62,541 nt of DNA from an uncultured Bacteroidota bacterium (GTDB taxonomy: Bacteria > Bacteroidota > Bacteroidia > UKL13-3), in contig CAILJQ010000115.1 in NCBI GenBank assembly GCA_903834625.1, positions 1 through 62,541 of the forward strand, in the 5' to 3' direction. Both the position numbers and the translations under genes were made by a program. The notes under the pieces are model-generated. The model had not been told where the DNA came from and made no database searches. It saw only the letters and a list, made by a program, of their open reading frames with translations. Shown here in pieces: positions 1 through 62,541 of this stretch (its first letter is position 1; every line of letters starts with the position of its first letter).

Positions 1-359
1 ATTTTGTGTGCGCGTCTAATGGCTCTTACATATCTATTGTTCCAATGTGTAAACAGCTTAAAGCGCTGATGAATGATTATTTCATGCACAAAAAAGTAGG
101 CCAGTCCATACAAAGAGATTCCAATGCCAATAAATAATCTGGAATCATTTTCCATGATTCCAGTTACATAACAATAGGCACTTGGAATGGCAAATATTAA
201 AAAGAAGGCATCGTTTTTCTCAAAGAAACCAGGCTCAACTTGGTGATGATCTTTGTGCAGGTACCACAAAAAGCCATGCATCACAAACTTATGTGCAAAC
301 CATGCCATGAATTCCATGAAACAAAAGGTGAGCAGAATAATTATTACGGGTATCAACAT
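1..359 (-). CDS. crtZ: Beta-carotene hydroxylase CrtZ, C-terminus cut by window edge
   Basis: I translated this from the minus strand; it starts at the ATG ending at base 359 and runs off the left edge after 119 codons. The protein is membrane-bound and shows the di-iron histidine clusters of the fatty-acid-hydroxylase superfamily: HKFVMH (residues 23-28), HKDHH (35-39) and HEIIIH (92-97). The last cluster would begin at His118, right at the edge. CrtZ adds 3-hydroxyl groups to beta-ionone rings of carotenoids. It lies 54 bp downstream of cruF on the same strand, so the two are probably co-transcribed. Family assignment is firm; the exact pigment is inferred. Confidence 0.9.
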   Translation of the reverse strand, partial: MLIPVIIILLTFCFMEFMAWFAHKFVMHGFLWYLHKDHHQVEPGFFEKNDAFFLIFAIPSAYCYVTGIMENDSRLFIGIGISLYGLAYFFVHEIIIHQRFKLFTHWNNRYVRAIRRAHK

Positions 360-413
360 ATACAATAAACTTATTAAATCGTTTTTGGTTTGCCTGTGGC
401 TTAAATAATTGGT

Positions 414-1067
414 TCAGACCAAAAAGTTAAGCAATAAAAAGAACATGAATTGAGCAGCATATACTCTAATGGCCATGGGATTGGTTTTTAACAAGCCACC
501 TTTTAACATCCAATAACTAAAAGCAAATCCAAAGAAGAACCAAGCGGTATAGTTTTGTACTGGAATATTATTCCCTTCCCAACTCCAATAATCAAGTTTT
601 GGGGCCATTGGCTCAATAAGAAAGTCTAATAAAACCATTAAAGCTGCTGAAAGCAGGGCGCCTGTTACCTCATGAAGTTTTATTTTGAAATATATGGCAA
701 TGGCATTGCTTACATGTAAACAAGAATAGGTAACAATGATCCAATTTAAGCCAATAATAATTGGGGTTTGGTTCAATTTTGGTCCAAGGGCTTCGCCATA
801 AGTATACATTCCAAAAATGGTTCCTGTGGTAACACCTATCATTTCCAGAAACCAGGCAGCGGTGAAAACCATGAGCAGGTTAACGTAAAATAATATGTCC
901 TTTTCTGGGTGGGGAAAGAATAGGATAAACGCGCTCAATAACAAATTGAGTGGGGTTAAAGGAGAAAATGTTTGCGGGGCTATTAACATACCAACTATCC
1001 CTACTGTATAAAATACAATAAGGATAGTTGTAAGTTGGTTAGTTCTATCTTTAAGCCAAAATTGCAT
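414..1067 (-). CDS. cruF: Carotenoid 1',2'-hydratase-like membrane protein (CruF family)
   Basis: The 217-aa protein is very hydrophobic, with about six or seven membrane spans, and carries conserved acidic and aromatic positions of the CruF/DUF422 carotenoid family (for example WFLEMIGVTTG near residue 73, GLNWIIVTY near 106 and LLDFLIEPMA near 146). Members hydrate the psi end of monocyclic or acyclic carotenoids. Next to crtZ, this suggests a saproxanthin, flexixanthin or myxol-like monocyclic carotenoid, as in many pigmented Bacteroidota. That product is inferred from gene pairing only. The synthase, desaturase and cyclase genes are not in the window. Confidence 0.85.
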   Translation of the reverse strand: MQFWLKDRTNQLTTILIVFYTVGIVGMLIAPQTFSPLTPLNLLLSAFILFFPHPEKDILFYVNLLMVFTAAWFLEMIGVTTGTIFGMYTYGEALGPKLNQTPIIIGLNWIIVTYSCLHVSNAIAIYFKIKLHEVTGALLSAALMVLLDFLIEPMAPKLDYWSWEGNNIPVQNYTAWFFFGFAFSYWMLKGGLLKTNPMAIRVYAAQFMFFLLLNFLV

Positions 1068-1109
1068 GCTGCAAATTAAACAGAACTAAAGATAATTAGT
1101 TTGCTGTTG

Positions 1110-1937
1110 TTATTTTAATTTGGCGGTAGTTGGGTTTTTGAGGTTGGCATAACCAATAAGCTCTGCTTTGATTGAACCAACAAATATGTCGCTTTCAACC
1201 ATTAAAGGCACTTTGTTTTCATCATCACTTACCCAAAGGGTTAGGGCTTCATCATCTTTAAATACACGACCTTTTATTAATTGAGGCTTAATGACCAATG
1301 CCTTAAAAGTTCCAACATCGGTTTTAACGGTTTCTCTACCAACAAATTTAAAGCGTAACTGAAAGTTTTCGGCATCCATATAAAAGTTCACAGGGAAGAT
1401 GTCGCCAATTCTGGCATTCGACATATCGGTAGTTCTAGCAAAGTAAATAGCAGAAACAACATCTTGTGTTTGTTGGGCAATATCTACTTTGCCTCTTCGG
1501 CTAGTAGCGAAACCATTTACTTGATCGAATAAAATGAAATCACTATCAGTATAACCACCTTCTTTCACCTTTTTGATACATTTCCATGGAATAATGGCCT
1601 CTTCATCAACGTAACTCTCGTAAGTATCACGAACTTTAAACATAACATCCACCATACCTGCAGATTTTCCATCTACTTTTATGTGATATGCTTTTCGGTT
1701 ATTTACTTCCACGGGTTTGGAAGCAACCTCAAAATGTGCGTGACCGCCAGTTAGAGGTCCATAATGAATTCTATAGTCTAATTTTTCGCCATAGGTAAAG
1801 GCTGTATTTTTCACTTTTTTTATTTCGTGAACCTTTACTTTTTTCTCCGCTGGCATTTCTGGTGCCATGATTGCTTGGGCTGAAAGGAAAATGGAAGCCC
1901 CAACAAAGAGATGCGATAAAAAATACTTGCTTTTCAT
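1110..1937 (-). CDS. DUF3108 domain-containing secreted protein
   Basis: The 275-aa protein has an N-terminal signal peptide (about residues 1-24) and then the beta-rich DUF3108 pattern: FTYGEKLDYRIHYGPLTGG near residue 47, KVRDTYESYVD near 100, and a closing stretch with VWVSDD-like 'TLWVSDDENKVPLMVES'. DUF3108 proteins are periplasmic or envelope proteins of unknown biochemical function. It lies between the ALDH gene and cruF on the same strand, with 42 bp to each neighbour, so it may belong to the same transcript. Nothing in the sequence ties it to carotenoids. Confidence 0.85.
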   Translation of the reverse strand: MKSKYFLSHLFVGASIFLSAQAIMAPEMPAEKKVKVHEIKKVKNTAFTYGEKLDYRIHYGPLTGGHAHFEVASKPVEVNNRKAYHIKVDGKSAGMVDVMFKVRDTYESYVDEEAIIPWKCIKKVKEGGYTDSDFILFDQVNGFATSRRGKVDIAQQTQDVVSAIYFARTTDMSNARIGDIFPVNFYMDAENFQLRFKFVGRETVKTDVGTFKALVIKPQLIKGRVFKDDEALTLWVSDDENKVPLMVESDIFVGSIKAELIGYANLKNPTTAKLK

Positions 1938-1981
1938 AATGTCTCTGGCAGTGCAAACCTTATACCAAAGTATGGAAACGT

Positions 1982-3529
1982 TTACAGGTCGAACTTAATG
2001 CCTTGTGCCAATGGTAGTTCTTTTCCGTAATTGAGTGTGTTTGTTTGCCTACGCATATAAGCTTTCCAGGCATCACTACCACTTTCTCTTCCTCCGCCTG
2101 TTTCTTTTTCACCACCAAATGCACCACCTATTTCTGCTCCGCTGGTTCCTATATTTACGTTAGCAATACCACAATCACTTCCCCAAGCACTTAAAAATTG
2201 TTCGGCTTCTAACATGTTATTGGTAAAGATGCTGGAGCTTAGGCCTTGTTTCACACCATTTTGCATTTCTATGGCCTCATCCAAATGGGTATATTTCATA
2301 AGGTATAGGATAGGAGCAAAAGTTTCTGCCTGCACAATTTGGAAGCTATTTTTTGCTTCACATATAGTTGGTTTTACATAACATCCACTTTCAAAACCTA
2401 TACCGCTCATTACTTCTGCGCCGCATAAAACGGTTCCCCCTTCTAACTTTAATTTTTCAATGGCATGTAAATAAGCATCAACGGCAGCTTTGTCAATTAA
2501 TGGTCCAACTAAATTTCCTGTAAGAGGGTTTCCAATGGTTAACTGTCCGTAGGCTTTCACCAATTTTTCTTTCACTGTATTGTATAAGCTTTCGTGAATA
2601 ATCAGTCGGCGTGTTGTTGTGCATCTTTGGCCAGCGGTTCCAACTGCACCAAATAAAACACCAACCATGGCCAAATCTAAATTGGCATTTTCAGTTAATA
2701 TGATGGCATTGTTGCCGCCTAATTCAAGTAAAGCTTTACCAAATCTTTGTGCCAAGGCCGCGCCAACCGCTTTTCCCATTCGGGTTGAACCGGTTGCAGA
2801 AACTAAAGGCACACGCTCGTCATTGCTCATCCATTCACCCACTTTATAATCCCCATTTACCAAACAAAATAATCCTTCTGGTAGGTCATTTTCTTTTATG
2901 ATGCGCGCCATAAGGTTCTGGCAGGCAACCGCAGAAAGAGGTGTTTTTTCTGAGGGCTTCCAAACACAAACATCGCCACATACTGCAGCCAGCATGCTAT
3001 TCCAGCTCCATACTGCCACTGGGAAATTGAAAGCAGAAATAATACCTACAATTCCAATAGGATGGTATTGCTCATACATGCGATGGTTAGGTCTTTCACT
3101 GTGCATGGTAAGTCCATGTAATTGCCTGCTTAAACCTACCGCAAAGTCGCATATGTCAATCATTTCTTGCACTTCACCTAAGCCTTCTTGAAGACTTTTA
3201 CCCATTTCATAACTTACCAATTGTCCGAGAGGTTGTTTATACTCCCTTAACAAGTTGCCATACTGCCTCACAATTTCACCTCTTTTAGGTGCAGGTATTT
3301 TCCTCCAAATTTTATAGGCCTCTTCAGCTTTTTGAATAACGATGTTGTATTCTGCTTCGGTTGTATAAGAAATGGTAGCAATAGCCTTTCCATCCACAGG
3401 AGAAACAATTGTTTTTTGCGTAGCATTAGGGTCAGAAAAATGATTTTGACCGGTTGATGTACCGTGGTTATGTTTGGCTATTCCTAGTTCTTGAAGGAAT
3501 GCTGTGGAGAAACTTGACGTGGTGCTCAT
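1982..3529 (-). CDS. Aldehyde dehydrogenase, ALDH7 / antiquitin type
   Basis: The 515-aa protein is a full-length NAD(P)-dependent aldehyde dehydrogenase. The catalytic Glu sits in LLELGGNN (about residue 267) and the nucleophilic Cys in GQRCTTTRR (about 302). The C-terminal signature GGAFGGEKETGGGRESGSDAWKAYMRR-like block is characteristic of ALDH7 (alpha-aminoadipic semialdehyde / piperideine-6-carboxylate dehydrogenase). This suggests a role in lysine catabolism, although ALDH7 enzymes can also oxidise other aldehydes. No other lysine-degradation gene is visible nearby. A TACCTTTG -7 box lies just upstream. Family call is strong; substrate is inferred. Confidence 0.88.
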   Translation of the reverse strand: MSTTSSFSTAFLQELGIAKHNHGTSTGQNHFSDPNATQKTIVSPVDGKAIATISYTTEAEYNIVIQKAEEAYKIWRKIPAPKRGEIVRQYGNLLREYKQPLGQLVSYEMGKSLQEGLGEVQEMIDICDFAVGLSRQLHGLTMHSERPNHRMYEQYHPIGIVGIISAFNFPVAVWSWNSMLAAVCGDVCVWKPSEKTPLSAVACQNLMARIIKENDLPEGLFCLVNGDYKVGEWMSNDERVPLVSATGSTRMGKAVGAALAQRFGKALLELGGNNAIILTENANLDLAMVGVLFGAVGTAGQRCTTTRRLIIHESLYNTVKEKLVKAYGQLTIGNPLTGNLVGPLIDKAAVDAYLHAIEKLKLEGGTVLCGAEVMSGIGFESGCYVKPTICEAKNSFQIVQAETFAPILYLMKYTHLDEAIEMQNGVKQGLSSSIFTNNMLEAEQFLSAWGSDCGIANVNIGTSGAEIGGAFGGEKETGGGRESGSDAWKAYMRRQTNTLNYGKELPLAQGIKFDL

Positions 3530-3550
3530 TTTAGGTTCAATTAGTGCTTA

Positions 3551-3558
3551 CAAAGGTA
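3551..3558 (-). promoter_or_regulatory. Bacteroidota -7 box for ALDH gene
   Basis: On the minus strand the sequence reads TACCTTTG, an exact match to the Bacteroidota -7 consensus TAnnTTTG, 21 bp before the ATG at 3529. I see no TTG at the usual -33 spacing, so this is supported by one box only. Confidence 0.4.
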
Positions 3559-3600
3559 TTAATAAAGGCAGCCAAAACGGAGGTAGTTTTGATTTATTTT

Positions 3601-6600
3601 TTAGAGTTTGATATCGCGAAAGGCTTTAATTGGGTTTAACTTATTAAGATTAAAAACAAAGCTGATTCTGCTGAAAAAAGAGGTGTATCCCATTGTTTGC
3701 CAATAGGCGTTTACATCATCGCTATAAACCAATGGTAAGTAAATGTTTAATACATCTTTGGAAACATTTAAATATACACCTGCATTATAGGTTGCCTTCA
3801 TTTGCGCTGGGTAGTAGGTGGAAGTAACTCCAGCTACACCAACCACAGTAATGTAGCCAGCAGGTGCTTGCCAATAGCTCAAATCTGCATAAACTCCAAT
3901 AGGAACTGGAATTGGTGCAGGAATGGTAATATTGATGGCACTTAAAAAAGAATTGGTTGAACCCACAGAGGCAAAATTTCTAAACCCAGATTGGGTGTAT
4001 AATACTTGTCGGCCATACCTATTTTGCGTGGAGGTATTTCCTGGATTAGGAGGGTTAATATTTCCTAATTGCTCCATCCTACCCAACATGGCTTCTTGGT
4101 ATAAATAATCGTTGGTTCCAGAATTGCCGCCTGCTTGGAAGGCAGCCCTTTGTGAGAAGTTCATATCTCTAGAGCCCAAAACATCAGTTTGCTCAAATAA
4201 GAACCCACCTGCAAATAGCCTAATTTCAGCAGATTTTGATTTGCCTTTTTTGTAAAGGAACCTTTGTTTAATTTCTACACTTAATTTATTAAAACTAACA
4301 TTTTGAATGCCACTTTGAAGCGCCACTGAGGCTGTTCTTGGGAAAAGCACATTTCGGTCATTGAATTCGTATTTTAACTCACCAATACCTAAATGGTTCG
4401 AACCAAAATTATAAAGAATTGATCTATCTTCAGCTTGCTCATTGATCATAAAATAGGTGAGCTTGATATTTGTTTCTTTGTTGCTTCTTCGATTGTTAGG
4501 TTGAAGGTTAATTTTAACAAATGGGGCGAATTTTTCATAGTATATGTTGCCATAATAGGCTCCCCCATTTTGTAATACTTTTTGCACGGTGGTGTCTGAG
4601 GTTCCGCTGTTATAAAAAACACCTTGTGAGGCAAATCTTGCTGCATTAAAGCCTACTTGAAGGTTTCTGATTTTCCCATCTGTGTAAAAATTATGCCAAT
4701 ACGATGCATAACCATTTAAGGTGTTTTTTTCAAAACTGTAAACGGGCATAATTATATATTCATTCTTTTTCTGCGGGAATAAACTGTTGTAGAAGGCCAG
4801 TCCTAACATGCTTTTGTTGTAAACATTAAAAGCATAAACAGGGCTCCAAAACACCTGGGTGGAGTTGTCGTTTTCGAGGTTACCTAATGGTTGAAGTTTT
4901 ATTTTTTTACAGGTTGGACAATCACCCTTAATTACTTTAGAATTGTTTTGACGGTATAGGTCCAAGGTATTTTTGTTGGCGTCTATTCGGTAGATGAGGG
5001 CATCTTCAGTGTATGGGTATTTAGGCATGTTTAACTTTTTTGTTCCTGTAAAACCATCGAACCATACTGTGTGCAGAATAGAATCTTCATTTAAAATAGA
5101 AACTGCTAGAGGCGCAACCAAATTGCCGTTGTTTTTTATGGTTACAGATTCAGATGTGGCTGAAACCATCTTATAGTCTTGTTTTTGGGTCGACGCTAAA
5201 ACCCCCTCAAAAAACCAACTTAAATTTTGTTGAGTGAATGACTCTGCATGTTCTTTGAAATCGTTTGGAAGCGGGTGTTTGAATTTCCATTTTTCAAAAT
5301 AAGCCTGCATCATGTCATCAAACTTTTCTGTACCTAAATAGGTTTGTAAATACCCAAACCCAATAGGATTTTTAGCATATATGATGGCTCCATAATTGTT
5401 GTCTGTATACCTATCTGAATGCAAGTTTCCTGGCTGATCTATATTGTTTCTAGAGCTGTAATTGAACAGCATTTTAGTTTGATCAAAGCCTGAAAAAATC
5501 TTGTTGATGCTAAATGTTTGTCCGGGCTCTACCAAACCTTTTTTCTCATTGGCATTTCTGTTTTCATAATAGGTATTAAAGCTTTCATCCATCCATGGGT
5601 ATTCTCTTTCATTTGAAGCTAAAATCCCATAAAACCAATTATGGCCCACTTCATGAACAATGGTAGTTTTGTCATTACTTGCGCAATTTGTGATGGTAGG
5701 ATATTCCATTCCGCCACCTGCTTTTAAGGGTGTTATAACAACCTGTGCAATAGCGTACGGATAATTCCCTACTTTTTCTGAATAAAAGGTTACTCCTTCA
5801 TTTACTGATTCAATTCCGGTAACTTTTGATTTTTCATTTTTGGCTTTAGCAAAAATCCATGTTTCTACCACCTGACCATTACTTAAAGTTACCTCACTAT
5901 TACTTGCCATGAATTTTTCTGAGGCGAACCAAGCAAAATCATGAACTGAGTCTTGAATGAAACGAACGGTTTTTAAATCGCCTACTGCAGGATGACTTGC
6001 TGTGGCTGATTTTTTTCTTTCGAGCCACCATTCTTTTTCTGAGGGGTCTTGAGCTTGTCCGGTAGCTGCTACTAAAATGTTTTTGGGTAGCGTAATGCTC
6101 ACATCAAATTTCCCAAATTCGCTGTAAAATTCTCCCTGGTTCAAATAGGGCATAGGGTTCCAACCATTTACATCATATACTGCAGGCTTTGGATACCACT
6201 GTGTAACGCAATACACACCTTCTTCATACCCCATGCGCGAAAACACTGAAGGTAATTTTACTTTGAATGGTGTGGTAATTTCTACCTTTTCTCCTGGGTT
6301 GAGTGGATTGGCTAAATGGAGAATAGCCACATCTATGTCTTGTGTAAACTCCCAGTTCACCTTTTGGCCATTTACTTTAAAATCTAAAGAATCAATATAC
6401 CCACGTTCAGATTCGTCGGCAAAATGAAAGTTGGTATTTCCGTTTTCAAGTTCTTGTCTAGCATAGGCTGTTGTCCTGGTTTTATAAGCATTTGGCCAGA
6501 GGTGCATGTAGATGTCTGTAATTTTATCTGGACTATTATTACTGTAAGTAATTCTCTCAAAAGCACTTAAAGTATGCAGAGAGTCGTCTAGAGCCACTTG

Positions 6601-6717
6601 AATGGTATAATCAACTTTTTGCTGCCAGTTTGCCTGATTTAATTTTTTTGGCAGAGTTTGTGAGAACAAATGTGCTTGCGAGAGCGTTAACACAAGTAAT
6701 ACGAAAAATTTCTTCAT
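3601..6717 (-). CDS. M1 family zinc metallopeptidase with C-terminal barrel-like extension
   Basis: The 1038-aa protein starts with a signal peptide (MKKFFVLLVLTLS..., cleaved after SQA/FSQ). I chose the ATG ending at 6717 because a longer frame adds 81 residues with no secretion signal. The gluzincin site is complete: HEVGH at about residues 352-356 and a Glu 18 residues later in WMDESFNTYY. An exopeptidase-like GGGMEY motif lies near 334. The first ~480 residues fit M1 aminopeptidases. The last ~400 residues are rich in alternating aromatic and polar residues (for example near 690-1038, ending ...IKAFRDIKL) and resemble an outer-membrane beta-barrel. That anchoring is inferred from composition. 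Confidence 0.85.
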   Translation of the reverse strand: MKKFFVLLVLTLSQAHLFSQTLPKKLNQANWQQKVDYTIQVALDDSLHTLSAFERITYSNNSPDKITDIYMHLWPNAYKTRTTAYARQELENGNTNFHFADESERGYIDSLDFKVNGQKVNWEFTQDIDVAILHLANPLNPGEKVEITTPFKVKLPSVFSRMGYEEGVYCVTQWYPKPAVYDVNGWNPMPYLNQGEFYSEFGKFDVSITLPKNILVAATGQAQDPSEKEWWLERKKSATASHPAVGDLKTVRFIQDSVHDFAWFASEKFMASNSEVTLSNGQVVETWIFAKAKNEKSKVTGIESVNEGVTFYSEKVGNYPYAIAQVVITPLKAGGGMEYPTITNCASNDKTTIVHEVGHNWFYGILASNEREYPWMDESFNTYYENRNANEKKGLVEPGQTFSINKIFSGFDQTKMLFNYSSRNNIDQPGNLHSDRYTDNNYGAIIYAKNPIGFGYLQTYLGTEKFDDMMQAYFEKWKFKHPLPNDFKEHAESFTQQNLSWFFEGVLASTQKQDYKMVSATSESVTIKNNGNLVAPLAVSILNEDSILHTVWFDGFTGTKKLNMPKYPYTEDALIYRIDANKNTLDLYRQNNSKVIKGDCPTCKKIKLQPLGNLENDNSTQVFWSPVYAFNVYNKSMLGLAFYNSLFPQKKNEYIIMPVYSFEKNTLNGYASYWHNFYTDGKIRNLQVGFNAARFASQGVFYNSGTSDTTVQKVLQNGGAYYGNIYYEKFAPFVKINLQPNNRRSNKETNIKLTYFMINEQAEDRSILYNFGSNHLGIGELKYEFNDRNVLFPRTASVALQSGIQNVSFNKLSVEIKQRFLYKKGKSKSAEIRLFAGGFLFEQTDVLGSRDMNFSQRAAFQAGGNSGTNDYLYQEAMLGRMEQLGNINPPNPGNTSTQNRYGRQVLYTQSGFRNFASVGSTNSFLSAINITIPAPIPVPIGVYADLSYWQAPAGYITVVGVAGVTSTYYPAQMKATYNAGVYLNVSKDVLNIYLPLVYSDDVNAYWQTMGYTSFFSRISFVFNLNKLNPIKAFRDIKL
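4395..4404. repeat. Palindrome GGTTCGAACC, copy 1
   Basis: Exact copy of the 10-bp palindrome GGTTCGAACC inside the M1 peptidase gene. See the finding on this repeated motif. Confidence 0.9.
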
Positions 6718-6780
6718 TTTTCCAGATTTTATTTTTAACGAATGTTCAAAGATTTGGAAAAAAAACGGGTTTTTTGAGTT

Positions 6781-6809
6781 TTGTGTATGGGCTAAGCGAA
6801 TTAAATTTG
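6781..6809 (+). promoter_or_regulatory. Promoter for TPR protein gene
   Basis: TTG at 6781-6783 and TAAATTTG at 6802-6809 match the Bacteroidota -33/-7 elements with 18 bp between them. The ATG follows 19 bp downstream, so the leader is very short. The divergent M1 peptidase starts on the other side of this 111-bp gap. Confidence 0.55.
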
Positions 6810-6828
6810 GTAAATAATTATTCTGCGT

Positions 6829-8229
6829 ATGGATGGAAATGATTTTTTGGGGGAAGAAGTTACGAGTAACGTGCAACGTTATGAGAAAATGATCCGAAAC
6901 AAAACGCGGGATTATTTTGATGCAGAGGCTATTGAAGGAATTATTGACTACTACATTCAAACTGAGAAATTAAAAAGGGCATTAGAGGCAGTGGAGTTTG
7001 GGAAGGAGATGTACCCTATGAATGTAAACTTTTGGATCAAAAATGCTGAAATCTTAATTATTCTTGAAAAGTTTGAGGAGGCAATGGTAGAGTTGGATAA
7101 AGCGGAATTGTATGAACCATATAATCCAGACCTATTTATTTTAAAGGGTGAAATCTGTTTACATAATTTTAACCACGCCGAAGCAGAGGAGTATTTTCAG
7201 AAGGCTTTACTACATACTGATGAAAGACTAGATATGCTTTTTGAGATTGCTTATGTATATGATGATAATGGCTTGTTTCTTCAAGCATCACAATATTTTA
7301 AGCAAATTATAGAGCAAGAGCCAGAGTTAGAGCAAGCTTACTATGAATTGGCGCATTGTTACGATATGTTGCTACAATATGATGATGCACTTAAATACCT
7401 TAATGTGCTTATAGACATTGATCCATACAATGTGGGCGCATGGTATAATTTAGGTGTTACATATGGCAAAATGGAAAAGCATACAGAAGCAATTGATGCG
7501 TTTGATTATTGTCTTGCCATTGAAGAGGAATACACAGTTGCTCGGTTTAATAAGGCCAATGCTTTGGTTGAATTAGATAGGTTTGAGGATGCCATTGTAG
7601 AGTACCTTGAAGTAATTAAACAAGAAGGAGGCGATAGTATTTCTTATTGCAATTTGGCTGGTTGCTATGAGCGATTGGGTAGGATTTCTGAGGCAAGACA
7701 ACAATACAAAAAAGCAGCCCAATTAAACCCAAATCTAGCCGATGCTTGGTTTGGAATAGGTGTTACACACGATAAAGAGGGACAATACAAAGAAGCCCTG
7801 CAACACTTTAAACGCGCTTGTTTGCTTGAACCCGAAAATTGTGATTTCTTGTTGGTTTTAGCCGAGTGTGAATACAAGTTGGGGTTTATTAAGGAAGCAG
7901 AAGATATTTATGCCAAACTTATTGAGTTAGACCCTGGACTCATGGAGGCATATTTGGACTGGTCGTATGTAAAATACAAAGAAGGCCACCTGCATGAAGC
8001 TGTTGAATTGCTTATGGAAGGAATGATTTTAGATCCATTATGTCACCAATATTATTACCGATTGGTGGTATACTTATATGAGCTTGGCAAAACCAATGAG
8101 GCGCAAGGCTATTTAGAAAAAGGACTTCAGTTATTCTTCTCTGATTATTTTCTCATTTTTGAAATTGCACCTAAACTACGTAAAGTACAGGCAATTACAG
8201 ATGCGATTGAGGCCCATAGACCTAACTAA
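6829..8229 (+). CDS. Tetratricopeptide repeat protein
   Basis: The 466-aa protein consists almost wholly of TPR units of about 34 residues. Examples are YYELAHCYDMLLQYDDALKY, AWYNLGVTYGKMEKHTEAID and AWFGIGVTHDKEGQYKEALQ. I count roughly eleven or twelve helix pairs from residue 30 to the end. There is no signal peptide or membrane span, so it is expected to be a cytoplasmic scaffold. A short-leader promoter lies directly upstream. Neither sequence nor neighbours give a specific partner. Confidence 0.88.
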   Translation: MDGNDFLGEEVTSNVQRYEKMIRNKTRDYFDAEAIEGIIDYYIQTEKLKRALEAVEFGKEMYPMNVNFWIKNAEILIILEKFEEAMVELDKAELYEPYNPDLFILKGEICLHNFNHAEAEEYFQKALLHTDERLDMLFEIAYVYDDNGLFLQASQYFKQIIEQEPELEQAYYELAHCYDMLLQYDDALKYLNVLIDIDPYNVGAWYNLGVTYGKMEKHTEAIDAFDYCLAIEEEYTVARFNKANALVELDRFEDAIVEYLEVIKQEGGDSISYCNLAGCYERLGRISEARQQYKKAAQLNPNLADAWFGIGVTHDKEGQYKEALQHFKRACLLEPENCDFLLVLAECEYKLGFIKEAEDIYAKLIELDPGLMEAYLDWSYVKYKEGHLHEAVELLMEGMILDPLCHQYYYRLVVYLYELGKTNEAQGYLEKGLQLFFSDYFLIFEIAPKLRKVQAITDAIEAHRPN

Positions 8230-8269
8230 ATTTGCTTTCCTTTTTTTTTCGTTTTATTTATACAAAGAA

Positions 8270-8302
8270 TACCTTTGCTGGGCTTAAGGCGTAGTAGCTT
8301 TG
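8270..8302 (+). promoter_or_regulatory. Possible -7 boxes upstream of comA
   Basis: Two TAnnTTTG matches, TACCTTTG (8270-8277) and TAGCTTTG (8295-8302), precede the start at 8323. The TTG inside the first could serve as -33 for the second, but with only 17 bp spacing. Confidence 0.35.
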
Positions 8303-8322
8303 GGCATTAATTTTCGTGAAAA

Positions 8323-9114
8323 ATGAAGAACTTTAAATTAAAACAAATTCCAGACCGTCCGGCAAAACCTAGAGATAAAGGATTAACCATGGTAATGGAC
8401 AAAGGGTTGAGCATTAGAGAAGCTGAAGACATGATTTCTGTAAGTGGAGAATACACAGATATTGTTAAACTTGGTTTTGGTACATCATATGTAACTCCAA
8501 GACTGGAGGAGAAAATTAAGCTATACCACGATAATGGTATCATTGTTTATTTTGGTGGTACTTTGTTTGAGGCATACATTGTAAGGAACCAATTTGAAGA
8601 TTATATCAGGTTATTAGAAAAATATGGCATGTTGCATGCAGAAATTTCTGATGGTTCTATAGAATTACCGCATGATTTAAAGTTAGATTATATTTCTAAA
8701 TTAAGTAAACATGTAACCGTTTTAAGTGAGGTTGGAAGTAAAGATGTAGAAAAAATTATTCCACCTTACCAATGGATAGAGTTGATGCAAACAGAATTAG
8801 ATGCAGGTGCATGGAAAGTAATTGCAGAAGCCAGAGAGGCAGGAAATGTGGGTGTTTACAGAAGTAGTGGAGAAGTAAGAGAAGGATTGGTTCAAGAAAT
8901 TCTTACCAAAATTCCAGAGGAGAAAATAATTTGGGAAGCACCGCAAAAGGCACAACAAACCTACTTTATTAAATTAGTTGGGGCCAATGTAAACATGGGA
9001 AATATTGCGCCAAATGATATCATTCCTTTAGAGACCTTGAGACTTGGATTGAGAAGTGATACATTCACATTCCATCTGGGAAAAGGAGCAAAATACCTTG
9101 TAAAGAAAAAGTAA
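8323..9114 (+). CDS. comA: Phosphosulfolactate synthase (ComA family)
   Basis: The 263-aa protein matches ComA over its full length: KPRDKGLTMVMDKGL near residue 16, VKLGFGTSYV near 49, GIIVYFGGTLFE near 73, HAEISDGSIELP near 108 and LSEVGSKD near 138. ComA adds sulfite to phosphoenolpyruvate, giving (2R)-phospho-3-sulfolactate in a TIM-barrel fold. In methanogens this is the first step to coenzyme M. Bacteroidota do not make coenzyme M, so here it may feed sulfolactate or cysteate for sulfonolipids or another sulfonate. The phosphatase and dehydrogenase of the archaeal pathway (ComB, ComC) are absent from the window. The end product is unresolved. Confidence 0.88.
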   Translation: MKNFKLKQIPDRPAKPRDKGLTMVMDKGLSIREAEDMISVSGEYTDIVKLGFGTSYVTPRLEEKIKLYHDNGIIVYFGGTLFEAYIVRNQFEDYIRLLEKYGMLHAEISDGSIELPHDLKLDYISKLSKHVTVLSEVGSKDVEKIIPPYQWIELMQTELDAGAWKVIAEAREAGNVGVYRSSGEVREGLVQEILTKIPEEKIIWEAPQKAQQTYFIKLVGANVNMGNIAPNDIIPLETLRLGLRSDTFTFHLGKGAKYLVKKK

Positions 9115-9145
9115 TTTATTTTATTGCCTTTAAACAAAAGAAAGA

Positions 9146-9595
9146 ATGAGCATACAAGAACAAATTAATGCAGATGTGATTACAGCCATGAAGGCCAAAG
9201 ATGAAGTAAGTTTAAGGGCTTTACGTGGGTTAAAATCTGCCTTATTACTCGCTGCAAGTGAACCTGGCGCCAATGGGTTGGTTTCTGATGAAGCTGCCTT
9301 GAAAATATTCCAGAAACTAGCCAAGCAAAGGAAAGAGTCGCTTGAAATTTACCTTCAAAACAAACGCGAAGATTTGGCCAAGGTAGAACAAGAGGAATTA
9401 ACCGTGATTGAAAAGTATCTTCCAAAACAAATGGGGGAAGACGAGATAAAAACTATTTTGCAAGGAGTGATTGCAGAAGCTGGTGCAAGTTCTGCTGCTG
9501 ATTTTGGTAGAATGATGCCATTGGCAATGAAAGCCCTTGCTGGCAAGGCTGATGGTAAAATTATTTCTGCCGTTTTAAAGCAATTGTTGGGATAA
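9146..9595 (+). CDS. yqeY: GatB/YqeY domain-containing protein
   Basis: The 149-aa protein is a stand-alone YqeY protein, homologous to the C-terminal helical tail of GatB in the tRNA amidotransferase. Typical stretches are AMKAKDEVSLRALRGLKSA near residue 14, KIFQKLAKQRKES near 53, EKYLPKQM near 92, and the C-terminal GRMMPLAMKALAGKADG. Its specific role is not established; a tRNA-linked function is presumed from GatB. It follows comA by 31 bp on the same strand and may be read from the same transcript. Confidence 0.9.
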   Translation: MSIQEQINADVITAMKAKDEVSLRALRGLKSALLLAASEPGANGLVSDEAALKIFQKLAKQRKESLEIYLQNKREDLAKVEQEELTVIEKYLPKQMGEDEIKTILQGVIAEAGASSAADFGRMMPLAMKALAGKADGKIISAVLKQLLG

Positions 9596-9668
9596 TTTCC
9601 AACTAGGTATTTGCCATTTTTCTACATACATTTTAGTATCAGATTTTTATTGCCTAAAAAGACCCAAA

Positions 9669-10385
9669 ATGACCGACCCAAACGAAGAAGAAAGAATAAA
9701 GAAAGCATTTCAAAAGAAAGATTGGCCAGAGATAAAAGTAAGTGATAGTTGGGCTACATTTAAAATCATGGCCGAGTTTGTTGAAGGCTTTGAGAAGATG
9801 AGTAAGATTGGCCCTTGTGTGTCTATTTTTGGTTCGGCCCGAACCAAAAGCGACCATAAATATTACCTGTTGGCAGAGGAAATTGCCAAGAAGCTTGTAA
9901 ATGCAGGTTTTGGGGTGATTACTGGAGGTGGACCAGGTATTATGGAGGCTGGTAATAAAGGGGCATTTGAGGCAGGAGGGAAGTCGGTAGGTTTAGGTAT
10001 TGAATTACCTTTTGAACAATTCTTTAACCGTTACGTTGACCGTGATAAAAACATCAATTTCGATTACTTTTTTGTTAGGAAAGTGATGTTTGTGAAATAT
10101 GCCCAGGGCTTTATTGCCATGCCCGGAGGCTTTGGTACGTTAGATGAATTGTTTGAATCTTTAACATTAATTCAAACCCATAAAGTTGCTCAATTTCCGG
10201 TGGTGTTGGTAGGCAGTGAATTTTGGGGTGGACTCATTGATTGGATCAAACAGGTGATGCTTGAGAAGGAAAAAAATATCAGTGCAGATGACATGTTTTT
10301 ATTTAAAGTGGTAGATTCTGCAGATGATGCAGTGAACTACATTTTAGATTATTATGCTGATATGAGTATCCGTCCGAATTTTTAA
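9669..10385 (+). CDS. LOG-family nucleotide-processing protein (TIGR00730 type)
   Basis: The 238-aa protein has the Rossmann-like LOG fold with FGSARTKSD near residue 56, GGGPGIMEAGNKGA near 85 and the signature PGGFGTLDE near 151. LOG proteins are nucleotide 5'-monophosphate phosphoribohydrolases, best known for releasing free cytokinins from riboside monophosphates; bacterial members often act on AMP or similar nucleotides. There is no signal peptide. It forms part of a plus-strand series with comA and yqeY. A 23-bp inverted repeat sits inside its coding region at 9827-9849. Confidence 0.88.
   Translation: MTDPNEEERIKKAFQKKDWPEIKVSDSWATFKIMAEFVEGFEKMSKIGPCVSIFGSARTKSDHKYYLLAEEIAKKLVNAGFGVITGGGPGIMEAGNKGAFEAGGKSVGLGIELPFEQFFNRYVDRDKNINFDYFFVRKVMFVKYAQGFIAMPGGFGTLDELFESLTLIQTHKVAQFPVVLVGSEFWGGLIDWIKQVMLEKEKNISADDMFLFKVVDSADDAVNYILDYYADMSIRPNF
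9827..9849. repeat. 23-bp perfect inverted repeat with GGTTCGG core
   Basis: TTTTGGTTCGG, one C, then CCGAACCAAAA form an exact 11-bp inverted repeat inside the LOG-family gene. It has the same GGTTC/GAACC arms as the palindrome seen at other sites. Confidence 0.9.
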
Positions 10386-10536
10386 CATAGCTTATGTTTT
10401 TATTAACCTTCATGGTTGAGATGTGATAAGATTTTAATCATACGAATTCCTAATTTCTCTATTTGTTTAAACTCCCAACTTTCTTTAACTATGCACGTAA
10501 TGGAATGGGAGCATTCTATAAAAATAAATATTCCTT

Positions 10537-12795
10537 ATGAGTACTTTAAAAGAAGATGCCTTAAAATATCATAGCAAAGGCAGACCAGGTAAAATTGCAG
10601 TAGTTCCTACAAAACCAACCAATACAAAACGCGATTTAAGTTTAGCATATTCACCAGGTGTAGCCGAGCCTTGTTTAGCAATTGCTGAAAATCCTGAAGA
10701 TATTTATAAATATACTGCCAAGGGAAATTTGGTGGCGGTAATTAGTAATGGAACAGCCGTACTCGGATTGGGAGATATTGGTCCGGGTGCATCTAAACCA
10801 GTAATGGAAGGGAAAGGCGTTTTATTCAAGATTTTTGCTGATATAGATGTTTTCGATATTGAAATAGATACCAAAAACACAGAAGATTTTATTCAAACTG
10901 TAAAGAATATTGCGGGAACTTTTGGAGGGATAAATTTAGAGGATATTAAAGCCCCAGAGTGTTTTGAAATTGAGAGACGACTCAAAGAGGAATTGAATAT
11001 TCCAATTATGCACGACGATCAGCATGGAACGGCTATCATTACTGGAGCAGCGTTGTTAAATGCTCTTGAACTGGTTGGAAAGAAAATTGAAGACGTTCAA
11101 GTTGTTTATAATGGAGCAGGGGCTAGTGCCATTTCTTGTGCGAGAATCATGAAAGCCTTAGGTGTGAAGGCTGAAAATTTAGTGATGTGTGATAGCAAAG
11201 GAGTGATAAGAGCTGATAACCCAAATTTGGATGATATCAAAAGGCCTTTTGCCACCTCCAGGGATTTAAAAACCCTTACTGATGCCATGAAAAATGCAGA
11301 TGTGTTTGTGGGGCTTTCAAAGGCAGATGTGGTAACACAAGACATGTTGCGAAGCATGAACAAAGATTGTGTTGTTTTTGCCTTAGCAAATCCAAATCCT
11401 GAAATTACCTATGAATTAGCTACGGCTTCGAGGCCAGATATTATCTTAGCTACAGGTAGAAGTGATTACCCAAACCAAGTAAACAATGTGTTGGGATTCC
11501 CTTATATTTTTAGAGGCGCATTGGATGTACGTGCCACTAAAATTACAGAAGAAATGAAATTGGCTGCAGTATATGCCTTGGCCAATTTAACAAAGGAGCC
11601 AGTACCAGAGATTGTTAATTTAGCTTATAACGAAAGCAATGTTACTTTTGGAAGGCAATACATTATTCCAAAACCAATAGACCCTCGTTTGATAACCACT
11701 GTATCTCCTGCTGTAGCAAAGGCTGCTATGGAAAGTGGTGTTGCCAAAGAACCCATTACAGATTGGGATAAATACGAACAACAATTGCTGAATAGATTAG
11801 GCAAGGAAAGTAATTTCATTCGTGCTATAACAGATAAAGCTAAGTTAAATCCGAAACGCGTTGTTTTTTCTGAAGCAGAGAATTTTAAAATTTTAAGAGC
11901 TGCTCAAATTGTTAAAGATGAAGGAATAGCTATTCCAATTTTGATTGGAAACAGGTTGCGTATTGAGGCCATTATTCGTGAGAATAACCTCAATTTAAAA
12001 GATGTTTCTATTGTTGATCCTATGGAGGATGAACACAAACGTAATGCTTTTGCCGATGTGCTGTTTAGAAATAGACAAAGAAACGGACTTACCCTTCATG
12101 AGGCCAAAAAACTCATGACAGACAAACACTATTATGCCCCAATGATGGTTGAAATGGGTGAGGCTGATGCCATGATTAGTGGATTAACCAAAAACTACCC
12201 AAGTACCATTAGACCCGCCTTACAAATTTTAGGAAAAGAAGATGGAACAGATGTAGTAGCTGGCATGTATATAATGCTTTCGAAAAAGGGGACTCTGTTT
12301 TTTGCTGATTGCTCGGTAAATCAGAGTCCTGGCGAAGATGAATTGGTAAACATTGCCTCTTTGGCATACAAAGCAGTAAAAAAGTTTAATATCAATCCTC
12401 GTGTTGCCTTGTTGAGCTATAGCAATTTTGGCTCGGCCAAGGGCGCCGATCCAGTGAAGATGTCGAATGTGAGGAAGAAATTAAAGAAGGATTATCCAAA
12501 CATGATTGTAGATGGAGATATTCAGGCAAATGTTGCCTTGAACCAAAAGCTTTTGAAGGAGAATTTTCCTTTCAGCGAATTGGTGGGAGAGCCTGTAAAT
12601 ACGTTTATTTTCCCATCTTTATCCTCTGGAAATATTGCATATAAAATGTTGCAAGAATTGGGGGCAGCAGAAGCCATCGGTCCTGTTTTATTAGGATTGA
12701 AAAAATCTGCCCATATCCTTCAGTTGGGTAGTAGCATTCGTGAAATTGTAAACATGGTTACCATTGCAGTGGTAGATGCCCAATCCAAAGAATAG
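10537..12795 (+). CDS. maeB: NADP-dependent malic enzyme with phosphotransacetylase-like C-terminus
   Basis: The 752-aa protein is the long MaeB form. Residues ~1-410 are the malic enzyme: [12 protein letters not shown] near 37, [13 protein letters not shown] near 72, the HDDQHGTAI active-site motif near 158 and the nucleotide-binding YNGAGASA near 190. Residues ~430-752 resemble phosphate acetyltransferase ([46 protein letters not shown]); this half is generally regulatory rather than catalytic. It decarboxylates malate to pyruvate, producing NADPH. Its stop codon is 2 bp from the stop of the convergent gene. Confidence 0.95.
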
Positions 12796-12797
12796 AA

Positions 12798-13163
12798 CTA
12801 ATTAGAACAACTGCAAATTCTAATAAACTCCATTCCTTTCCTTGCTTTTATGCAAGAATAACTTTGATCTAATTTCCATTTATTGGGGTAATCACTTGTA
12901 TTACTGCTTGATTTTAACACAATATACTTGTCTTGGACTTCCCATGTGCCTTTAACTTCTACTATTTTTTTGGGGTTGGTTTCGTTGTAGTATACAAATG
13001 TGTTGTCATCGTTTAGCTTTAGTTCTAGTACTGAATTGTGGCCATTTGTTGGTTGTTTTGCCTTTTGTCCGGATGAATAGGTGCCATGCGTTGGATTGGA
13101 TTTTGGCTCGCCTGCAAATGCTTGGGTGCAGACAAAAAGAAAGCTAATAAATAGGTATTTCAT
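12798..13163 (-). CDS. Small secreted protein of unknown function
   Basis: From the ATG at 13163 the product is 121 aa with a clear signal peptide (MKYLFISFLFVCTQAFAG). A longer frame from 13235 would put 24 charged residues before it, so I prefer the shorter start. The mature part has a 'LNDDNTFVYYNE ... VKGTWEVQDKYIVLKS' pattern, like the small lipocalin or NlpE-type barrels that end in a W-E-x-x-D-K-Y-I turn. The family is not recognised with certainty. Two cysteines lie at the C-terminus (CSC). It is divergent from the MbnP-like gene, with 144 bp between. Confidence 0.6.
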   Translation of the reverse strand: MKYLFISFLFVCTQAFAGEPKSNPTHGTYSSGQKAKQPTNGHNSVLELKLNDDNTFVYYNETNPKKIVEVKGTWEVQDKYIVLKSSSNTSDYPNKWKLDQSYSCIKARKGMEFIRICSCSN

Positions 13164-13307
13164 AGGTTTTATTATTGAATGAAGGTAGCGGTAATTTTGT
13201 TTTAAAATTGTCATATTCCTTTTTGTGTTTATCATTAGGTAACTATTTTATTTGATAGATTAAACTATTCCTGATTTTTGATATCAAAGCCAGAATTGTT
13301 TTATTTC

Positions 13308-13988
13308 ATGCGTACCAACAAATTGTTATGTTTTTTTCTCTTCCAGATTGCTTTTATGGCTTTGCCATTAAAATCAATTGGGCAGGTAAAACTATCTTTT
13401 GTTCCTACAATTGGTGGCGCTGAAATTTCTCTTGATAAAGAATATCTGTTAAAGGAATTGGGTAAAGTAACATTCACTAAACTTAAGTTTTATTTTGGCT
13501 TAGCAGGTGATACCTCCTCCAAAAGTTATTTCCTCATAGACCTTGAAAAAAAGAGTAGTTGTTTAGTAGAATTTCCACTTCAAAAAAATAGTCTGAATAA
13601 TGAATTTGCCTTTTGGTGTGGAGTAGATAGTTTTACCAATACCTCTGGAGTATACATGGGGGCTTTGGATCCATTGAATGGAATGTATTGGACATGGCAA
13701 AGTGGCTATATAGGTATAAAATTAGAAGGGCAAATTCGTTCAATGAATGGAGATTCTGTTTCGTTTGAATATCATTTAGGGGGTTATCAAAACCCTTTTT
13801 TGGTTTGTTATCCTGTAGCATTTAAAAACACAAAAAGTAGCGACCTTCTAGTAGGGTTGGATTTGGGAAGGTTTATATCGTTTGCATATCAAAATTTCCC
13901 TAAAAAAGTTATGACGCCTGGCCAGGATGCCTATTTATTAGGGAAAATATTTTCAGAATCTTTTTACTTATTGGATAATGAAAAATAG
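13308..13988 (+). CDS. mbnP: MbnP-like copper-binding family protein
   Basis: From ATG 13308 the product is 226 aa with a signal peptide ending near SIGQ (residue 26); an upstream TTG at 13278 is less likely. The mature protein shows the MbnP pattern: VKLSFVPTIGG, a KLKFYFG strand, LIDLEK and the hallmark GMYWTWQSGYIGIKLEG near residues 125-141. In Methylosinus trichosporium, the partner enzyme MbnH converts a Trp of MbnP to kynurenine, and MbnP then binds copper. The next gene here is an MbnH-like diheme protein whose start overlaps this stop by 11 bp. Family call is from pattern recall; copper binding and Trp modification are inferred. Confidence 0.75.
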   Translation: MRTNKLLCFFLFQIAFMALPLKSIGQVKLSFVPTIGGAEISLDKEYLLKELGKVTFTKLKFYFGLAGDTSSKSYFLIDLEKKSSCLVEFPLQKNSLNNEFAFWCGVDSFTNTSGVYMGALDPLNGMYWTWQSGYIGIKLEGQIRSMNGDSVSFEYHLGGYQNPFLVCYPVAFKNTKSSDLLVGLDLGRFISFAYQNFPKKVMTPGQDAYLLGKIFSESFYLLDNEK

Positions 13989-14988
13989 AGGTTTGCTCTT
14001 ATTTATTGGGGTTGTTTGTTTAATGAGTTTTATCGTTAAAGATACCTATCAAATTCCAAAGGCTTGGCCTGAACCAATATATCCCATTGGTAAAAATGAA
14101 CTTACAATTAACAAAGTTTATTTAGGAAGAATATTGTTTTACGACCCAATTTTATCGGTCAATCACACTGTTTCTTGCGCAAGTTGTCATTCTCAATTTA
14201 ATGCCTTTACCCATGCCGACCATGCACTGAGCCATGGTATATATGATAGTATAGGAACAAGGAATTCACCAACCTTAATGAATTTGGCTTGGCAACCCTA
14301 TTTTATGTGGGATGGTGCCATCAATCATTTAGACATGCAAGCCTTGGCACCTATAAGTCATCCCAAAGAAATGGGTGAAAGCTTAAATCATGTGCTTCAA
14401 AAATTGGGCGCTTCAAAAAGATATAAGAGTTTGTTTTATAAGGCTTGGAAGGATTCAATTCCTACTACTGAAACACTACTTAAATCGCTGTCATCGTTTA
14501 TGCTTACTTTGGTAAGTAATCAATCTAAATACGACAGTGTGCAATTGGGTTTAGTTGCATTCACAGATCAAGAGCAAAGAGGTTATGCCTTATTTAAGAA
14601 ACATTGCAATAGTTGTCATACAGAGCCACTATTTACTAATTATCAATTTGAGGCAAATGGCATTAAGGTAAATGCTCATCTTAACGACTTTGGAAGGTAT
14701 GCAATTACCCATCATCCAAAAGATTCATTTAAATTTAAAACCCCCACTTTAAGAAACGTTGAATATTCTTTTCCTTATATGCATGATGGAAGGTTTGAAT
14801 CATTGAATGAGGTGATACAATTTTATGCTTCTTCTTCCTCTATTGGTGACAAAACAAAAGGTCGAACACTACATTTAGATGCTAAAGAAAAAGTGGACCT
14901 GCATGTTTTTTTGCTCACTTTAACCGATAAACAATTTTTGTTCAACCGCTCCTATGGGTATCCTATGGAGTTGAATACAAAAGAATAA
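13978..14988 (+). CDS. mbnH: Diheme cytochrome c peroxidase, MauG/MbnH-like
   Basis: The 336-aa protein has a signal anchor (residues 5-21) and two c-type heme sites, CASCH (67-71) and CNSCH (~210-214). It also has the family blocks GRILFYDPILS near 50, RNSPTLMNLAW near 94, FMWDGAINHLDMQALAPI near 106, FKTPTLRNVEYSFPYMHDGRF near 250. Members either reduce peroxide or, like MauG and MbnH, oxidise tryptophans of a partner protein. It overlaps the upstream MbnP-like gene by 11 bp, which argues for translational coupling and a shared task. It should act in the periplasm after heme attachment. Peroxidase versus MbnH activity cannot be settled from sequence alone. Confidence 0.88.
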   Translation: MKNRGLLLFIGVVCLMSFIVKDTYQIPKAWPEPIYPIGKNELTINKVYLGRILFYDPILSVNHTVSCASCHSQFNAFTHADHALSHGIYDSIGTRNSPTLMNLAWQPYFMWDGAINHLDMQALAPISHPKEMGESLNHVLQKLGASKRYKSLFYKAWKDSIPTTETLLKSLSSFMLTLVSNQSKYDSVQLGLVAFTDQEQRGYALFKKHCNSCHTEPLFTNYQFEANGIKVNAHLNDFGRYAITHHPKDSFKFKTPTLRNVEYSFPYMHDGRFESLNEVIQFYASSSSIGDKTKGRTLHLDAKEKVDLHVFLLTLTDKQFLFNRSYGYPMELNTKE

Positions 14989-15028
14989 TTTACTCTTTAT
15001 AACACCTAAAATAAATACAAATAAAATA

Positions 15029-16393
15029 ATGAAAAAATCTATCCTACTCTGCACATTTGGCTTATTGGCTTTGTGTTCATTTGCTCAAACCAATCCTGCT
15101 ATTACAAGCTGGATTCAAAACACCACAGGCATTAAAGGCCGACATTATGTAAAGAATAACAGCACTGCAATTAACGACAATGACTCGGCTAATGTATTAG
15201 GAGTGTATTATTCTGCTACATCTGTTTATATAAGAGCAAATGGGGTTCCTGGTTATGTAACTGGACCATTTTTAGACGGTAACCCATCCATTACAACCAG
15301 TCAGAATGCCATCTTTAAATTTCCTTTGACCCCAGTTAAAAATACGGGAACAGCAACAGCTACTACTGGTGGCAATATTGGAATTTTTATCAATGGTGTT
15401 GCTTTGTTTGATTACCGTGATGGTGTTTCTTGGCAGAATTCATCAAACAGTTTAAAAGGCGGGCCATTAGGCGGAACGGGCGACAATGTTTGGAATAGAG
15501 ATGCAGTGGTTGCTGAGCGAGGTGGTTTTGATTGTGCAAAGGGACATCCAGCGATGGGAAATTACCACCATCATCAAAATCCTAGTGCATTTAAATTAGA
15601 TTTAACTGTCATATCTACTGTTTGTAATTTGTATGATGCAGATGGATTGTATGTGATAGATAGTAGCAAACATTCGCCACTCATAGGCTTTGCCTATGAT
15701 GGATTTCCAATATATGGAGCATATGCTTATAAGAATGTAGATGGAACTGGAGGCATTGTGCGCATGAAATCTAGTTATACTTTACGAAGCATTACCCAAA
15801 GAAACACCTATTTTAATGGTAACACTGTAACTGCAGGTCCGGTTGTGAGTACAACCTATCCATTGGGATATTTTAGAGAAGATTATCAGTATACTGCGCC
15901 AACTGCTGCAAATCCAGATTACTTGGATGAACACAATGGAAGATTTTGTATAACTCCAGAATACCCAAATGGCATTTATTGTTATTTTGCTACCGTTGAT
16001 GCCAATTGGAATTCTGCCTATCCTTATGCTGTAGGTCCCACTTTTTATGGTATTAGAAGCAGTGCAAAAGTTACCAGTATTACAGAATCTGTTACAAGGT
16101 ATATGCCAAGTACAACAGCTATTTCTGAGAAGGGAAAAGAGGCGTTAACCTTTAACGTTTTTCCAAATCCAGGTAATGATATATTGGCTATTCAAGCAGA
16201 TGGATTGCAACAAAACAATTTGTTGGTTGAACTATTTGACATGCAAGGAAGGTTATTAATAAGCAGCAATTTGTTTCAAGGTAGTACCATCACCTATTTA
16301 GATACAAGAGGTTTATACAGTGGTGAATATATATTAAGGCTGAGTAACGCACAAACAGTAGTTAGCAAAAAAGTAATTATTGCAAAAGACTAA
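15029..16393 (+). CDS. YHYH domain protein with T9SS sorting domain
   Basis: The 454-aa protein has a signal peptide (to about residue 19) and then the YHYH domain: a His-rich GHPAMGNYHHHQNPSAF block near residues 170-186, GFAYDGFPIYGAYAY near 229 and EHNGRFCITPEYPNGIYCYFAT near 304-325. Residues ~370-454 form a type A T9SS C-terminal sorting domain (FNVFPNPGN ... GLYSGEYILRL), so the protein is probably exported to the surface. YHYH proteins have no settled function; the His cluster suggests metal binding. It lies 40 bp after the diheme gene on the same strand. Its stop overlaps the convergent gene by 4 bp. Confidence 0.85.
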   Translation: MKKSILLCTFGLLALCSFAQTNPAITSWIQNTTGIKGRHYVKNNSTAINDNDSANVLGVYYSATSVYIRANGVPGYVTGPFLDGNPSITTSQNAIFKFPLTPVKNTGTATATTGGNIGIFINGVALFDYRDGVSWQNSSNSLKGGPLGGTGDNVWNRDAVVAERGGFDCAKGHPAMGNYHHHQNPSAFKLDLTVISTVCNLYDADGLYVIDSSKHSPLIGFAYDGFPIYGAYAYKNVDGTGGIVRMKSSYTLRSITQRNTYFNGNTVTAGPVVSTTYPLGYFREDYQYTAPTAANPDYLDEHNGRFCITPEYPNGIYCYFATVDANWNSAYPYAVGPTFYGIRSSAKVTSITESVTRYMPSTTAISEKGKEALTFNVFPNPGNDILAIQADGLQQNNLLVELFDMQGRLLISSNLFQGSTITYLDTRGLYSGEYILRLSNAQTVVSKKVIIAKD

Positions 16394-17064
16394 TTATTAA
16401 AATACCTTTTTATGGCTACCACATGTGATAGTATGACCAATGGAACTATAACTGTTGGTAGCCATATAAAAGGGAATTGCGAAACAGCTATATTAGGTTG
16501 GTTCAGACCGAATTGTTGAAAGGGTGTAGGCAAAGAGAGTACCGCAATACTAACAATTGTTAAAACAAGGAAAAGGCAAATGATGTTCCAAATGACCATA
16601 GGTTTTCCTATAGAGGAAGATTGTTTTTTGGCCCCAAATATTATTATCCCAAGTGCACTAATACCCGAAAGTATATCAAAATTTAATCCTTCAAAGGTCA
16701 TTTCTTTGGGAACCATTTTTTGGATGAAAAGTAAGTACAGTCCAATTTCAACAGGAATCCTTACTACATGAATAGGTAACAGGTGTTTTGTTTCTATAGT
16801 ATCTAACCATTTTCTACCAGATGGGCTTCCAAGCAGGTAAATAAAAATTGCCAGATTGGGTAATAGAATTAGAATGGGTCGTGGAGGCGTGCTGTTAGTT
16901 TGTTCATAGAAACCACTCCATGCTAGCAAAGCTTGAGTAATAGTGATGAACAAAGTAAGCCCAAGAATTTTGATACTTTTGTTGCTTGCTTTATATATCC
17001 AACCAATACAAAAAAATGTAATAAGGATAAAAAGAATAGGGGTTATTACTTCAATAGATTTCAT
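16390..17064 (-). CDS. Hypothetical multi-pass membrane protein
   Basis: The 224-aa protein has about seven hydrophobic helices (from residue 7 to ~216) and no catalytic motif that I recognise. The central part reads LLGSPSGRKWLDTIETKHLLPIH..., with several Arg/Lys in loops. It follows the DUF1801 gene by 3 bp on the minus strand, so the two form a pair. This pair interrupts the plus-strand metal neighbourhood between the YHYH gene and the HupE/UreJ gene. No function is assigned. Confidence 0.7.
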   Translation of the reverse strand: MKSIEVITPILFILITFFCIGWIYKASNKSIKILGLTLFITITQALLAWSGFYEQTNSTPPRPILILLPNLAIFIYLLGSPSGRKWLDTIETKHLLPIHVVRIPVEIGLYLLFIQKMVPKEMTFEGLNFDILSGISALGIIIFGAKKQSSSIGKPMVIWNIICLFLVLTIVSIAVLSLPTPFQQFGLNQPNIAVSQFPFIWLPTVIVPLVILSHVVAIKRYFNN

Positions 17065-17067
17065 TTT

Positions 17068-17478
17068 TTATTCCTTATTTATGGTTTCAATCCAAAGGCG
17101 GAATATTTGGGTTAAACCGCTTTGAAAACTTGAGAGGTTTGCCTCTTTTGAAATAACAATCATTTTTCTTGAATCAGGAAAGTTGCCTTGTAACAATCCT
17201 GTTGGATCGTTAATTCTTGCGCCATTTGGGAAGATTAATCTCAATTCATCTTTTTTCACAAGATTAATTACACATATATCTCTTTTATATTCTTTGGGGT
17301 TAAAAGGTGGCATTTCGCCTGCATAAAAAAAGGAGGGAGAATTCCATTTCACCTGCTCTTGTATGTTTGGGTCAACCCCTAAGATAATTGTTCTTAGCCC
17401 ATTTATCATTGGTTTCATTGGATGAGATAAGGCATTCATGTAATCCGTAATCGTTATGTTTGAATTTTTTGTTGCCAT
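17068..17478 (-). CDS. DUF1801 domain-containing protein
   Basis: The 136-aa cytoplasmic protein matches the DUF1801 (YdhG-like) fold: VDPNIQEQVKWNSPSFFYAGE near residues 52-72, then KDELRLIFPNGA and DSRKMIVISKEA. These are small proteins of unknown biochemical activity. A TACTTTTG -7 box lies 27 bp upstream of the start. It is probably co-transcribed with the downstream membrane protein gene, three bases away. Confidence 0.8.
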   Translation of the reverse strand: MATKNSNITITDYMNALSHPMKPMINGLRTIILGVDPNIQEQVKWNSPSFFYAGEMPPFNPKEYKRDICVINLVKKDELRLIFPNGARINDPTGLLQGNFPDSRKMIVISKEANLSSFQSGLTQIFRLWIETINKE

Positions 17479-17504
17479 AGAAGTTGGGGAGATTTGACCT
17501 AAAA

Positions 17505-17512
17505 CAAAAGTA
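17505..17512 (-). promoter_or_regulatory. -7 box for DUF1801/membrane protein pair
   Basis: Minus-strand TACTTTTG matches TAnnTTTG, 27 bp before the ATG at 17478. No good -33 TTG is seen. Confidence 0.4.
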
Positions 17513-17588
17513 TCAGATTTTCGTCAGAATTAGACTCATTGACAATTGTGGTTAAACTTTTGCGTTTTTGAAATATCACACTAATACT

Positions 17589-17663
17589 ATGAACAAAAAT
17601 AATTTTTACATCTTCAGGGCATCAGTAATCATTGCCTTATTGGTAATGGCCCTGGCATATTGA
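17589..17663 (+). CDS. Possible 24-aa single-span membrane peptide
   Basis: A short frame from ATG 17589 to TGA encodes 24 residues. It starts MNKNN, has one Arg at position 10, and then a hydrophobic stretch ASVIIALLVMALAY up to the stop. That is the size and shape of a small membrane peptide. It could equally be the remnant of a signal sequence, because the reading frame closes right after the hydrophobic core. It lies 52 bp before the HupE/UreJ gene. Translation is not shown. Confidence 0.3.
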   Translation: MNKNNFYIFRASVIIALLVMALAY

Positions 17664-17714
17664 TCCTAATCAAGGAGCATTTTGCCTAATGATTAATTCC
17701 ACTATTTTTGAGCC

Positions 17715-18281
17715 GTGGAGGAAATTAGGCTATATATATTGCTTGGATTTGAGCATGTGTTTCCATTTGGTTCAGACCACGTGCTGTTTATTGTTAGCTT
17801 ATTCCTTTTTAAAAGTAATTGGAAAGACTTGTTGGCGCAGTCTGTTGTATTCACCCTTGCCCACAGTATCAGTTTGTTATTAGCCCTATTAGGCTTACCC
17901 TTTCCAAGCTCACTTTGGGTTGAACCAATAATTGCTTTATCCATTGTTTATACTTCGTTAGAGAACGTATTTCCTAAGTATTTTGTATTGAACCGATTGG
18001 CCATAGTTGGAATATTTGGCTTATTCCATGGGTTAGGATTTGCGGGAGTTATTCAGCAATTATTGGGTGGTTCTGAAAGTTTATTTATTCCTTTATTTTC
18101 ATTTAACCTCGGCATAGAAGCTGCACAACTATTTGTACTGCTTCTATTATGGGTTATGATACATACAAGCGGCTTATCCAAATTAACTTTGTATCAAGAA
18201 AAACTTAGCAAAGCAATGTCATTGGGCATTGGTTTGATTGCCAGTTATTGGTTTTTAGAAAGAATTGGACATTTGCTTTAA
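17715..18281 (+). CDS. HupE/UreJ family membrane permease
   Basis: The 188-aa protein has about six membrane spans and the family signature GFEHVFPFGSDHVLFIVSLF near residues 11-30, then AHSISLLLALLG near 49 and GLFHGLGFAG near 112. HupE/UreJ proteins are metal permeases, mostly tied to nickel or cobalt, and some have been proposed for copper. The start is GTG (an in-frame TGA at 17709 excludes anything further upstream); TTG codons slightly downstream are alternatives. Its neighbours suggest the same metal pathway as the MbnP/MbnH/YHYH genes. The metal is not determined. Confidence 0.82.
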   Translation: MEEIRLYILLGFEHVFPFGSDHVLFIVSLFLFKSNWKDLLAQSVVFTLAHSISLLLALLGLPFPSSLWVEPIIALSIVYTSLENVFPKYFVLNRLAIVGIFGLFHGLGFAGVIQQLLGGSESLFIPLFSFNLGIEAAQLFVLLLLWVMIHTSGLSKLTLYQEKLSKAMSLGIGLIASYWFLERIGHLL

Positions 18282-18306
18282 GTAAGCAATGAACAGAAAA
18301 GGTAAT

Positions 18307-21294
18307 TTACTTTAAGGTACGTTTTACTTCAACCTCTTCGTAAGCTTCAACAAAATCACTTTCTCTTAAGTCGTTGTAATTATGGATTGTTAAACCGCAA
18401 TCATAACCACTAGCAACTTCTTTCACATCATCTTTGAAGCGCTTAAGTGACGATAATTCTCCAGAGTATATAACCACACCATCGCGGATTAAGCGGATTT
18501 TGGCATTTCTAACCAATTTTCCATCTGTAACCATACAACCTGCAACGGTACCCACTTTGGTAATTTTAAATACTTCGCGAATTTGCGCATTACCAAGAAT
18601 TTTCTCTTCAATGGTTGGAGCAAGCATACCCTCGATAGCTGATTTAATTTCCTCAATGGCGTTATAAATAACTGAGTATAGACGAATATCAATTGATTCA
18701 GTTTCGGCCAATCTTCTGGCTTGCGGACTAGGTCTTACCTGGAATCCTACGATAATTGCATCTGATGCAGAAGCGAGCATTACATCACTTTCAGAAATTT
18801 GTCCAACCGCTTTGTAAATTACATTTAACTGAACCTCTGGAGTAGAAAGTTTAATCAATGAATCTGACAATGCTTCTACTGAACCATCCACGTCACCTTT
18901 AACAATAACATTTAATTCTTTGAAGTTACCGATAGCCAAACGTCTACCAATTTCATCGAGAGTAATATGTTTATTGGTTCTAATGCCTTGTTCGCGCTGA
19001 AGTTGTTGGCGTTTATTGGCAATTTCTTTCGCCTCTTGTTCATTTTTGGTAACAATGAATCTATCACCTGCTTGAGGAGCGCCATCAAAACCAAGGATAA
19101 CTACTGGAGTAGCTGGTCCCGCTTTGTCCATTTTTTTGCCTCGTTCATCAAACATGGCCCTTACTTTACCATTGTTGGTACCAGCAAGAAGAGGATCACC
19201 TACACGCATGGTTCCGCTTTGAACCATAACTGTAGTAACAATACCTCTACCTTTATCGAGTGTGGCTTCAATAACGTTACCCACCGCTCTTTTGTTTGGA
19301 TTTGCTTTTAGGTCGAGCATTTCAGCTTCTAACAATACTTTTTCAAGCAAAGTTTCTATGCCAATACCTTTTTTAGCAGATATTTCTTGGCATTGGTATT
19401 TTCCACCCCATTCTTCTACGAGAATGTTCATGGCAGATAATTGTTCACGAATTTTATCTGGATTAGCAGCTTCGCGGTCAATTTTATTCAAGGCAAAAAC
19501 AATAGGAACACCAGCGGCCAAGGCATGGCTGATAGCTTCTTTTGTTTGAGGCATTACAGAGTCATCTGCTGCAATTACAATAATAACAATATCTGTAATC
19601 TTAGCACCACGTGCACGCATGGCGGTAAATGCCTCGTGACCTGGAGTATCTAAGAAGGTTATTTTCTTGCCGTTTTCTAATTTTACTTCATAAGCACCAA
19701 TGTGCTGCGTGATACCACCTGCTTCACCTTTTACTACGTTTGCGCTTCTCACGTAATCGAGTAAAGAGGTTTTACCATGATCAACGTGACCCATTACGGT
19801 TACAATTGGCGCTCTTGGTTCTAGTGTATCAGGATCATCAATTTCTTCTTCAACAGCTTCCACCATTTCGGCAGAAACGAATTCAACTTCAAAACCAAAC
19901 TCTTCCGCAACAATGGCGATGGTTTCAGCATCTAGGCGTTGGTTAATAGAAACCATCATACCTAAGCTCATACATGCGCTAATAATTTGGGTAACCTGAA
20001 GATTCATCATTTGGGCTAACTCGTTGGCAGTAACAAATTCTGTTACCTTTAACTTGTTTTTGTCCATTTCCTCCATCATCATTGCTTCTTCACGTTCAGA
20101 GGCTTTCTCATCGCGTTTTTGCTTTCTGATTTTAGAGCGAACAGCACCAATGTTTGGATTTTTTGACCCTGGATTCAACCTAGCCAATGTGGCTTTTAGT
20201 TTGTCTTGGATTTCTTTATCACTAATTTCTGCTTTTTCTTCAGGTTTTGTATACCTGTTGTTTCCTGGTTGTCCAGGACGGTTATTACCGAACCTATTTC
20301 CACCTTGTTGATTTCCACCTGGTCCGCGGTTGTTATTTCCTTGATAAGGCGGTCTAGGTCTATTAGGATCTAATGGCTTATTAGGATCAACCTTTTGAGT
20401 ACCTGGTTGGTCTCCTCCAATTTGTTTGCGTTTACGTTTGCGTTTACCATTAGGGTCGTCACTGCTTGCTACTGGGTTTTGTTTTTTTGCAGGAGGATCT
20501 TGTTTAAGGACAATTTTGCCCATAACCTTCAAACCTTCTAATTTCTCGTATTTTACTTCTGAGACAGTAGGTTCTTCTGTTTCTGTGTTTGCCACAGGGG
20601 CTGCCGGAGATTCAATAATAGTGGGCTCTGGAACAACTGGAGTTTCAACTATAGTTTCTGCAACAGGAGCAGGAGTAACTTTTACTTCAACAACTGGTTC
20701 AGGCTTTATTTCTTTTACAGGCTCTGCAGGAGGGGTTTCTATTTTTTTAGATTTTCCTTTAGGTTTCTTAAGGGAATCTAAATCGATTTTCCCCATAACT
20801 TTTAAACCTGGGTTTTCTTCTTTTTCTTCAACTGCTTGTGGTGCTTCTACCACTTTTTCCTCAACAACAGGAGGTGCCGGTGGAGGCGTTTCTATAACAG
20901 GCTCAGGAGCCTCTACCTTTGGAGCTATCACTACCGGAGGAGTTGGGGCTGGGGTTTCAGATTTTTTAGGGGTGTTTACCAAGCCAGATTTGATGAGCAT
21001 ACCTTCCTCTTCCTCTTCCTCTTCTGAAACAGGTGCTTTCGCTTTTGGTATTTCATGAACCGTATCTTTTGGCTTCAGGCGGTCTCTACCTAATTTGTTA
21101 GCCTCATCTTTAATCTTTTTCTCAGAGGAGAATTCAGATAATAAAATAGCGTACTGATCCTCAGTAAGCTTGGTAGTAGGCTTAGCCTCAATTACATGAC
21201 CTTTTTTTGCCAGAACTTCAACCATTGTGGTCATACCCACATTTAGTTCCTTCATTACGGCATTAATTCTTTTTGTTCCAGTTGTTTCGCTCAT
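18307..21294 (-). CDS. infB: Translation initiation factor IF-2
   Basis: The 995-aa GTPase brings initiator tRNA to the ribosome. The N-terminal IF2_N module covers about residues 1-55. A low-complexity Pro/Glu/Val/Lys-rich linker follows (~90-330), containing two LKVMGKI-type repeats, then a Gly/Asn/Arg/Gln stretch (~290-350). A second IF2_N module lies near 418-470. The GTPase has [13 protein letters not shown] near 500, the switch [15 protein letters not shown] near 546 and NKID near 605. The C-terminus (~720-995) is the tRNA-binding part. It is the last gene of rimP-nusA-infB. Confidence 0.97.
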
Positions 21295-21357
21295 TCTGCG
21301 CTTTTTCTTCCTAAAAATTACTGCGAATATCGTTTTTATTCATGGATATTCAACATG

Positions 21358-21418
21358 AAGGCCTGAAAACACCAATAAAAAGCATAAGCAAGCTTTGTTA
21401 CCGGCGATTTCAGGCCTT
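21358..21418 (-). repeat. Long inverted repeat between nusA and infB
   Basis: AAGGCCTGAAA (21358-21368) and TTTCAGGCCTT (21408-21418) are exact 11-bp inverted arms around a 39-base loop. A smaller AAAGC/GCTTT pair lies inside. In the nusA-infB transcript this could fold into a hairpin 64 bases before the infB start. No U-tract follows, so a simple terminator is unlikely; a leader structure or processing site is possible. Confidence 0.6.
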
Positions 21419-21480
21419 GAAACATGGGCAATATGTGAGTATTAATCACATGGAATGCTTATTTGCCGGTAGTATTCATC

Positions 21481-22716
21481 TTATTCAAACTCGGCTTCCA
21501 AAATTCTGCGCACTTCCTGCACAGTTTCTTCTTCCAGCTCTGTTCTGCGAACGAGTTCTTCGTTAGAGATGGCCAAAACGCTCTTAGCTGTATCTAAGCC
21601 AATTCCTTTTAACTCATCAATAATCCAACTATCTATCTCATCGCTAAATTCATCCAAATCAATATCCTCTTCTTCACTTTCTGTTTCGCGGTAAACATCA
21701 ATTTCATAACCAGCTAACTTTCCGGCTAATTTGATGTTATGACCTCCTTTACCGATGGCAAGTGAAACTTGGTCGGGTTTTAAAAATACAGAAACTCTTT
21801 TCTTTACTTCGTCAATTTTAATGCTGCTAACTTTAGCTGGGCTTAATGAGCGCTGAACCAAAAGGCTTGGGTTTCCTGTAAAGTTAATTACATCGATATT
21901 TTCATTTCTTAATTCACGAACAATGCCATGAATCCTAGAACCCTTCATACCCACGCAAGCTCCTACTGGATCAATACGATCATCGTAGCTTTCAACGGCA
22001 ACTTTGGCTCTTTCACCTGGTTCACGAACAATTTTCTTGATAGAGATAAGTCCATCAATAATTTCTGGGACCTCTTGTTCAAACAACCTTTCAAGGAATA
22101 CAGGAGACGTTCTGCTGAGGATAATTCTTGGGTTACCGTTATGCATTTCAACCTTAAGCACGACTGCACGAATGGCGTCACCTTTTTTGTAGAAATCTGC
22201 GGGTATCATTTCTGTTTTGGGAAGCAATAATTCATTGCCTTCATCATCAAGAACCATGATTTCCTTTTTCCAGATTTGATATACTTCTCCACTAATGATT
22301 TCACCCACACGGTCTTTGTATTTTTTGTAGAACTCATCTTTTTCAAGTTCTAATACTTTAGAAAGCAAGGTTTGACGAGCAGATAGAACAGCTCTTCTAC
22401 CAAAAATTTGCAAGCCTACCTCTTGGGTAACGTCTTCACCTATTTCAAAATCGGGTTCAATTTTGATTGCATCTGAGTAGGCAATTTGTGTGTTTTCATC
22501 TTCCACTTCCCCATCATGAACGATGGTTCTGTTGTGCCAAATTTCTAAGTCACCACTTTTGTCGTTGATAATTACATCAAAATTGTCGTCGCTGTTATAG
22601 CGTTTGCGTAACATACCACGAAACACATCTTCAAGTACGCGCTGCATGGTGGCGCGGTCGATGTTTTTAAACTCTTTAAACTCACTGAATGAGTCGATTA
22701 GTCCTGCACTGTGCAT
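21481..22716 (-). CDS. nusA: Transcription termination/antitermination factor NusA
   Basis: The 411-aa protein has the NusA order: N-terminal polymerase-binding domain (1-~125), S1 domain (~132-200, GEIISGEVYQIWKKE), KH1 and KH2 (~230-345; GACVGMKGSRIHGIVREL near 247 and VSLAIGKGGHNIKLAGKLAGYEID near 310). After an acidic linker, a short helical tail (DELKGIGLDTAKSVL...) shows a helix-hairpin-helix pattern. It acts on RNA polymerase during pausing, termination and rRNA antitermination. It lies 26 bp after rimP. Confidence 0.96.
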   Translation of the reverse strand: MHSAGLIDSFSEFKEFKNIDRATMQRVLEDVFRGMLRKRYNSDDNFDVIINDKSGDLEIWHNRTIVHDGEVEDENTQIAYSDAIKIEPDFEIGEDVTQEVGLQIFGRRAVLSARQTLLSKVLELEKDEFYKKYKDRVGEIISGEVYQIWKKEIMVLDDEGNELLLPKTEMIPADFYKKGDAIRAVVLKVEMHNGNPRIILSRTSPVFLERLFEQEVPEIIDGLISIKKIVREPGERAKVAVESYDDRIDPVGACVGMKGSRIHGIVRELRNENIDVINFTGNPSLLVQRSLSPAKVSSIKIDEVKKRVSVFLKPDQVSLAIGKGGHNIKLAGKLAGYEIDVYRETESEEEDIDLDEFSDEIDSWIIDELKGIGLDTAKSVLAISNEELVRRTELEEETVQEVRRILEAEFE

Positions 22717-22742
22717 ATTAAGTTAAAATTTACGTTTCAAAA

Positions 22743-23207
22743 TTAGTTAAAGGAAACCTGGACAAAAGCTGTTTCAATATCTGCCAACGACAATTCTTTG
22801 ATAACAGGCTCTTTAGCCAGGTATGCTTTCTTTTTATCTTTTAAATGAAGGGTTAATACTTCATTGTTTAATGCCATTAATTTCCCCAAGAGTTCAGTTT
22901 TTGCCTTGAGTACAATTTTAAATTCTCTACCAATATGTTTCTGAAATTGGCGAGGTAATAGGAGTGGCCTATCTACACCTGGAGATGAAACTTCAAGTGT
23001 GTAGGGTGTTTCTCCATAGTCGGCCTCATCTAATTTATTAGATAAGTGTCGGTTTAATGCTCTGCATTGTTCAATGGTCAAGGGGCCATCACTATCAATA
23101 AGCACTAATAGTTTTCCGCCACCTGGTTTGAATTCTACATCTACCACAAAAACTGAAGGTTCTAAGACTTCAGCACTCCATTCTTTTATTTGATCAACGA
23201 TTTGCAT
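22743..23207 (-). CDS. rimP: Ribosome maturation factor RimP
   Basis: From the ATG ending at 23207 the protein is 154 aa; a TTG three codons upstream is less likely. The N-terminal domain carries the RimP pattern VVDVEFKPGGGKLLVLIDSDGPLTIEQC and YTLEVSSPGVDRPL near residue 80; the C-terminal domain is a small SH3-like barrel. RimP helps assemble the 30S subunit. It is the first gene of the conserved rimP-nusA-infB operon. A promoter with both boxes lies 50-80 bp upstream. Confidence 0.93.
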   Translation of the reverse strand: MQIVDQIKEWSAEVLEPSVFVVDVEFKPGGGKLLVLIDSDGPLTIEQCRALNRHLSNKLDEADYGETPYTLEVSSPGVDRPLLLPRQFQKHIGREFKIVLKAKTELLGKLMALNNEVLTLHLKDKKKAYLAKEPVIKELSLADIETAFVQVSFN

Positions 23208-23216
23208 AGAGAACAA

Positions 23217-23243
23217 AAAAGGAGACTTTTGGTCTCCTTTTTC
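23217..23243 (-). terminator. Terminator of the 449-aa protein gene
   Basis: GGAGAC-TTTT-GGTCTCC with flanking A and T runs gives, on the minus strand, a stem followed by TTTTTT. It lies downstream of the gene ending at 23296 and between the rimP promoter and the rimP start, so rimP transcripts would cross it. It may therefore also act as an attenuator of the rimP operon. Confidence 0.7.
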
Positions 23244-23257
23244 AATTAATTACGGCA

Positions 23258-23287
23258 CAAATATAAGTATAAATATCAGTTTTGCAA
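23258..23287 (-). promoter_or_regulatory. Promoter of rimP-nusA-infB
   Basis: On the minus strand, TTG (23285-23287) and TATATTTG (23258-23265) are separated by 19 bp, a full match to the Bacteroidota consensus. The terminator-like hairpin at 23217-23243 lies between it and the rimP start. Confidence 0.65.
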
Positions 23288-23295
23288 CAAATTAC

Positions 23296-24645
23296 TTATT
23301 TTCCATAAAATGCTTTGTACCTATCGTACTGGGCTTTTCCAAATTCATGCATTGCCTCCATGTATTTCTTTTGCTTTTTGGAAGCATCAAAAGTTGAGAA
23401 TTTGGTGTACAGTGATTTTGCTTTTGCATAATCATCGTTCCATATATATGCTTCAATTAGATTCCAATAAATGGCAAAGGTTACATCTTCATTGATACGT
23501 GCTTTTTTATTGTCCATTTCTGATTCAAGAAGTGCTTTTTCATAAATAGCAATCCCTTCAGCAATTTTAGGTTTAGCAGCAGCTTTATCATATCCCTCTG
23601 CCAACATATTATACCCTTCTAAAATGGCAAGGTAAGCGTTATTAAGGTCTGAATAATCTTGCTTTTTATCTTTTACCAATTGGGCAGTTGATTCATGGGT
23701 AATTTTTTTGAAGGCATAATTACTATTCAAAAATTCATTGATGATAGCCATATTTTTATCTACGGTTTCCATTTCCAAATTTTCTGTGGTTCTAGCTCTT
23801 TGGTTTTCCCACCAGTATCTGATAGCCGATTCACTTGTAAATTCGCCAGATGAGGTGATGAATTTTTCAACACTTACTTCATTTGGAACCTCATCATAAA
23901 TAACGCCTTGAGCGGTTTCAACTTTTAAACGAATAATTCTTTTGTAGCCTACTTTAGCAGTGTATGATTTGTATGGATAAGATTTTCCATTTTCATATTT
24001 AGTTAAATCACGAGAAGTGATTTCAGGTTCTTTTATTTCTAATTGACCCATGGTGGCCGTGATGGTAACAGCATTTCCAGTTCCGTTTGAGTATCCTTCC
24101 ATTTTGAGATAGGTTGCTGCCAATTGTTCTAGGTTGAATACTTTATGCAATTTTGGAGCAGCCGGTTCAGATTTATAAGGTTTTGAAGGAGCTTTTAGGT
24201 AAGGCTCTTGCGGTATTTGTTTATACGGCTTTCCTTCATTGGCCAATTGTTTGTCGGCTAATTTTTGTAAGGTTGATTTTTGCTCATACAATTCCATTTC
24301 CTTCATGTAAGCATCATTGGCTGCTTTTAATTTAGCAGGATATTCTGCTTTTTCTTTTGCAAGCTCTTCTTCTGCTTTTTTCATTAAGCCATCATATTCT
24401 CTCAAGCTTTTTTGGTAATCTTCTTCTGCTTTCACTTTAGCTACCTCATAGTCGGCCAAGAGTTTTTTATTCAAAGCTTCGGCATCATACAATACCTTGC
24501 TATTATAATTCTTTATGTTTTTATCAAGTGGCTTTAAAGGCAATTGAATATAGTCGAACTTGATTTCAACTTTGTCTATATCCTGTGCAAATACAGAGGT
24601 ACTCATTAAGAGGAGAAATACTGTTTTAAGTAAATTGTTTTTCAT
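23296..24645 (-). CDS. Secreted coiled-coil/TPR-like protein, unknown function
   Basis: The 449-aa protein has a signal peptide (1-20), a long charged helical stretch (~50-130, rich in Glu/Lys/Ala with AKVKAEEDYQKSLREYDGLM) that should form a coiled coil, then a Pro/Lys segment. The beta-rich middle has 'YPYKSYTAKVGYKRIIRLKVETAQG'. The C-terminal third (~320-449) looks like TPR helices (YLAILEGYNMLAEGYDKA, YWNLIEAYIWNDDYAKAKSLY). I do not recognise a named family. It is monocistronic, with its own terminator, and shares a promoter region with the divergent DUF4421 gene. Confidence 0.65.
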   Translation of the reverse strand: MKNNLLKTVFLLLMSTSVFAQDIDKVEIKFDYIQLPLKPLDKNIKNYNSKVLYDAEALNKKLLADYEVAKVKAEEDYQKSLREYDGLMKKAEEELAKEKAEYPAKLKAANDAYMKEMELYEQKSTLQKLADKQLANEGKPYKQIPQEPYLKAPSKPYKSEPAAPKLHKVFNLEQLAATYLKMEGYSNGTGNAVTITATMGQLEIKEPEITSRDLTKYENGKSYPYKSYTAKVGYKRIIRLKVETAQGVIYDEVPNEVSVEKFITSSGEFTSESAIRYWWENQRARTTENLEMETVDKNMAIINEFLNSNYAFKKITHESTAQLVKDKKQDYSDLNNAYLAILEGYNMLAEGYDKAAAKPKIAEGIAIYEKALLESEMDNKKARINEDVTFAIYWNLIEAYIWNDDYAKAKSLYTKFSTFDASKKQKKYMEAMHEFGKAQYDRYKAFYGK

Positions 24646-24654
24646 AAATTTTAA

Positions 24655-24684
24655 TTGTGTTCAAACTTAACATTAATACATTTG
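24655..24684 (+). promoter_or_regulatory. Promoter of DUF4421 gene
   Basis: TTG (24655-24657), 19 bp, TACATTTG (24677-24684): an exact Bacteroidota promoter. The opposite strand has TAAGTTTG at 24662-24669, a -7 box for the divergent gene at 24645, so the two promoters overlap. Confidence 0.65.
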
Positions 24685-24762
24685 AACTAAACTGAGTTGT
24701 GTCAATTATGAAAAAATTAAGAGTTTATGGGGTTTTGTAAGATAAAATCAAGAGAATTAGGC

Positions 24763-25854
24763 ATGTTTGGCATTTCTAGATTTTGGTTCAAACCGATTTC
24801 TTTTTTATTCTTTAACCTAAATTTTATTTCAATAGGTTTTTCTCAAAGTAATGGGGGTCAAGTTCGAGATGGAAGTGCCTTTGGGTATGATTCAGGTTAT
24901 GTAGTTAGTTTTAGAGATAATTTGGTCATAACGCTTGTGAATGAAACAAAATTTAGTTCTATTTCAGTTGGTTTTACTACGCCAAAAGGGATATACAATT
25001 TAGATTATAAAACCAATACCATTAATACATGGGGTGTAGGGATAGATTATAAGTGGCTTACTTTTGAGTATACAAGACAAATGCCATGGTATACTCCGGC
25101 TGCTGAATTTGGGGAGGTGCAGAATGCAGGATTTGGTTTTGGAGTGACAGGTAGGCGCATTGCATTTCGAAACTTTTATGAAACAAGTAAAGGGTATTAT
25201 TTGGAGAATACAGATGATTGGAAGTTGGGTGCTTTAAAAGATTTGAAAGGTTATTATTTGCGGCCAGATATAAGTACAAGTACTTATTATGCTTCCTTGA
25301 ATTATGTATTTAACAACAAACATTTTTCTAACAATGCTTCTTTGTGGCAATTGGAAAGGCAAGTGAAAAAATCTGGCACCTTGGTTGGTGGATTAACATA
25401 CATGTTCAATAATTTTAAAGCAGATTCAAGTATTATACCCTTTACGGGCATCGACTCATTGCCTCGTTCTAGCAACACTTTTTTTGCCCTTAATAGTTTG
25501 GGTTTTAATATTGGCTTTATGGGAACATTGCCCTTAGGAAAAAAGAAAAAGTGGTTTCTTACCACAGCCATTATACCCGGATTATCAAGGCAATGGGGCG
25601 AGGCTAGTGTAGAAGATGGGGGCGTTGCTCCTGCAAGAAAACTATTGGGATATCAATCAGAATTTAGATTGGGCTTGGGGTACAATGGAGATAATTGGTA
25701 TGTTGGATCAATTGCCAAAGCCTATTCAAATTTAAACGTTGCAACCAAAGAGGAGCCCTTTAGTATCTCCAATTCATTTGGAAGATTTTATGTGGGTTAC
25801 CGATTTAATTCTCCAAATTTCAAACATCCTTTTTTTAAAAGAATAGGTTTGTAA
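24763..25854 (+). CDS. DUF4421 domain-containing outer-membrane-like protein
   Basis: From ATG 24763 the product is 363 aa with a signal peptide ending at GFSQ. An earlier ATG at 24727 adds 12 residues and cannot be excluded. The mature part reads as a beta-barrel: alternating aromatic strands, for example LVITLVNETKFSSISVGF, NTWGVGIDYKWLTFEYTRQ, SLGFNIGFMGTLPLG and SFGRFYVGYRF near the end. The pattern fits the DUF4421 family of Bacteroidota outer-membrane proteins of unknown function. It has a strong promoter and is convergent with the prolyl oligopeptidase gene. Confidence 0.7.
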   Translation: MFGISRFWFKPISFLFFNLNFISIGFSQSNGGQVRDGSAFGYDSGYVVSFRDNLVITLVNETKFSSISVGFTTPKGIYNLDYKTNTINTWGVGIDYKWLTFEYTRQMPWYTPAAEFGEVQNAGFGFGVTGRRIAFRNFYETSKGYYLENTDDWKLGALKDLKGYYLRPDISTSTYYASLNYVFNNKHFSNNASLWQLERQVKKSGTLVGGLTYMFNNFKADSSIIPFTGIDSLPRSSNTFFALNSLGFNIGFMGTLPLGKKKKWFLTTAIIPGLSRQWGEASVEDGGVAPARKLLGYQSEFRLGLGYNGDNWYVGSIAKAYSNLNVATKEEPFSISNSFGRFYVGYRFNSPNFKHPFFKRIGL

Positions 25855-25865
25855 TTGAACCCAAA

Positions 25866-28016
25866 TTATTGGGTATGGTATAAGATAAATCCATACATAT
25901 CTGTTGCGTCTTCTATAAGTTTTTTAGTTGGCTTACCCGCACCATGTCCGGCTTTTGAATCAATTCTAATGAGGATTGGACTTTCAGATGCATGGGTATT
26001 TTCTTGAAGGGTAGCAGCAAATTTAAAGGAGTGCGCAGGCACTACTCGGTCATCATGGTCGGCTGTCATGATGAGTGTAGCTGGATACTTTACGTCTTTT
26101 TTCACCTGATGCAAAGGCGAATACTTTAACAAATAATCAAATTGGTTTTTGTTTTCGCTTGAGCCATATTCAACAGCCCAACCCCAGCCAATGGTAAATT
26201 TATGATACCTTAACATATCTAACACACCAACAGCTGGTATTGCTACTTTATACAATTCTGGTCTTTGGGTCATACAAGCGCCTACCAATAAACCGCCATT
26301 TGACCCGCCGTGTATAGCTAGGTGTTCACTTGAAGTATATTTTTCAGAAATTAGGTATTCAGCCGCAGCTATAAAATCATCAAAAACATGTTGTTTGTTT
26401 TCAAGCATTCCTGCTTTGTGCCAGTCTTCACCGTATTCTCCACCACCTCTTAAATTGGCAATGACATATACGCCACCTTGCTCCATAAACATAACGCGTG
26501 AGACACTAAAACTAGGAGTGAGGCTTATATTAAAACCACCATAACCATATAACAAGGTTGGGTTGGTTCCATCTAGTGTAATTCCTTTTTTATGCATGAT
26601 AAACATAGGTATTTTTGTTCCATCCTTACTTGGGTAAAATACTTGCTTGGTTTCAAAATCATCTGGGTTAAATGCGTATGATTGTGAGCTCAACCAATTT
26701 TCTTGGTTGTGGGTATTGAGGTTGTAGAATTTAATTTTCCCAGGTTCAGTAAAAGAGATAAACTGGTATGCAATGGTTTCATCTTCTTTTTTACAACCAC
26801 CTGTTGAAGCAGTTCCTATTCCTGGTAATTCAATTTCTCCAATGAGTTTTCCATTATTTGTGTAGTGCCTTAATCGGGTGCTTGCATCTACTAAAAACGA
26901 AGCAATAAGGCTATTTTTACCAGCGGTTGAAACACCTTCTAGCAAGTCTTTTCCTTCTGGAATAAGGGTTGTCCACTGGTTTGGCTCTATATTATCGGGG
27001 TTAATAGCCACCAATTTATACTTAGGGGCGTTGTAATCGGTTCGAACCAATAATTGTCTTTCATTATTTCCGACAACTTCGTAGTTGTTTTCAAAACCTT
27101 TGCAAAGTAGTTTGAAAGGCTGCTCTACTATTTCTTGGTTTTTCCATAGAGGATTGAAGAGTTCTTTAACTAAAATTTCAGAGCCAGAGGTTCCCTCTGA
27201 AACAGATATGATAAGGAATCTTTCATCTTCTGTAATGTTCGCATTAAAATATCTCAGTGGATGGTTCTTGTCTTCATAAATTAGTTTATCCGTTTTTTGG
27301 TCTGAACCTAAGGCATGGTAATAAATTTTCATGAACTCATTTTGGTTGCTGTAAGCTTTTCCTTTGGCTGGTTCATCATACCTGCTATAGTAAAATCCAT
27401 TGCCATGCCAAGTGGCGCCGCTAAACTTTACCCATTCAATTTTGTCGGAGGTTTTTAGTTTGGTATGCGTATTCATTACAAACAATTCGTTCCAATCAGA
27501 ACCAGAGCGAGCAATACCAATAGCCGCATATTGATGGTCTTTGCTAAAGCTCACACTTGCAAGGGAAACAGTTCCATCATCAGAAAATTTATTTGGGTCT
27601 AGGAAAAGTTCTGCCTCATTTACTTGCTTAAGGTCTTTGGTTCGGTACAAAACACTTTGATTTTGCAGGCCATCATTCTTATAAAAGTAGTAAAAGTCGC
27701 CCTCTTTAAATGGGGCAGAATACTTGGCATAATTCCAAATTTCATTCAGGCGTGTTCTTAATGTATTTCTGTTTGGTAATTGTTCCAAATAAATTGAAGT
27801 TACCCTATTTTGATTTTCAACCCATTCAATTACATCTGGGGCAGTGTCATTTTCAAGCCATCTGTATGGATCAGAAATAATTGTTCCGAAATAGTTGTTG
27901 GTGGTAGTATCCTTTTTTGATTTGGGAAGTTCAAGTAGGCTCACTTTTTTATTTTTCATATCCTGGTTACAAGCGCCAAATGCCATTAAGGCGATTAAAA
28001 AGTATGTAGCTTTCAT
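25866..28016 (-). CDS. Prolyl oligopeptidase (S9A), lipoprotein
   Basis: The 716-aa serine peptidase begins with a lipoprotein signal (LIALMAFGAC, Cys16). The N-terminal beta-propeller (~75-430) is followed by the alpha/beta-hydrolase domain. The nucleophile Ser lies in GGSNGG (~570), the Asp in TADHDDRVVPAH (~655) and the His in AGHGAG (~690). Oxyanion and domain landmarks LLYGYGGFNIS and NLRGGGEYG are also present. It should cut short Pro-containing peptides in the periplasm or at the membrane. Length and motif order are normal for the family. Confidence 0.93.
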   Translation of the reverse strand: MKATYFLIALMAFGACNQDMKNKKVSLLELPKSKKDTTTNNYFGTIISDPYRWLENDTAPDVIEWVENQNRVTSIYLEQLPNRNTLRTRLNEIWNYAKYSAPFKEGDFYYFYKNDGLQNQSVLYRTKDLKQVNEAELFLDPNKFSDDGTVSLASVSFSKDHQYAAIGIARSGSDWNELFVMNTHTKLKTSDKIEWVKFSGATWHGNGFYYSRYDEPAKGKAYSNQNEFMKIYYHALGSDQKTDKLIYEDKNHPLRYFNANITEDERFLIISVSEGTSGSEILVKELFNPLWKNQEIVEQPFKLLCKGFENNYEVVGNNERQLLVRTDYNAPKYKLVAINPDNIEPNQWTTLIPEGKDLLEGVSTAGKNSLIASFLVDASTRLRHYTNNGKLIGEIELPGIGTASTGGCKKEDETIAYQFISFTEPGKIKFYNLNTHNQENWLSSQSYAFNPDDFETKQVFYPSKDGTKIPMFIMHKKGITLDGTNPTLLYGYGGFNISLTPSFSVSRVMFMEQGGVYVIANLRGGGEYGEDWHKAGMLENKQHVFDDFIAAAEYLISEKYTSSEHLAIHGGSNGGLLVGACMTQRPELYKVAIPAVGVLDMLRYHKFTIGWGWAVEYGSSENKNQFDYLLKYSPLHQVKKDVKYPATLIMTADHDDRVVPAHSFKFAATLQENTHASESPILIRIDSKAGHGAGKPTKKLIEDATDMYGFILYHTQ
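27039..27048. repeat. Palindrome GGTTCGAACC, copy 2
   Basis: Exact copy inside the prolyl oligopeptidase gene, where it encodes part of LVRTD. Confidence 0.9.
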
Positions 28017-28098
28017 TCTAGTATTTTTCCGAAAAGTAAAGAAAAAATGAATGGTTTAATTTAAATGAAGAGAGAATTACATGAAAGGTCAAAAAAAA

Positions 28099-28147
28099 AT
28101 CCCCTACCAAGCTGAACCGATTCATCAGTTAGCTTGACAGGGGATTT
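28099..28147 (-). terminator. Terminator of superoxide dismutase gene
   Basis: AATCCCCT...AAGCT and AGCTT...AGGGGATT pair into a stem with a 15-20 base loop; on the minus strand it is followed by a run of Ts. It lies 30 bp past the stop of the gene ending at 28177. Confidence 0.75.
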
Positions 28148-28176
28148 TCCCTGAATAGTAATTAAAGGGCTAATTA

Positions 28177-28785
<609 letters not shown>

Positions 28786-28865
28786 AATTTTAAAAATTTA
28801 AGTTACGAATATACAATTAACTGCATAAGGGGGGCTTTTGTTTTGTTGAAATCCCACAATTTCAT

Positions 28866-28895
28866 TTGGAAATCAGAAAGAAGGCTTTATATTTG
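28866..28895 (+). promoter_or_regulatory. Promoter of PID-CTERM protein gene
   Basis: TTG (28866-28868), 19 bp, TATATTTG (28888-28895): a full match to the Bacteroidota promoter, 35 bp before the ATG at 28931. Confidence 0.7.
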
Positions 28896-28930
28896 TAAAA
28901 GTTTATTAGAACAATTTGAATCTAGCATTT

Positions 28931-29125
28931 ATGAAAAAATATTCTTTGGCCTTATTCTTTGCCTTATGTTTGGCATTTGCAAGTACCGAGGTTTTCGCAC
29001 AACCTGGTTTTGATGATGATGTTACCGATACCCCAATTGACGGTGGCATTAGTTTGTTAGTTGGAGCTGGAGTTGCCTATGGCGCTAAGAAGCTTCACGA
29101 CAAAAAGAAGAACCAAGCAAACTAA
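28931..29125 (+). CDS. Small PID-CTERM sorted protein
   Basis: From ATG 28931 the product is 64 aa: a signal peptide (MKKYSLALFFALCLAFA..., cleaved near VFAQ), a very short acidic mature part (FDDDVTDT), and then PIDGG followed by a hydrophobic LLVGAGVAYGAKK and a basic tail. This three-part tail (PID motif, membrane helix, positive residues) is the PID-CTERM sorting signal of Bacteroidota. Almost nothing remains between signal and tail, so the mature product may be a tiny peptide. It has its own promoter and terminator. Its function and sorting enzyme are unknown to me. Confidence 0.8.
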   Translation: MKKYSLALFFALCLAFASTEVFAQPGFDDDVTDTPIDGGISLLVGAGVAYGAKKLHDKKKNQAN

Positions 29126-29150
29126 GTAGAAATTAAATTAATCCTATTAT

Positions 29151-29186
29151 TGCCCATGTCTGATTTATTTCGGGCATGGGTTTTTT
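29151..29186 (+). terminator. Terminator after PID-CTERM gene
   Basis: CCCATG (29153-29158) and CATGGG (29175-29180) form a stem followed by TTTTTT. It also lies just past the stop of the convergent tadA gene. Confidence 0.7.
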
Positions 29187-29188
29187 CG

Positions 29189-29632
29189 CTATCTAAGCGT
29201 CTTGAAAAAATCTTTTAGCAACTCACTACATTCTTGATGAAGAATGCCGTTTTTAATGGTAGTTTTTGGGTGAATTACTGTCTTTCCCAAGTTTTGAAAA
29301 CCTCTTTTTGAGTCGGAAGCACCGTAAATAAGCTCGGCCGGTTGACTCCAAAAAATGGCACCTGCGCACATGGTACACGGTTCTAGGGTTACGTATAATT
29401 TGCAATCTGTAAGGTATTTTGCGCCAATATGATTGGCAGCGGCAGTAATGGCCTGCATTTCTGCGTGGGCCGTTACGTCTTGCAGTTGCTCTGTTAAGTT
29501 ATGACCTTTACCAATAATTTTGTTTTCATACACCACCACAGCCCCTACAGGTACCTCACCCAAATCAAAAGCCTTTTTTGCCTCTTTGATTGCTTCTTTC
29601 ATAAACCAATCATCTGTAAAAATATTTTCCAT
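29189..29632 (-). CDS. tadA: tRNA-specific adenosine deaminase TadA
   Basis: From the ATG ending at 29632 the protein is 147 aa; an upstream in-frame ATG would add 37 unrelated residues. The cytidine-deaminase-type zinc site is complete: HAEMQAI (His and the catalytic Glu, ~53-55) and PCTMCAG (~83-89). TadA converts the wobble adenosine of tRNA-Arg(ACG) to inosine. Other typical stretches are VPVGAVVV near 25 and YGASDSKRGF near 105. It is divergent from aspS, 86 bp away. Confidence 0.92.
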   Translation of the reverse strand: MENIFTDDWFMKEAIKEAKKAFDLGEVPVGAVVVYENKIIGKGHNLTEQLQDVTAHAEMQAITAAANHIGAKYLTDCKLYVTLEPCTMCAGAIFWSQPAELIYGASDSKRGFQNLGKTVIHPKTTIKNGILHQECSELLKDFFKTLR

Positions 29633-29718
29633 CTCAGCGCAAAGAAAACAATTTTTTTCGAGGCAATGCTTTCTTAACTTGCTGCCCAGTTTAAACGACC
29701 AATTACCTAGATAGAAAA

Positions 29719-31491
29719 ATGGGAAAATACAGATCAAATACATGTGGTGAATTGCGCCTTAGCGATGCCGGGAAAGTAGTAACTTTAAGTGGATGGGTTC
29801 AAAAAAGAAGAGATTTGGGCGGGATGACTTTTATTGATTTGCGAGATAGGAATGGCATAACTCAAATAGCGTTTAACTTAGAAACGAATGCAACCTTGTG
29901 CGAGCAAGCCCGTAAGCTTGGAAGAGAATTTGTTTTACAAGTTACAGGTTTGGTGAAGGAGCGTGAAAGTAAAAATTTGGTGATTGCCACAGGAGAAATT
30001 GAAATTGAAGCGCAGACTTTAGAGATATTAAATGAGGCCAAAACACCCCCTTTTACCATTGAGGAAAATACAGATGGTGGTGACGATTTACGCATGAAGT
30101 TTCGTTATTTGGATTTGAGAAGAACCAGTGTGAGGAACAATTTGGTATTGCGTCATCAAATGGCCAAAGAAACAAGATCCTTTTTAGATTCTCAAGATTT
30201 TACAGAAGTAGAAACACCTGTTTTAATTAAATCAACGCCTGAAGGTGCGCGCGATTTTGTGGTTCCAAGTAGAATGAACCCTGGTCAGTTTTATGCATTG
30301 CCCCAATCGCCACAAACATTCAAGCAATTGCTTATGGTGGCAGGTTTAGATAGGTACTATCAGATTGTTAAATGCTTTAGAGATGAAGATTTGAGGGCCG
30401 ATAGGCAGCCCGAATTTACCCAGATAGATTGTGAGATGAGTTTTGTGGAGCAAGAGGATGTATTGAATATGTTTGAAGGTTTGGTAAAACACCTTTTTAA
30501 AACAGTGAAGAACTTTGATATGCAAACCATTCCTCGTATGACCTATGCAGATGCCATGAAATTTTATGGGTCTGATAAGCCAGATACTCGTTTTGATCTG
30601 CGTTTTGTAGAGCTCAATGAGTCCACAAATAACCTTATTTCGGGCAAGGGTTTCAAGGTATTTGATGAGGCAGAATTGGTGGTAGGTATTTGTGCTCCTA
30701 ACTGTGCCTCTTATACAAGAAAGCAATTGGATGAATTGACCGATTTTGTGAAGCGTCCACAAATTGGCGCAACAGGTTTGGTTTATGCAAGGGTTAATGA
30801 GGATGGAACGGTTAAATCATCAGTAGATAAATTTTATGATGAGGCAAGTTTACAAGCATGGGCAAACGCATTTGGCGCTAAACCCAATGATTTGTTGTTG
30901 ATTTTAGCTGGACCAAAAGACAAAACCAGAAAGGCCTTAAACGAGTTGCGACTTGAAATAGGTTCAAGGCTTGGTTTAAGAGACAAAAACCAATTCTCTT
31001 GTTTATGGGTATTAGATTTTCCACTCTTAGAATTTAATGAGGAGGAAAACAGGTACTTTGCCATGCACCATCCCTTTACTTCACCTAAACCAGAGGATAT
31101 TCATTTGTTAGAAACGGGAGATTTAGGTTCGGTTCGAGCCAATGCCTATGATATGGTTATAAACGGTGTGGAAGTTGGTGGAGGTTCAGTAAGAATTTTT
31201 AATAAACAATTGCAAGGAAGAATGTTTGAAGTTTTGGGCTTCACAGAAGAACAGGCGCAAAGTCAGTTTGGATTTTTGATGAATGCTTTTGAATATGGAG
31301 CTCCTCCACATGCAGGTATAGCCTTTGGTTTCGATAGATTATGCTCTTTATTTGGTGGAGCAGATAGCATCAGAGACTTCATCGCATTTCCTAAAAACAA
31401 CTCGGGAAGAGATGTGATGATAGACGGTCCAAGTGAAATTGAAGAAAAGCAATTAAAAGAGTTGCATATTTCGGTTCGAACCGAATCTTAA
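29719..31491 (+). CDS. aspS: Aspartyl-tRNA synthetase
   Basis: The 590-aa class II synthetase has the OB-fold anticodon-binding domain (1-~110, [24 protein letters not shown]), motif 2 [18 protein letters not shown] near 213 and the bacterial GAD insertion (~290-410). Motif 3 lies near the end (GIAFGFDRL...). Length and order match bacterial AspRS. It charges tRNA-Asp. Two copies of the GGTTC...ACC motif lie inside the gene, one exact (31473-31482), nine bases before the stop. Confidence 0.97.
31473..31482. repeat. Palindrome GGTTCGAACC, copy 3 (16-bp palindrome)
   Basis: Exact copy at the 3' end of aspS; here the palindrome extends to 16 bp, TTCGGTTCGAACCGAA (31470-31485). Confidence 0.9.
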
Positions 31492-31659
31492 GCAATTTTG
31501 AAAATATATATTGTTTTTAGGATAGAGATATTTCCTTGATTTGAAACCCTTCCCATGGAATGTTCTCTTTATGTTGATTAAAACCCCTTTGTTTGGACGC
31601 TTCTCACTTTGAAAAGTTTGAAGTAAACTTTATTTTTAACCACTAATTTAACGATTGAT

Positions 31660-32040
31660 ATGGCTTTAGATATTACAGGAAAAATCCTTCAAATTATGCC
31701 TCCTACTTCTGGGACTAGTAAAGCAGGCAAAGATTGGGTAAAACAAGAATTTGTGATTGAAACACAGGAAACCTATCCAAAAAAGGTTTGCATTAGCTTA
31801 ATGGGCGACAAAACTCAAGAGCTTAGTAAGTTTGCACCTGGTAGTGAGGTAAAAGTATCCTTGAATTTAGAGTCGAGAGAATACAACGGAAAATGGTATA
31901 CCAATGTAAATGCATGGAGAATTGAAGCTGCAGGAAATGGTTCTTCAAATGCGGGTGGCGCAGGAAACGACATGGATTCAATGCCTGAGGCACCGGCATA
32001 CAGCAGTGGTGATAGCAGTACTGATGACCTTCCGTTTTAA
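31660..32040 (+). CDS. DUF3127 protein with SSB-like C-terminal tip
   Basis: The 126-aa protein matches DUF3127: ALDITGKILQIMPPTSG at the start, KQEFVIETQETYPKKVCISLMGD near 28 and YNGKWYTNVNAWRIE near 78. The fold looks like a small OB-type beta-barrel. After a Gly/Ser/Asn-rich linker it ends in acidic ...STDDLPF, which resembles the C-terminal tip of single-stranded DNA-binding proteins (DDxPF). A nucleic-acid or replication-partner role is inferred from this only. The downstream FemAB-like gene starts 20 bp later. Confidence 0.8.
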   Translation: MALDITGKILQIMPPTSGTSKAGKDWVKQEFVIETQETYPKKVCISLMGDKTQELSKFAPGSEVKVSLNLESREYNGKWYTNVNAWRIEAAGNGSSNAGGAGNDMDSMPEAPAYSSGDSSTDDLPF

Positions 32041-32059
32041 GGAATAGAACTCAGGTAAA

Positions 32060-32971
32060 TTGATACAATACCTCAAACATGAAGAAATAGACCAAGAGCT
32101 TTGGGACAGATGCCTTGAGCAATGTTCGAATGGCTTGGTTTATGGCTTTAGTTGGTATTTAAATGTAGTTAGTCCGGGTTGGGAAGCTTTGGTTTTAGGC
32201 GATTATGAAGCCATTATGCCTCTAACTTGGAACAAGAAGTTTTCTTTTTATTATTTACGTCAGCCTTTTTTTACCCAACAATTGGGAGTTTTTTGCAAAA
32301 CACCTCTTCCGCAAGAGAGGCTAGCAGATTTTTTATTGGCTATACCTGCAAAATTTAGGTATGTAGAAATTCATTTAAATTCAAGTAATAAGTTGTTAGA
32401 CGATCACTTGATGGTGGGAAAGCGAAAGAATTTTGTGTTAGACTTAAACAGGCCATATGTTAAAATTCAGAAGGGTTATCATTCTCAAGCCAAAAGAAAC
32501 TTAAAAGCTGCTAGAAAAGCTGCCATTGAATTGGGTAAGGTAGACTATTCAGAAGTTGTAACATTTTACAAAAAACACAAGGCCCATAGTACCTTGGGTG
32601 TAAAAGAAAGCGATTATCAAATGTTGTTGCAGGTGCTAGAGAAAGCAGAAGATAACCACAAACTATTTTGCAGAGCGGTATTTGATGTAAGTGGAGAGTT
32701 ATTAGCAGCAGGAGCTTTTTTAGAACATCAGAACAGGGTGATTTTTTTATTAGGCAATGGCTCTTCAAAAGGCAGAGATTTGGGAGCAATGACCTTCATG
32801 ATGGAGGGTGTGATTCAACAGTTTGTAGGCACTGATAAAGTGCTTGATTTTGAAGGCTCAGAAATAGATGGCATTGCCCGTTTTTTTAAAAGTTTTGGTG
32901 CAGAGAAAACACATTATTTTAAGTTCAAACGAAACACGCTTCCGTGGTTATTACGTATAATAAAACACTAA
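32060..32971 (+). CDS. FemAB/GNAT-like acyltransferase
   Basis: The 303-aa protein starts at TTG (an in-frame TAG at 32045 blocks any upstream start). It has the FemAB-type layout of two GNAT-like halves: YVEIHLNSSNKL near 104, YHSQAKRNLKAARKA near 142, then RAVFDVSGELLAAGAFLEHQNRVIFLLGNGS and FEGSEIDGIARFFKSFGAEKTHYFKFKRN near the end. Such proteins transfer amino-acyl or acyl groups to peptidoglycan or other envelope targets; the substrate here is unknown. It is 1 bp ahead of ppx and likely in the same transcript. Confidence 0.7.
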   Translation: MIQYLKHEEIDQELWDRCLEQCSNGLVYGFSWYLNVVSPGWEALVLGDYEAIMPLTWNKKFSFYYLRQPFFTQQLGVFCKTPLPQERLADFLLAIPAKFRYVEIHLNSSNKLLDDHLMVGKRKNFVLDLNRPYVKIQKGYHSQAKRNLKAARKAAIELGKVDYSEVVTFYKKHKAHSTLGVKESDYQMLLQVLEKAEDNHKLFCRAVFDVSGELLAAGAFLEHQNRVIFLLGNGSSKGRDLGAMTFMMEGVIQQFVGTDKVLDFEGSEIDGIARFFKSFGAEKTHYFKFKRNTLPWLLRIIKH

Positions 32972-32972
32972 C

Positions 32973-33857
32973 ATGAAATTAGCGGCAATTGATATTGGTT
33001 CAAACGCAGTGCGTTTACAAATAGTAAGGACCTCGGAAGGTAAATCTGTAGAGAACTTTAAGAAGCTTGAGTTTGTGAGAATACCTATTCGATTGGGAGA
33101 CGATGCCTTTAAGGAAGGAAAAATAAGCAAAGAGAAGCGCCGAGTATTTTATGATGCAATGGCTTCTTTTAAGTTTATGATGGATGCTTTTGAAGTAGAC
33201 CATTACATGGCTTGTGCTACCAGTGCCATGCGCGATGCACGCAATGGAGATAAAATCACTCAAAAGGTTGAGGAGAAATTAGGATTAAAAATTCATATCA
33301 TTAGCGGAAAGCGTGAAAGTGAACTTATTCTTGGGTCAATTGGAGATATGTTTGAACCAAAGAAGAATTATTTGACAATTGATGTGGGGGGTGGCTCAAC
33401 AGAGATGACTGTGGTTTCTAATAAAAAAGTTATTAGTTCTGTGTCTTTTGAAATAGGCACTGTGCGGATGATGGATGGAGCTGTGAAAGGAAAGACTTGG
33501 GATACAATTGAACATTGGGTGAAACATAAAACTGCCTCTTACGAAAAGTTAGAAGCCGTAGTTACCAGTGGAACCATCAATAAAATATTTGCCTTATTAA
33601 GTAATGGAGTAGCGAGTCCTACCTTCTCTCGTGCGCAATTAAAAGACTTTCACCGTAAGGTGAGCAAAATGTCGATGCAGGAGCGCATAGACGTGTTTAG
33701 GTTAAATCCAGATAGGGCAGACATCATTGATGTTTCTGCAGATATTTATTTAAGGATTTTAAATTGGGCAAAAATAGATGTCATTCATAGTCCAGACAAT
33801 ACAGGATTGAAGGATGGAATTTTGAATGAATTGTTTACAAGGTATTCCCAAAAATAA
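32973..33857 (+). CDS. ppx: Exopolyphosphatase / Ppx-GppA family phosphatase
   Basis: The 294-aa protein is the short form of the family, containing only the ASKHA ATPase-like core. Phosphate-binding loops are AAIDIGSNAVRL (residues 4-15) and LTIDVGGGSTEMTVV (~131-145), with ACATSAMRDARN near 82. It removes phosphate from polyphosphate or pppGpp ends; the choice cannot be read from sequence. The long C-terminal HD domain of E. coli Ppx is absent, as in many Bacteroidota. A terminator follows the stop codon. Confidence 0.9.
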   Translation: MKLAAIDIGSNAVRLQIVRTSEGKSVENFKKLEFVRIPIRLGDDAFKEGKISKEKRRVFYDAMASFKFMMDAFEVDHYMACATSAMRDARNGDKITQKVEEKLGLKIHIISGKRESELILGSIGDMFEPKKNYLTIDVGGGSTEMTVVSNKKVISSVSFEIGTVRMMDGAVKGKTWDTIEHWVKHKTASYEKLEAVVTSGTINKIFALLSNGVASPTFSRAQLKDFHRKVSKMSMQERIDVFRLNPDRADIIDVSADIYLRILNWAKIDVIHSPDNTGLKDGILNELFTRYSQK

Positions 33858-33889
33858 ATCCCGTATCGGTTTGAACCAACACGGGATTT
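33856..33889. terminator. Bidirectional terminator between ppx and FKBP genes
   Basis: AAATCCCGT and ACGGGATTT form a 9-bp stem. The 16-base loop contains GGTTTGAACC, a one-mismatch copy of the repeated palindrome. U-tracts are weak. Confidence 0.6.
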
Positions 33890-33910
33890 ATGAAATGATT
33901 ATGGATAATT

Positions 33911-34789
33911 TTATTTAACGTTTACCAACTCACAATCGAAAATAAGTGTGGCATTTGGAGGAATAATACCCCCAGCACCACTAGCGCCATAGGCCAAGTT
34001 GCTAGGTATAATTAATCTAATTTTATCACCAACTTGCATTAAGGCTATACCTTCATCCCAACCAGGAATTACCATTCCTTGGCCAAGTGGAAAGCTAATT
34101 GGCTCACCTCTCTCAACAGAAGAATCAAAAACTTTTCCATCCATTAAGTAACCGGTATAATGTACATCAACTGTTTTTCCAGCTGCAGCTTGCGTGCCAT
34201 CACCTTTTTTAACGATGATATATTTTAAGCCACTTGCTGTTGTTAAGGTATCTTTTCCTTTTACATCATATGGAGTGGCTTTAACAGGTGCAACTGCATC
34301 TAATACTTCAATATCAAAAACGAGTTCACTGTTTGGAGGAATGGTTCCCATATCTCTATTACCGTAGCCAATGGCAGGTGGAATGCTCAATACAGCTTTA
34401 TCGCCAACCTTCAGGAGTTGCAAGCCCTCATCCCATCCTCTAATAACTTGACCTGAACCCACTTTAAATGAGAAGGGTTGGTTTCTGTCTTTAGAACTAT
34501 CGAATTTGGTACCATTGGTAAGTCTGCCTGTGTAGTGAACAGTAACTTTATCACCTGCTTCAACTTGTTTTCCTTTGCCCATTTCTGTAACCTTATACCT
34601 AAGGCCGCTGGCTGTTGTATATTCTTGGTTCACTTTGATCTTTTTATTTGAATTGTTCGACGGAGATTTTTTGTTCTGAGTATTTTCCTTTTTAGGAGCT
34701 GGTTTGGCTGGCTTTTTTTTCGCTGTATCTTGTGCGTTAGCAGTTACACTTAAACCAACAAGGGCAATAAGCAATAATCTTTTAATCAT
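33911..34789 (-). CDS. FKBP-type peptidyl-prolyl isomerase with two FKBP domains
   Basis: The 292-aa protein has a signal peptide (1-19), a Lys/Pro/Asn-rich linker (~22-52) and two FKBP domains (~60-165 and ~180-290). Both keep the core [18 protein letters not shown] / [42 protein letters not shown] / [23 protein letters not shown] and YG-xx-G-IPPN motifs. It should help periplasmic or surface proteins to fold. It lies 5 bp after the other FKBP gene on the same strand. Confidence 0.93.
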
Positions 34790-34794
34790 AAAAA

Positions 34795-35622
34795 TTAGTT
34801 GATTTTTACAAGTTCTACATCAAAAATTAAAGTAGAAAAAGGAGGTATTGGTCCGCTACCACGTGGTCCATAACCTAAGGTCCAAGGAATAATTAATTTG
34901 TATTGATCCCCTTCTTTCATTAATTGGAATCCTTCATCCCAACCGGCAATTACCATTCCAGCACCTACTGTAAAAGTAAATTCTGGAGTACCTGGTTTGG
35001 TTTCGTCGAATACCATTCCGTTTAATAATGAACCTCTGTATTTCACGGTAACTTTATCGCCTTTTTTAGCTTGTTTGCCATTACCTGCTTTTACTATTTG
35101 ATATTTTAAACCAGTAGCAGTGCTTTTTACATCAGTTAAACCGTTAAGGTATGAACCTAATGCAACAGAATCTTGGATGTAAAACTCTTTGTTTTTCTCT
35201 TCAATTTTCTTTTGCATTTCTTGAGAGTTATAGATGTCTAACAGGTGAGCATAAAAGGTAATATAATCACCACTTTTAACACCTGTTGGAAGTCCTTCTC
35301 CAAAATTTGCAAACAGGGTATCAGCAAGAATTTTGAACACAGCACTATCACCTTTTTTCAGTAATGAGAATACTGATTTCAAAGAAGGCTCTTCAGCAGG
35401 TATGTTAAACGGCTTTCCGGCTTTGTATGAATCGAAGATGGCAGAGTCTGTGCTACTCACAACGCCTTTCATGTGAATTTCAAGAATATCACCTGCTGCA
35501 ACCATTCTTGCGTCGTCATCAGAATTGATAATTTTGTATTCAACTCCTTGTTCTGTTTTCTCGAAATTATTACATGCAACAAGCATAGCAAGTGCAGCAA
35601 ATCCGGCTAACATTTTTTTCAT
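34795..35622 (-). CDS. FKBP-type peptidyl-prolyl isomerase lipoprotein
   Basis: The 275-aa protein starts with a lipoprotein signal (MLVAC, Cys17). Residues ~25-140 form a degenerate FKBP-like domain ([16 protein letters not shown]) that lacks the catalytic Trp-Asp pair. Residues ~165-275 form a canonical FKBP domain ([62 protein letters not shown]). The first half may hold substrate. It is probably anchored in a membrane and co-transcribed with the two neighbours (13 bp and 5 bp gaps). Confidence 0.9.
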
Positions 35623-35635
35623 GTGTTTGTATTTT

Positions 35636-36655
35636 TTAGTTTAATAAATGTTTGTATTCTTTAATGGCCTCTTTGAATTTGGCTTCCACAAAATCAATTG
35701 GATCTGAGCTTTCTCCGCCCGATGCATTGAAGTGACCGCCGCCATTGAAATATTTTCTGGCAAATTCATTTGTAGGGAACTTATCTTTAGACCTGAAGCT
35801 CATTTTACGGGCCACAGTTCTATCAATGATTAATACGGAAAGTTGCACACCTGAAATAGAGAGGCCATAATTAACCAATCCTTCACTGTCGCCGGTGATG
35901 ATAGAAAATTTCTTTAATTCATCAGCACTAACTACAATCAATGCAGTATTAAATTCTTTTAGTATTTGAAGTTTTTCATTTAAACAAAATCCAATAAAAC
36001 GAGTTCTGTTTAGTGAGTAGTTATCGTATATAGCTTCGTAAATTCGGTTCGACTTAGCGCCTTTTTCCAATAACATGGCCGCAACTCTATGGGTGGTGGC
36101 TGTGGTTGATGGATGTTTAAAGGAGGCAGTATCTGTCATGATTCCTGCATATAAACAACTGGCTATTTCCTCATCAATTAAATCAACGTGGCTCATAAGT
36201 TCAATGAACCAAAAAATTAATTCACAGGTTGAGCTTGCGCCGGTGGTCCATAAACGATAATCCTCAAAACCTTCAGGTTCCAAGTGATGGTCGATTAGAA
36301 TTTTTTCGGCAGATGATGCTTCAACCAATTTTCCCAAATTGTTAATGCGTTTAAGCGCGTTAAAATCGAGGCAAAAGATAAGGTCGGCATTAGCAACTAA
36401 CTCAGCGCTCAGTGATTCGTTTTCTTCAAAATTAATCACGCTTTTTTCTCCTGGCATCCATTTAAGGAAGTCGCCATAGTCTGTTGGAGTTACCACGTTT
36501 GCATTGATACCTAGTTTTTTAAGGTAGTTATAAAGGCCCAGTGAGGAACCTAAGGCATCTGCATCTGGTTTGTGGTGAGTAGTAATAACCACTTTAGGTT
36601 TTACCACCGACTCTAAAACAGGTTTTAATAATGAGATATTATTCTGATTTTTCAA
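35636..36655 (-). CDS. nrnA: DHH-family phosphoesterase, NrnA-like
   Basis: The 339-aa protein starts at TTG (no ATG before the conserved part, and a stop lies upstream). DHH-superfamily motifs are HHKPDADALGSSLGL (~27-41), DLIFCLDFNA (~92), DHHLEP (~122) and the DHHA1 motif GGGHFNASGG near 305. NrnA enzymes degrade very short RNAs (oligoribonucleotides) or pAp. Bacteroidota lack the Orn enzyme in many cases, so this is likely the oligoribonuclease. It is first in a three-gene minus-strand set with the FKBP genes. Confidence 0.87.
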   Translation of the reverse strand: MKNQNNISLLKPVLESVVKPKVVITTHHKPDADALGSSLGLYNYLKKLGINANVVTPTDYGDFLKWMPGEKSVINFEENESLSAELVANADLIFCLDFNALKRINNLGKLVEASSAEKILIDHHLEPEGFEDYRLWTTGASSTCELIFWFIELMSHVDLIDEEIASCLYAGIMTDTASFKHPSTTATTHRVAAMLLEKGAKSNRIYEAIYDNYSLNRTRFIGFCLNEKLQILKEFNTALIVVSADELKKFSIITGDSEGLVNYGLSISGVQLSVLIIDRTVARKMSFRSKDKFPTNEFARKYFNGGGHFNASGGESSDPIDFVEAKFKEAIKEYKHLLN

Positions 36656-36891
36656 AGCGGGTGCAAATATCTACTAATGAATGGTTTTAACGCTAACTTT
36701 TCTGTTTTTTTTTAGCCAAAGTTAAAAAATCTTCCAGTTTCTCTGAAAAACTATTTAAATAATTAATAATCAATTAAATATAATTCAGTGATTTTATGTT
36801 TTTACACATATTAGTGAATCTACCCGCACTAAAATGCGCAATTTGTCTCAATTACTTTAAGGTAAATTAGCGATAAATTCACGGAAGGGTG

Positions 36892-36899
36892 TAATTTTG
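36892..36899 (+). promoter_or_regulatory. -7 box of ndk
   Basis: TAATTTTG matches TAnnTTTG 20 bp before the ATG. A TTA (not TTG) sits near -33, so the upstream element is weak. Confidence 0.45.
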
Positions 36900-36919
36900 C
36901 GCCCCGATTTAATATATAT

Positions 36920-37336
36920 ATGAGTAACATAACTTTCACTATGATTAAGCCAGATGCGGTAGCAAATGGACACACAGGTAAAATTATTGATCAAATTTTA
37001 GAAGCTGGTTTTTCTATTCAGGCGATGAAATATGTTCGTTTGAGTAAAGAAACAGCAGGAGCATTTTATGCCATACATCGTGAGCGTCCATTTTTTGGTG
37101 AGTTGGTAGATTTTATGACCAGTGGAACCATCGTTGCAGCTGTATTGGTTAAAGAAAATGCGGTAGCAGATTTCAGAGCATTAATTGGTGCTACAGATCC
37201 AGCGAAAGCTGAAGTTGGTACAATCAGAAATCGTTTCGCAAAATCTATTGAAGCTAACGCTATCCATGGTAGCGACAGTGATGAAAATGCAGCTCATGAA
37301 GCTTCATTCTTCTTCAGCGCATTTGAAAGATTCTAA
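36920..37336 (+). CDS. ndk: Nucleoside diphosphate kinase
   Basis: The 138-aa enzyme moves the gamma phosphate between nucleotides. It has [17 protein letters not shown] at the start, the basic YVRLSKETA and HRERPFF, and the active-site His in [20 protein letters not shown] (~115). Full length for the family. It stands alone with a -7 box upstream and a strong hairpin terminator after the stop. Its upstream gap of 264 bp is AT-rich and holds nothing else that I can support. Confidence 0.97.
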
Positions 37337-37352
37337 ATCAATTTTACCCCAC

Positions 37353-37390
37353 AAAAAAGCGGCTGAACCCATAGGTTCAGCCGCTTTTTT
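37353..37390. terminator. Strong bidirectional terminator after ndk
   Basis: AAAAAAGCGGCTGAACC and GGTTCAGCCGCTTTTTT form a 17-bp stem with a 4-base loop (CATA). It serves ndk and, on the minus strand, the gene ending at 37408. Its stem carries the GGTTCAGCC relative of the repeated motif. Confidence 0.9.
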
Positions 37391-37407
37391 TATGTTAAGG
37401 CAATTCC

Positions 37408-39489
37408 TTATTTCTTTTTCGGATTGTTAGGAGTTGGATTTACTGGCATTGAAGCTGGTGTCTCCAATTGCGGGTTAGTAGTTTGTGGGCAACCAGCCAT
37501 ACCTGGCACGCCTGGTTCGTTCGGACAAGCATCTAATTTATCTGGAACGCCATCGGCATCGGTATCCGGACAACCTTTTGTGGCAGCAGGTCCGGCTTCA
37601 GCAGGACACTCATCTAGTTTATTAATTATCCCATCTCCATCCAAATCTGGGCAACCTTTTAATAAAATTGAACCTGGTACCCCAGGGCATTCATCTTGTG
37701 CATCAGGAACAGAATCTCTGTCGTTATCTGGGCAACCGTTTGTAAAAGCGAATCCATACTCATCTGGGCAGGCATCTGAATTGTCTAACACTCCGTCTCC
37801 ATCTCTATCTGGGCAACCAAATCTTCCAATGGCACCAGAATCGTTCGGACATTTATCAAATTTATCGGCCATGCCATCATTGTCAGAATCTGGGCAGCCA
37901 CTTAATTTGGCGCTTCCTTTAACGTCTATGCATGAATCGGCAATATCTTTCACGCCATCTCCATCTGCATCTGGGCAACCGTTGGCTAAAATTGAACCCT
38001 TAGCACCCAAGCATTCGTCTTTGCTATCTGGCACGCTGTCATTATCTGTATCTGGGCAACCATTGAATTTAATGAGTCCAGGTATTTTCTTACATTCATC
38101 TTTTCTATCTGGCACGCCATCATTATCTCTGTCGAATCTTCCACCTATATTGATATTCATCCCCACGCGCATATTGGTATAATGTGCATCTGCCTTAAGT
38201 GTTCCATCAATAGTTGCAATGCCTAATAGGTTATCACTAACTGCATAAATCATGATCGGACCAAGACCCAATGCCATACCAAGACCAACATTTTGTTTTT
38301 GGTCGCGATACATATTGTAATTGGCTCTAAGATCTAATACCCTCCAAATACGTTGGGTAAATGAGGCGCTAAAACCAGGATAAAAAGTGCCATTTGCCAT
38401 TTGCCCATAGGCAACTAAACCAAGGCTTCCACTTTTATAGAGGTTATATTGCATACCCAAATAAACTTGGGTATTAAGTCGAGTTGAGTAACCTGCTATT
38501 TGCGTTTCAACAGGGCTGAATAGGGTGGAAAGGGAATCTGTAAAATTGGCCAACATGGTTGAGTCAATTTCTGAAGGGTCTTCTACATTAAATCCTTCAA
38601 ATCTGAGGGAGGCCTTTTTAGAATAACTCACAGCTTCTTTCCATTTCATGCTACCTACACCTAATACACTGGCAGAAAAGCTCAGTTTATTGTTCATTTT
38701 GTAGTTCATGCCAAAGTCAAAAGATATGCCTGAACCAACAGGTTTGTTGAGGTAATTCATGCCAAATTCATCCATTTTTAGGGTAGAATCATTGATCAAT
38801 TGGTCTATTCTACCTACACCTGCTCCCTTCAACTCATAATCAGTGGCAATAGTAATTGCATATGCATTATTTGAACCACTATCAGTAGTTAAAGTGGTAA
38901 GATTTCTTTCTAATTTGGCATTATAAAAACCAATATTGTATTTGGCTCTAAAACCTAAAGATAATTTCTCATTGATATCTCTGGTGTATCCAAAATAGAC
39001 CGAAGCATAGGATGTCAAATCTAATTGCACATCGGATACGCTGATATCTTTACCAAAATACTTTCCAACGGAAGCATTTCCATAATAGGCCATTGCTAAA
39101 AGATCTTTAGGCAGGCCGATTCTGTGGTCGGCAGTAGTTTGAATGCCAAGGCTGAAATAGTTTTTCTTTATTCTGAACCCAAAGAATAAAGGATTGAGCT
39201 CGTTGTAAATTTGAATATCTTTCAGGTGAAGCTGGTCGTTGTCTAAGAAATTTTCAAGTGATTGTTTTCCTGTTTGGTCGCTACGAAACAAATCATAACC
39301 TGTAATACCTGGCATATAGAATTGGTTATAACTATCAAATAAACCTAAGGTAAAAGACTGGCGCGAAGGAAGGGCTGGATTTAGAAAGTAGGATTGACCT
39401 ACCGTTCTGAAATTATAAAAAGTGAGATTGGTTTGCGCAAATAAGTTACTTGCCAACATCACCAGAGCTATGACGATTAATTTTTTCAT
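37408..39489 (-). CDS. Outer-membrane protein (DUF5723-like) with eight thrombospondin type 3 repeats
   Basis: The 693-aa protein has a signal peptide (1-19) and an N-terminal barrel-like region (~20-450) of the Bacteroidota type (FLNPALPSRQSFTLGLFDSYNQF; DVQLDLTSYASVYFGYTRDINEKLSLGFRAKYN) that I match to DUF5723 from memory. Residues ~455-665 hold eight Ca2+-binding-type repeats of ~27 aa, each with D-x-D-x-D-x-V-x-D-x-x-D-x-C and a following G-C-P. The C-terminus (~670-693) is Pro/Asn-rich and ends in PKKK. An OmpA domain, often found after such repeats, is absent. It may bind calcium and span the surface layer. Confidence 0.75.
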   Translation of the reverse strand: MKKLIVIALVMLASNLFAQTNLTFYNFRTVGQSYFLNPALPSRQSFTLGLFDSYNQFYMPGITGYDLFRSDQTGKQSLENFLDNDQLHLKDIQIYNELNPLFFGFRIKKNYFSLGIQTTADHRIGLPKDLLAMAYYGNASVGKYFGKDISVSDVQLDLTSYASVYFGYTRDINEKLSLGFRAKYNIGFYNAKLERNLTTLTTDSGSNNAYAITIATDYELKGAGVGRIDQLINDSTLKMDEFGMNYLNKPVGSGISFDFGMNYKMNNKLSFSASVLGVGSMKWKEAVSYSKKASLRFEGFNVEDPSEIDSTMLANFTDSLSTLFSPVETQIAGYSTRLNTQVYLGMQYNLYKSGSLGLVAYGQMANGTFYPGFSASFTQRIWRVLDLRANYNMYRDQKQNVGLGMALGLGPIMIYAVSDNLLGIATIDGTLKADAHYTNMRVGMNINIGGRFDRDNDGVPDRKDECKKIPGLIKFNGCPDTDNDSVPDSKDECLGAKGSILANGCPDADGDGVKDIADSCIDVKGSAKLSGCPDSDNDGMADKFDKCPNDSGAIGRFGCPDRDGDGVLDNSDACPDEYGFAFTNGCPDNDRDSVPDAQDECPGVPGSILLKGCPDLDGDGIINKLDECPAEAGPAATKGCPDTDADGVPDKLDACPNEPGVPGMAGCPQTTNPQLETPASMPVNPTPNNPKKK
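37490..38138 (-). repeat. Thrombospondin type 3 repeat array (8 units, ~81 bp)
   Basis: Eight tandem ~81-bp units encode DxDxDxVxDxxDxC-type repeats, separated by a GCP turn. The copies diverge at codon level, so the array is old rather than recently expanded. Confidence 0.85.
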
Positions 39490-39515
39490 GTTCTATTGAT
39501 TGGGTGGTTGGTTAA

Positions 39516-41633
39516 TTATTTATTTCCAGCTTTAATTTTTAATTTCAACTTTGCCGACATGCCAATTTTGGAGGTGTAATTAGCATACAGTTTAACTGGA
39601 GCGGTGCCATTGTTAAAGGTGCTAATATTGATTCGCACAACCATGTTGATAAGGTTCTTTTCTTTGATAGCCTTTATCTGCTCACCAGTAAGTTTAACAG
39701 AACAATAGCTTACGGTATTTTGGATTGCTTTTCCGTTAACGTCTGCAATGGCAGATTTCATGAGGCTTCCTACTATGATTGAATCTTTAATGATAGTGTC
39801 TTTATCTGCAAAATATAAATCCAAGTTTGCATCAAAAGGAATTCCATTGTTCATCTTTAATACTAGTTCTACGAATTCAATTTGATCGGGCTCTAACCCA
39901 TCAATAGCAAATGATTGAACTTGTCCGTTTTCTACTTTGAAAAGGGCGTTTTCTGCAATTTGTTCTATGAGTAAATTATTTGTTTTAAGACTCATTGGAA
40001 GCTCCACTTCATATCCAACAGTAATAGCAGAACCTTTTACAATAAAATCATTGTAACCATTAAAGCCACCAGCATTTAAACTTGCTTTTCCAGAAAATAG
40101 AATTTTGGTTGGAGGCAGGTTCAACAGATCAAGTAGGGATGAATTGTTTTTATCAAAAACTTTGGCTTCTGAAATGGTTTGTCCTTTTTGAGGAATGGTA
40201 GGATAACCAATTACAAATGGTTGGGCATTTAAATTTTGTTTCTTTCCTTTTGCAGAAGTTCCCTCTGCGTTAAGGAATACTGTTACGGGTACACCAATAG
40301 AATTGGAAGTGAATATTTTAATTTTGGGGTCATCTAAAGGAAATCCACTATTGAATTGTTCAGGTAAATCAAAACTTTCTTCGGAAGGTTCTATTTCAAT
40401 TTCTCTACTTCCTAAGTATCCATTAATTTCATTGAATTTGAGTGTTCCAAATGAGAAAGTAGCATCCACAAAATTTGAAGAATCAAACGGCTTAATACTG
40501 TTTGATGAGATTAAATTTGGTTCAACCGTAACCCTCAATTTATTGTATGGATGTTGGGCATCTTTGGTTAAGTCGAAAATAACATTAGCCAAATTGATGG
40601 TGCCACTTTTGGTTTCATTTCTAACAGCTATAATGATAGGTGCTAAAGGGGCGCTATTTTTTGTTGCACCCTCAATGGTTATTTTAACACTTAATTGTTC
40701 TTGAATATTAGATGAAAGTGAATAATTAATTAGCCCACTTTCAAAGCCTACATTTCTAATTCGAATGGTAGAATCATCAGCGCCAAGGTCTATATCTAAC
40801 ACTTGAGGGTTGATAGTTTGATTTGGGAATACCGCACTTCCACCAATTGCCTTCATGTCACGTGTAGAAACATCAAATCGAACGCCATCATTTAGGTCAA
40901 TTAACACAGGACTTGAACTGGCCAATGTTTTGAATACAGGTAATGAATAGGCAAGGTCGCTTGATAAAGTTAACCCTGCCATATTGATGGAATCTCTTTT
41001 ACTGCCATTTGGCGCCACATTTCTGTATACCAATTGTCCAACTAAAGTTTGAAAAGGAACTGTATTAAATATATTGATGGTGATTTGGTCAACTGTAACT
41101 TTAAGCTGGTTCTTAAATTCAAGCACTAAATATCCGCTGGCCAAATCAATATTAGAGAATTGGGATGTGTTTAAATCTAATTGGGTTGTATTAGGATTTT
41201 GATCATTGATTGCCGGAAAAATTGAAACGGTACCAGCAACCAAGTCTAAAGCCTGTTTTGTGGTTGATGAGAAATTGCTGGATAATTGTCCGAGTGTTTT
41301 TGATTCGGTTATACTTACATTGTCAATATCAATTAAGCCCAATTTATTGCTGATGTTTACAGGGGCCAATGCTGGCAGATTTACAAAGCTATCAACTGGA
41401 AAACTTGCAATAGAATCTTGGCTATAAATGAATCTGATAAATCCATCGGGGTCATAAAAAATATTGACTGAGTCTTGTTTTAGCAAATTACTCATTTTCA
41501 TTTCTATGACAGCAAGCGGAACACCAAACTCTGGGTTCAAGGTTAGGTCATTAAACTTATCGAAGTTTAAATCTTTTTTACAACCTAAGACCAGCATGAA
41601 TGCTAGTAAGATGAAAGTTATTTTTTTCTGCAT
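39516..41633 (-). CDS. Large putative lipoprotein, unknown family
   Basis: The 705-aa protein begins with a lipoprotein signal (AFMLVLGCKKD, Cys18). The rest is beta-rich, with many short strands and Asn/Asp/Ser turns and no cysteine-rich or enzymatic motif. I see no T9SS tail and no known domain. It lies 26 bp upstream of the DUF5723-like gene and 38 bp after the 1267-aa gene on the same strand. This suggests a shared transcript for an envelope complex. No function is assigned. Confidence 0.6.
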   Translation of the reverse strand: MQKKITFILLAFMLVLGCKKDLNFDKFNDLTLNPEFGVPLAVIEMKMSNLLKQDSVNIFYDPDGFIRFIYSQDSIASFPVDSFVNLPALAPVNISNKLGLIDIDNVSITESKTLGQLSSNFSSTTKQALDLVAGTVSIFPAINDQNPNTTQLDLNTSQFSNIDLASGYLVLEFKNQLKVTVDQITINIFNTVPFQTLVGQLVYRNVAPNGSKRDSINMAGLTLSSDLAYSLPVFKTLASSSPVLIDLNDGVRFDVSTRDMKAIGGSAVFPNQTINPQVLDIDLGADDSTIRIRNVGFESGLINYSLSSNIQEQLSVKITIEGATKNSAPLAPIIIAVRNETKSGTINLANVIFDLTKDAQHPYNKLRVTVEPNLISSNSIKPFDSSNFVDATFSFGTLKFNEINGYLGSREIEIEPSEESFDLPEQFNSGFPLDDPKIKIFTSNSIGVPVTVFLNAEGTSAKGKKQNLNAQPFVIGYPTIPQKGQTISEAKVFDKNNSSLLDLLNLPPTKILFSGKASLNAGGFNGYNDFIVKGSAITVGYEVELPMSLKTNNLLIEQIAENALFKVENGQVQSFAIDGLEPDQIEFVELVLKMNNGIPFDANLDLYFADKDTIIKDSIIVGSLMKSAIADVNGKAIQNTVSYCSVKLTGEQIKAIKEKNLINMVVRINISTFNNGTAPVKLYANYTSKIGMSAKLKLKIKAGNK

Positions 41634-41671
41634 GATGACTATTTCACTATGTTTATACTATCTACTTAACT

Positions 41672-44600
41672 TTATTGAATACTAATTTTTGATACAAAAT
41701 AATCTTCTCCTGAAATAACCTTCACAAGGTATTCGCCTGTGGTAAGATTCGATAGATTAAGAGAGTATTTGTTGTTATTCTCAATAGAAAGGTAAGATTC
41801 AGAAATTGCTCTTCCCGTAATATCATAAATGGTTATTTTAGCATTTTCTTTTAGGGCTTTGCTAAAGCTTATGGTTAGGTTACCATCTTTAGAAGGATTT
41901 GGATAAACCATAATGGATCCTGTACCTTTTACTTTTTGAATGCCCACCGGATTGAGTGTTTTGTTATTTGCAATAGCAAATGAATCTTTAAGATACAATG
42001 GACCTAGGTCTGTATTGTTATATTCAAAAATGGCGATTTGGTAAACAGTATTTGGTTCAAGATTATAAACCAAAAGAGAATTGCCACTGCCTGCATAAAC
42101 AATTCTAGAGCCTTCTAATAAACTGTCACCAGCACCAAATTCATTATTAGCCAAATAGGTAAGTCCATTAGCAGGAAATTCACTCACGGCAATGTCTTTT
42201 CTCATTGCAACCAATCTGTTTTGACCGTTTCCTACCGTCCATGAGAACTCAAAACTATCTTGATTGATGGTTGTGAAAGTTATGTTTTTGGATGGAATGG
42301 TAGGGAAGTTAAGATTGGTTAAGGTTTGGCGATTGGCAGTTGGAAATCCATTTGATTGGTAGTTTGTGGTTAACCCACTTCCATTAAACTCCAAAACGGC
42401 AAAGTGATAAACAGTGCTTGGATCAAGGCCTGATACAGTTACTTGGGTGCCTGTTCCAACATATACCACTCTTTCATTGTTTGAAAGGAATGACGATGAA
42501 CCATTAAAAGTATTATCTGTAAAATAAGTTTCACCATCAAGAGGTAAGGTACTAACTGGAGCACCCATAGAAGCAACTACAATTCTTCCAGTACCGTTTC
42601 CTGAGGTCCAATTTAATTGCATTGAATTGGCAGTTACATTGCTAATGGCCAATGCTGTTGCGCTATTTGTTGGCTCAGCCGCAGGTGTTAAAGTATTTGC
42701 ACTTGCAGATGTACCATTGCTAAGAACTCTGGTATAAATGCCATTTCCATTGTATTCAAATATTTTTACATGATACGTAGTTGAATGTTTTAAACCCACC
42801 ACAATCACTGAATCTTGGGCACCACTAAATACAATAAAATTGTTATTGCCTAAATCATCACCACTACTAAAAGTAGAATTTGCATTAAGAGAAACACTGT
42901 CTGCAGGTATTTTATCAATGGCTGAATTTTCTGCCATAACTACATAACGAGCCGAGCCATTTCCGTTTGTCCACTTGATGGTCATTTGGTTGAGCGTAAT
43001 ATTACTGAATTGAATGTTTGAAGCAGCAAGGGTAGGAGGTGTATATCCTGCGATGGTTGTTTGACTACTTCTAGCTGGATTGCTAATTAAATAATGTGAA
43101 TTTGCGCCAAACCCGTTGTATGCATAAACAGCAAAATGGTAAGTTGTATTTGGGTTCAAACCGGTAACTGTAAATGTGGTATCTGTACCCGTATAAAGCA
43201 CAAAACTTGAGCCCAAGCTTTCTCCTGAACCAAATTGTAAATTGGCATTATATCCTAAACCATCGCCAGGAATCGTATCCACCGCAGCGCCTTCTTTTAC
43301 CAAAATAATTGAGTTTGTTCCATTTCCTTTGGTATATCTAAAGCTTAGGGAATTAGGTGTATTTTGAACCAGGGTTAAATTGCTGGCCTGAATAGTTGGT
43401 GTTTCTACATTTAACTGAATAGCTGCAAAATTTTCTTTTCCAGTTTCATTTAAGGCAAATGCACCACTAATATAAAGTCTATTACCTTGGTGTAACATTT
43501 TTCTTACCGAGCCTGATTCAAGTTTTACAGGAAAATTCACTTCTGTACTGTTGGAAGTTTGAAAGCAAGTAAATCCTGTAGCTATATTGGTATTGAAATT
43601 ACCACCTACATACACGAATCCTGCATTTTGGTCGAGGCTATATACTTCTCCGCTTAATTGTGGCGACCATGAAAGTATATTCGCTGAGGTGGAAGTATCA
43701 ATAGCTGCTAAATAATTCCTCTGTGAAGTGCCAATTTGGGTGAATAATCCTCCAATTAGAATGGCATTGCCATTTGGGGCCATATCTGTGATGGTAGAAT
43801 CTGCATTTATGCTCCAAGATCTTAAACTTCCATTGTTAGATAAATCAAAAGAGGCTATATTTTTTCTTGCAGAACTACCTATTAAATTAAAAGTTCCCAA
43901 AGCATATAATTGGGTTTGGTTCAACAGAAGTTTTTTAACAGGGCCATCAGGGTTAGGGTTCCAAGTTGTCATGGCACCACTGGTAGAATTTACCAAAGCC
44001 AAGTAGTTTCTTTCATCTGTACCAAGGTGAGTAAATTCACCTGCCAAGTATATGGTATTGCCTAAAATGAGTACATCGTTCACAGCGGCATCGCAATTTG
44101 GATTCCAAGAATTTGGTAAAAACAAGGCGGTATCTACAATGGCAACTCCTACCCTTGAGGTATTATTGATGTTATTAAAATTTCCTGCTACCATTAAATC
44201 ACTGCCAATAATTTCCATGTCATAAATGGGGCCATCAATTTCCATGCTGCTTGCTACAGGAGTACCTGTTTCATAATCTAAGGCGATAAAATTATTTGCG
44301 TTAACACCGCCATAACTGCTAAATGAGCCTGTGGAAATAAGCACATCTCCTGCCCAAAGGAGGTTATTTACTTCGCCATTTGTCTTAGGTAAATTTCCGG
44401 TTAATGTTCCATCAGAAATGGTGATGGCAGCTAAGTATGGTTTTTGGTTGGTACCAATAGACGAGAAAGAACCCCCAAGGTATAAATTGCCATTTTTTAT
44501 TTTTAGCGATTTAATTTCAGAATCAACTCCAGGGTTAAATGAACTTACAACAGCTGCGGTATATAAATTACATGCAGCAAGATTGCTTCTAATTTGAATA

Positions 44601-45475
44601 CCAACTTGATAAAAATTACCAGCTAAATAAAGATTAGATTGGTTAAAGGCCATTTCATTTACCTGTCCTACAACATCTGCTCGCCAACTACGCAAATTTC
44701 CAGTAAGGAGATTAAATGAAGCAAGGTTTGTTCTTTCAGTTCCTGCGATAGAATCGAAAGAACCTGCAACAAACAGCAATGAATCTGATACTGCAATAGC
44801 AGAAACACTTCCTACCAAATGTAGATTTAGAGGTAATAGATTTCTTGATCCATCATATGCTCCAAAAGATGTTCTAGGGCTTCCTGAAAGGACATTAAAA
44901 TTGCCACCAACATATAGCACTCCATTTGCACTATGGAGCGTATTAATTTGGCCATCGGGGTTAGGAGCGAAGGTGGTGAGGGTATTGGCAGAAAGGTCAA
45001 TGGCTGCAATTCCATTTCGCATTTGGTTGTTAACCATGCTAAATTGTCCAGCAACAAAAAGGTTGTTATTGTTAACCGCCATTTTTACCAATTGACCATC
45101 AAATGTAAAGTTGAAAGAAGCATCGTAAACCATGCTTGAGGAAAATTTAGCTAATGATTTTCTTTGACTTCCATTAATAGAGAAGTCGCCAGCTAGGTAT
45201 ATATTACCGGCATTGTCACTAACTGTAGCAGTAATCTGTCCGGTTATTTTCGTATTGTTAAAAGTTATTTGATTGGAAGCTGTATTGAAGGCTCCAAAGC
45301 AACCAGAGCTAGGTCCCACGTAGGTGAATTCTCCCCCAACAAACAATTTACCATTGAGTTTGGCAGTTGCATTAACCTGTCCATTAGTTTCCCAATAAGA
45401 ATTGATTGCATTTTGTGCATTTGAAACATGGAACAATGAAATAAAGCAAACAAGGAGCAGTATATTTTTTTTCAT
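41672..45475 (-). CDS. Giant T9SS cargo protein: beta-propeller, four Fn3-like domains, sorting tail
   Basis: The 1267-aa protein has a signal peptide (1-20). Residues ~25-690 form repeated delta-60/DUF5122-like propeller blades (LYVGGNFNVL, LYLAGNFYQVG, IYLAGEFTHLGTDERNYLALV). Four ~122-aa fibronectin-III-like modules start near 693, 815, 938 and 1058, each with 'W/Y-T-x-GNG' and ending in 'Y-H-F/V-A-V/I-x-E-Y/F-N'. A T9SS type A sorting domain fills ~1172-1267 (MVYPNPSKDGNLTISF ... TGEYLVKVIS). Surface exposure and adhesion or matrix roles are inferred. Its sister gene (45537-51572) uses the same modules. Confidence 0.8.
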   Translation of the reverse strand: MKKNILLLVCFISLFHVSNAQNAINSYWETNGQVNATAKLNGKLFVGGEFTYVGPSSGCFGAFNTASNQITFNNTKITGQITATVSDNAGNIYLAGDFSINGSQRKSLAKFSSSMVYDASFNFTFDGQLVKMAVNNNNLFVAGQFSMVNNQMRNGIAAIDLSANTLTTFAPNPDGQINTLHSANGVLYVGGNFNVLSGSPRTSFGAYDGSRNLLPLNLHLVGSVSAIAVSDSLLFVAGSFDSIAGTERTNLASFNLLTGNLRSWRADVVGQVNEMAFNQSNLYLAGNFYQVGIQIRSNLAACNLYTAAVVSSFNPGVDSEIKSLKIKNGNLYLGGSFSSIGTNQKPYLAAITISDGTLTGNLPKTNGEVNNLLWAGDVLISTGSFSSYGGVNANNFIALDYETGTPVASSMEIDGPIYDMEIIGSDLMVAGNFNNINNTSRVGVAIVDTALFLPNSWNPNCDAAVNDVLILGNTIYLAGEFTHLGTDERNYLALVNSTSGAMTTWNPNPDGPVKKLLLNQTQLYALGTFNLIGSSARKNIASFDLSNNGSLRSWSINADSTITDMAPNGNAILIGGLFTQIGTSQRNYLAAIDTSTSANILSWSPQLSGEVYSLDQNAGFVYVGGNFNTNIATGFTCFQTSNSTEVNFPVKLESGSVRKMLHQGNRLYISGAFALNETGKENFAAIQLNVETPTIQASNLTLVQNTPNSLSFRYTKGNGTNSIILVKEGAAVDTIPGDGLGYNANLQFGSGESLGSSFVLYTGTDTTFTVTGLNPNTTYHFAVYAYNGFGANSHYLISNPARSSQTTIAGYTPPTLAASNIQFSNITLNQMTIKWTNGNGSARYVVMAENSAIDKIPADSVSLNANSTFSSGDDLGNNNFIVFSGAQDSVIVVGLKHSTTYHVKIFEYNGNGIYTRVLSNGTSASANTLTPAAEPTNSATALAISNVTANSMQLNWTSGNGTGRIVVASMGAPVSTLPLDGETYFTDNTFNGSSSFLSNNERVVYVGTGTQVTVSGLDPSTVYHFAVLEFNGSGLTTNYQSNGFPTANRQTLTNLNFPTIPSKNITFTTINQDSFEFSWTVGNGQNRLVAMRKDIAVSEFPANGLTYLANNEFGAGDSLLEGSRIVYAGSGNSLLVYNLEPNTVYQIAIFEYNNTDLGPLYLKDSFAIANNKTLNPVGIQKVKGTGSIMVYPNPSKDGNLTISFSKALKENAKITIYDITGRAISESYLSIENNNKYSLNLSNLTTGEYLVKVISGEDYFVSKISIQ
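43153..43162. repeat. One-mismatch palindrome GGTTCAAACC
   Basis: One-base variant of GGTTCGAACC, inside the 1267-aa gene. Other one-mismatch copies: 411-420, 16500-16509 and 17769-17778 (GGTTCAGACC), 24785-24794 (GGTTCAAACC), 31131-31140 (GGTTCGAGCC) and 33868-33877 (GGTTTGAACC). GGTTCAGACC differs at two positions. Confidence 0.8.
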
Positions 45476-45501
45476 ATCTATTGGTAAAAGATTGTGGTAA
45501 A

Positions 45502-45530
45502 AGGTAGGTGCAATTACCTTGCACCTACCT
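45502..45530 (-). terminator. Hairpin after the 2011-aa gene
   Basis: AGGTAGGTGCAA and TTGCACCTACCT form a perfect 12-bp stem with a 5-base loop. On the minus strand only TTTT follows, so termination may be partial and allow read-through into the 1267-aa gene. Confidence 0.6.
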
Positions 45531-45536
45531 AATAAA

Positions 45537-48500
45537 TTAGTTATTGAAGATGAGTTTATAGTTTTTCAACTCATTACCTTTCATTACCTGAAGGGTATAG
45601 AAACCAGCAGGCATTCCTTGTAAGTCAATAGTTTTTCTTACCATTCCAGCTTCAAAAGAATTGGCATTTTCTTGGTATACAACTTTTCCTGAAAGGTCAA
45701 CTATGGTAAATGCAATCAATTGTTCTGCCTCGTTTATAAGTTCAACGGTTATATTTCCATTACTTGGATTTGGCCAAACATTTAAGTAGTCATCTGTTCC
45801 AAGTTTAGTTGATCTGTTTTCTTGAGGAGGTGGGGCGGAAACATTCGAAGCAGAAAGAATGATATCTTGGATTTGAACAGCTGAAAGTGCTCTCTTATAA
45901 ATTCTAACATCGTCAATGCTTCCATTCATGTTATAAGAGTTGACAAAAGGGCCAGTAACCGATGATCCAATTGCACCTATTGTATAGTGTCTATTGGCTA
46001 AATCAATGGTTTTATTGGCAACAAATGCACCTGTTGTTCCAGCTACACTTCCATTAAGGTACAGTCGTGTTTGAATTCCATTTTCATATGTTAAGGCAAC
46101 ATGGACCCAGCTACCTGTTGGGTATGAATATATTGGACTTGCAGCAATACCAATACAAACACCAGTATTGTCTGTGAACTGTCCAAACAAACTTTGGTCA
46201 GGAGTTATTTGTAAGGAGAATGCCATGCCGGTTGCTGCATCAGAACCAATGATTGCTCGATCTACCGCATTTGCAGAACCCGTAAAGCTGGCTACTTTTG
46301 CCCAAGCCATTACTGTAACCTCGTTTAGGTTATTGAAATTTGAATTATTTGAAATATTAAAACCTACTCTTCCAGTTCCACTAAAATCATAAGCACTAGA
46401 GGGTGTGCCATTTCTATCATTTATTGAGGTAACAGCATTTGGAGACCCTGGTGATACGATGGTTCCATTAAAACCATTTCCACTAAAATCGTTTGCATTT
46501 CCATTAAACCTATGCCATGAAATTAGGTCGGCAGAAGGATCGCTGTTGTAGGTGCTGCCAATATTATGAACAAATACATCCCAGTTTCCATTAGGTGGAA
46601 GAGGTTGTACTTTTGTGTTTACGTCAAAGCCACCAAAACTAGCTGTTGTGTTAAAATATCCAGATATGTATGTGTTATTAGGAATAATAGCAAAAATACC
46701 TCGAGCGGCATCATCTAAAGGTCCACCAAATCTTCTCGCTACATTTAAAATACCTGTATTAGAATAGATAGCCACAAAAATGTCTAAGTTTCCAAGTGAG
46801 GTAAGGGTTTGTGCATCAAAATTTGCTAATCCACCAAAGCTACCAGTGATAAATACCTCTCCATTGGTTCCAAGATCAACACCTGAAGTAATATCTTGTG
46901 AAGCGCCACCTTGTTGTTTTACCCACTGAACAGTTCCATTGGCTCCTGTAATTTTAACCAAATAGCCATCCGTTATACCCGCAGAAATGAGGCTAGTTGA
47001 CCCAAAAGCAACGGTATTGCTAAATGCGCCCACCATATATACATTTCCGTTTGCATCAATATCTAGGAACATTCCTTTATCATCTCCCGTGCTACCATAA
47101 GCATTTGCATACTGAGGATTTCCTGATGCATCAAATTTCACCAAAATGGCGTCTGCACTGCCTGAGTAGGTTGAATTCACAGTACCAAAGGAAGCTGTAC
47201 CTTTTATCTCACCACAAGCATAAACATTATTATTTTGATCTGCCCCAATACCAAAGGCAAAATCGTATCCAGGAGATCCACCACCTTTAGCCCAAACCAA
47301 TGTACCAGAAGGGTTATATTTGGCAATTAATAAATCACTGTTACCATTGGTGGTAATAGAAGTGCTTGTACCAGAGAAATTGGTTGTTCCAGAATGGAAG
47401 CCACCAACCAATAGATTTCCTGTGCCATCCATGGCAAGGGCGTTTGCAACATCTTGACTGCTGCTGCCAAAAGATTTAGCCCAAATAGCATTACCTGAAC
47501 TAGAGTATTTGGCAATAAAACCGTCATCAGAACCCGCAGAAACAAGTGATATGGTATCAAACGTTGCGGTATTTCTGAACGAACCAACAAGGTATGCATT
47601 GTTACTTGCGTCTAAAACAACTGCAGCAGAGGCATCGTCACCTACACCACCTGCTAATTTTACCCATAACAAGTCTCCCGTTGAATTATATTTGGCTAAG
47701 AAAATATCATTTGAATTGGCCACGAGTTCAGTTAATCCAAAGTTTACATTTCCACGAACAGTGCCGGTTACAAATACATTTCCTGAAGCATCAACAGCAA
47801 TAGAACCAGAAGCATCGGCTTCCGAACCTCCGGCTGTTCTTGGCCAGTTTGCAGGTGCAGTTTTTACAGTGTATGTGCAAGGCCCAGTGGTTTTATAGGC
47901 AATTTCAGTTGTACTGGTGATATTGTTAAATAATGAGTTGTATTCATAAACGGCGAAATGATAATTGGTATATGGCATTAATCCAGTTATTTCTACTGAG
48001 TTACCTGTATTGCCATTGTATACTACTTTTTGTCCTGAGCCTAAATCTGTGCCTAATGTAAAGTTTGTATTTGCTGGGTAAGTAACATTATCAGCAGGGA
48101 CGAAACTTACTGGTAAAGATTGGCGCATAACAACAATTCTATTACTTCCATTTCCATTGGTCCATTTGAAACGAATGGAGTTATTATTCTCAACTGATTT
48201 AGGGTTATAAGCACTTACGCTTGGGGGTTGTAGGTTAGCATCTGTCTTTTTGGAACCAACTAAAATTGGGTTAGTTAAATAGGCAGCAGAGTTTAAGTTT
48301 GAACCTATTATGTTGTATTCAACAACCATATAAGTATAAAATGTGTTAGCTAATAAGCCTGTAACTGGAACATTATTTCCAATTCCATTGTATAATACTT
48401 TGGCATAATAATTTCCAGTCAGTCCATTTAATGTGCCTCTTACCATTAATTGAGAACCACCTGTACTTGAGAAATTAGAATTTGCCGAATAAGACATTCC

Positions 48501-51500
48501 ATTAGTTGCATACACATTGGTAGGTGTGAAAACTCCTTGAATGCCAAGAAGCATTCTTCTGTTACCATTTCCATTAGCACTCCAAAGAACCTGGGTTATG
48601 CTAGAAGTTAGATTGCTAAATGAAATACCTGAGGCTGCAATGGTTGGAGGAGTAGCCATTGCAGGCGTAGTTACATTTCCAACTGCCGGATTGATTGTTT
48701 TATAACTGATTAAATTATTAAATTGGTTGAACTCAAATACTGCAAAGTGATAGGTTACTCCAGGGCTTAAATTAGATACAACTAATGAGTTTGCAGAGCC
48801 TTTGTATAATGCAAAGTTGTTATTTCCAACAGGAGCAAAATTGAAAACGGAATTTACTGAATAATTGGTGTTTGGAAGAGGGGTAAAATCAACGGGGCTG
48901 CCGCTCTTTGCAACTACTAAGCAGCTATTTCCATTTCCTCTTGTCCAATTCATCACAATACTGTTTTGGTTAACTGTTGGAAAGGAGATTCCAGTGGCTG
49001 AAAGAGTAGGGGTTGGGAATGCTAAGGTTGTACCTGTGCCATTTAAAGGACTTGCTCCATACATGGTGTTAATGCCATTACCATTGTATTCAATTACCCT
49101 AAAATAATAAGTAGTTAATGGATTCAAATTTGTGATGTTAGCAAAATTTCCAGTACCATCATATACTACGAAACCGCCACCTATCATAGCTCCAGATCCA
49201 TAGCTTCCATTTGCACTATATGATAATCCACTGATAGGAAAAGCTGTTGGATAACCACCTATTTTTGCAATAACTATTCGTCTTTCACCATTTCCTTGCG
49301 ACCAATTTACACGCATGCCATTGAAAGTAGTATTACTTATGAAAAAATTTGAAGAGGTGGCCGTTGGTGGCGATGGAGGCGTGTAATTGAGCGTTCCAAC
49401 ATATTTGAATTCAGAGTTTGGAATAGTGACAGTAAATCCACCTGAGAATAAATATTGGTTATTAAGAAAGGAAACAGAACGGGCATTGTTATAGGTAAGC
49501 ATCAGGTTACTGCTAACTCCATTAATGAGTGAAAATGATTTGATACCTGCTTGATCAACATATTCAATGCTTTGACCAAATTGTTTCACCATATTGTTAA
49601 CTGTTGAAACCTCAGTATTTCTTGTATTTAAATTTCCTGATAATACATTAACAACTGCTAACCCACCTAAGCCCGCAGCTCCATAGTTGAATGTATTGGC
49701 AGGGTTAAAGACCGTTTGTGAGAATCCACTTGGGAATGCACCAGCAATAGCAATACGGTTTGCATCAACTTGAATGATGTCATTCACTATAATACTAGAG
49801 TTTGTACCAATAATTCTTGCATCAAAATTTTGAGCCACTCCACTCGTAATATTTAATTTCGCTAATTTATTTTTTGGTGAAGTAAATAGTCCTCCTACAA
49901 AAACGTCGCCACCAATAATTTTTACCGTTTTCACAGCTGCAATATTACTGACTGAACCTAAGCTAGGGATAAAGGTGGTATTGACAACCGCCTGATTGTT
50001 GGAAACGTTAAGCTTCACAAGAAATGTTCTTGGAGTCTGAACTCCTGTTAAAACATTGGTAACAAGATTAAAATCCCCTCCAACAAAAATGTCGTTTCCA
50101 TTATTTGTGATAGACCTTACAGTATTGTTAAAGGTTAAATTGATAGTATTTACAAGGTTTCCTAAAGTATTTACAACAGCAAAATTATTCCTACTTATGT
50201 TGTTTACTGTTCCAAATGCCCCTCCAATAAAGATGTTAGTTCCAACCACATGTATGACATTTACGGCAGTAACACTCGTTATTTTTGCAGCAAATGATAT
50301 AGGTAACCCAGTGGTTGAATTTATTGCTGCGATGCCTTGTGCATGTGTATGAATAAACTCAGAAAATTGTCCTGCAATCATCATTTGTGTTCCAAATACT
50401 CCAACAAAGAAAACTTGCCCATTTGGATCAGGTTTTACCGTTGCAGAAAGTGTTGGACTTGTGGTTGACGGGGATAAATAGAATGCCAAATTTGAACGTC
50501 CTTGTCCACCAATGGAAAAGAAGTTCCCACCAACAGACAACAAATTTTGGACAAAACTTAATGAATTCACTTGTCCACTTGGATTTGGACTCCAAGTAGC
50601 ATGTACCTGATTTGTTCCTAAAGTTACTAAGCCCAAATTTAATCTACTATATAAAGGAGAACTCATACTTGATCTCATATAGGTAAATAATCCTCCTATG
50701 AAAAGGTTATTTCCTATTACTGTCATGGCATTAACCGATGTTCCTATAACCATCACATTAATGGGAGCAGGGCTATTATTTGAGAGATTAATACCCCCAA
50801 AGTTGCTTTTGGCTATATTATTAACAAAGGCTATATTGGTTCCTCCGTAGTATAAAATTCCATTATGAGCAGCAAAACAGTTAACAATTGCAATGTTTAA
50901 TGACCCATTAACATTGGTACTACTAATTCCTGGATTCCAAGAATCTACTATTTGTGAAGGGATATCGTATGTTAATATGGATTGGTTGTTCCCATTCCTA
51001 AAAAATTTACCCCCAAAATAAAGCTTGGTCCCATAAAAATAAGCACATCTTGCATCTCCTGCAATGTTCAAGTTGTCATATACATTGGTTGCTAAATTTA
51101 CCCTAGTAACACCCGTTGAACGCAGAACATATAACTTACCGCTGTTAATAATTAGGTCGTTTACAAAACCCAAATTACTATTATTACCAACTGGGGTTAC
51201 AACATTTGCTGAAGATATTCTAATTAGGTTATAGTAATTACTAGTACCATTAGAGTAAGAAAATTGTCCCCCAACATAATAACCGCCAGCCCCATCAGAA
51301 ATTACCTTTCTTATGGTTCCATTAATTTTTTTGTAGGTATTATTAACATTAAGCTGAAGGTTAAGACTATTATATCCAACCAATGGACCAGTTTTACTAT
51401 TTATACTAGTAAAATTTCCCCCAAAATAGGTAACTCCTGCGGCAGAAGTTTGGGTAAGAACATCTCCATTAAATCTTAAGCCACCATTAAATATTGTAGG

Positions 51501-51572
51501 AGCTTGGCCGCTAACAATTGTCCCAAAGCAACTGAAAATAAACAGTAGCAAATAGGTAAAGAATTTATTCAT
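45537..51572 (-). CDS. Giant T9SS cargo protein: propeller, Fn3-like, SBBP propeller, LamG, sorting tail
   Basis: The 2011-aa protein has a signal peptide (1-22). Residues ~25-740 form delta-60-like blades (YYVGGQFSYSNGT, NIFIGGAFGTVNN, DVFVGGLFTS). Four Fn3-like modules start near 751, 874, 997 and 1124. Residues ~1250-1670 form a second propeller of SBBP-type repeats (SIAVDASGNVFVTG, AMDGTGNLLVGGFHSG). A LamG/concanavalin-like domain covers ~1684-1900 (LISWHRFNGNANDFSGNGFNG). The T9SS type A tail is at ~1920-2011 (NVWPNPSNGNITVEL). It is likely displayed on or released from the cell surface. A full promoter lies upstream. Confidence 0.82.
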   Translation of the reverse strand: MNKFFTYLLLFIFSCFGTIVSGQAPTIFNGGLRFNGDVLTQTSAAGVTYFGGNFTSINSKTGPLVGYNSLNLQLNVNNTYKKINGTIRKVISDGAGGYYVGGQFSYSNGTSNYYNLIRISSANVVTPVGNNSNLGFVNDLIINSGKLYVLRSTGVTRVNLATNVYDNLNIAGDARCAYFYGTKLYFGGKFFRNGNNQSILTYDIPSQIVDSWNPGISSTNVNGSLNIAIVNCFAAHNGILYYGGTNIAFVNNIAKSNFGGINLSNNSPAPINVMVIGTSVNAMTVIGNNLFIGGLFTYMRSSMSSPLYSRLNLGLVTLGTNQVHATWSPNPSGQVNSLSFVQNLLSVGGNFFSIGGQGRSNLAFYLSPSTTSPTLSATVKPDPNGQVFFVGVFGTQMMIAGQFSEFIHTHAQGIAAINSTTGLPISFAAKITSVTAVNVIHVVGTNIFIGGAFGTVNNISRNNFAVVNTLGNLVNTINLTFNNTVRSITNNGNDIFVGGDFNLVTNVLTGVQTPRTFLVKLNVSNNQAVVNTTFIPSLGSVSNIAAVKTVKIIGGDVFVGGLFTSPKNKLAKLNITSGVAQNFDARIIGTNSSIIVNDIIQVDANRIAIAGAFPSGFSQTVFNPANTFNYGAAGLGGLAVVNVLSGNLNTRNTEVSTVNNMVKQFGQSIEYVDQAGIKSFSLINGVSSNLMLTYNNARSVSFLNNQYLFSGGFTVTIPNSEFKYVGTLNYTPPSPPTATSSNFFISNTTFNGMRVNWSQGNGERRIVIAKIGGYPTAFPISGLSYSANGSYGSGAMIGGGFVVYDGTGNFANITNLNPLTTYYFRVIEYNGNGINTMYGASPLNGTGTTLAFPTPTLSATGISFPTVNQNSIVMNWTRGNGNSCLVVAKSGSPVDFTPLPNTNYSVNSVFNFAPVGNNNFALYKGSANSLVVSNLSPGVTYHFAVFEFNQFNNLISYKTINPAVGNVTTPAMATPPTIAASGISFSNLTSSITQVLWSANGNGNRRMLLGIQGVFTPTNVYATNGMSYSANSNFSSTGGSQLMVRGTLNGLTGNYYAKVLYNGIGNNVPVTGLLANTFYTYMVVEYNIIGSNLNSAAYLTNPILVGSKKTDANLQPPSVSAYNPKSVENNNSIRFKWTNGNGSNRIVVMRQSLPVSFVPADNVTYPANTNFTLGTDLGSGQKVVYNGNTGNSVEITGLMPYTNYHFAVYEYNSLFNNITSTTEIAYKTTGPCTYTVKTAPANWPRTAGGSEADASGSIAVDASGNVFVTGTVRGNVNFGLTELVANSNDIFLAKYNSTGDLLWVKLAGGVGDDASAAVVLDASNNAYLVGSFRNTATFDTISLVSAGSDDGFIAKYSSSGNAIWAKSFGSSSQDVANALAMDGTGNLLVGGFHSGTTNFSGTSTSITTNGNSDLLIAKYNPSGTLVWAKGGGSPGYDFAFGIGADQNNNVYACGEIKGTASFGTVNSTYSGSADAILVKFDASGNPQYANAYGSTGDDKGMFLDIDANGNVYMVGAFSNTVAFGSTSLISAGITDGYLVKITGANGTVQWVKQQGGASQDITSGVDLGTNGEVFITGSFGGLANFDAQTLTSLGNLDIFVAIYSNTGILNVARRFGGPLDDAARGIFAIIPNNTYISGYFNTTASFGGFDVNTKVQPLPPNGNWDVFVHNIGSTYNSDPSADLISWHRFNGNANDFSGNGFNGTIVSPGSPNAVTSINDRNGTPSSAYDFSGTGRVGFNISNNSNFNNLNEVTVMAWAKVASFTGSANAVDRAIIGSDAATGMAFSLQITPDQSLFGQFTDNTGVCIGIAASPIYSYPTGSWVHVALTYENGIQTRLYLNGSVAGTTGAFVANKTIDLANRHYTIGAIGSSVTGPFVNSYNMNGSIDDVRIYKRALSAVQIQDIILSASNVSAPPPQENRSTKLGTDDYLNVWPNPSNGNITVELINEAEQLIAFTIVDLSGKVVYQENANSFEAGMVRKTIDLQGMPAGFYTLQVMKGNELKNYKLIFNN

Positions 51573-51607
51573 AGTAAAAAAAATTAGTTTTAAAGGAATT
51601 TAATTAC

Positions 51608-51638
51608 CAAATCTAATACATATAAAATTGGCAATCAA
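51608..51638 (-). promoter_or_regulatory. Promoter of the 2011-aa gene
   Basis: Minus strand: TTG (51636-51638), 20 bp, TAGATTTG (51608-51615), an exact Bacteroidota promoter 35 bp before the ATG. It probably drives the envelope-protein block 37408-51572. Confidence 0.65.
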
Positions 51639-51699
51639 TACAAAAGGCAGAAATATTCCAAGTAGGAAAGTCGAAATTAACTACCTAAAATTAGGCATT

Positions 51700-52140
51700 T
51701 TAAAGACTAACTTCGTAAGTTTCGGGTACTGTAGGAATGGCATTAGGAATGCTCAAAATATTCCCTTCTAGATCAATCCACTGATAGCCAACTGTTTGGC
51801 CTTTTTTACTTACCTTGATAAAAATAGAATTCATTTGAGGGAATTCTTGATTGATTTTTAAATAAGTATTCATTTGCTGATTCGGAATTATTTCTACTTC
51901 AGCATACCAAATGTTTTTTTCAATCAAATAGCTTGCTTTCAAAAACATTCTTTCATCAGATTTCAGGTACCCATCTATAATATCAACAGAAAGGATGCTG
52001 CCATCTCTCCCCTTTTCAAATCCTGCATAAATTTTATAGAGCGAGGTAAAATCTTCTTTGAAGATATTTGGAGTAGATATTTGAGTTTGGGTATTCATTG
52101 AATTCATCATAGCTAACGAATACAAAGCTAATGCCTTCAA
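51700..52140 (-). CDS. Hypothetical protein, unknown family
   Basis: The 146-aa frame has no clear signal peptide; the first ~15 residues are hydrophobic (MKALALYSLAMMNSM), and any of four Met codons there could be the start. The rest alternates strands and turns (KGRDGSILSVDIIDGYLKSDERMFLKASYLIEKNIWYAEVEIIP). I do not recognise a family. It lies between cysS and the 2011-aa gene on the same strand, with 54 bp to cysS. A small secreted or cytoplasmic protein cannot be told apart here. Confidence 0.55.
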   Translation of the reverse strand: MKALALYSLAMMNSMNTQTQISTPNIFKEDFTSLYKIYAGFEKGRDGSILSVDIIDGYLKSDERMFLKASYLIEKNIWYAEVEIIPNQQMNTYLKINQEFPQMNSIFIKVSKKGQTVGYQWIDLEGNILSIPNAIPTVPETYEVSL

Positions 52141-52194
52141 ATCACTTCTATGTTACCAAATATTTATAGTTTGATACCACTTAATAAATTATTA

Positions 52195-53658
52195 CTACAA
52201 GATATTGTATTGTGTGCCTTCCTTGCCATCCTTAATCTCAATGCCTAAATCTTTCAATTTATCTCTGATAAAATCGGAAGTGGCAAAGTCTTTTTTACTT
52301 TTGGCTTCGTTTCTTACACCTAAAACCATTTGCATCAAACCATCTATCTTAGCTGAACCAGCTTGCTCTTCATGTTTTAGTCCAAGTACTTGAAATACAA
52401 TTGTATGCAAGAAGGATGCTAAATCTAACTTATCCTCTTCAGTTAAGCTTTCTTTTCCGTCGTTAACCAAATTGACCAAACGTGCCAAATCAAAAAGTTC
52501 TGCAAGGGCAATTGGTGTGTTAAAATCTTCATTCAAAGCCGCATATACCTTTTCCTTTATCTCGGTTGTAGAGAAGCTACTTTTACTGCTTGTTTTTAAA
52601 TTTGGTAATAACTTGCAGGCGTTTAACAATCGGGCAAGGCCTTTCTCAGCAGCTTGTAGGGCATCATTCCTAAAGTCGAGGGTACTTCTATAATGAGCTT
52701 GCAACATAAAGAAGCGAACGGTCATTGGACTATAACCTTTATCAAGCAATGGATGTTTTCCGCTGAATAGTTCTTCAGGTAAAAACGAATTCCCCAAACT
52801 CTTACTCATTTTTTGGCCATTAACAGTAAGCATATTGGTATGAACCCAGTACTTGGCAGGTTGTGTATGATGGCATGCTAAGTTTTGTGCAATTTCATTG
52901 GTATGGTGGGTTGGAACCAAGTCCATTCCACCTCCATGAATATCAAATTCATTGCCCAAATATTTAGAGCTCATGGCAGAACATTCTATGTGCCACCCAG
53001 GAAAACCTTCTCCCCACGGACTTTGCCACTTCATTAAATGCTCAGGTTTGGCTTTTATCCATAGGGCAAAATCAAGCCTCCCTTTTTTTTCATCTTGTCC
53101 GTCTAGTTCGCGTGTATTGTTTAATAGCTCATCTAGGTTACGATTTGATAAAGCAGTGTAATTATGTTCTTTGGAGAATTTTTCTACATCAAAATAAACA
53201 GTTCCATTTGTTTCATATGCATATCCATTAGCAAGGATTTTTTTGGTCATTTCAATTTGTTCAATGATATGACCAGTTGCAGTTGGCTCAATGCTCGGTG
53301 GAAGGGTGTTAAACTGCTCCAATACCTTATGAAAATCGAGGGTATATCTTTGCACGATCTCCATGGGTTCAACCTGTTCTAACTTGGCTTTTTTAGCAAA
53401 TTTATCATCTCCTTCATCCCTGTCTCCCTCAAGGTGTCCGGCATCTGTGATGTTTCTAACATACCTTACTTTGTAACCTAAATGGGTGAGGTATCTAAAA
53501 ATAATATCAAAAGAAATATAGGTTCGGGCATTGCCTAAATGTGCATTGCTATATACTGTTGGTCCGCAAACATACATACCCACATAGCCAGTATGTAAAG
53601 GTTTAAAAATGGAGCTTTCCTTTGTAAGGGTATTGTATATTTTAAGTTCAGAATTCAT
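52195..53658 (-). CDS. cysS: Cysteinyl-tRNA synthetase
   Basis: The 487-aa class I synthetase has the HIGH-type motif in YVCGPTVYSNAHLGNART (~28-46). Zinc-site residues lie in CGPTVY, GWHIECSAM and the HHTNE block. The KMSKS motif is in GQKMSKSLGN (~285). The C-terminal helical and anticodon-binding parts complete it (ending GIEIKDGKEGTQY). It charges tRNA-Cys. It is the last gene of a tight minus-strand set with pth, the flippase and the deacetylase (30 bp gap). Confidence 0.96.
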   Translation of the reverse strand: MNSELKIYNTLTKESSIFKPLHTGYVGMYVCGPTVYSNAHLGNARTYISFDIIFRYLTHLGYKVRYVRNITDAGHLEGDRDEGDDKFAKKAKLEQVEPMEIVQRYTLDFHKVLEQFNTLPPSIEPTATGHIIEQIEMTKKILANGYAYETNGTVYFDVEKFSKEHNYTALSNRNLDELLNNTRELDGQDEKKGRLDFALWIKAKPEHLMKWQSPWGEGFPGWHIECSAMSSKYLGNEFDIHGGGMDLVPTHHTNEIAQNLACHHTQPAKYWVHTNMLTVNGQKMSKSLGNSFLPEELFSGKHPLLDKGYSPMTVRFFMLQAHYRSTLDFRNDALQAAEKGLARLLNACKLLPNLKTSSKSSFSTTEIKEKVYAALNEDFNTPIALAELFDLARLVNLVNDGKESLTEEDKLDLASFLHTIVFQVLGLKHEEQAGSAKIDGLMQMVLGVRNEAKSKKDFATSDFIRDKLKDLGIEIKDGKEGTQYNIL

Positions 53659-53688
53659 AAGTGATAACTATGGCGCAAAAATACAATT

Positions 53689-54993
53689 TTATTCGAATAA
53701 GCCTTGATAAACCTGATCCCAATCTTGCCATCCAGATTCTATATCGAAGCTTGAATTATGCCAAATGCTAATGAATTCACCATTTACTTTTTGCACTTCA
53801 CTTTTCAATTTTTTGATTAAGTCAATAGCTTCTTGAGGGTTTAGGTTCAAACTATTTTTTAAGGTTACATCCATTAAACAAGGTGAGTGAACCCAAATAT
53901 CTAAAGTTTTATTTTTAGGCAGATGAAAAAATTGAAATGGAAAACAGGTAGATGCCCTAAACCCAACTTGAGAGGAATAGGCTAGGCTATAATCGTTTTT
54001 TATTCCTAATGTTTCCATCCATTCATAGCTTTCTGGAAGTCTAATTTTAAGAAAATGGTGTCTTGATAGGATTGGTTTTGAATGAAACAATTTCTCAAAT
54101 AAGGTATGCTCCTGTTTGTATACTTTGGCATTAATTCCTGCTTTGTATGAAGGATGAATTCCACATAGGTTGTGCTGCTTAAGTTTGTTTATTAATTCAA
54201 GCATTTCAAGTGATTGTGGAGCTATGTTTTTATCATGTCCACCATAGTCTGCCAAGAGGAAAAAAAAGTAGGTTTTTATATTCTTTACAGAAGGATATTT
54301 CAAGAGTGAGTCATAGGTATCATATGGATCTTCTGCTGGAGGATGCAGGGCTTTGTTATCTGGTTTTTTTCTCAACCAAGACCCTAAATATTTTTTTGAT
54401 TTTTGCCAAAATGACAAGCCTTTGTATTTGTAGGCAAAGTCAATATCAATGGTATTAAGTTGCGTATATTTTGGAGAAGTAAAAGATAATTCTGGGTATT
54501 GTTTTTTGAGCAGGAGTGCAAATTGGTTCAGCCAAATATCTACCAAAGGTAATTGTAAAAAGTTTTGTTTACATGCAAGGCTATCTTCCGGTTTGAACCT
54601 ATTATGTTCATCTTTTTTACTCAAAAAATATTCTTCATACCTGCTTAACAAATAAAAGCTAGCAGAGAGGATATCAAATGGAAGATGTATGGTATGTTTC
54701 CTAAAATCTGGTATTTCCTGAAAGGATGTTTCAAAGAATAGAAAATGCCATGGCTCTGCGGGTATTACCTCAATTTGTTGTGGTCTAATATTTTCTTCGT
54801 ATAACAAATTTATGGCAGGAATATTTAAACAACCTTCCACAATTTCTGTTCCATAATTGATGCGCAAAGAAGGTGATTTTTCGAAATAGGTTGGGTTGTC
54901 GGTTAATTTGTATGATAAGCCTAACCTTACTACCAAAATTTGGTTGAGAATAAAAATAAGTCGTTCAGATGGATGTGCTGCAAATACAAGCAT
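53689..54993 (-). CDS. Polysaccharide deacetylase-like protein (DUF7033 type)
   Basis: The 434-aa protein matches a Bacteroidota family with an N-terminal DUF7033 part (~1-170; HTIHLPFDILSASFYLLSRYEEY) and a C-terminal NodB-like deacetylase fold. NodB-type positions include TIDIDFAYKYKG (~182), a metal-type GIHPSYKAG (~275) and SRHHFLKIRLPESYE (~315). It may remove acetyl groups from a cell-wall or surface glycan. It has no signal peptide, so it may act inside the cell or on a precursor. It lies between the flippase and cysS (15 bp and 30 bp gaps). Confidence 0.8.
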   Translation of the reverse strand: MLVFAAHPSERLIFILNQILVVRLGLSYKLTDNPTYFEKSPSLRINYGTEIVEGCLNIPAINLLYEENIRPQQIEVIPAEPWHFLFFETSFQEIPDFRKHTIHLPFDILSASFYLLSRYEEYFLSKKDEHNRFKPEDSLACKQNFLQLPLVDIWLNQFALLLKKQYPELSFTSPKYTQLNTIDIDFAYKYKGLSFWQKSKKYLGSWLRKKPDNKALHPPAEDPYDTYDSLLKYPSVKNIKTYFFFLLADYGGHDKNIAPQSLEMLELINKLKQHNLCGIHPSYKAGINAKVYKQEHTLFEKLFHSKPILSRHHFLKIRLPESYEWMETLGIKNDYSLAYSSQVGFRASTCFPFQFFHLPKNKTLDIWVHSPCLMDVTLKNSLNLNPQEAIDLIKKLKSEVQKVNGEFISIWHNSSFDIESGWQDWDQVYQGLFE

Positions 54994-55008
54994 AGCGCAA
55001 TGTACGAA

Positions 55009-56313
55009 TTATCCTTTCCAATATTTTATAACTTCTACAAGGCTTTTCGGGTTTGCGGCCTGAATAAAAACTTTCAGTCCCTCCTTAGGTTTGTACGCAA
55101 GAATCATAAAGAAAAAAGAAACATACGCACCAAGCACTGCTGAAAGGGCGGCGCCTTTTATTCCTAGACTAGGGATAAGAATAAACTCCGAACCTAAAAT
55201 AATACAAGCACTTATAAGCTGCATCCAGAGTATGTACTTTTGCTTCTGAATAGTCATCATCCATACTCCCCAAGCCGTTCCCCAAAATATGGGTAAGCAG
55301 GCAAAAATGTGGATCTTAAATATAAGTGGTGCACCCGGAAATTTACTTCCATATAAAAATCCTATAACCCAATCGCCAAAGAGCATGCCCCCTAAAATCA
55401 TTATTACACCACCCCAAAACATGAGGCTGTATAACTGAACCAAACGTTTGAGCTGCAATTCGGTGTTGTCTCTATTGTTTACAATGCCAGGAAATACTGC
55501 CGCACAAATAGCCACGGGTATAAAGTAAGAAGCCTGACTAATTCTTAATCCTGCGCCATACTGTCCAACCTGACCCATATCTCTTATAAAGCGTGCAATT
55601 AAAATGGTATCTGCATTTTGGGTAAGTAATTGAACAAAAGAAGAAGCAATGATAGGAATAGCCAATAGAAGTAAATATTTGGCCTCAGGAAAACTAAATT
55701 TCCATTGAGAAATTTTTTCTCCCTCTTTGTGGTAAAAAAGCAATTGGTTACCAGCAGTAATAGCCGCCTCAAGGCCTGCCATAGTTGCAAACCATTCTAA
55801 TGGAGCCTCCCAATAAATGAGTCCTAATTTAACCAATGCAGACACCGCCAAAGTTATTACTTGATTGATAGCAGTAAGTTTTCCTTTTACCTGCGATTGA
55901 AAATAAAAATCAATCACAGTGATAGATTGGAAAACAATGGAAAGACTTAATAGAAATACAATATAGGTAGTAGAAAGTGGGTCGCGCAAGAGGGAGTAGG
56001 TGCACGACATAGCCACTACCCCAACAGAACCTATTAAGCGCAATCCAAATGCTGTGCCTAAGATGGTATATTTTTTATCGTTCCTGGTAAGCAATTCGCG
56101 CACCACCAAGCTATCTAATCCCAAGGTAGAGAAAATAGTGAAAACCCCTATGTAGCTTAAGCCAAGGGTAAGAATTCCAAACTGTTTATCACCTAAATAT
56201 CTTACTACTAAAATCCCTACCAATATGCCAGAAATGATTCTCGCAGACTTTTCAAGTAACATCCAAAAGGAGTTGCTTACATAGTTGTTTTTTTCTTTGG
56301 GAGCTTCCTGCAT
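55009..56313 (-). CDS. Polysaccharide flippase (Wzx/MATE-like)
   Basis: The 434-aa protein has about twelve membrane spans and the layout of the oligosaccharide flippase family: N-terminal NSFWMLLEKSARIISGILVGILVVRYLG, then FGILTLGLSYIGVF, and LTQNADTILIARF near 230. It should move lipid-linked glycans across the inner membrane. It is two bases after pth and 15 bp before the deacetylase, so glycan export and processing may be linked. The specific glycan is unknown; glycosyltransferases are not adjacent. Confidence 0.85.
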   Translation of the reverse strand: MQEAPKEKNNYVSNSFWMLLEKSARIISGILVGILVVRYLGDKQFGILTLGLSYIGVFTIFSTLGLDSLVVRELLTRNDKKYTILGTAFGLRLIGSVGVVAMSCTYSLLRDPLSTTYIVFLLSLSIVFQSITVIDFYFQSQVKGKLTAINQVITLAVSALVKLGLIYWEAPLEWFATMAGLEAAITAGNQLLFYHKEGEKISQWKFSFPEAKYLLLLAIPIIASSFVQLLTQNADTILIARFIRDMGQVGQYGAGLRISQASYFIPVAICAAVFPGIVNNRDNTELQLKRLVQLYSLMFWGGVIMILGGMLFGDWVIGFLYGSKFPGAPLIFKIHIFACLPIFWGTAWGVWMMTIQKQKYILWMQLISACIILGSEFILIPSLGIKGAALSAVLGAYVSFFFMILAYKPKEGLKVFIQAANPKSLVEVIKYWKG

Positions 56314-56315
56314 GC

Positions 56316-56876
56316 TTATTTGTTAAAGTCGTTCATGGTAGCTGCAAGGCCTCTGGTGGCAAAGCTTTCTACTGCCTGAACCGATTTTTGAATGAGGGGT
56401 GGCATTTCTATTAATTCTTCATTCGACCATCTGCCTAACACAAAATCTACTTGCCTTCCTTTCGGAAAATTATTACCAATACCGAAGCGTAATCTAGGAT
56501 AATTTTGGGTCAGCAAAAGTTCTTGAATACTTTTTAATCCATTATGTCCGGCATCACTTCCATTTCCACGAATCCTAATTTTTCCAAATTGAATGGCCAA
56601 ATCATCTACCAATACAAATATATTTTCTACGGGAATTTTAAGGGTTTGCATCCAATACCTAACGGCTTTACCACTCAAATTCATATAGGTGTTGGGTTTT
56701 ATTATGTAAAGGTGCCTTCCTCTCAATGATATTTCACATAAGTCGGCATACCTATCTGGTTTAAAAGTTTCTTTGTACTTTTCTGCTAGGGCGTCTGCTA
56801 CGTCAAAACCAATATTATGACGGGTATTTGCGTATTCATCACCTATATTACCAAGACCAACAATTAGGAATTTCAT
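56316..56876 (-). CDS. pth: Peptidyl-tRNA hydrolase
   Basis: The 186-aa enzyme frees stalled peptidyl-tRNA. Its active-site residues are visible: Asn in GLGNIG, the catalytic His in NTRHNIGF (~20), NTYMNLSGKAV (~62-72) and the Asp/Asn block DDLAIQFGKIRIRGNGSDAGHNGLKSI (~92-118). Length is normal. It is the first gene of the pth-flippase-deacetylase-cysS set. Confidence 0.95.
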   Translation of the reverse strand: MKFLIVGLGNIGDEYANTRHNIGFDVADALAEKYKETFKPDRYADLCEISLRGRHLYIIKPNTYMNLSGKAVRYWMQTLKIPVENIFVLVDDLAIQFGKIRIRGNGSDAGHNGLKSIQELLLTQNYPRLRFGIGNNFPKGRQVDFVLGRWSNEELIEMPPLIQKSVQAVESFATRGLAATMNDFNK

Positions 56877-56940
56877 TTGGTTGCAAAATAGGTAATTTTA
56901 GATATTCCTATGGTTGATTTGTGTAACTGGTTCAAAAACA

Positions 56941-56973
56941 AAAAAGCCACCTAAAATTTTAGGTGGCTTTTTT
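56941..56973 (-). terminator. Terminator of the 582-aa lipoprotein gene
   Basis: AAAAAGCCACCTAAAA and TTTTAGGTGGCTTTTT form a perfect palindromic hairpin with A and T tracts, 20 bp past the stop of the gene ending at 56993. Confidence 0.88.
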
Positions 56974-56992
56974 AATGTCTACTAATTCAATC

Positions 56993-58741
56993 TTATAATG
57001 GGCAAGTTTTTAAGGTAATATTTGCACTATAAACACCTGAACCTTTTATGGCATCTGTGTAGCCAGGTGCTGGAGTAACATAATCCTCTCTAGATGATTT
57101 GCTTCCATCATTGTAATACACGGCAAATCTGTATTGTGTGCCTGTTGCACTCGAGGTAAAATAGTCGTCGCCAACTGAAAAGGAAATCAAATTATAGGCT
57201 TCATTGGATCCTGTAATCGCTCTAAGTTGCTTCTTTTTCCATTCAACTCCATCTACAAGACCATCTGAAGGATCTATTTTATGGTCTTTAGAAGAATTGT
57301 TAGGGTCTCTAACAATTGTGTTTTGGTATTCAGTTTCCTTTATGTAATATATCGTATAATTATCGGGCAATAAAACTTGGTTTCCGTTGGTACACAACAT
57401 TTTTACTTTAAATTGAATTTGGTTAGTATTAATGGTTGGAACTGTAGCTTTTAAGGCTGAATTACAAAGAACCGTATTGTTAAATTCAACAGGATTTGAA
57501 ACTCCTTCGAAGGTTATTTTTACATTGTATTTAGTGCCTTCACTTGGTCTGAAAGTTCCAACAGTAATTCTATAATTTGAGTTACTTGCTGGGACTGTAA
57601 AGTTAACGCTTGCAAGTAGGGCATTTGCAATTGAATAGACTTCAAATTTGCCAGAAATGGCATTTACATTGGCTGAGTTATCGTATCCAAGCTCTAATAC
57701 ATTTCCGCAAGGAGCCAATATAATTCCCGCCATCCAAACAGATAAGTGGTTGATAGACATAGGCGCCTCTAATTTATTGGTTGAATCATTCTTTACAACC
57801 TTAGTGGTGCCTTCTTTTACCCATGTATTTTCACCTGCAGACAAGCTGTAAACATCTAAATCATCTCCAGCAACATAGGCAACCCCTGTTTTTGGATTAA
57901 TGGTACCTGGTTTGATTTCCATGTTAACTGATACAGGCTGAGAAAAGGTTTTTACCTGTTTTCCACCGGCACTCATCTCAAAATTTACCCATCCTGTTGT
58001 ACTAATTTCACCACCTGGAAGTGCTGCACCTGATGCATCTTTGGTGCCGGCAATGGTAATACCTCCTGGGAATGAACCTATAGAACTGTCGGTTGGAGTT
58101 GCATGTAAAATTTTAGCCTCAATAGTACCAACTACATTGTTGCCATCTTTGTCTTTTAATTGGGTACCCGCTTCAATTTCAACGGTTGCTGCCTCTTCTT
58201 TACCTTGAGCTTTAGGGATAACAATTTCTACTTTTGTGGTTGTTTTTCCTGAAGTGTCTGCAGGAACATCTTGTTTCTTGCCTGTTGAACCAGAAGGTGG
58301 ATTATCAAAGTTTACCAAAGAAATATTTTCAGAAAATTGGTCTAATGAGGTAATTTCAACAGGGTATACCAAATCTAGGTATTTACTGTTATGAAATTCA
58401 AAATTGAATTTTATAGGATTTGCAGCGGTTGGAACAAATCCTTTTCTGAGTGAGAATTGCAATACTCCTTGGATAACTACAATTTTCTTTGTACCACCTG
58501 GTGAAAAAACATAGGCAGCGCCAGGTCCAGTTACGGCTACCTCATAATTAGCAGGAAGATCTGCTTGGTTACCCGTTTTTGAATCGAGCACAAAAAAATT
58601 GTTGGGAGCTTGCAAGGCATCTGCCTTCACAATAATTTTAAAACCATCTGTTGGGTTTTTTAATTTACAGGCATCTAATAGTAAGATACTTGTTGTAATG
58701 CCTACTAATGCAAATAGGCTAAAAAATATATTTTTTTTCAT
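56993..58741 (-). CDS. Large secreted lipoprotein, unknown function
   Basis: The 582-aa protein has a lipoprotein-type signal (LLLDAC, Cys25). It contains repeated beta-strands of an all-beta protein: FVLDSKTGNQADLPANYEVAVTG, a Pro/Thr/Lys linker (~155-175, KKQDVPADTSGKTTTK), then VEIEAGTQLKDKDGNNV and VNMEIKPGTINPKTG. The middle resembles carboxypeptidase-regulatory-like or Ig-like modules, but I cannot name one. It has its own terminator. Its neighbour downstream of the promoter side is the porin-like gene at 58774. Confidence 0.6.
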   Translation of the reverse strand: MKKNIFFSLFALVGITTSILLLDACKLKNPTDGFKIIVKADALQAPNNFFVLDSKTGNQADLPANYEVAVTGPGAAYVFSPGGTKKIVVIQGVLQFSLRKGFVPTAANPIKFNFEFHNSKYLDLVYPVEITSLDQFSENISLVNFDNPPSGSTGKKQDVPADTSGKTTTKVEIVIPKAQGKEEAATVEIEAGTQLKDKDGNNVVGTIEAKILHATPTDSSIGSFPGGITIAGTKDASGAALPGGEISTTGWVNFEMSAGGKQVKTFSQPVSVNMEIKPGTINPKTGVAYVAGDDLDVYSLSAGENTWVKEGTTKVVKNDSTNKLEAPMSINHLSVWMAGIILAPCGNVLELGYDNSANVNAISGKFEVYSIANALLASVNFTVPASNSNYRITVGTFRPSEGTKYNVKITFEGVSNPVEFNNTVLCNSALKATVPTINTNQIQFKVKMLCTNGNQVLLPDNYTIYYIKETEYQNTIVRDPNNSSKDHKIDPSDGLVDGVEWKKKQLRAITGSNEAYNLISFSVGDDYFTSSATGTQYRFAVYYNDGSKSSREDYVTPAPGYTDAIKGSGVYSANITLKTCPL

Positions 58742-58773
58742 GAGTTAATTTTTTTTAAAATGGGAACTTGGAA

Positions 58774-59529
58774 TTACTTTGAGATTTTGAAATTGAAACC
58801 CATATTCATCATAGGTAACCAATTGTAATCAGCAACATTGCCTTGTAAAACAGGTTGTTGTGAAGAAGTTGGTTCAAGCATTCCAGTGGTTTTGAAAGAA
58901 ATGTTTGGTTGGTTAATATAATAAGCGCCCATTTCAAAATTAAAAGAGAACCTCTTTTTAGGCACTGCTCTACCAAAACCAATTCCAACATAAGGAACTA
59001 TTGGTCCCATAGTTGCACCTATACTTATAATACCTTGTTCTTCTGGAGAAATCATGATATCACCCTGTTTGGCAGAATCAACCGGAGTAGCGGTGAAACT
59101 TGCTTCTGTTAACATATATGATAAGCCTGCAGTGAATTTAAAAGCATTCTTCATGGGATAAAAATCAATCATGGCATTGATAGCACCTAATTTGATATCT
59201 CCATTTAAGTTTAGCTTTGAACCATCTAATTCCAATTGCATGTTGCTAATAGAATAAGGCAAATAGCTAGCACCTATTTCAAAAGCTAGTAATTTGGAAG
59301 TTCCAATATCTCGCGCAAATTGAAGTCCAATGCCATTTGTGGAGAAATTCACCCCAATGGCTGAACCTGGTTTGGCATCCGATTTTGCCGCAGGGGCTGG
59401 TTTTGCCGCAGGTGCAGGAGCTGGTTTGGCAGCAGGCGCTGGCGCAGGTTTTGTTGCAGGTGCTGGCGTTTGTGCAAACGTCACAAGGCTACATGCAAAA
59501 AGGTAGGAGAGTAGAATTATTTTTTTCAT
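58774..59529 (-). CDS. Outer-membrane beta-barrel protein with Pro/Ala-rich linker
   Basis: From the ATG ending at 59529 the protein is 251 aa; a longer start adds seven residues. A signal peptide (to TFAQ) is followed by ~40 residues of PAPAx-K repeats (TPAPATKPAPAPAAKPAPA...), then a barrel of ~200 residues (SAIGVNFSTNGIGLQFARDIG, LLAFEIGASYLPYS, VPYVGIGFGRAVP). The linker would place the barrel away from the signal-processed N-terminus. A full promoter (59550-59580) lies upstream. It may be co-transcribed with the downstream lipoprotein gene, 32 bp away. Confidence 0.72.
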   Translation of the reverse strand: MKKIILLSYLFACSLVTFAQTPAPATKPAPAPAAKPAPAPAAKPAPAAKSDAKPGSAIGVNFSTNGIGLQFARDIGTSKLLAFEIGASYLPYSISNMQLELDGSKLNLNGDIKLGAINAMIDFYPMKNAFKFTAGLSYMLTEASFTATPVDSAKQGDIMISPEEQGIISIGATMGPIVPYVGIGFGRAVPKKRFSFNFEMGAYYINQPNISFKTTGMLEPTSSQQPVLQGNVADYNWLPMMNMGFNFKISK

Positions 59530-59549
59530 AGTACTATATTCTGTAGTCA

Positions 59550-59580
59550 CGAAACTAAAGTTCTTCTATTATTTTATCAA
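59550..59580 (-). promoter_or_regulatory. Promoter of porin-like gene
   Basis: Minus strand: TTG (59578-59580), 20 bp, TAGTTTCG (59550-59557). The -7 box has one mismatch to TAnnTTTG. The ATG is 20 bp downstream. Confidence 0.5.
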
Positions 59581-59604
59581 ATTAATTTTCTGCTTAAACA
59601 AAAA

Positions 59605-59636
59605 AAACGGGGCTCACATCGCTGTAGGCCCCGTTT
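59605..59636 (-). terminator. Terminator of rplY
   Basis: AAACGGGGC and GCCCCGTTT form a 9-bp stem with a 14-base loop, followed on the minus strand by a T-rich tract. It lies 25 bp past the rplY stop. Confidence 0.8.
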
Positions 59637-59660
59637 ATCCTGAATAAAAAATATATTAAA

Positions 59661-60260
59661 TTATTTTTTCTTACCTGATTTTTCTTTCTCCTCTGCTTTT
59701 GCAGCTTCTTGAGCGGCACGGGTAGTATTAACACTTACCACAGGGTTATTTGGCGAATCTAATAAGGTAATTCCAGCGGTTGAAGCAATGTCTGCAACTT
59801 TAATGGACTTACCTATTTCTAAAGTATCAATGTTTACTTCAATAAAATCTGGTAATTGCGAAGGAAGGGCTTTAACTCTTAATTTCTTTGATTTTACAAC
59901 CAATTTACCCCCTTGACGAACACCAATTGAATTACCAACTAATTTCACTGGAATACCAATTTCAACGGCTTTGTCTTCATGAATTTCTAAGAAATCTGCA
60001 TGAACGATAGAATCGTTTACTGGATGGAATTGGATATCTTTCAAAATGGCACGGTATTCTTTACCATCGATGTCTAATTTTACTTTGTAAGTATTTGGTG
60101 TATAAACCAATAACTTAAAATCTGGTTCATAAACAGAGAAGTGTACGTGGTCTGTACCACCATATATTACACATGGAACTTTACCTTCTTCTCTTAAGGC
60201 TTTTGTAGATACTTTGCCAACATCTGTTCTGGCGTGACCGAATAATGCTACTGATTTCAT
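59661..60260 (-). CDS. rplY: 50S ribosomal protein L25, CTC form
   Basis: The 199-aa protein has the 5S-rRNA-binding L25 domain (~1-92; VSTKALREEGKVPCVIYGG near 17, LKDIQFHPVNDSIVHADFLEI near 70) and the C-terminal CTC beta-domain (~95-185). It ends in a basic, Glu/Lys-rich tail. It binds 5S rRNA in the large subunit. It follows prs on the same strand (86 bp gap) and has a terminator. Confidence 0.95.
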   Translation of the reverse strand: MKSVALFGHARTDVGKVSTKALREEGKVPCVIYGGTDHVHFSVYEPDFKLLVYTPNTYKVKLDIDGKEYRAILKDIQFHPVNDSIVHADFLEIHEDKAVEIGIPVKLVGNSIGVRQGGKLVVKSKKLRVKALPSQLPDFIEVNIDTLEIGKSIKVADIASTAGITLLDSPNNPVVSVNTTRAAQEAAKAEEKEKSGKKK

Positions 60261-60346
60261 CTTTTTATTGTTTTAATTTATTGTTGTTTATTTCATCACA
60301 AGGGCGCACAATGAACCCACAAGAGGTTTCATGATTGCCTTACTTG

Positions 60347-61294
60347 TTATTTATTTAAATCGAAAAGGCTTGAGATAGAGCCATGTTCGGTGATATTGCG
60401 AATGGCGTCTGCAAATAATTGGGCAACGGATAATTGCTTAATTTTTGAATCGGTTCGAACCAAAGGAATGGTATTACATACAACCAACTCATCGAGCACA
60501 CTGTTCTCAATGTTTTCGTATGCTTTGCCGCTCAATACGGGGTGAGTACACATAGCTCTTACGCTGGTGGCACCTTTGTCTTTTATCAATTGGGCTGCTT
60601 TGGCAAGTGTGTTACCGGTATCAATAATATCATCTACCATTAATACATCTTTTCCGGTTACATCTCCAATAAGGGTCATAGAGGCAATTTCATTTGCCCT
60701 TCTACGCTCTTTATCTACAATAACCATGTCACAACCCAATGCTTTGGCATAAGTTCTGGCACGGGCAGATGAACCCATATCTGGGGAAGCAATCATAATA
60801 TTGCTACCCATATTTAGGCTCTTCATATATGGAAGAAATATAACTGCTGGATCTAGGTGGTCAACAGGTACCTCAAAGAAACCTTGAATTTGTGGAGCAT
60901 GAAGGTCCATGGTAATAACCCTGCTAGCACCTGCAACGGTAAGCATATCAGCCACTACTTTTGAACCAATAGAAACCCTAGGTTTGTCTTTTCTATCTTG
61001 CCTAGCCATTCCAAAATATGGAATAACCGCAGTAATATAATGCGCTGATGCTCTTTTCGCAGCATCAATCATGAGCAAGAGCTCCATTAAATTATCTGTG
61101 TTGGCAAAGGTGCTTTGAATAAGGAAAACATCACAACCGCGAACAGATTCATTGAAACTAGGTTGGAATTCTCCATCACTGAAATAGGAAATAGTGCAAT
61201 CACCGAGTGGTACACCATATGCTTTTGCAATTTCCTCTGCAAGATACTTTGATCGTGTACCTGAGAAAATCTTTACTTCGTTTTTAACCGCCAT
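60347..61294 (-). CDS. prs: Ribose-phosphate pyrophosphokinase
   Basis: The 315-aa enzyme makes phosphoribosyl pyrophosphate from ribose 5-phosphate and ATP, for nucleotide, histidine and tryptophan synthesis. It has FSGTRSKYLAEEIA near 10, the flexible-loop YFGMARQDRKDKPR near 96, DLHAPQIQGFFEVPVDHL near 130 and the PRPP-binding VDDIIDTGNTLAKA near 220. Length is normal. A GGTTCGAACC copy lies inside (60452-60461), encoding LVRTD. Confidence 0.96.
   Translation of the reverse strand: MAVKNEVKIFSGTRSKYLAEEIAKAYGVPLGDCTISYFSDGEFQPSFNESVRGCDVFLIQSTFANTDNLMELLLMIDAAKRASAHYITAVIPYFGMARQDRKDKPRVSIGSKVVADMLTVAGASRVITMDLHAPQIQGFFEVPVDHLDPAVIFLPYMKSLNMGSNIMIASPDMGSSARARTYAKALGCDMVIVDKERRRANEIASMTLIGDVTGKDVLMVDDIIDTGNTLAKAAQLIKDKGATSVRAMCTHPVLSGKAYENIENSVLDELVVCNTIPLVRTDSKIKQLSVAQLFADAIRNITEHGSISSLFDLNK
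60452..60461. repeat. Palindrome GGTTCGAACC, copy 4
   Basis: Exact copy inside prs, where it encodes LVRTD. Confidence 0.9.
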
Positions 61295-61337
61295 AAGATT
61301 GTATTTAACTGCTTTTGAGGCAGTATGAAAAAATTTG

Positions 61338-61410
61338 TTGACCGACTAGGGCTCGAACCTAGACTCCTCTGAACCAAAATCAGATGTGTTGCCAGTTACA
61401 CCATCGGTCA
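61338..61410 (-). tRNA. tRNA-Gln (anticodon TTG)
   Basis: The 73-nt minus-strand sequence folds into a full cloverleaf: acceptor TGACCGA/TCGGTCA, D stem GTGT/ACAC, anticodon stem TCTGA/TCAGA with loop TTTTGGT (anticodon TTG) and T stem CTAGG/CCTAG with loop TTCGAGC. The discriminator is A. The next genomic bases on the minus strand are CAA, so the CCA end is not encoded. A -7 box lies 12 bp upstream. It is followed by prs on the same strand. Confidence 0.95.
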
Positions 61411-61422
61411 ATTCGGGGAGCG

Positions 61423-61430
61423 CAAAGGTA
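61423..61430 (-). promoter_or_regulatory. -7 box of tRNA-Gln
   Basis: Minus strand TACCTTTG, an exact TAnnTTTG box 12 bp from the tRNA 5' end, the usual distance. A -33 TTG is not clear. Confidence 0.5.
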
Positions 61431-61567
61431 GAACTTTTCAATAAAAAGTAAAGCCCTTGGCTAATTTTTTTTAAAATATTGCAGAATGGCTTGTTTATTC
61501 TGATTGAATATTCCTCCAAATTTTGTGAGAATGTGCAAAATTAGCCAAAGGGGTTCAAGGTGAATGT

Positions 61568-62541
61568 ATGACCTTTGTATGGATGGATGTTTTTTGTATT
61601 GGTTTGATTTTCAGTAGAGATCAGTATCGATACCGCACCTATGCTTTGCAATATGCAGAGGCATTGTTGCGGTTGCAGAAACATATTGCCATTTTTTCTC
61701 CGGGATGGATAGAAATTAGAAATGAATTATTGGTGCGGTTTCGCGACCATTCAGATAGAATTCATTGTTTTCCTATAGAAGAGAGTCAGGGTCAGGTGCC
61801 AGATGGAAACTTTTCCTTTTTGGTTCGGAACATAAAACTTACGCGCACCCTTCATCAGGCAGAACGCAGCATGAAAACAAAAATCGACTTTGTTTTCTTT
61901 GCGCCCGTAGATGATTGGATCAAACCGAAAATAGGAAAAAAAGTATTTGAGCTAACGTTCCCTTATTTCTGGAGTGGTATTATAACCCAGACCCAAGACT
62001 TTGAGGGTGAAACTTTGCCACTAAATATTGACCCAAAGTTTGGAGATATAGACTACCTCTTTACTTCTGAGAAATGCGTGGGTGTTGCCACTTTGGATAG
62101 GTTTAATTCTGAAAACTTAAAAAGTAGGGTATATAAAAAAGTAGTGGTAATGCCAGATGTAAGTGATTTGAGTTTGCCATCAACACAATTAAAGGTTAGC
62201 GAGCAAATAAAAAAGATGGCGCGAGACAGAATGGTGGTTGGTACCATATTATTAGAAGATGAAAACCCTGAAAACTTCTTGTCGCTTGCACTAACTGCCG
62301 CACCCGATGCCTATTTTTTTGTTTGCGCGGGCAAATTGGAGCCTGAAAATTTAAATGAGAAAACGCGGGAATTATTAAATGAATTATTGATTTCTGGTAG
62401 GCAAAACAATTACTTTGTTTTGGAAGATTTTGAAGACAGTCAGTCAATTAATGATTTGGTTCGAACCTTTGATGTTTGTTATTTAAACGATGGTAGTTTT
62501 CAAATGCCACACCCTCTACTTACCAAAGCCGCCTGGTTTTC
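61568..62541 (+). CDS. Partial protein, possibly a GT-B glycosyltransferase-like protein
   Basis: I translated this plus-strand frame to the window edge. It starts at ATG 61568 or, more likely by alignment with a hydrophobic start (MDVFCIGLIFS), at 61583, and has no stop within 319 codons. No signal peptide. Recognisable stretches are VFFAPVDDWIKPK, DYLFTSEKCVGVAT and VVVMPDVSDLSLP. The second half, from about residue 205, has a VVGTILLEDENPENFL...AYFFVCAGKL pattern like the nucleotide-sugar-binding half of GT-B glycosyltransferases. This is a weak match. It carries a GGTTCGAACC copy near the 3' end. Confidence 0.45.
   Translation, partial: MTFVWMDVFCIGLIFSRDQYRYRTYALQYAEALLRLQKHIAIFSPGWIEIRNELLVRFRDHSDRIHCFPIEESQGQVPDGNFSFLVRNIKLTRTLHQAERSMKTKIDFVFFAPVDDWIKPKIGKKVFELTFPYFWSGIITQTQDFEGETLPLNIDPKFGDIDYLFTSEKCVGVATLDRFNSENLKSRVYKKVVVMPDVSDLSLPSTQLKVSEQIKKMARDRMVVGTILLEDENPENFLSLALTAAPDAYFFVCAGKLEPENLNEKTRELLNELLISGRQNNYFVLEDFEDSQSINDLVRTFDVCYLNDGSFQMPHPLLTKAAWF
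62458..62467. repeat. Palindrome GGTTCGAACC, copy 5
   Basis: Exact copy inside the truncated last gene, where it encodes LVRTF. Confidence 0.9.

Follow-up and report, generated by a model that had tools for sequence, protein, structure and literature searches.

Three genes, encoding an MbnP-family protein, an MbnH/MauG-like diheme enzyme and a His-rich YHYH-domain protein, form a real conserved cassette that is well supported as a genetic unit; the set is widespread and apparently unstudied. Its best explanation, to which we give a probability of about 0.6, is an extracytoplasmic copper-handling module in which kynurenine would be formed on MbnP by the MbnH-like enzyme. No described system of the same composition was found in the open literature searched, whose coverage did not include the main MbnP papers, so its novelty is provisional.

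Matches to PF20243, the MbnP family, were found in 155 of the 196 Bacteroidota genomes searched. To our knowledge Bacteroidota make no methanobactin. The cassette links MbnP with a putative surface YHYH protein and often with a regulator of the metal-responsive type. This yields a concrete testable hypothesis for both proteins, covering MbnP in Bacteroidota and the function of the YHYH domain alike.

Organization of the locus

The window, that is, the whole stretch of 62,541 nucleotides from an uncultured Bacteroidota bacterium that was analyzed, contains the ORFs listed in Table 1. The original prediction had described an MbnP-like ORF with a GMYWTWQSGYI motif that overlaps a diheme ORF by 11 bp, a YHYH ORF with a T9SS tail 40 bp further on, and a HupE ORF separated from the latter by two minus-strand ORFs. 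This anatomy was confirmed: the overlap spans positions 13978–13988, the two CxxCH motifs of the diheme protein are at residues 67–71 and 210–214, the C-terminal tail of the YHYH protein matches TIGR04183 (5e-12) in addition to PF18962, and the HupE ORF lies 1321 bp beyond the YHYH ORF. At the Pfam level, profile searches bore out all proposed family names (MbnP, MauG/CCP, YHYH and HupE/UreJ).

Table 1. Open reading frames of the locus, with positions in the window and E-values of Pfam matches.
ORF	Position	Strand	Start, domains and remarks
MbnP-family protein	13308..13988	+	ATG start; signal peptide; PF20243 (1.9e-26)
MbnH/MauG-like diheme enzyme	13978..14988	+	PF03150, CCP_MauG (2.4e-51)
YHYH-domain protein	15029..16393	+	signal peptide; PF14240 (7.4e-59); PF18962 (6.7e-12)
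Membrane protein	16390..17064	-	no accepted family; outside the set
DUF1801 protein	17068..17478	-	PF08818 (1.8e-11); outside the set
HupE/UreJ_2 membrane protein	17715..18281	+	GTG start; PF13795, HupE_UreJ_2 (1.6e-37)

An in-frame TTG is located at position 13278, 5' of the ATG of the MbnP ORF. Neither of the two minus-strand ORFs had a homolog in 60 related loci. A gene for a small secreted protein (12798–13235, minus strand) is divergent from the MbnP gene; its product scores 17.2 bits against the N-terminal domain of NlpE (cut-off 22), and a homolog occupies the same place in one related locus (L106). The NlpE family is associated with E. coli copper homeostasis.

Conservation of the cassette

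Conservation was analyzed in two partly overlapping sets of loci. The first comprised 61 MbnP loci (59 matches of the window MbnP, one paralog from the same genome and the window itself). The diheme gene adjoins the MbnP gene in 59 of these loci, mostly with an overlap of a few bases; a YHYH gene is present in 43, and several of the loci lacking it stop at a contig edge. The second set was derived from a scan of named genomes with the YHYH protein, in which at least 566 relatives were confirmed and 80 loci were kept. Both MbnP and MbnH genes occur in 59 of the 80 loci, and MbnP in 53 of the 63 that have at least 3 kb of upstream sequence. By our own estimate, with about two to three MbnP genes in a 3-Mb genome, chance would place MbnP in roughly one of 80 YHYH flanks. 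The original prediction was open to refutation by the lack of any conserved association in other genomes; that of MbnP, MbnH and YHYH is kept there.

The YHYH gene is mostly found downstream of MbnH, and in other loci upstream of MbnP. At least three switches to the upstream side are seen on a FastTree tree of 103 diheme proteins, and since the linkage stayed intact, adjacency has been preserved through rearrangement. The pairwise divergences of the three proteins are correlated (0.82 for MbnP and MbnH, 0.52 for MbnH and YHYH, 0.41 for MbnP and YHYH), each correlation exceeding all 500 shuffles, and some correlation would be given by shared species ancestry alone. MbnP is the fastest-changing member, with a mean identity of 33% versus 54% and 59% for the other two.

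MbnP and its candidate copper site

The window MbnP scores 93.6 bits against PF20243 (cut-off 27) and 22.7 bits against TIGR04052, the NCBI equivalog MbnP_like_WxW; the cut-off of 140 for the latter is not reached, and therefore we do not claim the protein as that equivalog. Its sequence had no match among PDB chains, either in a single-sequence search (to E 1) or with two profiles (to E 10). An AlphaFold2 model built from 52 homologs (pLDDT 88.8) was then compared with the PDB using Foldseek, and the only hits with E ≤ 0.001 were chains A–F of 7L6G, the MbnP of Methylosinus trichosporium (2e-6 to 2e-5, probability 1.00). The moderate TM-scores (0.48–0.56) and an identity of 16–17% in the structural match indicate that the window protein is a distant member.

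Five residues (W128, W130, M126, D107 and D121) are conserved in all 115 homologs, H156 in 114 and M202 in 102. Position 75, a variable column, is Phe in the window protein versus His, the commonest residue, in 73 of 115 homologs. A 2021 study of MbnP reportedly showed conversion of the first Trp of W-x-W to kynurenine and coordination of Cu(I) through a single His and a single Met. Residues of all these types are present in the window MbnP, the Met being M126 or M202. W128-x-W130, M126, M202 and H156 are a candidate kynurenine/Cu(I) site.

The same genome harbors two further pairs. In one of them (L163, contig C9) the MbnP paralog has no W-x-W motif (NMQWPEPLGGGYHF), while the diheme neighbor is kept and retains the Tyr region discussed below; this pair may represent a non-kynurenine branch, and the loss of the motif indicates that W-x-W is not trivially conserved across the MbnP family. 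The other MbnP-MbnH pair (L061, positions 7865–9746, contig C270) is lipoprotein-like and has W-x-W; it is followed by the gene of a long surface protein, not of YHYH. A search of plasmids for bridging MbnP sequences found two Deinococcus matches only.

The YHYH protein

The family name of the third protein stands, with 199 bits against PF14240 (cut-off 25), but the motif itself reads Y-H-H-H here (residues 179–182), not YHYH. Y179, H180 and H182 (Y-H-x-H) are present in all 131 sequences compared; H173, D168, D224 and D300 are likewise invariant, as is W155, and H215 is found in 130 of 131. The C-terminal sorting domain is of type A (PF18962, TIGR04183), as in T9SS cargo, and a T9SS is encoded in the genome, where its protein SprA was identified over the cut-off in two contig-end pieces. 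Delivery of the YHYH protein to the cell surface by T9SS is therefore plausible.

AlphaFold modelled the region around residues 150–215 poorly, and the YHYH region had no structural match; since matches were confined to the T9SS domain and to generic beta sandwiches, no function can be assigned from the fold. A literature search for a tie between YHYH and copper found no relevant paper. The domain is known also from diatoms and phage tails (PMC11992049, PMC7824862). A possible but somewhat improbable reading is that the YHYH protein acts as a secreted hydrolase that depends on a metal, with MbnP/MbnH supplying this metal or maturing the protein. In a survey of phages, YHYH domains were predicted to have a His-triad/Asp metal site and to act as hydrolases (PMC7824862), three His and at least three Asp are invariant in the 131 sequences, and the gene retained its adjacency to the MbnP-MbnH pair while changing sides at least three times; however, the published hydrolase idea is itself a prediction, and the structural comparison matched the T9SS tail alone. 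Quite unlikely, in our estimate, is a further version in which YHYH would be a new copper protein, its His cluster (or W155) being loaded or oxidatively modified by MbnP/MbnH, and the cassette would mature a secreted metalloenzyme. A search for a second YHYH-like protein elsewhere in the window genome gave essentially T9SS-tail matches only.

Genes linked to the cassette

When neighboring genes were clustered, 21 loci proved to have an ECF sigma factor and 18 a small anchored protein; these genes lie immediately upstream of MbnP, in many cases with an overlap of 4 bp. Among the 80 YHYH loci from named genomes, about one third have these genes (ECF sigma factor in 25, small sensor-like protein in 29); a multicopper oxidase is present in 15 and an AhpC/TSA protein in 11. 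The sigma factor has the domains PF04542 (8e-16) and PF08281 (1e-10), and the linked multicopper oxidase matches PF07732 (7e-30) and has a T9SS tail. Six of the small proteins were scanned: two exceeded the cut-off of Metal_resist PF13801 (3.7e-9 and 2.3e-8), two matched weakly and two had no accepted match. As the clearest members of the family match Metal_resist PF13801/LTXXQ, the small proteins appear to be related to periplasmic heavy-metal sensors; they are not proven sensors. The linked sensor-like and sigma genes suggest a metal role for the cassette, and the homology of MbnP together with the linked multicopper oxidases points to copper as the metal.

The window locus has no sigma factor, sensor-like protein, multicopper oxidase or peroxiredoxin, and a search of its genome for a close copy of the linked multicopper oxidase gave essentially T9SS-tail matches only. 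Three other loci (L128, L200 and L102) are large clusters in which two T9SS multicopper oxidases flank YHYH together with a sulfatase-like protein; some of them also have AhpC close by. In Fluviicola chungangensis MAH-3 (L241) the genes for the sigma factor, the sensor-like protein, MbnP, MbnH and two YHYH proteins stand in a row.

These neighbors also bear on copper defense instead of supply, a possible but somewhat improbable explanation: excess metal would induce the module, MbnP would sequester Cu(I), and the multicopper oxidase and peroxiredoxin of the larger clusters would detoxify. The upstream ECF sigma factor and the Metal_resist-related protein do resemble regulators of metal resistance, and a multicopper oxidase and AhpC/TSA are present in some loci. 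However, no efflux pump genes were recognized among the recurrent neighbors, and the functional analogs of methanotrophs, CorA and MopE, are copper-repressed and made when copper is scarce (PMC3912023).

The HupE gene

The original prediction combined all four genes into one system with HupE as the metal importer. The linkage of MbnP, MbnH and YHYH is conserved, but HupE does not share it: it occurs at only two of the 80 YHYH loci (L186 and L215, within an extended cluster) and is rare at MbnP loci too. Four loci of the same genus (L063, L067, L068 and L069), likewise bordered by malic enzyme on the upstream side and by IF-2 on the downstream side, have no HupE between YHYH and IF-2. In addition, the two opposite-strand genes between YHYH and HupE in the window make a shared transcript unlikely. 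HupE as a core member of the cassette is rejected on the basis of gene neighborhoods, and its role as importer is not well supported.

On the other hand, HupE lies on the same strand as the cassette, 1.3 kb downstream, and in a phylogenetic tree it falls into one clade (support 100/99) with all seven HupE proteins, from seven other genomes, whose genes adjoin those for Lcl_C and YHYH-like proteins, standing apart from the compared HupE of genus relatives. There is thus support for the weaker claim of an association between this HupE clade and YHYH-domain proteins in other genomes. Given its rarity at YHYH loci and the neighbors of its clade, we consider HupE an optional neighbor drawn from a wider YHYH neighborhood and not a fourth core part; a single four-gene system in which HupE would import the metal is unlikely. 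In a separate recurring group (L121–L126 and L075), HupE is accompanied by an Lcl_C protein and by a T9SS protein that is YHYH-like, about 540 residues long and weakly matched by PF14240.

The diheme enzyme

Both CxxCH motifs of the diheme protein are present in all 118 relatives. Its best NCBIfam match is TIGR04039, "MbnH family di-heme enzyme" (8e-58), at a score of 196 bits, which does not reach the cut-off of 363. When a family profile was compared with the PDB, MbnH (6E1C) ranked first (4e-60), followed by cytochrome c peroxidases (CCPs; 1.7e-57 and weaker), whereas the single-sequence search placed the CCP 3O5C first (4.7e-39 versus 2e-34 for MbnH). Since the latter favors CCP, scores alone are not decisive for the class of the enzyme, and the ligand residue decides. 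Tyr283, conserved in all 118 relatives, aligns with Tyr of MbnH 6E1C and with Met of the CCPs 3O5C and 1IQC. A Tyr heme ligand is kept in all MauGs, while CCPs have Met or His instead (PMC7567364); Tyr283 is accordingly the predicted MauG-type axial ligand. That the protein is an ordinary peroxide-reducing CCP beside an unrelated MbnP-like protein, an outcome under which the original prediction would have failed, is highly improbable: despite the first rank of 3O5C in the single-sequence search, this reading is rejected on account of Tyr283, and the ranking with the family profile and the correlated divergence of MbnP and MbnH also oppose it.

Proposed mechanism and comparison with known systems

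In the copper-handling module that we favor, the MbnH-like enzyme would be exported to the periplasm, with one heme ligated by Tyr as in MauG and MbnH, and its two-heme center would oxidize W128, the first Trp of W-x-W in MbnP, to kynurenine. The modified MbnP might then bind a single Cu(I) through H156 and a conserved Met, either M126 or M202. The YHYH protein would reach the cell surface through T9SS; it may carry a metal site formed by its invariant His/Asp cluster and act as the surface partner of MbnP, capturing, using or receiving the metal. Many relatives, although not the window, have the upstream ECF sigma factor and sensor-related protein, which probably make expression of the operon metal-responsive. 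HupE would be an optional extra. The purpose of the module may be copper acquisition, metalation of secreted cuproenzymes or defense.

The closest known counterpart is MbnP/MbnH of methanotrophs (GenProp0940; TIGR04052/TIGR04039; 7L6G and 6E1C), whose genes are likewise adjacent and which share with the window pair the MbnP fold, the W-x-W motif with conserved His and Met, and a diheme enzyme with a Tyr ligand. In contrast to these, the window pair is below both TIGRFAM cut-offs, no methanobactin genes were seen at the locus, and the neighbor is a T9SS-type YHYH protein instead of a TonB-dependent transporter. In CorA/CorB and MopE/SACCP the gene of a secreted Cu(I) protein with a kynurenine site has a diheme MauG/CCP-like gene as its partner (PMC3912023), an arrangement that is predicted for the window pair as well; MbnP shows no marked sequence similarity to MopE or CorA (PMC3621798). 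The CorA site comprises two His and kynurenine, whereas the window MbnP has only one nearly invariant His.

MauG acts on methylamine dehydrogenase, forming a cross-linked quinone. The window diheme protein resembles it in the diheme fold, the Tyr ligand and the modification of Trp in a partner protein, which is predicted here; unlike in the MauG system, no mau genes were seen at the locus. Operons with an ECF sigma factor and a periplasmic metal sensor (CnrX/CnrH type) differ in that no efflux pump genes were recognized here, that sensing is putative and that the window locus is without the sigma/sensor pair, but about one third of the related loci have a similar pair upstream.
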